Virus record (IMG/VR): IMGVR_UViG_3300042554_000304
Location: 1-23,549 of that record
DNA length: 23,549 nucleotides
Source: a virus
Reading direction: 5' to 3' (one strand)
This document shows positions 1-23,549 of the stretch, one piece after another. Both the position numbers and the translations under genes were made by a program. How positions within the stretch are numbered: the stretch's first letter is position 1; each line of letters begins with the position of its first letter. The notes under the pieces were generated by a model. The model saw only the letters and a list, made by a program, of their open reading frames with translations. It was not told the origin of the DNA and searched no databases.

Positions 1-1150
1 TGCCCCGAAAGAATGGAAATGGATACTCTGGAATCGTGTATTTCTGTTCCCCACCGTCCTCTTCTTCGACGGTTACTTCGTTGTCGGCCTCGTCGGCTTC
101 TTCTATTTCTATGCCCAAAACAATGGACGATTTGATCTTGCCTTTGTGGATGCACCCATCGCATCCGGTCGGATTGCGCTCCTCAAATGTTGTGCAGTGA
201 TGCGGCCCACCACGCTTTCTGATGTTCATCAGTTTCAGGTCAACCTCTGTCGGGTCGTAGTCTGGATACTGATCTGACATTTTGTGCGCAGCCTTGTCGC
301 CATCTACACAGAACGCAGTAATCGAAAGCGCCGACTGCCACAACGGCTCGTCAAGTTCGGCTTGATTTGCAAAACAGTAATTGAGTTGCGGGCAACCGTT
401 CTCTGCTTTGAGCATGATGGTTTTGAACCGCTTGACCTTGTTGGCCATCAGTGCTTCCATCATCGGACTGATCGAGCTTGGGATGAAGTCAGGCTTTTCT
501 TCTTCGGGTTCAGGTTCGGGTGCTCCCAGCAACTCCCGTACTTGTGCCACCGTCATCCTCGGCGAGACTTCATTCCACATGCTGATCGGCTTGGTCTCCA
601 AACCTTTCTTGTAGTTCAGTGTTCCGGGCGGGCGCAGGATACGCGATGCCTCAAACACCTTCTCATCAACAATCAGCCCGTGCTCTTTACACAGTTGTTT
701 CAGCCGCTTGGCCAGAGGTTCCCACTCGGTGCGGGTCAGTGTCTCTTCAAGCAACCAGTAGGCGTGAATGCCGTTTCCAGAATTCACCAGTATCGGTCTA
801 GGTAAGCCGACTGTCTTGCAAAACTTCTTGAACTCGTCCAGCCCTATTTGCTGGTCGAGATAGCCTTCGATCTTCCCCTTGGAATTGGGCACACCTTTGG
901 TCGGGCCGCAGTCAATATCCAGCCATAAGGCGCGGACAAAGGCTACGTTCTCATGCGTCCTGTTGTTCAGTGGACCAAACTTGGCACACCCGAAATACGC
1001 ATTGACCTGCTGTTGTTTGAATTCCTCGATAAGTTCTTCGGCTTGTTCCCTCGTATCTGCAAAGCGTTGGTCTACATAGTCCCCAATCCCAACCACGCAG
1101 TACCGCCCATCCGTAGGCAGCACGGTGTCGAGTAGGTCAAAGTCGGACAT
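1..1150 (-). CDS. Archaeo-eukaryotic (AEP/PrimPol-type) primase, 3' end outside window
   Basis: N-terminal 383 codons of a primase or primase-helicase that would start phage DNA synthesis. The AEP signatures are visible: motif I LWLDIDCG (D78 and D80, metal binding), motif II NSGNGIHAYW (S124 to H129) and the D162...SRILRPPGTLNYK block (R173 to K181). A Cys/His cluster (HHC, then CDGC, about residues 315-335) may bind zinc, followed by an acidic linker. The reading frame is open to the window edge, so the C-terminal part, often a helicase in such proteins, is not seen. The ATG lies 1 nt after the stop of the HTH gene, which suggests coupled translation. The family call is secure; whether it is a primase-helicase fusion is unknown. 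Confidence 0.85.
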   Translation of the reverse strand, partial: MSDFDLLDTVLPTDGRYCVVGIGDYVDQRFADTREQAEELIEEFKQQQVNAYFGCAKFGPLNNRTHENVAFVRALWLDIDCGPTKGVPNSKGKIEGYLDQQIGLDEFKKFCKTVGLPRPILVNSGNGIHAYWLLEETLTRTEWEPLAKRLKQLCKEHGLIVDEKVFEASRILRPPGTLNYKKGLETKPISMWNEVSPRMTVAQVRELLGAPEPEPEEEKPDFIPSSISPMMEALMANKVKRFKTIMLKAENGCPQLNYCFANQAELDEPLWQSALSITAFCVDGDKAAHKMSDQYPDYDPTEVDLKLMNIRKRGGPHHCTTFEERNPTGCDGCIHKGKIKSSIVLGIEIEEADEADNEVTVEEEDGGEQKYTIPEYPFPFFRG

Positions 1151-1151
1151 G

Positions 1152-1391
1152 TTATTTGCGCTTCTTGTGTCGTGCTATGAATCGTTCGATCTGTTCGTTG
1201 TGGGCGCGGATTGGGACGGTGACGCCCCAAAACCAGTTGTAAATCGTGGAGCGACTTACCCCCAGTGTTTCCGCAATGATGCCCACGGGAATCCCGTTCT
1301 CGATACACAGACGGCCCAAGGCTACGCCCAGAGACCCAGCGTCAGCCTTTTTGTTGGCCTCCACCAAGTTCTGGCTGTAACCATAGCTCAT
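1152..1391 (-). CDS. Small helix-turn-helix DNA-binding protein
   Basis: A 79-residue protein with a clear HTH: IPVGIIAETLGVSRSTIYNW at about residues 34-53, followed by a basic tail (RHKKRK). The length and the single HTH fit phage Cro/Xre-like regulators or small replication accessory proteins. The ATG follows SD GAGGAA, 2 nt after the stop of the next upstream gene, so it belongs to the replication operon. It is a candidate binder of the CTAACA-NN-TGTTAG sites, but nothing in the sequence links them directly. The DNA-binding call is firm; the target is unknown. Confidence 0.7.
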   Translation of the reverse strand: MSYGYSQNLVEANKKADAGSLGVALGRLCIENGIPVGIIAETLGVSRSTIYNWFWGVTVPIRAHNEQIERFIARHKKRK

Positions 1392-1393
1392 GC

Positions 1394-2320
1394 TTATTCC
1401 TCGTCAGTCCATGCCGCAACCACAGAATCCAAGTTTTTCTTGGCAGTGGGTGCAGGGGTTTCAGCTTTCTTCGACTCCCGTTTCTTGGGCTCGTCAACCT
1501 CGGGTTCAGCCACCGCGTCGATATCGCCATGTGTGTTGGGAGCGCGGGCAGCGATGGTTGCTTTGGGCGCTTCCAATTTAGGCGCACGACCAGACACGTC
1601 GGCCTGATACGGGGTCATCGTCACCATCTTCTGCACCTCGGGCTTGGCGGCAACCTTGCTGGTCACTTCGTACTGCGCTTTGTCGATGAAGCGCACGGGG
1701 GTGAACAGAATGGACTGGTTGTCGTTGTCCTCGTTGAAGCTCATCTGGGTAACCACGTAGTCCAAGCTTTTGCCGTTGTTGGCCAGATACTTGGTGTAGT
1801 TCTCAAACGTGTGGGTGTTGTCACCGACACCTTCGCCAAACAAAGACTTGGAAGCCAAGTTCATCTGGTACACCTCACCTTCGAGCGAAGTGCCGAAGTC
1901 CTCAACCAATGCCACAGCAATACGGCGAGAGTAGCGGCAAGCCTTGGAGTTGCCCATACCCGAACCCTTGATGTTTTGCGAACAGGAGTCGCAGCGATCA
2001 GACTGCTTGTTGGCAGACCCCGCATCAGGCGCATTGCCGTCATTGGAGAAGCAATCAGGTGCAGTCGGCTCGGCATCGGGGGTCCACTGCTTCGCGTAGA
2101 AGATGCGGCCCACTTTGGGGGAGGCGCTGACAACGATAACGTCCATCGTGCCTTTTACTTTGCCCATCTCCTCGCCACCGACAACCTTGCGGAAGATGCC
2201 GTTCTTGGGGACGATGCGCTTAGTGCCAGTACGGCCAGCGAGTTGTTTGGTGAGGTCACTGACTCCAGCGGTTTGCAGGAAGTCGGGGAGGTCTTGGTTC
2301 AATAAAGCGATGTTGCTCAT
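1394..2320 (-). CDS. Conserved phage protein, possible ssDNA-binding protein
   Basis: 308 residues starting MSNIALLNQD. The start is set by SD AAAGGA at good distance; an earlier in-frame start at 2371 lies inside the upstream gene. There is a Cys set (C90, C110, C113, C128) in the pattern C-x19-C-x2-C-x14-C that could bind zinc. A low-complexity Pro/Ala/Lys/Glu region from about residue 240 leads to an acidic end (AWTDEE). A folded N-terminal domain plus a disordered acidic tail is a layout seen in phage single-stranded-DNA-binding proteins. The position between helicase and primase genes fits that role. This is inference from layout and context; I do not recognise a named domain. Confidence 0.6.
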   Translation of the reverse strand: MSNIALLNQDLPDFLQTAGVSDLTKQLAGRTGTKRIVPKNGIFRKVVGGEEMGKVKGTMDVIVVSASPKVGRIFYAKQWTPDAEPTAPDCFSNDGNAPDAGSANKQSDRCDSCSQNIKGSGMGNSKACRYSRRIAVALVEDFGTSLEGEVYQMNLASKSLFGEGVGDNTHTFENYTKYLANNGKSLDYVVTQMSFNEDNDNQSILFTPVRFIDKAQYEVTSKVAAKPEVQKMVTMTPYQADVSGRAPKLEAPKATIAARAPNTHGDIDAVAEPEVDEPKKRESKKAETPAPTAKKNLDSVVAAWTDEE

Positions 2321-2321
2321 T

Positions 2322-2750
2322 TCAAATTTCCTTTGCGCGTCTAACAACCACGGTGTATGTGTTTTCGACATTCATCCCTTTCGGGTAAAGGTCTGGATTC
2401 TCTCCAAGAAACTCTTTCATATGTGTTTGATGAATTCGTTTCTCTAGCAGGCCGAATGCACTGGTCTCCTCTATGAAGGTGTACATTGAATCCCAATCAT
2501 TCGTCCAGTACCGTGACTTAACCGATCGAATAATTGTGCCGTGCGGGGTGCGCATACTCTCGACGCCCATAGACTTGCATGTATCGAGCATTTCTGTCTC
2601 GATCAAGCCCATTTGCTCTTCAAGTTCTGCGTGTTCTTTTTTGTATTTCGCCGTGAGGTCATCACGGGCATCTCGTATTCTCAAGTAAACCTTTGTCAGG
2701 TTATTGAGGTCTGGTGTAGAGGTGACTACCTCCTGAACTGCTTCGTCCAT
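2322..2750 (-). CDS. Conserved phage coiled-coil protein
   Basis: 142 residues. Residues 18-60 form a predicted charged helix or coiled coil (RDARDDLTAKYKKEHAELEE). They are followed by a compact domain with GTIIRSVKSRYWTNDWDSMY and a KRIHQTHMKEFL helix. This two-part layout is common in unnamed phage proteins near recombination or nuclease genes, sometimes compared with Gam-like nuclease inhibitors; I do not claim that function. SD AGGAG sits 7 nt before ATG. It is the first gene after a promoter at 2778-2805, so it and the primase group can be transcribed separately from the helicase. Confidence 0.75.
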   Translation of the reverse strand: MDEAVQEVVTSTPDLNNLTKVYLRIRDARDDLTAKYKKEHAELEEQMGLIETEMLDTCKSMGVESMRTPHGTIIRSVKSRYWTNDWDSMYTFIEETSAFGLLEKRIHQTHMKEFLGENPDLYPKGMNVENTYTVVVRRAKEI

Positions 2751-2777
2751 GTGTTCGCTCCTGTTGTTGTGGGGGTT

Positions 2778-2805
2778 AGTTTAGCACAAGATTGTACATT
2801 GTCAA
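2778..2805 (-). promoter_or_regulatory. Sigma-70-type promoter for the coiled-coil/SSB-like/HTH/primase genes
   Basis: On the minus strand: TTGACA (2805-2800), 16-bp spacer, TAAACT (2783-2778). The -35 box overlaps the stop codon of the SNF2 helicase gene, and the first start codon is 28 nt downstream of the -10 box. The -35 matches consensus fully; the -10 matches at four of six positions. Confidence 0.6.
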
Positions 2806-4190
2806 GTCTCTTGTGAAGAAATTTCTTGGCGGTACAAATCAATCACTTGTTGGTGGTTGGCGATGTTGCCCCGCAGTAGCGAGTACATCCGGGTTTCCAC
2901 CTGACTGCCAGTGATATGCACGATGGTCATTGGGTTGACCTGACCGGGACGGTCGATACGGGCATTGGCTTGCAGGTACGTCTCTACGCTGGTGCAGGGA
3001 GCGTACCAAATAATTGTGTCGGCGGCGGTTAGGGTAAGCCCGTGGGATGCGGCCATTGGCTGGATGATGAGCACCTTTGGGTCAGGCTGACTCTGGAACC
3101 GCTGGACGATATCTGAGCGCCGATTAACCGACACTGCGCCGTTGATAACGTCACACGTTATGCCGTTCTTGGTCAAATGCTTGGCCAACACTTCGATGGA
3201 GTGAGTGAACGGCACAAAGATCAGCACCTTGTTGCTCGACTCGTCAACAACTTCCTGCACCACATTCAGTCGGTTGGATACATCGAAGTCCACCACCTCA
3301 TGGTTGTCGGTATACACCGACCCGCAAGCAATCTGAAGCAGCTTGTTAATCTTCACAGCCGCATTGACCGCAGAGACTTCTTCCCCTGCCGCTTCGATCA
3401 GCATCTCGTCCTTGAGGCGCTTGTAAAAACTCTTTTGCTGTGCCGTCATCGGGGCTTCGCGCTCGGTGAAAGTCACCGGGGGCAGGTCCAGACACTGTTT
3501 CTTCTCAAAGCGTATAGCTGGCTGTAGGATGGTATGGACAGTCTGGGACGCATCCGGCTTTGGGAGCCACCGATACATGCTGACCTTGTTCATGACCTTA
3601 TCGCGGAACTGCCCAAAGAACATCGGCACACCGCTGGGGTTGACCAGCTTTGCTAGTCCGTAAGCATCCACAGGAGACTGCGCAGCAGGCGTACCCGTGA
3701 GCATCCACAGTCCTTTGATGACCCGTGTCAAGTCGCGCAGGTCTTTCCACCGCACAGTCTGGGCGTTCTTGTACGCCGATGCCTCGTCCACTACGATGAG
3801 GTCGAACCCGCCGTCCATGATCTGCTTCTTGATGATGCCAACACCATCGAAGTTAACGACAACGAACTCGGCCCCAGCCTCAACAATTTCTTTGCGCTTC
3901 TTGGCTGAGCCATGCGCAATAGCCACTGTACGGTGGATGGCAAACTTGAACAGGTCAACTTGCCACGATGGCTTCATGATGGACAACGGACAAATCACTA
4001 ACACTCGTTTGACCAAACCCAACTTCATCAAATAATCTACAGCCCAGATCACGGATGCTGTCTTGCCCGTGCCCTGCTCGTTGAAACAAAACGCTTTACG
4101 CTGATTCGCTAAAAACTCTGCTGTGACCTTCTGATGCGCGAACGGTGTGAACCCCGGAGGCCGGGGCCACTCATACTCTGATAGATTCAT
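2802..4190 (-). CDS. SNF2-family DEAD/H helicase
   Basis: 462-residue superfamily 2 ATPase of SNF2 type. Motifs in order: Q-like FAHQ (17-20), Walker A NEQGTGKT (37-44), Walker B VVDEAS (about 133-138), motif III LTGTPAA (164-170), and motif VI QANARIDRPGQ (407-417), whose two arginines belong to the arginine-finger region. Such single-subunit phage helicases are thought to remodel or unwind DNA during replication or recombination. The ATG overlaps the stop of the HNH-like gene (ATGA); the SD is weak, so translation is probably coupled. It is full length and all core motifs are intact. Confidence 0.93.
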   Translation of the reverse strand: MNLSEYEWPRPPGFTPFAHQKVTAEFLANQRKAFCFNEQGTGKTASVIWAVDYLMKLGLVKRVLVICPLSIMKPSWQVDLFKFAIHRTVAIAHGSAKKRKEIVEAGAEFVVVNFDGVGIIKKQIMDGGFDLIVVDEASAYKNAQTVRWKDLRDLTRVIKGLWMLTGTPAAQSPVDAYGLAKLVNPSGVPMFFGQFRDKVMNKVSMYRWLPKPDASQTVHTILQPAIRFEKKQCLDLPPVTFTEREAPMTAQQKSFYKRLKDEMLIEAAGEEVSAVNAAVKINKLLQIACGSVYTDNHEVVDFDVSNRLNVVQEVVDESSNKVLIFVPFTHSIEVLAKHLTKNGITCDVINGAVSVNRRSDIVQRFQSQPDPKVLIIQPMAASHGLTLTAADTIIWYAPCTSVETYLQANARIDRPGQVNPMTIVHITGSQVETRMYSLLRGNIANHQQVIDLYRQEISSQET

Positions 4191-4501
4191 TTTTTCTTAC
4201 GTTCCTTCGTACTGACTTCTGATACAACTTTGTGGTTTGACCCACGCTTGAACGATCGGTTCGCGCTTGGGGCTTCCAAGCGTACACCATTTTTATTGGA
4301 GCCGCCTTTGGACAGAGCTACGCGGTGCGCAACGTCTTTACCTTCTCTGATATCTGCACGTCCATCGCCATTGGCGTCCGTGTTCTTGTTGTCGATCTTT
4401 TCCCTGGCGCGTTGGCGCTCCAGCCTTGACTTGCCCTCACCTCGGGCAAGCTGTTGCTCGTATTCCTTTTTATAGGGTCGGGGTTTGTTCACGTATGGCA
4501 T
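4187..4501 (-). CDS. HNH-like small basic protein
   Basis: 104 residues, very basic. Residues 56-84 (DVAHRVALSKGGSNKNGVRL, then APSANRSF) resemble the core of HNH nucleases: a D/H pair, LSKGGS, and a final N, though the usual DH is spread as D-x-x-H. Just before it, TDANGDGRAD (41-50) matches the D-x-N-x-D-G metal-binding loop of EF-hand/dockerin motifs, which is unusual next to an HNH core. Perfect SD AGGAGG, 5 nt before ATG. Nuclease activity is likely but unproven; it may be a DNA-binding relic. Confidence 0.6.
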   Translation of the reverse strand: MPYVNKPRPYKKEYEQQLARGEGKSRLERQRAREKIDNKNTDANGDGRADIREGKDVAHRVALSKGGSNKNGVRLEAPSANRSFKRGSNHKVVSEVSTKERKKK

Positions 4502-4790
4502 TTGGGCCTCCTATGTTGTGAGCGTTAAGGTCGTCACGGGTCAAGCCAAACTCTGCGGGGGTTGCCTCCCATAAAGGGTTGCGCCCCTCCTCTTCCATGA
4601 CCCTCAGCATCTTACCAACTGCGATGCTAATCTCCATCAGCATGTTGGATTTCTGTTCGGCAAACTGCGTCTGCATTTCTCTGCGTACAACGTTGTGTAC
4701 GATTTGGCCCAGTACCTCGGTCACTCGGCGTTTCAGTTCGCCCTCAAGAATCAGGGCGGTGTCAGTTTCTTCGTTTGTCATCTTTGTCAT
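4470..4790 (-). CDS. Hypothetical helical phage protein
   Basis: 106 residues starting MTKMTNEE. The start is chosen by SD AGGAG 5 nt upstream rather than an in-frame start 21 nt earlier. Residues 1-75 look like a long amphipathic helix (LKRRVTEVLGQIVHNVVRRE, then Met-rich). The C-terminal part is polar and overlaps the next gene's start by 32 nt, carrying that gene's SD within its coding sequence. No known domain was recognised. The position between nuclease genes suggests a helper role in DNA processing, by context only. Confidence 0.7.
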   Translation of the reverse strand: MTKMTNEETDTALILEGELKRRVTEVLGQIVHNVVRREMQTQFAEQKSNMLMEISIAVGKMLRVMEEEGRNPLWEATPAEFGLTRDDLNAHNIGGPNAIREQTPTL

Positions 4791-4791
4791 A

Positions 4792-5454
4792 TCAACTCCT
4801 GTTGTACTCACATTGCTTCACTGAGCAGAATTTGCACAATGGCCCTTGGATGGGGTTCCACACCCCGTTTTTCAGTGCCGCCTCTATACGGGCAACATCT
4901 TGCGCTGGCTTCTCCACGTACTTGGGCATCATCTCCCGGTAGTGGGTGGCCTTCACAAACTCTTTACTCACCACGAAGATCAAAGCTGATTTCACCTTGT
5001 TGATCTGCGGAAACTTGGCAAAAAGGCCAGCCGCCACAAGATCGAGTTGCTTGACGTCCGCATAACGCGCACTCTTGCTGGTCTTGTAGTCCACTGAGTG
5101 CGCCAACTGTTTCTCCTCGTTGATGACTACCAAATCGGCTATGCCATGCCACCATACATTCGTCGCGCTGAAATCGCATGACTCCAAGCTCTTCGTTAAG
5201 CCCAACTTGACCTCGCATAGCTTTTCCCCCTGGATTACGTCCAACGTCTCCAGCACTGGCAACATGTAGTCGAACGCAGGTGGGACGGGCTTGCCGTCTC
5301 GGATGTATTCCTCTGCCACAGTATGAGCAGTCTTGCCGTACAGCGTGGCCTGTGTGTCGGGCTCAACAATATCCTTGGCTATCTTGGTGTGATAGTATTT
5401 TTTGGGGCACTGCTGAAATGTTTTCAGACTGCTGAACGACCAGACGATGCTCAT
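4792..5454 (-). CDS. Cas4/RecB-like PD-(D/E)XK exonuclease with Fe-S cysteines
   Basis: 220 residues starting MSIVWSFSSL. The start is defined by SD GAGGAG and an ATGA overlap with the gene upstream. The N-terminal SFSSLKTFQQCPKKYY is typical of RecB/AddB/Cas4 nucleases. Other motifs are G40...H44, GIAD (D107), VDYKTSK (D122 and K124) and Q136. Cysteines C16, C207, C210 and C215 form the one-plus-three pattern that holds a 4Fe-4S cluster in Cas4 and AddB. It probably resects DNA ends for phage recombination. No CRISPR array is present, so a link to spacer capture is unsupported. Confidence 0.9.
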   Translation of the reverse strand: MSIVWSFSSLKTFQQCPKKYYHTKIAKDIVEPDTQATLYGKTAHTVAEEYIRDGKPVPPAFDYMLPVLETLDVIQGEKLCEVKLGLTKSLESCDFSATNVWWHGIADLVVINEEKQLAHSVDYKTSKSARYADVKQLDLVAAGLFAKFPQINKVKSALIFVVSKEFVKATHYREMMPKYVEKPAQDVARIEAALKNGVWNPIQGPLCKFCSVKQCEYNRS

Positions 5455-6377
5455 GCTGTCTCCTCTACCAAGTAAGCTTCGCGTTGACGGGGTTCCCCGT
5501 TGCCACGCACAAATGAATTCCACCAATAGATACCGCTCTTACGCTGCTTGAAGTGGCCCCGCACGTAATGGGCTGAAATATCTAAGCGACGACTGACAAC
5601 ACCATCGGTGGTGGCGCTTTCAATTTCTTCCAAATGCAACAGTGTGTACGCACTGGCAGAGTACGCTTTCTGTTTTTTACCACCAAGCTTCGCGCCTTTA
5701 GGCGGTATCCGTGCGGGAACCTTAGTCCGACCTACCCCGCTCTTACAGCTAAGCAAAAGATAAGAGGCAAACATAAGACATGGGATTTCTGTGGCGGCTT
5801 CCCTGATGTGCTGTTGTGTCTCAGGTGCGTGAAATATTTGCGCCAAGCGTTCAGGTACGACCCCCGCTTTTTCTGCGGCTACGATAAACGCTGGGCATGG
5901 AATGAGGTTGCAATCAATAGCGCCTTCTCCGTCGGCCTTAGAGCTAAGAGACACTTTAAACGCGCCAAGGGCGTCCATGCCAAACAAAAATGTAAAGAAG
6001 CTGTGCTGAATGCGACCGTCAACAAACTCCCAGTATGGCAAGCAAGTGAACACACCTTCACTAAGCTCATGGATATATGCGCCAATGCGTGTTATCTCCA
6101 CGATGCCATTGATGGTTCCGCTATCGCGTAGTTTGCGAATGTCCTCTGTTAGCGGATACTCGATCACCGTATGCGGGTACGGCATGTGCAACTCAGCGAG
6201 GCTGGGCATCTTGAAAGACTTTGAACGTACAAGCATCTCGGCGCTTAACGCAACTTCGGGCGACAGAATAAATGTCTGCACGTACTTCTTTGGTGCGTTG
6301 TGTCGGAACTCAATCGGCACCCCAAACTCGTTGGAAGTGACACGATCAAAAAACTTGTCGATCAGTGGTTTATTCAC
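5451..6377 (-). CDS. Conserved phage protein with C-terminal H-x-RGH-x-K motif
   Basis: 308 residues with a GTG start (SD GGAG 7 nt upstream), overlapping the previous gene by 8 nt. The N-terminal 200 residues show no motif I can name. The C-terminal part has a basic stretch (ARIPPKGAKLGGKKQK), then HYVRGHFKQRKSGIYWWN followed by SFVRGNGE. The His/Arg/Gly/Trp pattern H-x-x-RGHF...W...RG is seen in many phage proteins of unknown function and suggests nucleic-acid contact. It lies between polymerase and Cas4-like genes, so a role in replication is plausible but not shown. Confidence 0.75.
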   Translation of the reverse strand: MNKPLIDKFFDRVTSNEFGVPIEFRHNAPKKYVQTFILSPEVALSAEMLVRSKSFKMPSLAELHMPYPHTVIEYPLTEDIRKLRDSGTINGIVEITRIGAYIHELSEGVFTCLPYWEFVDGRIQHSFFTFLFGMDALGAFKVSLSSKADGEGAIDCNLIPCPAFIVAAEKAGVVPERLAQIFHAPETQQHIREAATEIPCLMFASYLLLSCKSGVGRTKVPARIPPKGAKLGGKKQKAYSASAYTLLHLEEIESATTDGVVSRRLDISAHYVRGHFKQRKSGIYWWNSFVRGNGEPRQREAYLVEETA

Positions 6378-6543
6378 CTGCCCGCTCCTTCATCTCTTTA
6401 ATCGCGTTCAACATCAGCTTGACCTCGGCCATAGCTTCAAGCGTGTGCTCAATGGCCTTGTCATATTCACGATCAAGCATCGAATCATGGGCGTCCTTTA
6501 GGGCGCGTTCTGCCATCATGCAGGGGTAGGCGTAATCAACCAT
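6370..6543 (-). CDS. Small helical phage protein
   Basis: 57 residues starting MVDYAYPCMM, chosen because SD AAAGGAG lies 5 nt upstream; the longer in-frame version would overlap the polymerase gene and lacks an SD. The sequence is a helical hairpin type (AERALKDAHDSMLDREYDKA, then LEAMAEVKLMLNAIKEMKER). Similar short helical proteins are frequent in phage replication clusters. Function unknown. It sits 10 nt after the polymerase stop and overlaps the next gene by 8 nt. Confidence 0.7.
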   Translation of the reverse strand: MVDYAYPCMMAERALKDAHDSMLDREYDKAIEHTLEAMAEVKLMLNAIKEMKERAGE

Positions 6544-6553
6544 CAGTTCTCCT

Positions 6554-8371
6554 TTAACAATCACCATAACTTTGTCCATATCCAGCCTCACAGTTCAGGG
6601 GTAACTCGGGAGCCCACGCAGGGCGTAGGCGCATACACAACTCAACAAACTCTTTGGCAGTTTCAGCCTCGGCCTCGGGCACGATGCAAGCGATGGCGTC
6701 ATGCACCGTCATCACCACTTTGTACTTCTTGGCAATCAGCAACATCTGCTCACCGATCACGATACGGGCCAACGCTTGGCACACGTTCTCAACCACCTTG
6801 CCGCCGTAGATTCGGTTGGGGATGATTGCCCTGCCCTTCTTGGTGTCGTAGACGATCTCGGCCTTGCCTTCCTCATTCTCATATAGGCGTAAGTTTGGAT
6901 ACCGCAGGCGCAAACCATTGGGAAGAATAATACCGTTGTCGCCCTCAACCTTCAACAGTTTGTTCCGCCCTAAAGTGGTAAGCTGTTTCTGCAATATGGC
7001 CTTGAGGGCTTGACCCGCAGACTTCCACAGTTCGGGAATCATGGGGTACGTCAGTCGGTACGTGTCAATGATGCGCTTCGCTTCTGCGAGTTCAATAGAC
7101 ACGCCAAAGTTTTTAAGTTGTGCTTGAAACTTTGCCGCGCCCATGCCGTACCCCGCCCCAAGAATTGTCGTTTTACCAACGAACCGCTCATCCTTGGTAA
7201 TTTCCGCAATAGCCTTGCCGTAAATAGCCGAAGCCATGATTTTGTATACGTCCTCGCCACGATCAAATGCCTCCACCAAATCGTCTTGTCCAGCCAGCCA
7301 CGCCAGCGTCCGTGCCTCAATCTGAGATGAATCAGAGTCCAACAACACATACCCCTTGGGTGGGATGATTGCGTGTTTCAGGGGGGAGTTGCGCGGCAGG
7401 TTCTGCAAGTTCAGCTTGTCGTCCCCACCCCAACGCCCTGTGTGTGCGGCGTAATACCGCAGGGGTACAGGCAGTGCCCCCCGCTCGGCAATCCCAATGA
7501 ACCGCTCGGTGCGGGTCTCTTCGATCGTTGACTTTGTACCTAGCCGCGCAGCCACAACCGCTTGGACCATTGTGTTCTCGTGCTCCAGCAACGCCTTGAA
7601 GTCCTCGTCACTCTTTGCAAACGCATAGGTCTGCTTGCCCGTGGTCGGGCTTTTCTTCATGGGCGGCTCAACACCAAATGTTCTGAGCAGGTCAGCAAAC
7701 TGCGGGTTGCTCATCAGCGTGTCTTTGTCGAAGTTGTCCAGCAGGTCTTCCTTGCGCTGGCGCTCTTTGAGCAGGTGGTCACGCAGGGTCTCCTTGTGCA
7801 ACTGCAACACTGGGTCGGTGAACATCTGGACGGTTAAGTCGATCAGCCGCAACTCAACCTTGGGGAAGTTCTTGCTCATGGCATTAAACAGCGCCCATGT
7901 CAGGGTCACGTCATTCGCGCAGTAGCTTCCATAGTCGGCCAACTCCTCTGGCGTGAAGTCCTTGCGGAAATAGTTGATGTACTTTGCAACCTGCTCACCC
8001 TTGACACCCAACCCATAGTGAGAGGCTAGGACCGCAAGACTCCCGCCAACCTCAGTCCCATGCAGGGCGCGTCCCATGCTCAGCGTATCCAGAAAGCCTT
8101 TCGGCTTCATGCCAAAAATCCAATTCAGGATGGCTCCATCGAACGGCGCGTTGTGCGCTAAGACCAAATGATTGGGCAGGTCGAAGGGGGTGAGGAACTG
8201 GTGCAACTCTTGGTGGCTCCCGCTGAACCAAATGGGTACGCCATCGTTTATCTGTACTGCAACACCGATAACCTCGAACCTCGAGTCCCGAATGTATTCC
8301 TCAGTGGTCTGGGTCTTGAACCCAAGAGTCCCGCCATAGGCGGTCTCAAAGTCGATTGTGAGGATGTTCAT
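6554..8371 (-). CDS. Family A DNA polymerase with 3'-5' exonuclease domain
   Basis: 605-residue replicative polymerase. The proofreading domain has ExoI IDFET (D7, E9), ExoII NAPFD (N74 to D78) and ExoIII YCAND (Y150, D154). The polymerase domain has TGRWGG (311-316), motif A LLDSDSSQIEAR (D345 metal ligand), motif B R396...K400...Y408-G and motif C TVHDA (H557, D558, A559). Motif C usually reads HDE; here the third residue is Ala, while the essential Asp is kept. No 5'-nuclease domain is present, as in T7-type phage enzymes. The ATG overlaps the stop of the gene upstream (ATGA). The enzyme is probably active. Confidence 0.95.
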   Translation of the reverse strand: MNILTIDFETAYGGTLGFKTQTTEEYIRDSRFEVIGVAVQINDGVPIWFSGSHQELHQFLTPFDLPNHLVLAHNAPFDGAILNWIFGMKPKGFLDTLSMGRALHGTEVGGSLAVLASHYGLGVKGEQVAKYINYFRKDFTPEELADYGSYCANDVTLTWALFNAMSKNFPKVELRLIDLTVQMFTDPVLQLHKETLRDHLLKERQRKEDLLDNFDKDTLMSNPQFADLLRTFGVEPPMKKSPTTGKQTYAFAKSDEDFKALLEHENTMVQAVVAARLGTKSTIEETRTERFIGIAERGALPVPLRYYAAHTGRWGGDDKLNLQNLPRNSPLKHAIIPPKGYVLLDSDSSQIEARTLAWLAGQDDLVEAFDRGEDVYKIMASAIYGKAIAEITKDERFVGKTTILGAGYGMGAAKFQAQLKNFGVSIELAEAKRIIDTYRLTYPMIPELWKSAGQALKAILQKQLTTLGRNKLLKVEGDNGIILPNGLRLRYPNLRLYENEEGKAEIVYDTKKGRAIIPNRIYGGKVVENVCQALARIVIGEQMLLIAKKYKVVMTVHDAIACIVPEAEAETAKEFVELCMRLRPAWAPELPLNCEAGYGQSYGDC

Positions 8372-8856
8372 TTGAAAATGTTTCCAAGCCCCATAGCGTT
8401 CATGAGACCACCGCCTGAGAAGCCCGTACCGCCCTGTTGTGCCGATATTGCAAGATGTGCTTGGCCTTGTACTTGTGCGGCGTGGACTTGTGCGGCGTGG
8501 ACTTTTTGGGCATATATGGATTGCTGCTTTTGCCGCCGTTCCTCGCGCTGGCGTTCCATGCTGTATTGCTCATCAAACACCCGCTCCATGATATTTTTGT
8601 CAAACTGGGTCCGCTTCATTTCTTTGAACCCAGCAATCAAGGCTTGGCGCTCCTCTTCAGTAAAGCAGTGCCAGTCTGCCCACGGCCTTTCTGTCTCCCC
8701 CGCGTATACAACTTGCCCTATTAACTTTGCAAAATCGTAGAACCGACCTTCAATAAAGTTGTTCGTAGCCATGTCGTAGTCGTGCTGTTGAAAATCCTCG
8801 GGGTTGGATTTCATACGCTCCAGCAGAATTTTTACCCCCGCACAAAACTCGTTCAT
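8368..8856 (-). CDS. Hypothetical protein, paralogue of the gene just upstream
   Basis: 162 residues. The N-terminus (MNEFCAGVKILLERMKSNPE) and the middle block (FTEEERQALIAGFKEMKRTQ) align with the neighbouring 136-residue protein, so the two are tandem duplicates. The middle to end is Gln/Arg/Ala rich (about 108-135) with a small tandem repeat VHAAQVHAAQ, then a Gly-rich tail (QQGGTGFSGGG). A helical head plus a flexible Gly/Gln tail suggests a structural or assembly role rather than an enzyme; this is inference. ATGA overlaps couple it to both neighbours. Confidence 0.75.
   Translation of the reverse strand: MNEFCAGVKILLERMKSNPEDFQQHDYDMATNNFIEGRFYDFAKLIGQVVYAGETERPWADWHCFTEEERQALIAGFKEMKRTQFDKNIMERVFDEQYSMERQREERRQKQQSIYAQKVHAAQVHAAQVQGQAHLAISAQQGGTGFSGGGLMNAMGLGNIFK
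8471..8500. repeat. 15-bp perfect tandem duplication
   Basis: Two adjacent copies of a 15-bp unit (8471-8485 and 8486-8500) inside the 162-residue paralogue. They encode the repeated pentapeptide in VHAAQVHAAQ on the minus strand. The repeat keeps frame, so it changes only the length of the low-complexity segment. Confidence 0.9.
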
Positions 8857-9263
8857 TCAAAGGCTTTCAAAGAGGTCTTTGCATCGAGTGCTCGGGTTTG
8901 TTCGGCAACCGTAATGGCCGTGCCCTGTGCTTTGATCTGCGCTTGACCAAACCCACCAGTACTCGTAACACCTATACCACCACCCGTAATCGTATTACCT
9001 ATCTGTGCGGTGGTGTAGTAGCCGCCCTTGATCTGCTCTTCCATCTCATCTTTCAGCAATTCACGCATGACCTTCTGGTCAAACTCTTTGCGCCGCACTT
9101 GCTTTAATCCCTCGTGCAGTGCGCCCTTCTCGGGCTCGGTCATCACCTCGCGGAATTTATCGCCAAACATGAAGCGCCACTTGTGTGCGTCATCAAAAAA
9201 TTCTTCGGGGTTGGATTCCATGCGCCCAACCAATGCGCGTACACCTGCGGATAATTCAGTCAT
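8853..9263 (-). CDS. Hypothetical protein, paralogue of the gene just downstream
   Basis: 136 residues. It shares with its downstream neighbour the opening M-x-E-x-x-AGV-x-x-L-x-x-RM-x-SNPE-x-F and the block MTEPEKGALHEGLKQVRRKE, aligned with FTEEERQALIAGFKEMKRTQ. The C-terminal half is rich in Gly, Thr and Gln (TTAQIGNTITGGGIGVTSTG) and differs in composition from the head. SD GGAGG lies 6 nt before ATG, and the end overlaps the next gene by 4 nt. No known family was recognised; the tail looks flexible or beta-rich. Confidence 0.75.
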   Translation of the reverse strand: MTELSAGVRALVGRMESNPEEFFDDAHKWRFMFGDKFREVMTEPEKGALHEGLKQVRRKEFDQKVMRELLKDEMEEQIKGGYYTTAQIGNTITGGGIGVTSTGGFGQAQIKAQGTAITVAEQTRALDAKTSLKAFE

Positions 9264-9468
9264 TTTTGTCCTCCAGTAGTTTCATCATTCCAGTTGCTGT
9301 CGTTTTGTCTAGCCCTTTGGCTAGTGTTGTTGATCTTCGTCCCCCCCATTCAATGTGGTACTCGCTTCGATAGATGCTGTACTTGCCATGCACAAACCTC
9401 ATTGTGTATTTTGGTTTTTGTGTAGAAAGTACAGCATCTACCAGTGATTGATACGCAAGTTTCGTCAC
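9256..9468 (-). CDS. Small hypothetical protein (GTG start)
   Basis: 70 residues. The start is the GTG at 9468, overlapping the VRR-NUC stop (GTGA) with SD GGAG 8 nt upstream; there is no better ATG in frame. The middle has YTMRFVHGKYSIYRSEYHIE, which alternates polar and aromatic residues as in a beta hairpin. The C-terminal helix contains TTATGMMKLLED. It overlaps the next gene by 8 nt. Function unknown. Confidence 0.6.
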   Translation of the reverse strand: MTKLAYQSLVDAVLSTQKPKYTMRFVHGKYSIYRSEYHIEWGGRRSTTLAKGLDKTTATGMMKLLEDKND

Positions 9469-9764
9469 TGCATGTTCTCCAGTATGGCTTCGAGTACGCC
9501 CAGTCTGAGGCTCTCCTCGTTGATGACCAAAGTTCTGCCCCCTGCGGCTTCGATCTCGCGCATGTTTTTTTCTTGTAGTGCAGTCGGTACACCCTTGCCA
9601 GCCTTGGCTTCTATCGCCAAAAATTCGCCGTTCACACAGCAGAGGAAGTCGGGTACGCCGCTGTTGCCATAGCCAGTGCCGATCGGCATGGCGTAGTAAG
9701 CGTTGTGGGCTTTGAGGATTGCCTTGATCTTTGTCTTGACCTTGGCCTCGGGGGTGGTTGCCAT
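9465..9764 (-). CDS. VRR-NUC domain nuclease
   Basis: 99 residues, the minimal phage form of the VRR-NUC branch of PD-(D/E)XK nucleases. Catalytic pattern: GVPDF (D39), then FLAIEAKAGKG (E52 and K54), with Q64 in PTALQ. Stand-alone VRR-NUC proteins are thought to cut branched DNA in the manner of Holliday-junction resolvases. ATG at 9764 was chosen (SD GGAG, TAATG overlap with the upstream stop) over an in-frame GTG three codons earlier. It fits the recombination genes downstream (Cas4-like nuclease, helicase). Confidence 0.9.
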   Translation of the reverse strand: MATTPEAKVKTKIKAILKAHNAYYAMPIGTGYGNSGVPDFLCCVNGEFLAIEAKAGKGVPTALQEKNMREIEAAGGRTLVINEESLRLGVLEAILENMQ

Positions 9765-10111
9765 TACACCCACTCCACAAAGGTACAGCCTTTGTGTTGA
9801 ATTATGGCTAACCTAAAACATCCTTCATACCCGCCCTCAGGACTTGCGTGACCATAATCGTAGTGGCATTGTTCGCACTGAAACTCAATAAGTATTCCGT
9901 TCCTGCGGTTACTAGGGTTGCATGTATCTGCGGAGGGGAAGCTTGAAACGTGGGCTTCATGTTCTGACTGAGCTATAACAGTTGTTAACTTGTCGTCTTC
10001 GCTGCGTTCAAATATTGTTGTATTGCGATGGTGCAAGTAATTCTCACTGCACTTAGGGCACTTCAATATATCGCCATCAAAAGTTACGGATGAATTTCCA
10101 AAAGTTGACAT
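9764..10111 (-). CDS. Zinc-ribbon hypothetical protein
   Basis: 115 residues. Two CxxC pairs (CPKC, C18/C21, and CEQC, C79/C82) flank a polar insert and should form one zinc ribbon with a long loop. After the second pair come HYDYGHASPEGGYEG and a C-terminal beta-like segment. It is the first gene of the leftward replication operon, directly behind a promoter (10143-10170), with SD GGAG 9 nt before ATG. Being first suggests early, high expression. Function unknown; nucleic-acid or protein binding is plausible. Confidence 0.75.
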   Translation of the reverse strand: MSTFGNSSVTFDGDILKCPKCSENYLHHRNTTIFERSEDDKLTTVIAQSEHEAHVSSFPSADTCNPSNRRNGILIEFQCEQCHYDYGHASPEGGYEGCFRLAIIQHKGCTFVEWV

Positions 10112-10142
10112 GATCTAATGCTCCAGTTGTGTTCAAGCCCCC

Positions 10143-10170
10143 ATAGTATCACAACCTTGTACTTTGTCAA
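10143..10170 (-). promoter_or_regulatory. Promoter of the replication operon
   Basis: On the minus strand: TTGACA (10170-10165), 16-bp spacer, TACTAT (10148-10143). It lies just after a strong terminator and 32 nt ahead of the first start codon. Unlike the four promoters further right, its leader has no CTAACA-NN-TGTTAG palindrome. Confidence 0.65.
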
Positions 10171-10180
10171 CACCCAGACG

Positions 10181-10204
10181 AAAAAAAGCCGCCCGAAGGC
10201 GGCT
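10181..10204 (-). terminator. Strong intrinsic terminator
   Basis: Minus-strand RNA forms AGCCGCC-UUCG-GGCGGCU, a 7-bp GC-rich stem with a UUCG tetraloop, followed by seven U. It closes the transcription unit that ends with the 66-residue gene upstream, and separates the palindrome-bearing region from the replication operon. Confidence 0.93.
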
Positions 10205-10220
10205 AGGATTTACCCTTGGT

Positions 10221-10234
10221 CTAACAAATGTTAG
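10221..10234. promoter_or_regulatory. Palindrome CTAACA-AA-TGTTAG
   Basis: Leftmost exact copy, between the last gene stop and the terminator. No copy meets the 14-bp pattern to its left. Confidence 0.8.
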
Positions 10235-10248
10235 ATCGCTGTCACTTC

Positions 10249-10449
10249 CTACGGTTTTTGGTCTGTTACAACGCCGTAGTTGCTACGCTTCCACAACGGA
10301 AAACCCCCTTGCTGAGCACCTGCATTACGCAGATCAGCGTCTGAGTACCGCTGAAGTGTGAAGCGCGGGTAGCCGGGGCCAACAAAAACCGATGGGTTGC
10401 GGTAGTGCGGCACATAGGTGATGCCGTTAAGCACGTACACCGTCTGCAT
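10249..10449 (-). CDS. Small hypothetical protein, last gene before the terminator
   Basis: 66 residues starting MQTVYVLNGI. This start has a GAG-type SD 6 nt upstream; an alternative ATG at 10479 overlaps the previous stop (ATGA) and would add ten residues but has only a weak SD, so the start is uncertain. The sequence is rich in aromatics and Pro (VPHYRNPSVFVGPGYPRF), with a C-terminal GGFPLWKRSNYG. No motif known to me. It ends 45 nt before the terminator. Confidence 0.65.
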   Translation of the reverse strand: MQTVYVLNGITYVPHYRNPSVFVGPGYPRFTLQRYSDADLRNAGAQQGGFPLWKRSNYGVVTDQKP

Positions 10450-10475
10450 AAAAGTCTCTTCTTTGAGGTCTTTCA

Positions 10476-10955
10476 TCATGCCCCCGCTTTCTCAATGGCT
10501 CGGTCGATGTACCACTTGGCCTTCTGCAAGTCTTGCAGTCGGTTGCCTTTGTGGTCGGCGCGAGTGATGTACTTCACGGCATTGCCCAGGTGGTACCCCA
10601 GTGACTTCGCTTCAATGAAGTCGATGGTCTCGATTCCACCTACCTTGTAATGGGCAGGATGATTCACTGGATCGGACTTTGGTGGGGCGTTCATCATCTC
10701 CTCATCTGTTGGCCCGCCTTGCATCCGAATCTTGTCTGTTATGGACTTGTTGCTTGAGAACACTGCTATCCGCTTGAAGTTCCCTGCGCGTTGCTTCTTT
10801 GGCTTCTGCATCTCCTTGCGCACCATGTACGCAACCGAATATGAGGTCTTGAATTTATCCGCAACCTCTTTGACGGTAGCCGTTGGGTTGCCGTTGTAGT
10901 ACTGACGCATCAGGGATGCGCGGGAAACTTTTTTCACTTTTTTAGTTGTTGCCAT
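10476..10955 (-). CDS. DUF3310 protein with N-terminal HTH (T7 gp1.7-like)
   Basis: 159 residues. Residues 96-155 match DUF3310: VNHPAHYKVGGIETIDFIEA, then YHLGNAVKYITRADHKGN and LQDLQKAKWYIDRAI. T7 gp1.7, the best-known member, is a nucleotide kinase acting on dTMP and dGMP. The N-terminal 15-50 region (SLMRQYYNGNPTATVKEVAD, then YSVAYMVRKEM) reads as a helix-turn-helix, so this looks like a DNA-binding/DUF3310 fusion joined by a basic linker. SD AAGGAG sits 6 nt before ATG. The domain call is firm; kinase activity is only inferred from the family. Confidence 0.85.
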   Translation of the reverse strand: MATTKKVKKVSRASLMRQYYNGNPTATVKEVADKFKTSYSVAYMVRKEMQKPKKQRAGNFKRIAVFSSNKSITDKIRMQGGPTDEEMMNAPPKSDPVNHPAHYKVGGIETIDFIEAKSLGYHLGNAVKYITRADHKGNRLQDLQKAKWYIDRAIEKAGA

Positions 10956-11157
10956 TGTTGGCTCCTTGTTGACTGTTGATGTACTCGGTAAGAATTTCTC
11001 TCATCTTGGCTTGCTTTGTATACGGATATTTGGTGTTGAAATAATCCATCACCTCCTTTGGTAGACGCAAGCTCGTGCAAAAAAGTGGCGGCTTCTTACC
11101 CAACCCCCGCCCCTTCTTTGGCTTTATCAGTTTCAGTTCCTCAATTCCCGTTGTCAT
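10942..11157 (-). CDS. Ribbon-helix-helix-like DNA-binding protein
   Basis: 71 residues. After a basic N-terminus (KPKKGRGLGKK) comes TSLRLPKEVMDYFNTK followed by AKMREILTEYINS, the strand-helix-helix pattern of RHH (CopG/Arc) repressors. RHH dimers usually bind short palindromes, so this is a candidate reader of the CTAACA repeats; that is inference. SD GGAGG is 7 nt before ATG. It overlaps both neighbours by 14-17 nt, in line with a tightly packed operon. Confidence 0.65.
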   Translation of the reverse strand: MTTGIEELKLIKPKKGRGLGKKPPLFCTSLRLPKEVMDYFNTKYPYTKQAKMREILTEYINSQQGANNGNN

Positions 11158-11326
11158 TCGCTAACCTCCTTTGCTTCTTAAAAAAATACTTGATTACTTG
11201 AATGTCCACGCCGAACCGCTCGGCAATCTCCCTCATTGATACCCCCTGCCTGTGTAGGCTCAAGGCTCTTCGCTCGTCGATCAATGTGGGCTTGCGTCCA
11301 CTCCCCGGTCTTGCACCGCCCTTCAT
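11141..11326 (-). CDS. Small HTH protein with GGARPGSGRKP arm
   Basis: 61 residues starting MKGGARPGSGRKP. The start is chosen by an AGAGG-type SD and an ATGA overlap with the gene upstream. The basic Gly/Arg arm is common at the N-terminus of phage DNA-binding proteins, including small terminase-like ones. An HTH follows (LHRQGVSMREIAERFGVDIQ, about 24-43), resembling resolvase/Hin-type helices, with a basic tail. At this size it is more likely a regulator than a terminase subunit. A second candidate binder of the repeated palindrome. Confidence 0.7.
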   Translation of the reverse strand: MKGGARPGSGRKPTLIDERRALSLHRQGVSMREIAERFGVDIQVIKYFFKKQRRLANDNGN

Positions 11327-11565
11327 GTGTTCGCCTCTTTGAATTTTTCCAACAACGCTCTGCCAAACTGCACTTGGCCCCAAGGCATGGGTGCGCCCCG
11401 GTGTTCTTTCACCATTTCAAAGTAGACCTGTTCAATTTGCGTGTCGGTCAGATCAACCCACTCACGCTTGTCGCTTTCCATCTCCTGAAGAATTTTTGCT
11501 TTTGTGAATCTTTCTCCATCTTCAAACCCTTGGATATATGCAGTTGTGTTTTGTGCTGGTGTCAT
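11323..11565 (-). CDS. Small phage protein with EWVDLTD motif
   Basis: 80 residues, start after AAGGAAA, ATGA overlaps at both ends. It carries KREWVDLTDTQIEQVYFE (about 34-51), a version of the E-W-V-x-L-T-D motif found in many small phage proteins of unknown function; the next gene upstream has the same motif. The rest is helical (IQGFEDGERFTKAKILQEM and FGRALLEKFKEA). Confidence 0.7.
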   Translation of the reverse strand: MTPAQNTTAYIQGFEDGERFTKAKILQEMESDKREWVDLTDTQIEQVYFEMVKEHRGAPMPWGQVQFGRALLEKFKEANT

Positions 11566-11780
11566 GTGTTGTTTTCCTTGAGTCTGGCTTCAATTGCTTT
11601 GACTAAATCCCTCAGATTGCCGCCTTCTTCCCAATCAATGTCGTCTTCATCCGTCAGCCCAACCCACTCACCCTTTGGGTGCAAAGGCCACACCTGACCA
11701 AGCGGCGTGAACAAAGGACAGTCTCTATCTGTACTGACCACGCCATTAGATGGGTCGTACCATGCTATTGGTTTGTTCAT
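11562..11780 (-). CDS. Small phage protein with EWVGLTD motif
   Basis: 72 residues starting MNKPIAWYDP, set by SD GAAGGAG and an ATGA overlap; an upstream in-frame start lies inside the previous gene. The order PIAWYDP, VVSTDRD, PLHPKGEWVGLTDEDDIDW is the layout of a widespread family of small phage proteins that begin with an AW motif and end with PL-x-P...EWVGLTDEE. Function is unknown in the family. The acidic block DEDDIDWEE is notable. It ends with a helix (LVKAIEARLKE). Confidence 0.75.
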   Translation of the reverse strand: MNKPIAWYDPSNGVVSTDRDCPLFTPLGQVWPLHPKGEWVGLTDEDDIDWEEGGNLRDLVKAIEARLKENNT

Positions 11781-11923
11781 AGCTTCACTCCTTCGTACCA
11801 ACCCTCAACATACGCTTCGTGGAAACCCCAAGCGAACAACCAAGTCCAACTGAGCTTTTCATCGCGGGGAAAGTTGACCTTTGCCATCATCAGGCACAGT
11901 TCTTTACTGGGTGGGGGCATCAT
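11777..11923 (-). CDS. Very small hypothetical protein
   Basis: 48 residues starting MMPPPSKELC. The start is taken from the ATGA overlap with the upstream stop; ATG one codon later is also possible. It is rich in Trp and aromatics (LSWTWLFAWGFHEAYVEGWY), which could form a short amphipathic or membrane-surface helix. Not recognised. Confidence 0.55.
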   Translation of the reverse strand: MMPPPSKELCLMMAKVNFPRDEKLSWTWLFAWGFHEAYVEGWYEGVKL

Positions 11924-12153
11924 GTCTCTCTCGCTTTCAGCATTGCGTCTGCCATATAGATGTCTTTTAAGTTGTATTTCTTGATTTCCCATATGATGCG
12001 TGGAGCCATGTGCAGGCGCACCCTCAAGCGATAGATAGTGACTGTGGTGGTAGCAAGGTCATACCAAGCCCACAACATGCGGAACCCGCCCTGCGTCAGG
12101 CTGAAGTTCAGACCCAGCTTGATGCAATGTCCTTCAGGTGTGTAATAAATCAT
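11920..12153 (-). CDS. Small hypothetical protein
   Basis: 77 residues. It looks beta-rich: YYTPEGHCIKLGLNF, then RMLWAWYDLATTTVTIYRLR and a basic C-terminal helix. The ATG overlaps the upstream stop (ATGA) with GGGGGA as SD. No known motif; the strand pattern suggests a small folded domain. Confidence 0.6.
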   Translation of the reverse strand: MIYYTPEGHCIKLGLNFSLTQGGFRMLWAWYDLATTTVTIYRLRVRLHMAPRIIWEIKKYNLKDIYMADAMLKARET

Positions 12154-12494
12154 CGCTTCATCCCCCGGATGTACGCCACAAAGCTTTGCACTGTGTCACG
12201 ACCAAACGCGCCAGTGAATTTCGTCTCCAATTCCTTTGCTACCTCTTCGATGGTGTCGTTGCGGTGCAGGTGGACAAACTCGGCGGGATGGCTGTGCATG
12301 TCCATATGCGCAATCTGTTTCTTGCGCCAGCCACTGGCGTTATTCCACTGCCCTTGCTTCATCGCAAGTTCGTCAAATGCTTCGTCTTCCGGGTCTTTCA
12401 TTTCTTTTCCCCATTTCTCACAGTTGTGTACGCTTTTAAGCCCCATTGCCTGGGCCACGGCTCGGTCAAAGGCGGCTCCAGTTAACTTAGTCAT
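12150..12494 (-). CDS. Hypothetical protein with NinX/DUF2591-like N-terminus
   Basis: 114 residues. The opening KLTGAAFDRAVAQAMG matches the start of DUF2591 (NinX) phage proteins (LTGAALDWAVA-type). The remainder differs, with a Trp/His-rich middle (GQWNNASGWRKKQIAHMDMH) and a helical end. NinX itself has no known biochemical function. SD GGAG, 5 nt spacer, ATGA overlaps at both ends. The match covers only about 16 residues, so the family call is tentative. Confidence 0.6.
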   Translation of the reverse strand: MTKLTGAAFDRAVAQAMGLKSVHNCEKWGKEMKDPEDEAFDELAMKQGQWNNASGWRKKQIAHMDMHSHPAEFVHLHRNDTIEEVAKELETKFTGAFGRDTVQSFVAYIRGMKR

Positions 12495-12679
12495 GCTCTC
12501 TCCGGTGGTGTAGCGTGTAGCACCGCTTCAAGGTATTTCATTTCGGTTGCGGTCATTGGTCGTCCATGCTCCTGTTTGAATTGATGCAGATAACTGCCCA
12601 GCCGAATTGAACGATCAAACAATTCACCTACGTCAGCACATCCAGTTGCTTTTATCAGGGCTTCAATTTTTGGGCTCAT
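12491..12679 (-). CDS. Small helical hypothetical protein
   Basis: 62 residues: KIEALIKATGCADVGELFDR, then LGSYLHQFKQEHGRPMTATE and a third helix. The three-helix layout with one turn around GRPMTATEMKYL is compatible with a small DNA-binding fold but lacks a clear HTH. SD GAGGA 6 nt before ATG. Confidence 0.65.
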   Translation of the reverse strand: MSPKIEALIKATGCADVGELFDRSIRLGSYLHQFKQEHGRPMTATEMKYLEAVLHATPPERA

Positions 12680-12870
12680 ATCTTTTCCTCAATGGCGGCT
12701 ACCAAAATGTCAAACCATTCATGCGGGGTCTTGCCTTTGCCCATCCCCTCAAGCGGCTTGATCGCAGGGCGCAGTTCCTTGATGAGTTGCAAGATTGCTT
12801 GAAACCCATCTTTAACCCCTTGGTCATAGCTTTCCATGACCAGCTTGGTGAGTTCTTCATTTGCGTTCAT
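12676..12870 (-). CDS. Small hypothetical protein
   Basis: 64 residues. The first half is a helix (LTKLVMESYDQGVKDGFQAI); a Pro/Gly/Lys turn (LEGMGKGKTP) leads to a final helix (HEWFDILVAAIEEK). SD AAGGGGGG, ATGA overlap with the small membrane protein upstream. No family recognised. Confidence 0.65.
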   Translation of the reverse strand: MNANEELTKLVMESYDQGVKDGFQAILQLIKELRPAIKPLEGMGKGKTPHEWFDILVAAIEEKI

Positions 12871-12992
12871 CTGTCCCCCCTTTCGTTCTCATCCATCCAG
12901 AACCACAAGTGCATCAGCCCAACCAACACAAGGCCACAGACAATGAACCCAAGACCGCCCAGCAGAATCGTTGTTACGATCGTCTCCATCAT
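12867..12992 (-). CDS. Tiny single-pass membrane protein
   Basis: 41 residues. About residues 5-31 are hydrophobic (IVTTILLGGLGFIVCGLVLV and on), enough for one membrane helix, followed by a charged tail (DENERGDR). It fills the gap between two genes exactly, with ATGA overlaps on both sides, and has a GAGGA SD; ATG at 12989 is an alternative start. Small membrane proteins in early phage operons can affect the host envelope or superinfection, but nothing specific is shown here. Confidence 0.7.
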   Translation of the reverse strand: MMETIVTTILLGGLGFIVCGLVLVGLMHLWFWMDENERGDR

Positions 12993-13192
12993 TCCTCCCC
13001 GCACTCTGCGAGTGCTGTGTTTGTGAGTTCTCTAACTTTTGTTAGAACGTCCTGTGGATTGGCGTCATACTTGAAGTAGTTGCGAACCTCCACCTGAATG
13101 TCTATCAATGCGCTGATAGCCCTACTCCCATTGAGTGCGTGCCGTAGCTTATCCTGATCTTCGGGGTATGTGAATTCAAGAATTGCTTTCAT
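12989..13192 (-). CDS. Small phage protein, MKAILEF type
   Basis: 67 residues starting MKAILEFTYPED, with SD GAGAGGA; an earlier in-frame start would overlap two genes. The layout MKAILEF-x-x-PED...A-x-x-G...AL-x-D...R-x-x-x-KY is a frequent small phage protein of unknown function. It contains a palindrome copy in frame, encoding LTKVR. ATGA overlap with the membrane-protein gene. Confidence 0.75.
   Translation of the reverse strand: MKAILEFTYPEDQDKLRHALNGSRAISALIDIQVEVRNYFKYDANPQDVLTKVRELTNTALAECGEE
13032..13045. promoter_or_regulatory. Palindrome copy, one mismatch (CTAACT-TT-TGTTAG)
   Basis: Inside the 67-residue gene. On the coding strand it reads CTA ACA AAA GTT AGA, giving Leu-Thr-Lys-Val-Arg. 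Confidence 0.55.
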
Positions 13193-13349
13193 CTTTTTTC
13201 CTCTCGGGTGGCTTCCACCCAAACTTAATCCATGTTGCTTGCACATCTGTTGCCGCCGATGGTATGTACTTAAACGCTGGGTCTAAGATACTCTTCGGTT
13301 TGTATGTCGTACCTATCGGGGGTACAGCTTTGAGTTTTAGTTGTTTCAT
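13176..13349 (-). CDS. Small hypothetical protein
   Basis: 57 residues: MKQLKLKAVPPIGTTYKPKS, then DPAFKYIPSAATDVQATWIK and a basic end (WKPPERKKDE). SD AGGAG 8 nt before ATG. The 3' end overlaps the next gene by 17 nt and carries its SD. The FKY-x-PSAATDV-x-x-T segment resembles small phage proteins with a [DE]PAF-x-Y...TDV pattern, all of unknown function. Confidence 0.65.
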   Translation of the reverse strand: MKQLKLKAVPPIGTTYKPKSILDPAFKYIPSAATDVQATWIKFGWKPPERKKDESNS

Positions 13350-13364
13350 TGCAGTTGCTCCTGT

Positions 13365-13378
13365 CTAACAGTTGTTAG
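13365..13378. promoter_or_regulatory. Palindrome CTAACA-GT-TGTTAG
   Basis: It supplies the TAA stop (13377-13375) of the 278-residue gene and lies 16 nt ahead of the next start codon. Confidence 0.85.
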
Positions 13379-14211
13379 GTCTGCTCATCCAACACTAGGA
13401 CAAACACTTCATCATTGACACGACACCCTACGTTGGATAGGAATGTCTCAGCCTCCACCAATTTCAACATACCCAACTTACTACGCATCTCGTGAGGGAG
13501 CGTATTATCATCGTAGAGTTGTACATTGTCACGCACTTTGACCAAGTACTTACCCGAATCTTTTATGACTAGGGCAACCTCTTCCTTCTCAAAGCGTTGG
13601 CGTATGGTCTCAATGGTGAGCATCTCACCTCGCACCTCCTCAGTCTTCTCCACAGCCTTGAGAATAGGGGTACTTATCGACGGGGGTTGTGTGCCTATGT
13701 ATTCCAAGAAATGTGCAAGCCCCGGACCGCTGAAGTATTCCAGCGCCGCCTTTCGGATGGTCTGCTCCTCTTGAGCCTTAGCCCTCTCCCGATTCCAAAT
13801 CTGGCTGTTTATAGCGTCATGCGCACTCTTCGTTGCTTGAGTGATGCGCTCGTCTGGCTTCAAACGATAGAACATCTTCTTGGCTTTGAGTATGGCCTTC
13901 TCTGCATCTTCTGTGTGATACGTATCCCCACGGCTACGCCCTTTGGCAATGCGGTCGTTGCATATGCCAATCACATTAGTCCCACCCCTATACGTCCGTG
14001 CGATCGTGCCTAGCTTCTCGCCCTGCTCAAACACATCGAACCCCATCGCTGACTTGACACCCTGAAAGTTGGTGTTTACGTCTTTTACCCGAAACGTCCA
14101 CAGTGGGTTCAGTGTTGCCAGTCGATACACCACTTGATTAATAGTTCCGTGAACCTCGTCCACTTTGCCATGCTTGTGGGTGTCAATGTTGCTCAGTTCC
14201 ATTGTCTTCAT
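13375..14211 (-). CDS. Hypothetical 278-residue protein of the AAA+/VWA module
   Basis: Starts with SD AAGGAG 6 nt before ATG. The first 120 residues look like a mixed alpha/beta domain. A charged helical middle follows (AKAQEEQTIRKAALEY), then a segment (TIETIRQRFEKEEVALVIKD) and a beta-rich end (GKYLVKVRDNVQLYDD). No catalytic motif seen. It directly follows the MoxR/VWA-type genes, 10 nt after the next large unknown gene, so it may be a substrate or partner of that module; this is inference from position. Its TAA stop lies in a palindrome. Confidence 0.75.
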   Translation of the reverse strand: MKTMELSNIDTHKHGKVDEVHGTINQVVYRLATLNPLWTFRVKDVNTNFQGVKSAMGFDVFEQGEKLGTIARTYRGGTNVIGICNDRIAKGRSRGDTYHTEDAEKAILKAKKMFYRLKPDERITQATKSAHDAINSQIWNRERAKAQEEQTIRKAALEYFSGPGLAHFLEYIGTQPPSISTPILKAVEKTEEVRGEMLTIETIRQRFEKEEVALVIKDSGKYLVKVRDNVQLYDDNTLPHEMRSKLGMLKLVEAETFLSNVGCRVNDEVFVLVLDEQT

Positions 14212-14221
14212 CTAATACTCC

Positions 14222-15076
14222 TTACCATTCAAACTTATTGATGATTGCGTCCACCTTGGACTTCAATTCACTGCGCGTGTCGGCGTCTTCCTTGATGCTC
14301 TCCATGTCCGCGTTCAACATCGCTACCTCTACTTGCCTACGTGCTTCCTCCAACTTCGGGTCATTGGTAATGTTCAACTTCGTCAAAAGAGAACAGAGTT
14401 CCAGAGGATTGGTAAGCAACGTGTCGTGGTAACGCTTCTTGCCGTCATCCCCCTCAACATCAGTCAACTTCTCCGACATTGCCACCAACGTCTTATGCAG
14501 ACGGTCCCACGGCTCGCGCATTGCCTCTGCCAACTTGCGGTCTTGCTGTGACATAAACTCGCTGCGCATCTCCTCCAAGTCATACGCAGGAATGTCTAAG
14601 CGGAAGTCACCGGCCTCGGGCACAGGCTTGACTGTTCTGCGGAAGCCAAACTTCAATCTAACATCTGTTAGCTCGGGGTAGTCCTCTGCCTTGTACAGCC
14701 CCTGCAACGCAGTCGGTGCCTCGGCAACCAAGCGCGGGTACTCGATGTAGAAGTTGTTGCACATCATGTTGAACGTCTGCTCAAACCCATTCATGGTCTG
14801 CTTGTAGTCCATGAACAACGCAGTCGGTAACATGCGCTCACCCTTGTCAGCCCAAGGCAGGGTGTGCTTGTTGTGATACAGGCGCACTCGTGCGGCAAAG
14901 TCCGCAATGTCCTTGCGTAGGCTCGTACCCGCAAACAAGTTCTTCTTGGTCTGGGATGCCCCACGCACCGCCCCTGCATCTGAGTTCACCTTGTCCGTGA
15001 TCTCTCGGTCGATCTTGGACGCAGGCCATACGCTGATGTTCAATTCCACTAACACTGCTGATGCACTGATACTCAT
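14222..15076 (-). CDS. DUF3150-like hypothetical protein next to AAA+/VWA genes
   Basis: 284 residues, mostly helical. It opens MSISASAVLVELNISVWPAS, then a region with GASQTKKNLFAG, a helical core and a final charged helix (SELKSKVDAIINKFEW). Length, opening and neighbourhood (MoxR-type ATPase plus VWA protein) resemble DUF3150 proteins as I remember them; the domain assignment needs a profile search. SD AAGGAG, ATGA overlap. It contains a palindrome in frame, giving LTDVR. Probably a third component working with the ATPase. Confidence 0.7.
   Translation of the reverse strand: MSISASAVLVELNISVWPASKIDREITDKVNSDAGAVRGASQTKKNLFAGTSLRKDIADFAARVRLYHNKHTLPWADKGERMLPTALFMDYKQTMNGFEQTFNMMCNNFYIEYPRLVAEAPTALQGLYKAEDYPELTDVRLKFGFRRTVKPVPEAGDFRLDIPAYDLEEMRSEFMSQQDRKLAEAMREPWDRLHKTLVAMSEKLTDVEGDDGKKRYHDTLLTNPLELCSLLTKLNITNDPKLEEARRQVEVAMLNADMESIKEDADTRSELKSKVDAIINKFEW
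14658..14671. promoter_or_regulatory. Palindrome CTAACA-TC-TGTTAG (intragenic)
   Basis: Within the 284-residue gene; coding strand CTA ACA GAT GTT AGA encodes Leu-Thr-Asp-Val-Arg. Confidence 0.75.
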
Positions 15077-15252
15077 TTCATTTCTCCTTGGTTAAAAACT
15101 TCTTCCCGCTTCGTTTCGTAGATACCTTCTAACTCCACTATCCAATCTCTCAGTATGTCCAACATGATTACATCCGTTGGCATAACTTTCCAGTTGATCT
15201 TCACAAAGCCTTCTTCTCGGCTTGCGGAGTAGTCCAGCTTTCCCATCTTCAT
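15073..15252 (-). CDS. Small hypothetical protein
   Basis: 59 residues starting MKMGKLDYSA. ATG is preferred over the GTG two codons upstream because SD AAGGAG is then 5 nt away. A short beta hairpin (REEGFVKINWKVMPTD) leads to a helix (IMLDILRDWIVELEGIYETK). No family recognised. ATGA overlap with the next gene. Confidence 0.65.
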   Translation of the reverse strand: MKMGKLDYSASREEGFVKINWKVMPTDVIMLDILRDWIVELEGIYETKREEVFNQGEMK

Positions 15253-15254
15253 AC

Positions 15255-15506
15255 TCACTCCTTCACAGGCTTACCCGCCAGCTTCGCCATCTGATACTGC
15301 GAGTCGGGCATGATCTTCATGCTGAACGGCTGCTCTTGTGGGTATACGTGGTAGGTGTAGTCGGTATCAATGCCGCTCTTCTCTTTCTCTTCCTTGGTGC
15401 GATACTTCTCCACGAAAGTCTCGCCCCTTGCCAGAATCTCGGCAACACGCACTGCATCCTCGGTTTGCAACACCACACTGCGATACCCCAAATCAATAAT
15501 TACCAT
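15255..15506 (-). CDS. Small hypothetical protein
   Basis: 83 residues starting MVIIDLGYRS, with SD AGGAG 7 nt upstream; the SD overlaps the last bases of a palindrome. Features: a beta start (VIIDLGYRSVVLQTEDAVRV), a helix (AEILARGETFVEKY), an acidic/basic stretch and an end with MPDSQYQMAKLAGKP. Small proteins of this layout occur in phage early regions; function unknown. Confidence 0.7.
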   Translation of the reverse strand: MVIIDLGYRSVVLQTEDAVRVAEILARGETFVEKYRTKEEKEKSGIDTDYTYHVYPQEQPFSMKIMPDSQYQMAKLAGKPVKE

Positions 15507-15516
15507 GTTCGTTCTC

Positions 15517-15530
15517 CTAACATTTGTTAG
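15517..15530. promoter_or_regulatory. Palindrome CTAACA-TT-TGTTAG
   Basis: It lies in the 34-nt gap after the VWA-like gene. Its last AG forms the start of the SD (TTAGGAG) of the 83-residue gene, so a bound protein or RNA hairpin could block ribosome access. Confidence 0.85.
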
Positions 15531-15540
15531 ATACCAGATT

Positions 15541-16740
15541 TCAATCGCGGATATGAATCGTCTTGCCATTGGGCGCAACTTCATCATTACCCCCCACGAT
15601 CACCCACAACACAGGCGCGGTCCACTCGTTACCCCAATCGCTACCAACATACCCATCGGTGAGCATGATGATGCACTCGGGCACGATGCTCTTGTCCTTG
15701 AGATATGTGGATACGCAACTAGGTGAAGTACCCCCACCGCCCGCTGGCTTGGTTGACTGCACGATGGTCGATACAGTAGCGCCTGTGTAAGTCTCATGCG
15801 CCGCCACTTCGCCATCCCAATAGATTAAGTCCACGATCTCGGGGCTTACTTCTTCTGCAATACCCTGAACCTCGGACAGACACTCGGCAAGTTCCTTATC
15901 ACCCACCGAACCAGATGCGTCAATACCGACCACCAAGTGACCAACCTTCTCACCAATCAGCGTAGGCATATACACGCCTGTGGATAAGAATCGGCGGTTG
16001 ACCCTACGCCATGAGGACTTGTCCTTGGCACTGCACGTTGACTTCACAAACTCACGCAACACTTCACGCCAATCCACCTTGGGCTCCATCAAGCCTTCAA
16101 GTTCGCGGTCCATGCCGCCTGTACCAGTTCCCGCCTTCTTGGCAGAAATCAGTCCTTGGCGTATCGCTTGGTCAATCTCTCGTGCAAGTACCTTCTTCTC
16201 TTCCTCGGTCATGTCCTTCGCACCATCCCAGTCGTGGTCATCGAACCCATCGCCGTCACCACCACCGCCGCCACCGCCCTCATCCTCCTCCTTGAGAATG
16301 TCGAACACTTGCTTGGCGTTCATACCTCGGAATCGCTCGTCCACCAAGCCCATCACCTTGCCCTTGTTCGGGCCATCGGTGTAGCGTGGCATGGCAATCA
16401 CTGTCTCGCTCGGGTCCAAGTCCTTGAGCATGAGGTTAATCACGTAGTCACAAGCGGAATTCGCCAGGCGGAAATTCTCATCATGCAACTTGCGCCATGT
16501 AGTGAGATGCCGATACATCTTGTGCGCGTTCTCATGCGCCACCACAAACGCCAATTCGGGGTCGCGTAGCTTCTTCACAAACTCGCGCCCATACCGCTCG
16601 TCTCGCCCATTGGTACAGGCGGTCGGGATGTTGTCATCCACTCTGGTACGCCCAACCATCAGGATGCCACTCAGCAATGCGAATTTGGAATTGCGCATCA
16701 AACTGATCTTTGCCTTCTGCACTTTGCGTTCTTCTAACAT
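15541..16740 (-). CDS. Metallopeptidase/VWA-like protein (DUF2201 type)
   Basis: 399 residues. The N-terminal domain has VVAHENAHKMYRH (H69-E70-x-x-H73), the HExxH zinc site of the metallopeptidase-like region found with VWA-like domains. A Gly/Asp-rich linker (about 152-173) separates it from a C-terminal VWA-like domain with the MIDAS DASGS (274-278) and TDG (361-363). Such proteins pair with MoxR-type AAA+ ATPases (compare RavA-ViaA, CbbQ-CbbO), and that ATPase is two genes upstream. The start ATG is inside a palindrome, preceded by SD AAGGAG. The domain calls are strong; the substrate is unknown. Confidence 0.9.
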   Translation of the reverse strand: MLEERKVQKAKISLMRNSKFALLSGILMVGRTRVDDNIPTACTNGRDERYGREFVKKLRDPELAFVVAHENAHKMYRHLTTWRKLHDENFRLANSACDYVINLMLKDLDPSETVIAMPRYTDGPNKGKVMGLVDERFRGMNAKQVFDILKEEDEGGGGGGGDGDGFDDHDWDGAKDMTEEEKKVLAREIDQAIRQGLISAKKAGTGTGGMDRELEGLMEPKVDWREVLREFVKSTCSAKDKSSWRRVNRRFLSTGVYMPTLIGEKVGHLVVGIDASGSVGDKELAECLSEVQGIAEEVSPEIVDLIYWDGEVAAHETYTGATVSTIVQSTKPAGGGGTSPSCVSTYLKDKSIVPECIIMLTDGYVGSDWGNEWTAPVLWVIVGGNDEVAPNGKTIHIRD

Positions 16741-16747
16741 TTGTTAG
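16734..16747. promoter_or_regulatory. Palindrome CTAACA-TT-TGTTAG holding stop and start codons
   Basis: It carries the ATG of the VWA-like gene and the last codons plus TAG stop of the 45-residue gene (ends Ala-Asn-Lys-Cys). SD AAGGAG abuts it upstream. Confidence 0.9.
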
Positions 16748-16871
16748 CTCCTTCTGTTAATAATTTAATTACGGCTTCGCAAGCACCTCTATCTTCATGT
16801 TTGAATATCCATTGATACCCATCCATAACATAGAACCCTAATACTTGCGTGCCCTGTATGTGGTATCTCAC
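16734..16871 (-). CDS. Very small hypothetical protein
   Basis: 45 residues with a GTG start overlapping the ATPase stop (GTGA); SD AGGA 6 nt upstream. Sequence pattern: RYHIQGTQVLGFYVMDGYQW, then a helix (DRGACEAVIKLLTEG). The last codons come from a palindrome. It sits between the ATPase and its VWA partner, so it may tune their ratio through coupling or act with them. No family recognised. Confidence 0.6.
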   Translation of the reverse strand: MRYHIQGTQVLGFYVMDGYQWIFKHEDRGACEAVIKLLTEGANKC

Positions 16872-17932
16872 AACAAGTCCTGATTCTTTGCTACCCACTC
16901 GCTGAATGCCTTGCAACTGAACGCAATGGCTTGCTTGTCGCGGTTCTTCGCAATGTTGATAGCGAACACGGCTTGCCACTCGGCATCGAACCGCTCCACA
17001 TACTCCATGAATGGGGTGATGCTTTGCTTGTCGATACGTGCAATGGCTCCGAACACCACAATCGCACACGCGCCAGGGCTTGTGGGTACCTTGGTGTGCT
17101 TAGGGTCTCGGATGGTCGCCTCCCATGTGGGCAACTGATCGGAGAATTCGATGTACGCTTGCATGTCCCGCGCACCGCTCTCACCGATTGCACCTGTCAA
17201 CGCCGCGATAACTGAGTCGGTGTCGTTCTCTCTGCGAGTTCTAACAATGTTAGATGCAGTCTCCAATGAGCGTGGAGTTACGAACGCCGTCATAGTCTTG
17301 CGGGGGTTGAAGATGTAGGGGTTGTCGGCTTGCCCACCATCGGTGTAGCTTGCCAGCACATGAGGGAAACGATTCACCCATGCAATCACCTCGGGCTCGA
17401 TACCCTTGTTGATAGCCCACTCAATCCACGCCTCGGCATCGGGCTTGGCTACGTTGAGAGACACAATGCGATTCAAGCTGTGCGCCTTCAACGCATCGCC
17501 CACACCATCGGTGCTCAGGTTGCCAGTCATGAATACCACAGTCTTGTTGTTCAGCGGGATATCACCCAGGCGAGGGTTCGCCTTCTCAAGCATGGGGTGG
17601 AGCATGTTCTTCACAGGGTCTGCACCCTTACTGAATTCGTCCAGCATGATGAGCATGGGCTTGCCAGTATGCACACCGAACCGCGCATTGGGGTAGTAGC
17701 GGGTGGTCTTGGTCTCATGGTCGATCACAGGCATTGCGATGTCGCCCAAGTCCATATTGGGTACGTCAATATACGCATAGTCGCACCCAAGGTCTCCAGC
17801 GATTGACTCCAGCAAGGATGACTTGCCAATCCCAGGTTCACCTCGTAGCATGAACCTCGTGGTCGGGTTCGTTTTGATAAGCGTTGCCGCTTGCTTCAAG
17901 GTCACAGTTTTTCCGAAAGTTACTTCTGACAT
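16868..17932 (-). CDS. MoxR-type AAA+ ATPase
   Basis: 354 residues starting MSEVTFGKTV (SD GGAG 7 nt upstream; an in-frame TTG two codons earlier is less likely). Walker A GEPGIGKSS (31-39), Walker B LIMLDEFSK (D98, E99), sensor 1 FMTGN (N138) and SLNR (R155), a likely arginine finger. This is the pattern of MoxR/CbbQ-like ATPases, which act with VWA proteins to remodel or insert cofactors into targets. A VWA-like partner is encoded just downstream. It is first in its transcription unit behind a consensus promoter. Confidence 0.92.
   Translation of the reverse strand: MSEVTFGKTVTLKQAATLIKTNPTTRFMLRGEPGIGKSSLLESIAGDLGCDYAYIDVPNMDLGDIAMPVIDHETKTTRYYPNARFGVHTGKPMLIMLDEFSKGADPVKNMLHPMLEKANPRLGDIPLNNKTVVFMTGNLSTDGVGDALKAHSLNRIVSLNVAKPDAEAWIEWAINKGIEPEVIAWVNRFPHVLASYTDGGQADNPYIFNPRKTMTAFVTPRSLETASNIVRTRRENDTDSVIAALTGAIGESGARDMQAYIEFSDQLPTWEATIRDPKHTKVPTSPGACAIVVFGAIARIDKQSITPFMEYVERFDAEWQAVFAINIAKNRDKQAIAFSCKAFSEWVAKNQDLL
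17241..17253. promoter_or_regulatory. 13-bp palindrome CTAACAATGTTAG (intragenic)
   Basis: Inside the AAA+ ATPase gene, in a different frame from the other intragenic copies (coding SNIVR). One central base instead of two. Confidence 0.65.
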
Positions 17933-17959
17933 TTTCAAACTCCATCTGATGTGCCGTTT

Positions 17960-17973
17960 CTAACAGTTGTTAG
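17960..17973. promoter_or_regulatory. Palindrome in the ATPase leader
   Basis: CTAACA-GT-TGTTAG, 51 nt downstream of the -10 box and 27 nt upstream of the ATPase start codon. Confidence 0.85.
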
Positions 17974-18024
17974 ATTCGGCGGGTTACAAAAAACTAACGA
18001 ACACACTTCTACTAACCAACCTAT

Positions 18025-18053
18025 ATTATACCACAATGTTATGGATATGTCAA
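18025..18053 (-). promoter_or_regulatory. Consensus promoter A (AAA+/VWA module)
   Basis: TTGACA (18053-18048), 17-bp spacer, TATAAT (18030-18025): full consensus on the minus strand. The spacer half next to the -10 (ATAACATTGTGG) is shared with promoters B and C. It lies 9 bp after the stop of the 352-residue gene. Confidence 0.9.
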
Positions 18054-18062
18054 GTTTATAGG

Positions 18063-19121
18063 TCACACTATCTCTGATATCCAAGCCGCATACTTCGGGT
18101 TGGGGGTTTTCCCTACCTCCAGTTCTACCCGCTCCAGCACCTCCTCGGCGTGGTACTTCAGTATGGCCTCGTCAATCATGGGCATCCACTCGTCTACATG
18201 GACCCACCCCTCCATGTCGTAGTCGTGCAGTACCCACTCGTTGTTGTGGGTGGACCTACTCTCTCGATACCCTTCTACCAATAACGCCATCGCACCTCGG
18301 TAGAAGTTATCGTGTTTCACATCCTCGGGCTGTCCGTTTACGATCGTCTCGGTGAACGCCTTCATGTTCTCCTCATACTTGCGTATCGCATCGCGGTGGT
18401 CTTGCTTCTGCGTCTCCGTTGGGTTGAAGTAATACAGCTTTGTCGGCTTGCCAAAGATGCAGTCGGTCTTCTCGCGGTTCAGTGCTTTGGCATCGTTGTA
18501 CGTGCTGTCCATCACACCAAACAGATTAACCGCCTCCTGTACGCCGAAATTGATTCTATTGAACCTTCGCTCGTATGCCCTGCCCTGATGTAACACATGC
18601 TCCTTTTGGCGCAGGTTTATGAACCCACCCAGATACTTGCGGAATTCAGAATAGCGCGATCTAACATTTGTTAGAGCCTTGCGACTAGCCTTGTATCCAT
18701 ACAGCGTTTCATGCTCTAGCACTCTCCATGCGCCAGTTCCCTTATGGCCCAGCGTCAGCGTGTTGTCGCCTGTCATGGTGTAATGCTGCCCATTCACAAT
18801 GAGGACACTGCTCCCACTCTTCCCACGCGCAGGTATGCCTAACACTTGTTGGATGAATTGGTGCGATGACACACTCGCCCACCCATCGGTGCGTAGCACG
18901 ATCACCCCATCGGGCTTGTATGTGATGACCGGGGTTTTGTACAAAACAAACTCCACATCCTCGCCGTTCATGCGCACAGAGTAGTTGTCCACATCCCTGC
19001 GGTCGCCCAAGGGTCGAATCTCGGGAGACCGCCCCCTGATTGGTACGGCGTTGTCGTGTACCTGTTTGGCGTGTCTAGGGTCAAACACCCTCGGTACTCT
19101 CTTCACTGTTGAATATCCCAT
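18063..19121 (-). CDS. Large hypothetical phage protein
   Basis: 352 residues starting MGYSTVKRVP, with SD AAGGAG 6 nt upstream; an in-frame TTG five codons earlier overlaps the previous gene. The N-terminal third is beta-rich (VEFVLYKTPVITYKPDGVIV, then SSVLIVNGQHYTMTGDNTL); the middle and end are helical and charged (ETQKQDHRDAIRKYEENMKA). No catalytic motif recognised. Two palindrome copies lie inside. It is the longest unknown of the early region. Confidence 0.75.
   Translation of the reverse strand: MGYSTVKRVPRVFDPRHAKQVHDNAVPIRGRSPEIRPLGDRRDVDNYSVRMNGEDVEFVLYKTPVITYKPDGVIVLRTDGWASVSSHQFIQQVLGIPARGKSGSSVLIVNGQHYTMTGDNTLTLGHKGTGAWRVLEHETLYGYKASRKALTNVRSRYSEFRKYLGGFINLRQKEHVLHQGRAYERRFNRINFGVQEAVNLFGVMDSTYNDAKALNREKTDCIFGKPTKLYYFNPTETQKQDHRDAIRKYEENMKAFTETIVNGQPEDVKHDNFYRGAMALLVEGYRESRSTHNNEWVLHDYDMEGWVHVDEWMPMIDEAILKYHAEEVLERVELEVGKTPNPKYAAWISEIV
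18661..18674. promoter_or_regulatory. Palindrome CTAACA-TT-TGTTAG (intragenic)
   Basis: Inside the 352-residue gene; coding strand CTA ACA AAT GTT AGA gives Leu-Thr-Asn-Val-Arg. Confidence 0.75.
18839..18852. promoter_or_regulatory. Palindrome copy, one mismatch
   Basis: CTAACACTTGTTGG, inside the 352-residue gene and in a frame different from the Leu-Thr-x-Val-Arg copies. It may be chance. Confidence 0.35.
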
Positions 19122-19122
19122 C

Positions 19123-19323
19123 TCATGCTCCTTCAAAAAGTTTAATGAATTCCATTGCCTTGGCGTGTGTCAGCCCTTCGGCTAAATACTCCCACTTACG
19201 CTTCAATATCTGTGCCTCCCATTGGTACTTGCGGCGTATGAGCAATTCTTTGCTTCCGTCGTCATTCGTGAACCCCGTGATGCACCAATCGTCTCCCTCC
19301 AATGTCTTTGGTATCCCCTCCAT
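19123..19323 (-). CDS. Small hypothetical protein
   Basis: 66 residues starting MEGIPKTLEG; ATG shares one base with the upstream stop (TGATG), SD GGGGGAG, and a GTG one codon earlier is an alternative. A beta-like front (DWCITGFTNDDGSKELLIRR) is followed by helices (WEAQILKRKWEYLAEGLTHA). The layout of a short sheet then helix resembles the 54-residue protein next to it. Unknown. Confidence 0.65.
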   Translation of the reverse strand: MEGIPKTLEGDDWCITGFTNDDGSKELLIRRKYQWEAQILKRKWEYLAEGLTHAKAMEFIKLFEGA

Positions 19324-19487
19324 CACTCCCCCTGTGCGCGTACTCGGTACGCCTTGAGTTTTTTCAGCGTTGGATATGTTGTCTTGAACATCTCCTTGGC
19401 CACCTGTTTACTGCGGCATTCGATCGACTCGGCAACCCATTGCCCGAATCTGTCGCACCACCCTGTCACGTAGTATCTAGCTAACAT
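19323..19487 (-). CDS. Very small hypothetical protein starting inside a palindrome
   Basis: 54 residues: MLARYYVTGWCDRFGQWVAE, then SIECRSKQVAKEMFKTTYPT and a basic end. A likely beta hairpin plus helix. ATG is at bases 8-10 of the palindrome on the coding strand, 3 nt after the upstream TAA, with SD AAGGAG. The next gene follows with TGATG overlap. The RYYV-x-GW...W opening recalls the 45-residue protein near the ATPase (RYHI-x-G). No known family. Confidence 0.7.
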   Translation of the reverse strand: MLARYYVTGWCDRFGQWVAESIECRSKQVAKEMFKTTYPTLKKLKAYRVRAQGE

Positions 19488-19494
19488 TTGTTAG
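19481..19494. promoter_or_regulatory. Palindrome holding TAA stop and ATG start
   Basis: CTAACA-TT-TGTTAG. Coding strand C-TAA-CAA-ATG-TTAG: TAA ends the 112-residue gene and ATG begins the 54-residue gene. Confidence 0.9.
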
Positions 19495-19829
19495 TCTCCT
19501 TCTTGCCAGTCTTTGCATACACAGTGGTCTTCGATGCCTGTTTTGTACGCAGGGCAACTCACCATGTGGATAAGTTTGTGTCCGTGGTAAATGAATACAT
19601 CAATAACCGTGGCGTGGTCGTGCAACTGCTTTGTTACATTTGTGTATAGCTTAGAAGCTATAACCAACTGCTCGGGCGTGGTCTCAGGGTTGTTCATCAG
19701 CGTAAGCAGGGTCTCTTCCATGAGACGCGCATTCTTGAGAATGCTCTCCCACTTGCGCATGAACATGCGAGTCTTAGGTTTGCTAAGTCCGTGATACCAA
19801 CTATTTGGTTCTATTTCACTCGCTTTCAT
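19491..19829 (-). CDS. Hypothetical 112-residue protein
   Basis: Starts MKASEIEPNS at an ATGA overlap with SD AGGAG/GGAG upstream. The first half is helical (MRKWESILKNARLMEETLLT); the second has THV-type helices (ASKLYTNVTKQLHDHATVID) and ends with a Cys-rich region (VSCPAYKTGIEDHCVCKDW), which might bind metal. Not recognised. Confidence 0.65.
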   Translation of the reverse strand: MKASEIEPNSWYHGLSKPKTRMFMRKWESILKNARLMEETLLTLMNNPETTPEQLVIASKLYTNVTKQLHDHATVIDVFIYHGHKLIHMVSCPAYKTGIEDHCVCKDWQEGD

Positions 19830-20014
19830 GCTCTCCACTCCTGTTGTTTCACGGTTATTTTGTACCCCAACTGCTTGATGTAGTGGAGGTCGGCGGGGCG
19901 CAGGGTCTTGGTTCCTGCAATGTCGGTGAACAGTTTGGCTTTGGGGCATACAGGGTATGCCTTGTCCTCGCCGTACACGTTCTTGATCTGGATGGTTATC
20001 TCTTGATCTAACAT
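19826..20014 (-). CDS. Small hypothetical protein starting inside a palindrome
   Basis: 62 residues: MLDQEITIQIKNVYGEDKAY, then PVCPKAKLFTDIAGTKTLRP and a helix-strand end. The front reads as a beta hairpin ending in a single Cys; the TLRPADLHYIKQLGYKITVK part suggests a small alpha/beta domain. ATG is in a palindrome, SD AAGGAG, upstream TAA only 3 nt away. Unknown. Confidence 0.65.
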   Translation of the reverse strand: MLDQEITIQIKNVYGEDKAYPVCPKAKLFTDIAGTKTLRPADLHYIKQLGYKITVKQQEWRA

Positions 20015-20021
20015 CTGTTAG
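20008..20021. promoter_or_regulatory. Palindrome holding TAA stop and ATG start
   Basis: CTAACA-TC-TGTTAG. Coding strand C-TAA-CAG-ATG-TTAG joins the 166-residue and 62-residue genes. The centre differs from the other junction copies but keeps the ATG. Confidence 0.9.
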
Positions 20022-20518
20022 TCTCCTTTTTCGTCTTCGATTGTGTATTTCCCAAGAGCTATGCCCCCCATCATTTTGCGTATCTCAGCATCCACAAACT
20101 CCCATGTGCGGTAGTTCGTAGTCGGAGGCCATGAAGCCTTCCCGCTGTGGTTGACCATGCGCATCTTGATGTAGAGTCCGGGCAAAAAGTCCTCGCTGTG
20201 GGCACAGTCGAACCCGAACCACCACACGTTGCCCTCCCTGCCGCTGTACGTCAGCCCGCCATGCGGAGAGTAGTCGTTGCCCATATCCAAGCGGTTGTAG
20301 TCCACCCCTACCAAGTCCCCAGTGGTTACACCCACGTAACCGCAAAGCGTGTGCGTTATCTCGTTGCGCCAGATGCGCCCACACAGTCCAGTCTCTGCGT
20401 CCACCCACTCGGCGTTGTCGGGCTCACCTTCCCACGGACGATAGGGCTCGAGCAACTTGTACTGGTCATAGATGGATACCAGCATGTCGGGCATCCCCGG
20501 TGCTTTGATTTCTAACAT
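20018..20518 (-). CDS. Conserved phage protein with GFDCAHSED motif
   Basis: 166 residues. The middle holds CGYVGVTTGD, SPHGGLTYSG and WWFGFDCAHSEDFLPGL, a set of Gly, His, Cys and Asp residues typical of a widespread phage family of unknown function; the conserved H, C, H and D could form a metal or catalytic site. The end is helical (YRTWEFVDAEIRKM). ATG lies in a palindrome with SD GGAGG 9 nt upstream. The family is recognised by motif only. Confidence 0.75.
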   Translation of the reverse strand: MLEIKAPGMPDMLVSIYDQYKLLEPYRPWEGEPDNAEWVDAETGLCGRIWRNEITHTLCGYVGVTTGDLVGVDYNRLDMGNDYSPHGGLTYSGREGNVWWFGFDCAHSEDFLPGLYIKMRMVNHSGKASWPPTTNYRTWEFVDAEIRKMMGGIALGKYTIEDEKGD

Positions 20519-20525
20519 TTGTTAG
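20512..20525. promoter_or_regulatory. Palindrome holding TAA stop and ATG start
   Basis: CTAACA-TT-TGTTAG. TAA (20524-20522) ends the 31-residue membrane protein; ATG (20518-20516) starts the 166-residue gene. Confidence 0.88.
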
Positions 20526-20617
20526 ACCCTCCAAATCAGCACATCAATACATACCACAATAAGTGCAACCAAAAACACCACGCGCAGTACGCGCTCGGAC
20601 AATTTGTAGTCGTTCAT
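20522..20617 (-). CDS. Tiny membrane protein nested in an overlapping frame
   Basis: 31 residues: MNDYKLSERVLRVVFLVALI, then VVCIDVLIWRV. One hydrophobic helix from about residue 11. A strong SD (AAGGAG, 7 nt spacer) and a stop supplied by the palindrome support it. It overlaps the 3' end of the 72-residue gene by 74 nt in another reading frame, so one of the two could be false; the SD and exact fit to the next junction argue for it. A lysis or envelope role is possible but unshown. Confidence 0.5.
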   Translation of the reverse strand: MNDYKLSERVLRVVFLVALIVVCIDVLIWRV

Positions 20618-20762
20618 CTTCGATCTCCTTACATACATTACGAACCACGCGCCGCGCATCAAGGCGCGAGGCGAACCACTTCGACAACTGAGGGTCATCG
20701 TCTTGCAGTAAGCCGGGGGGATACCCAGTCATGGGGCCGGGCTTAATCCACTTTTTCTTCAT
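20544..20762 (-). CDS. Small hypothetical protein
   Basis: 72 residues starting MKKKWIKPGPMTGYPPGLLQ, with SD GGAGGGGGA and ATGA overlap with the gene upstream. The middle is a charged helix (SRLDARRVVRNVCKEIEDER); the end GVFGCTYCGMY has a C-x-x-C pair. The last third overlaps a membrane-protein frame, which may explain its odd composition. Function unknown. Confidence 0.6.
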   Translation of the reverse strand: MKKKWIKPGPMTGYPPGLLQDDDPQLSKWFASRLDARRVVRNVCKEIEDERLQIVRARTARGVFGCTYCGMY

Positions 20763-20947
20763 TCCCCCTCCTCCTCGGTTGCCTCTACACCGCACAACTC
20801 CATGACCTCGGTCACGGCATGATGGACATCTTCAAAGTACTCGGGATGGATTCCATCTGGGTCGCGCAGGTAGTTGCGCAAGTCCTCGTCTATCGCTTGC
20901 AACAGCTTGTGTAGGCGCTCGGTCTGGTCTAGGTCAAAATCTAACAT
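20759..20947 (-). CDS. Small acidic helical protein starting inside a palindrome
   Basis: 62 residues, net acidic: MLDFDLDQTERLHKLLQAID, then EDLRNYLRDPDGIHPEYFED and a Glu-rich end (EATEEEGE). Two helices around a DPDG turn. ATG is in a palindrome, SD GAGGA, and the upstream TAA is 3 nt away. High negative charge is common in phage proteins that mimic DNA or bind host factors, but this is only a hint. Confidence 0.68.
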   Translation of the reverse strand: MLDFDLDQTERLHKLLQAIDEDLRNYLRDPDGIHPEYFEDVHHAVTEVMELCGVEATEEEGE

Positions 20948-20954
20948 TTGTTAG
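20941..20954. promoter_or_regulatory. Palindrome holding TAA stop and ATG start
   Basis: CTAACA-TT-TGTTAG. TAA (20953-20951) ends the 56-residue gene and ATG (20947-20945) starts the 62-residue gene. Confidence 0.9.
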
Positions 20955-21121
20955 TTCCTCAATGCACGTTCAAGATACGCTGATACTTGGTCGAGTTCCT
21001 CGACGGGAACACCAAGTTCGGCACTAATCAATTCAACCAAGGTGCGATCACCAAGGTGCAGGTTTCCGTGGTCAAGGGCGACCTTCGCCACCTCTTGAAT
21101 CAAAATCTGTAAATCGCTCAT
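20951..21121 (-). CDS. Very small helical protein
   Basis: 56 residues: MSDLQILIQEVAKVALDHGN, then LHLGDRTLVELISAELGVPV and EELDQVSAYLERALRN. Three helices, with LVELISAELGVPVEELDQ resembling a small helical interaction domain. SD GGAG 5 nt before ATG, TGATG overlap with the zinc-finger gene upstream. Unknown. Confidence 0.68.
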   Translation of the reverse strand: MSDLQILIQEVAKVALDHGNLHLGDRTLVELISAELGVPVEELDQVSAYLERALRN

Positions 21122-21360
21122 CACATCTCCCCCCTCGTGTGCTTCTGGTTAGTGTTCTTCAACGTTGCAGGTGCTGAAGTAGCGGTAACGTACTGATAAT
21201 TACCTTTGGTGTATTCCTGCACAATGCACCACGATGTGCGTTCCTCTTGGGCGCTGTGTTCTCGGTCGCGTTCACAGAAGATGCAAAACGCTTGGTACCT
21301 TGCGGTCGGTACGTCATCGCCGCAGTCGATACATTCTTTCCAGTCTAAGTCCATCATCAT
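21121..21360 (-). CDS. DksA/TraR-like zinc-finger protein
   Basis: 79 residues. C10-x2-C13-G-x2-V-P-x2-R...C26-x2-C29 (CIDCGDDVPTARYQAFCIFC) is the DksA/TraR C4-type zinc finger. Phage and plasmid members of this family bind RNA polymerase through the secondary channel and can change promoter choice; small ones lack the coiled coil, as here. It is the first gene behind promoter B, consistent with an early regulator. Three ATG codons in a row make the start uncertain by up to two residues; SD AAAGG. Confidence 0.75.
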   Translation of the reverse strand: MMMDLDWKECIDCGDDVPTARYQAFCIFCERDREHSAQEERTSWCIVQEYTKGNYQYVTATSAPATLKNTNQKHTRGEM

Positions 21361-21369
21361 CTAACCTTT

Positions 21370-21383
21370 CTAACAGTTGTTAG
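21370..21383. promoter_or_regulatory. Palindrome in the leader of promoter B
   Basis: CTAACA-GT-TGTTAG, 72 nt downstream of the -10 box, 9 nt before the first ATG; the SD AAAGG follows directly. Confidence 0.85.
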
Positions 21384-21455
21384 GTTCGGGGTTGTTGGCC
21401 GATAGGCTCAACGGGGACTGACACACAACAAACACAATCCACCGAACCAGCTTAT

Positions 21456-21484
21456 ATTATACCACAAAGTTATGGGTTTGTCAA
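21456..21484 (-). promoter_or_regulatory. Consensus promoter B
   Basis: TTGACA (21484-21479), 17-bp spacer, TATAAT (21461-21456): full consensus. Preceded by an A-tract (CTAAAAACTTGACA) shared with promoter C. It drives the zinc-finger gene and the run of small genes after it. Confidence 0.9.
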
Positions 21485-21488
21485 GTTT

Positions 21489-21692
21489 TTAGCTGAAGTG
21501 TCCCTCCAAGTAGTAGGCGAGAACGCAGGTGTCCTCAAAGTCGTTGGTTTGGGTTTGCAGTTGGTGTGCGTCATCATCTTGAACCCACACGCTGTCGCCA
21601 GTGGTGTTGCAGGTAACTTCATACGCCCAGCCGTTGCCGTAGCTTTTGATGGTGAACTTGCCGTCTGCGGTGTCGAACTCATTGGTGGTCAT
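21489..21692 (-). CDS. Small hypothetical protein
   Basis: 67 residues starting MTTNEFDTAD, preferred over a TTG start inside the palindrome because an AAGAAAGG SD precedes this ATG. It looks beta-rich (GKFTIKSYGNGWAYEVTCNT, then TGDSVWVQDDDAHQLQTQTN) with a C-terminal EDTCVLAYYLEG helix. It is the only gene between promoters C and B, so C may serve it alone or add to B. Confidence 0.7.
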   Translation of the reverse strand: MTTNEFDTADGKFTIKSYGNGWAYEVTCNTTGDSVWVQDDDAHQLQTQTNDFEDTCVLAYYLEGHFS

Positions 21693-21715
21693 GGTTTGCC
21701 TTTCTTGGGTTGAAT

Positions 21716-21729
21716 CTAACAAATGTTAG
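21716..21729. promoter_or_regulatory. Palindrome in the leader of promoter C
   Basis: CTAACA-AA-TGTTAG, 49 nt downstream of the -10 box. Here the coding-strand centre is TT, so no ATG is formed, and the gene starts further on. Confidence 0.85.
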
Positions 21730-21778
21730 ATTTTGGGTTGTTGGTCGGGCTTTGTTACATTCTACCTAACCAACTTAT

Positions 21779-21807
21779 ATTATACCACAAAGTTACAGAC
21801 TTGTCAA
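21779..21807 (-). promoter_or_regulatory. Consensus promoter C
   Basis: TTGACA (21807-21802), 17-bp spacer, TATAAT (21784-21779). From the shared CTTCAGCTAAAAACTTGACA to past the -10 box it is nearly identical to promoter B, differing mainly in the five bases after -35, so B and C look like a duplicated block. Confidence 0.9.
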
Positions 21808-21877
21808 GTTTTTAGCTGAAGGGCTGTCTTTGATTTGCGACCAAAGTTACGGAATTTATGTAACAAAGGGGAAAACG

Positions 21878-21902
21878 TAACGCAAAAACATAACGCAAAA
21901 AC
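21878..21902. repeat. 12-bp direct repeat, 13-bp period
   Basis: TAACGCAAAAAC at 21878-21889 and 21891-21902, separated by one base. Phage or plasmid origin iterons have this look, though two copies are few. Confidence 0.7.
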
Positions 21903-22139
21903 TTCAATGGAATCATGGGGTTAGAGTGTTTGTATATGTATATGTTATAATGTTATTAGAGAAAAAGGGTATACGAGGCTGGTGGCTTTTGGTGTGTGGT
22001 GCAAATTGCGCTTTCTGCCTTGCTCGGAACTTGACGGATCTTCATACACCCCGCGTAACATTGTAACATATAACAATGCTTTAAAATCAACAACTTACGT
22101 GTGGTACGTTATAACATTACAACTCCGAAACATAACAAC

Positions 22140-22153
22140 ATAACATTTGTTAG
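22140..22153. promoter_or_regulatory. Palindrome copy, one mismatch (ATAACATTTGTTAG)
   Basis: First base A instead of C. It sits directly left of the first 31-bp repeat. Confidence 0.55.
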
Positions 22154-22156
22154 GTT

Positions 22157-22187
22157 GCTACGCCCACCCGAAGAACTGGTGCAAGAA
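22157..22187. repeat. 31-bp direct repeat, copy 1
   Basis: Identical over 31 bp to 22237-22267 (spacing 80 bp). GC-rich against an AT-rich background. Either strand gives only very short open frames, so it does not look like a gene piece. A palindrome copy precedes each repeat. Confidence 0.92.
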
Positions 22188-22202
22188 TCATCTCCGTCTG
22201 CT

Positions 22203-22216
22203 CTAACAACTGTTAG
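22203..22216. promoter_or_regulatory. Palindrome CTAACA-AC-TGTTAG
   Basis: Between the two 31-bp repeats, with no gene adjacent, so it cannot be explained by codon use. Confidence 0.8.
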
Positions 22217-22236
22217 GTTCCGTAACATTGCCCATC

Positions 22237-22267
22237 GCTACGCCCACCCGAAGAACTGGTGCAAGAA
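22237..22267. repeat. 31-bp direct repeat, copy 2
   Basis: Second perfect copy of 22157-22187. It is followed by AAAACTCGGG and a one-mismatch 13-bp palindrome. Confidence 0.92.
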
Positions 22268-22282
22268 AAACTCGGGTTAACC

Positions 22283-22295
22283 CTAACAATGTTAT
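22283..22295. promoter_or_regulatory. 13-bp palindrome copy, one mismatch
   Basis: CTAACAATGTTAT, 11 bp to the left of the operator-bearing terminator. Confidence 0.5.
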
Positions 22296-22306
22296 GTTTC
22301 CCCAAC

Positions 22307-22339
22307 AAAAAAGCCCGACCTAACAATGTTAGAACGGGC
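22307..22339 (-). terminator. Intrinsic terminator with a palindrome in its stem-loop
   Basis: Minus-strand RNA: GCCCG, UU, CUAACAUUGUUAG, GU, CGGGC, then six U. The outer GC stem closes on the 13-bp palindrome, which extends the hairpin. It follows the first terminator by a few bases. Confidence 0.8.
22320..22332. promoter_or_regulatory. 13-bp palindrome CTAACAATGTTAG within terminator
   Basis: Forms the inner stem of the terminator at 22307-22339; a protein bound here as DNA would sit over the termination site. Confidence 0.75.
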
Positions 22340-22343
22340 AAAC

Positions 22344-22369
22344 AAAAAAGCCCGCATGATGCGGGCTTG
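22344..22369 (-). terminator. Intrinsic terminator after the 91-residue gene
   Basis: Minus-strand RNA AAGCCCGCAU-C-AUGCGGGCUU followed by a T-run (22349-22344). It lies about 20 nt after the stop codon, and with the second terminator forms a tandem pair that should block most read-through into the gene-free region. Confidence 0.92.
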
Positions 22370-22387
22370 GGGGTGCGAGTGTAGGGG

Positions 22388-22663
22388 TTAGTGATTGTAA
22401 AAAGACTCCCAATAAACTTCGGCTTGTCGTTCGTTTTCGTCTTCGGTTTCCCATCTATTCTGCATTGACTCTTCAGCGGCTTTTTCCAGCTTTGCTTGTT
22501 TTTCCCATTGTTTAATATTCCTTGCAAACCTTTCGCGCTCAGGGTCAATAAATTTTGCCAACTCAATCAAAAATAGATATTCATCTGAGCACAAATGAAC
22601 TTCATCTTCTTTCACTGACATTGCAGTGATAACCATGAAGGCTTGTTCTTCGGTGATAACCAT
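22388..22663 (-). CDS. Hypothetical acidic helical protein
   Basis: 91 residues starting MVITEEQAFM. SD GGAG 7 nt upstream favours this ATG over one in the palindrome 24 nt earlier, which has a hairpin where its SD should be. The sequence is highly charged: ELAKFIDPERERFARNIKQW, then EKQAKLEKAAEESMQNRWET and DENERQAEVYWE, a long helix or coiled coil. Tandem terminators follow. No family recognised. Confidence 0.68.
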   Translation of the reverse strand: MVITEEQAFMVITAMSVKEDEVHLCSDEYLFLIELAKFIDPERERFARNIKQWEKQAKLEKAAEESMQNRWETEDENERQAEVYWESFYNH

Positions 22664-22680
22664 TTCAATTCTCCGGTTTT

Positions 22681-22694
22681 CTAACATTTGTTAG
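22681..22694. promoter_or_regulatory. Palindrome CTAACA-TT-TGTTAG
   Basis: In the leader of the 91-residue gene. An ATG is formed as at other junctions, but here the chosen start lies downstream. It abuts a strong hairpin. Confidence 0.85.
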
Positions 22695-22717
22695 AACCTG
22701 GGGTTTCCCCCAGGTTC
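22694..22717 (-). other. Perfect 10-bp hairpin with GAAA tetraloop
   Basis: Minus-strand RNA GAACCUGGGG-GAAA-CCCCAGGUUC, right after the stop of the 169-residue gene and sharing one base with the palindrome. No U-run follows, so it is not a classical terminator; it may be an RNA-stability or processing element, or a rho-assisted stop. Confidence 0.75.
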
Positions 22718-22723
22718 ATCCTA

Positions 22724-23233
22724 TCAGCCCAGTTTGTCGATATCACCGCCAAGGTCGGCAAAGATATCCATCAGCGTGGCCTTGTGCTCGCTTGCGTAGC
22801 ATGAAACCCCATCTTCTTCGGCCTTGAAGATTCGGTTTATCATGGTTTGCAACTCGGCCTTGGTCTTGTCATCGACATTCATCGCACCTTTGACGCGGTT
22901 TCCGGCGGTGATGTAACCCGATGCTTCCTTGACACGTTGCCAATAAACGTCAATGGTCGGTTTACCGAAACCCTCATTTGTCATCGCGGCCACAAATGCC
23001 TCTCGCTCAGCGTTGACGCCTTTTTTCAGCGCGCCCTTGAGGTCGAACCATTTGGTGGTAACTTGACCCTGATTGTCGGTGAGGTCAAAGGCTGAACACA
23101 AGGCCATTGCATACACTTTGACCACTTGACCGGTTTTCTTGGCCGCGCCGACTAAGGCGGTGCGAGAATCGATCAAACTGTTGACGCCTTGGGCGATGGG
23201 GGAAACTACTGACACGTTTTGGATGGTATCCAT
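22724..23233 (-). CDS. Hypothetical protein, first gene of the right end
   Basis: 169 residues. Sequence runs from VSVVSPIAQGVNSLIDSRTA through TGQVVKVYAMALCSAFDLTD and EGFGKPTIDVYWQRVKEASG, to an acidic end (DGVSCYASEHKATLMDIFAD). The helical middle (IDVYWQRVKEASGYI) could bind DNA, but I see no HTH that I would defend. SD AAAGG, its own promoter D, and palindromes on both sides mark it as an early, regulated gene. A candidate for the regulator itself, by position only. Confidence 0.72.
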   Translation of the reverse strand: MDTIQNVSVVSPIAQGVNSLIDSRTALVGAAKKTGQVVKVYAMALCSAFDLTDNQGQVTTKWFDLKGALKKGVNAEREAFVAAMTNEGFGKPTIDVYWQRVKEASGYITAGNRVKGAMNVDDKTKAELQTMINRIFKAEEDGVSCYASEHKATLMDIFADLGGDIDKLG

Positions 23234-23246
23234 ACTCTAACCTTTT

Positions 23247-23260
23247 CTAACATTTGTTAG
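23247..23260. promoter_or_regulatory. Palindrome in the leader of promoter D
   Basis: CTAACA-TT-TGTTAG, 63 nt downstream of the -10 box; SD AAAGG of the 169-residue gene follows within a few bases. Confidence 0.85.
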
Positions 23261-23323
23261 GTTTGCAAAACCGCGCTACCTATCTTGAGCATACATACAA
23301 GGTTATCTTGTTTGCATGACTGG

Positions 23324-23352
23324 ATTATACCATTTTGTACCACGAAATGCAA
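23324..23352 (-). promoter_or_regulatory. Promoter D
   Basis: TTGCAT (23352-23347), 17-bp spacer, TATAAT (23329-23324), preceded by CTAAAAACTTG as in promoters B and C. The -35 box matches at four of six positions, so it is probably weaker or needs help. Confidence 0.75.
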
Positions 23353-23392
23353 GTTTTTAGGGAAACAATAATTTCTCTTGGGGGGAGATGGC

Positions 23393-23405
23393 CTAACAAT
23401 GTTAG
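23393..23405. promoter_or_regulatory. 13-bp palindrome CTAACAATGTTAG upstream of promoter D
   Basis: About 40 bp upstream of the -35 box; with the copy in the leader it brackets promoter D. Confidence 0.7.
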
Positions 23406-23549
23406 TTGTCATCCTGATAACAGACCCACCCACCCAAAACTACGACAAAGGGAGGTGGGGACCCCTTACACTCTGTGTCACACACTCGATACCCACCCTC
23501 ATACTTTTTATAACAATGCCCCCCTCCCCCCGCGGATTTTGTAGCCGCG
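23406..23549. other. Right-end stretch without a recognised gene
   Basis: C-rich tracts (CACCCACCC, CCCCCCTCCCCCC) and a terminal inverted repeat CGCGG...CCGCG (23531-23549). No start with an SD on either strand. It may be intergenic space before genes outside the window, or close to a genome end. Confidence 0.4.

Follow-up and report, generated by a model that had tools for sequence, protein, structure and literature searches.

A dispersed DNA dyad of uncultured phages is probably the site of a first early gene product and differs in spacing among relatives

In a viral DNA of 23,549 nucleotides (IMG/VR record IMGVR_UViG_3300042554_000304, here called the window), a short palindrome supplies, at several gene junctions, both the stop codon of one gene and the start codon of the next, which raises the question of what this word is for. 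The window holds 20 dyads with perfect arms (CTAACA/TGTTAG). They are located at gene junctions, in promoter leaders, in the middle of genes and ahead of the first early promoter. Matches to the 14-mer with up to three mismatches number 40 on the two strands, compared with a mean of 1.7 and a maximum of 6 after shuffling. The features are listed below, with the strand where one is assigned.

22724..23233, minus strand: first early gene (FEG), without family match, encoding a candidate dyad-binding protein of 169 aa
23324..23352, minus strand: predicted FEG promoter, TTGCAT-17-TATAAT, conserved in L010 and L007
23393..23405: 13-mer dyad upstream of the FEG promoter
23247..23260: 14-mer dyad, FEG leader
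22681..22694: 14-mer dyad upstream of gene 22388-22663
22313..22339, minus strand: terminator hairpin, its loop holding 13-mer dyad 22320-22332
22203..22216: 14-mer dyad, noncoding
21779..21807, minus strand: predicted early promoter
21716..21729: 14-mer dyad, leader
21456..21484, minus strand: predicted early promoter
21370..21383: 14-mer dyad, leader
20941..20954: 14-mer dyad, stop-start junction (TAA-CAA-ATG)
20512..20525: 14-mer dyad, stop-start junction
20008..20021: 14-mer dyad, stop-start junction (TAA-CAG-ATG)
19481..19494: 14-mer dyad, stop-start junction
18661..18674: 14-mer dyad in gene 18063-19121
18025..18053, minus strand: predicted promoter of the MoxR-like gene
17960..17973: 14-mer dyad, MoxR leader
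17241..17253: 13-mer dyad in the MoxR-like gene (SNIV codons)
16734..16747: 14-mer dyad with the VWA start codon
15517..15530: 14-mer dyad after the VWA gene
14658..14671: 14-mer dyad in gene 14222-15076 (LTDVR codons)
13365..13378: 14-mer dyad overlapping the end of gene 13375-14211
13032..13045: dyad with altered inner base (CTAACAAAAGTTAG)
10221..10234: last 14-mer dyad of the block

The original prediction took the palindrome to be a stop-start junction in itself, and the reading frames agree with what it described. At 19481, 20008, 20512 and 20941 a TAA and the next ATG lie 3 nt apart within the dyad, with an SD-like GGAG or AGGA directly upstream: ORF 19323-19487 (MLARYY) comes after the frame that ends at 19491, ORF 19826-20014 (MLDQEI) after ORF 20018-20518, ORF 20018-20518 (MLEIKA) after the frame that ends at 20522, and ORF 20759-20947 (MLDFDL) after ORF 20951-21121. 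The dyad at 16734 supplies the ATG (16740) of the MLEERK protein (DUF2201/VWA) together with the TAG (16734-16736) that closes the overlapping frame 16734-17069; five genes thus begin Met-Leu, as had been noticed. The minus strand, which is the coding one, carries the exact word CTAACAAATGTTAG at 16734, 19481, 20512 and 20941, and the site at 20008 is CTAACAGATGTTAG, so that the junction word C-TAA-CAA-ATG-TTAG is correct for 19481, 20512 and 20941 and has to be amended at 20008, where CAG replaces CAA. Homologues of the small flanking genes were found among 80 loci in 40 cases for the 54-aa gene, 23 for the 166-aa gene and 12 for each of the two 62-aa genes (19826 and 20759), and those 80 loci held no homologue of the 56-aa gene 20951-21121. 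The VWA start lies inside a dyad in most relatives inspected, despite a different upstream gene.

The half-site TAACA/TGTTA is common to about 190 related uncultured phage loci, which differ in the length of its centre. Most phages have a single length of 1, 2 or 3 nt; a length of 0 and the variant TGACA-N2-TGTCA are rare. Each spacer is used nearly exclusively, and one spacing makes up at least 90% of the sites in 62 of 79 dereplicated phages. We refer to these spacings as dialects. The TAAC of the half-site is nearly invariant, the centre is variable and seen in either orientation, and in a 65-kb relative the dyads are confined to the early block. Among 1084 sites from 74 dereplicated phages, a start codon falls within 188 (20 expected) and both start and stop within 89, while 253, about a quarter, are intragenic. 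Most dyads are hence not junctions, a point that the earlier description missed; joint use as stop and start holds for some sites, far above chance, with a gap of 2, 3 or 4 nt according to spacing. Relatives keep the arms. Since the gap tracks the dyad spacing, it is the dyad that is conserved and the junction geometry that follows; the junction was accordingly rejected as the selected unit, and the dyad's service as stop and start codon is probably a by-product. Junctions would come about because the dyad accommodates C-TAA...ATG-TTAG and because, in a packed operon, a 14-bp site would meet the fewest constraints between two genes.

Sites in the middle of genes show selection on the dyad word itself, also where it provides no stop or start codon. 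The MoxR-like protein contains SNIV nearly always, and these codons are spelled as the 13-mer in 46 of 50 phages with spacer-1 sites elsewhere versus 6 of 40 without (P=3e-14). The site within gene 18063-19121 is re-spaced at the same place in spacer-1 relatives through codon change, and the site within gene 14222-15076 is present only in spacer-2 or TGACA phages.

The dialect follows FEG (22724-23233). When trees of FEG, MoxR and VWA were compared on the same 61 phages, the dialect changes needed were 4, 9 and 8, respectively. Further loci were collected by FEG alone and their dyad spacing was then scored: (i) spacer 1 was commonest in 73 of 76 loci with a spacer-1-type FEG, (ii) spacer 3 was commonest in 4 of 4 loci with a spacer-3 FEG, and (iii) spacer 2 prevailed in most of the 78 loci with a spacer-2 FEG. 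L040, a relative nearly devoid of sites, carries an unrelated gene at the FEG position. Exceptions are a subclade of the spacer-2 FEG superfamily that uses spacer 1 (L354, L355, L360, L361, L363-365) and the reverse case, L280. A few sites of another spacing are retained in some phages, and a search of the mixed-spacing phages (the window, L067 and L074) for a second, spacer-1-type FEG found none. Because centre length changes in step with FEG, the dyad is probably the DNA binding site of this protein; since FEG and the sites are linked, co-inheritance could account for part of the correlation.

FEG has no database match and belongs to no recognisable DNA-binding family or fold; family scans matched it to no HTH family, and an HTH-like helix pair is seen in the predicted model only (pLDDT 82, pTM 0.53). 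Foldseek gave no match under E 0.001 for two FEG models against the PDB or for the first model against BFVD, and VIA-align yielded Z at most 6.2, which is uninformative for helical proteins. No FEG match was obtained with two queries among 50,697 records of isolated phages, where VWA finds matches only under 60% identity, and no FEG relative was found in bacterial genomes with the spacer-2 FEG profile.

The position of the sites suggests what binding would accomplish. A dyad lies 28-99 nt downstream of 123 of 163 promoter-like sequences (16 expected; mode 48-56). For FEG itself, a dyad is present 95 nt or more upstream in 94 of 109 cases, 86 of them in the main spacing of the phage, and in L007, L010 and L058 it is upstream of the predicted FEG promoter. 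Leader-site distances cluster about 11 bp apart; the sample includes related phages, and helical phasing is therefore not relied on. We propose that FEG is made first and that its dimer then binds directly to the double-stranded dyad ahead of its own promoter, ~50 bp past other early -10s and repeatedly along the operon. Judged by where the sites are, it would there repress or road-block early transcription in the manner of distributed stoperators, resulting in early shut-off and autoregulation. We assign this reading a probability of roughly 0.6. The operator originally predicted is thus retained in the form of a DNA-level dimer site, for which mid-gene selection, the site upstream of the promoter, the constancy of TAAC and the FEG-matched spacing argue.

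The same protein might instead aid early transcription, either by RNA polymerase loading at the leader site that leads to terminator read-through (antitermination), or by activation, from the dyad that lies in the FEG control region, of the divergent late promoter. The preferred distance of leader dyads past the -10, a dyad in the terminator loop, a dyad between early and late genes at 94 of the 109 FEG loci, and the lack of a sigma70-like late promoter in most of the divergent regions inspected would all fit. However, many dyads are distant from any promoter or terminator and the search gave no known antiterminator relative, and we consider such positive action unlikely. It is also rather improbable that another phage or host protein reads the dyad and that the match with FEG reflects joint inheritance with the sites. 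FEG does sit inside the site block, and the neighbourhood also encodes an RHH-like protein (10942-11157) as well as small HTH proteins, but MoxR and VWA of the same block follow the dialect less well, a host factor would need to change in step with FEG, and the RHH-like protein, being near-identical in spacer-1, spacer-2 and spacer-3 phages, was rejected as the reader. A role of the dyads in organising or marking phage DNA (condensation, segregation, protection), in which FEG would be a structural DNA-binding protein and gene control secondary, appears very unlikely: sites are spread regularly and many are intragenic, but they are restricted to the early block and concentrate after promoters. 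Least credible is the earlier idea that the dyad folds in mRNA over the AUG and controls translation, since, although start codons and an SD immediately upstream would favour it, the predicted hairpins are weak (14-mer -2.4 kcal/mol, 13-mer -1.1), the outermost pair is frequently lost with no compensating change (A.G 38, C.T 14 and G.G 14 versus A.T 8) and many sites are in leaders, noncoding DNA or the middle of genes. An Rfam search of the window matched no known structured RNA, and the stable, compensated pairs of an RNA translational operator at the ribosome binding site are not seen; such control is poorly supported, and a minor translational side effect may accompany the dyad.

The nearest known kind is the 17-bp palindrome TGTTCGG-NNN-CCGAACA of Cluster O mycobacteriophages such as Corndog, present in 34 copies and there of unexplained function (PMC4351075). 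Both are dispersed, non-oriented dyads with constant arms and a variable centre, many in intergenic gaps and a part (about a third in Cluster O) in genes, in phages not obviously temperate. In contrast, sequence and hosts differ, the arms being CTAACA/TGTTAG here, and the Cluster O palindromes are genome-wide whereas the dyads described here keep to the early block and track one protein family; the consulted part of that account gives neither a binding protein nor spacing dialects (PMC4351075). In the Cluster A mycobacteriophages L5 and Bxb1, stoperators (13-14 bp, some 24-34 copies) are likewise numerous, intergenic or overlapping gene ends, and co-vary in sequence with their binding protein, for which FEG is the candidate here (PMC3029335; PMC13313380). 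They are, however, asymmetric, oriented with transcription and bound by the HTH repressor of temperate phages, whereas our dyad is symmetric with its centre either way, varies mainly in spacing, and has as its candidate a first early gene product of unknown fold (PMC3029335; PMC13313380). Start-associated sequences (SAS/ESAS) of Cluster K mycobacteriophages are similarly repeats tied to the translation starts of a subset of genes, but SAS are asymmetric and adjoin the starts, whereas the majority of our symmetric sites are located elsewhere (PMC3203893). Virulent coliphage TLS also has repeated sites, about 18 intergenic 21-nt repeats which its authors likened to stoperators; these are oriented direct repeats ~76 nt upstream of starts and not dyads (PMC11447400). 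The specific asymmetric loop of a lambda N/boxB hairpin finds no counterpart in a centre that is variable and occurs in both orientations.

Dispersed palindromes of unexplained role have been described in some phages, Corndog among them, and with their different dialects the about 190 loci serve as a mutagenesis experiment performed by nature, which points to a previously unnoticed candidate protein and predicts that FEG proteins differ in spacing preference. It is then tempting to speculate, at slightly less than even odds, that FEG founds a new DNA-binding regulator family of phages whose fold is undescribed, in which TAAC stays fixed and dimer spacings evolve (0, 1, 2, 3 bp) while ~15-20 sites per genome, including mid-gene codons, are rewritten in concert. 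If right, this would add a new regulator family, illustrate clearly the rewriting of an entire regulon once a single protein had altered its dimer spacing, and imply regulatory incompatibility groups among co-occurring phages.

The 14-nt dyad, read in the original prediction as operator, stop codon and start codon in one, was confirmed at 16734, 19481, 20008 (with CAG instead of CAA), 20512 and 20941, with stop and start codons as claimed, TAA and ATG 3 nt apart at all four junctions, and Met-Leu at the N-terminus of all five downstream genes. These stop-start junctions belong to a larger set: between 10221 and 23405 the window, an IMG/VR virus contig of 23,549 bp, contains 20 dyads whose CTAAC/GTTAG arms are perfect, 17 in the 14-mer layout (including one in which an inner base is altered) and 3 in the 13-mer layout; a two-strand search of the window allowing ≤3 mismatches yielded 40 matches versus 1.7 expected. 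Counted by the length of the centre between the TAACA and TGTTA half-sites (1 nt in the 13-mer, 2 nt in the 14-mer), the window is mixed, with 18 spacer-2 and 4 spacer-1 dyads. Features of the window referred to here are:

22724-23233 (-): FEG, first gene of the early operon
22313-22339 (-): terminator hairpin with a 13-mer dyad as its loop, standing behind a second terminator
22157 and 22237: 31-bp direct repeat GCTACGCCCACCCGAAGAACTGGTGCAAGAA, with a dyad shortly before each copy
18025-18053, 21456-21484, 21779-21807 (-): predicted early promoters, sharing with many relatives ATAACWWTGTGGTATAAT through spacer and -10, which partly resembles the dyad half-site
15541-17938 (-): gene pair encoding a VWA/DUF2201 protein and a MoxR-like AAA protein
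10942-11157 (-): 71-aa RHH-like protein with a KKGRGxGKKP stretch

In L010 and L007, both close relatives, a 14-mer stands at this terminator instead, a difference of 1 nt in dyad spacing.

With the VWA protein as query, 80 loci were retrieved, from phages known as uncultured contigs, with gene calls from a simple script. Most phages are nearly exclusive for one centre length of 1, 2 or 3 nt (their 'dialect'), some mix dialects, and two related phages use TGACA-N2-TGTCA. In most inspected relatives the VWA start codon lies inside a dyad despite a differing upstream gene. In the 65-kb relative G001, sites are confined to the part of the leftward early operon nearest its promoter (11.4-24.2 kb), and the 40-kb late operon is devoid of them. 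Distant relatives of the VWA protein (<60% identity) occur in 633 isolated phage records. The FEG-bearing contig L288 carries four spacer-0 dyads (TAACATGTTA), and in L074 a GIY-YIG-like endonuclease gene (3189-3902) has its start codon in a spacer-1 dyad, the leaders of the same phage having TGACA-N2-TGTCA.

A start codon falls within 188 of 1084 sites (74 phages), and in nearly every case the ATG occupies one fixed position of the right half-site. Stop and start are mostly separated by 2 nt for spacer 1, 3 nt for spacer 2 and 4 nt for spacer 3; 253 other sites lie inside genes, and the remainder are intergenic or overlap a stop. Promoter-like sequences (TTGACn, 16-18 nt, TATAAT; called by consensus only) are followed by a dyad 28-99 nt downstream in 123 of 163 cases (mode 48-56), with 16 expected within 120 nt. 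Of 109 loci, 94 have a dyad 95-260 nt before the FEG start (almost without exception at 110-180 nt), and in 86 of these 94 it has the phage's own main spacing; in L007, L010 and L058 it precedes the predicted -35 by about 36-42 nt. This stretch could still be transcribed from a late promoter; no clear sigma70-like late promoter was found in most divergent regions inspected. Recurrent elements between the diverging FEG and small terminase genes (in L007 at 3425-3875, and in other phages) are blocks rich in G and a TTACAC-N-CTGTGT-like motif on the late strand.

The MoxR-like protein retains SNIV in 87 of 90 distinct sequences counted, encoded as TCT AAC ATT GTT A (a 13-mer) in 46 of 50 phages with spacer-1 sites elsewhere and in 6 of 40 without (Fisher P=3e-14, inflated by shared ancestry), and in spacer-2-only phages the SNIV codons do vary freely. 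In gene 18063-19121, spacer-2 phages have xTNVR (xTA ACA AAT GTT AGx) and spacer-1 phages ANNVR (GCT AAC AAT GTT AGx), with dyad place constant, codon number equal and spacing different. The site at nt 406 of gene 14222-15076 is restricted to phages of the spacer-2 or TGACA type, which have LTDVR in place of LEEVK-like residues. The nucleic-acid word itself is thus under selection at sites devoid of a start or stop. In L064, L067 and other phages of mixed dialect, mid-gene sites are spacer 1 while the leaders and the VWA start have spacer 2, suggesting that the leader sites are the most important and the mid-gene ones trail after a dialect switch.

The dyad had also been proposed to fold in RNA. 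The predicted hairpins are weak, however, and among dereplicated phages half-site positions 2-5 (TAAC) are almost invariant, whereas the outer C varies on a single side with no trace of base-pair compensation. Moreover, the inner A:T pair is conserved, although the size limit of hairpin loops would prevent it from closing over 1-2 nt in RNA. Together with the dyads upstream of the predicted FEG promoters, these features favour a dyad read as DNA rather than RNA.

Wherever the flank of a site-bearing phage is long enough, a homologue of FEG occupies the same position; in L040, with a single dyad, an unrelated gene takes this place. No Pfam match above its cut-off was found, and none in PHROG, NCBIfam, PDB or BFVD; the predicted model is all-helical and in two parts. 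Spacer-1-type and spacer-2-type FEG families share only about 20% identity and are connected by profile searches. When further loci were retrieved with FEG as sole query, spacer 1 was the commonest dyad in 73 of 76 loci with spacer-1-type FEG, spacer 3 in 4 of 4 with spacer-3 FEG, and spacer 2 in most of 78 with spacer-2-type FEG, a test only partly independent since this set overlaps the VWA-fetched contigs and several loci have one or two sites. Exceptions are instructive: within the spacer-2 superfamily, one subclade (L354, L355, L360, L361, L363-365) uses spacer 1, and its aligned members are one or two residues shorter immediately ahead of the predicted recognition helix; L280 uses spacer 2 within the spacer-1 superfamily. 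On quick trees with some long branches, the same 61 dereplicated phages require 4 dialect changes for FEG, 9 for MoxR and 8 for VWA. The RHH-like protein exhibits almost no difference between dialects, being strongly conserved within the clade in every one. Two FEG-like genes per contig are seen in L081, L283, L277 and L234.

The best-supported reading is that FEG binds the dyads as a dimer, at the level of DNA, and that early transcription is under its control; the binding, the dimer and the direction of the effect are all inferred here. Most likely, the dimer would act as a repressor or roadblock of early transcription, with autoregulation. In its way of working the closest known system is that of the stoperators (PMC3029335), from which the dyad system differs by its symmetric site and by a candidate protein that is no recognised repressor. 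Closest in anatomy are the dyads of Cluster O phages (PMC4351075), which are unexplained. By the features tested, the dyad system belongs to neither.
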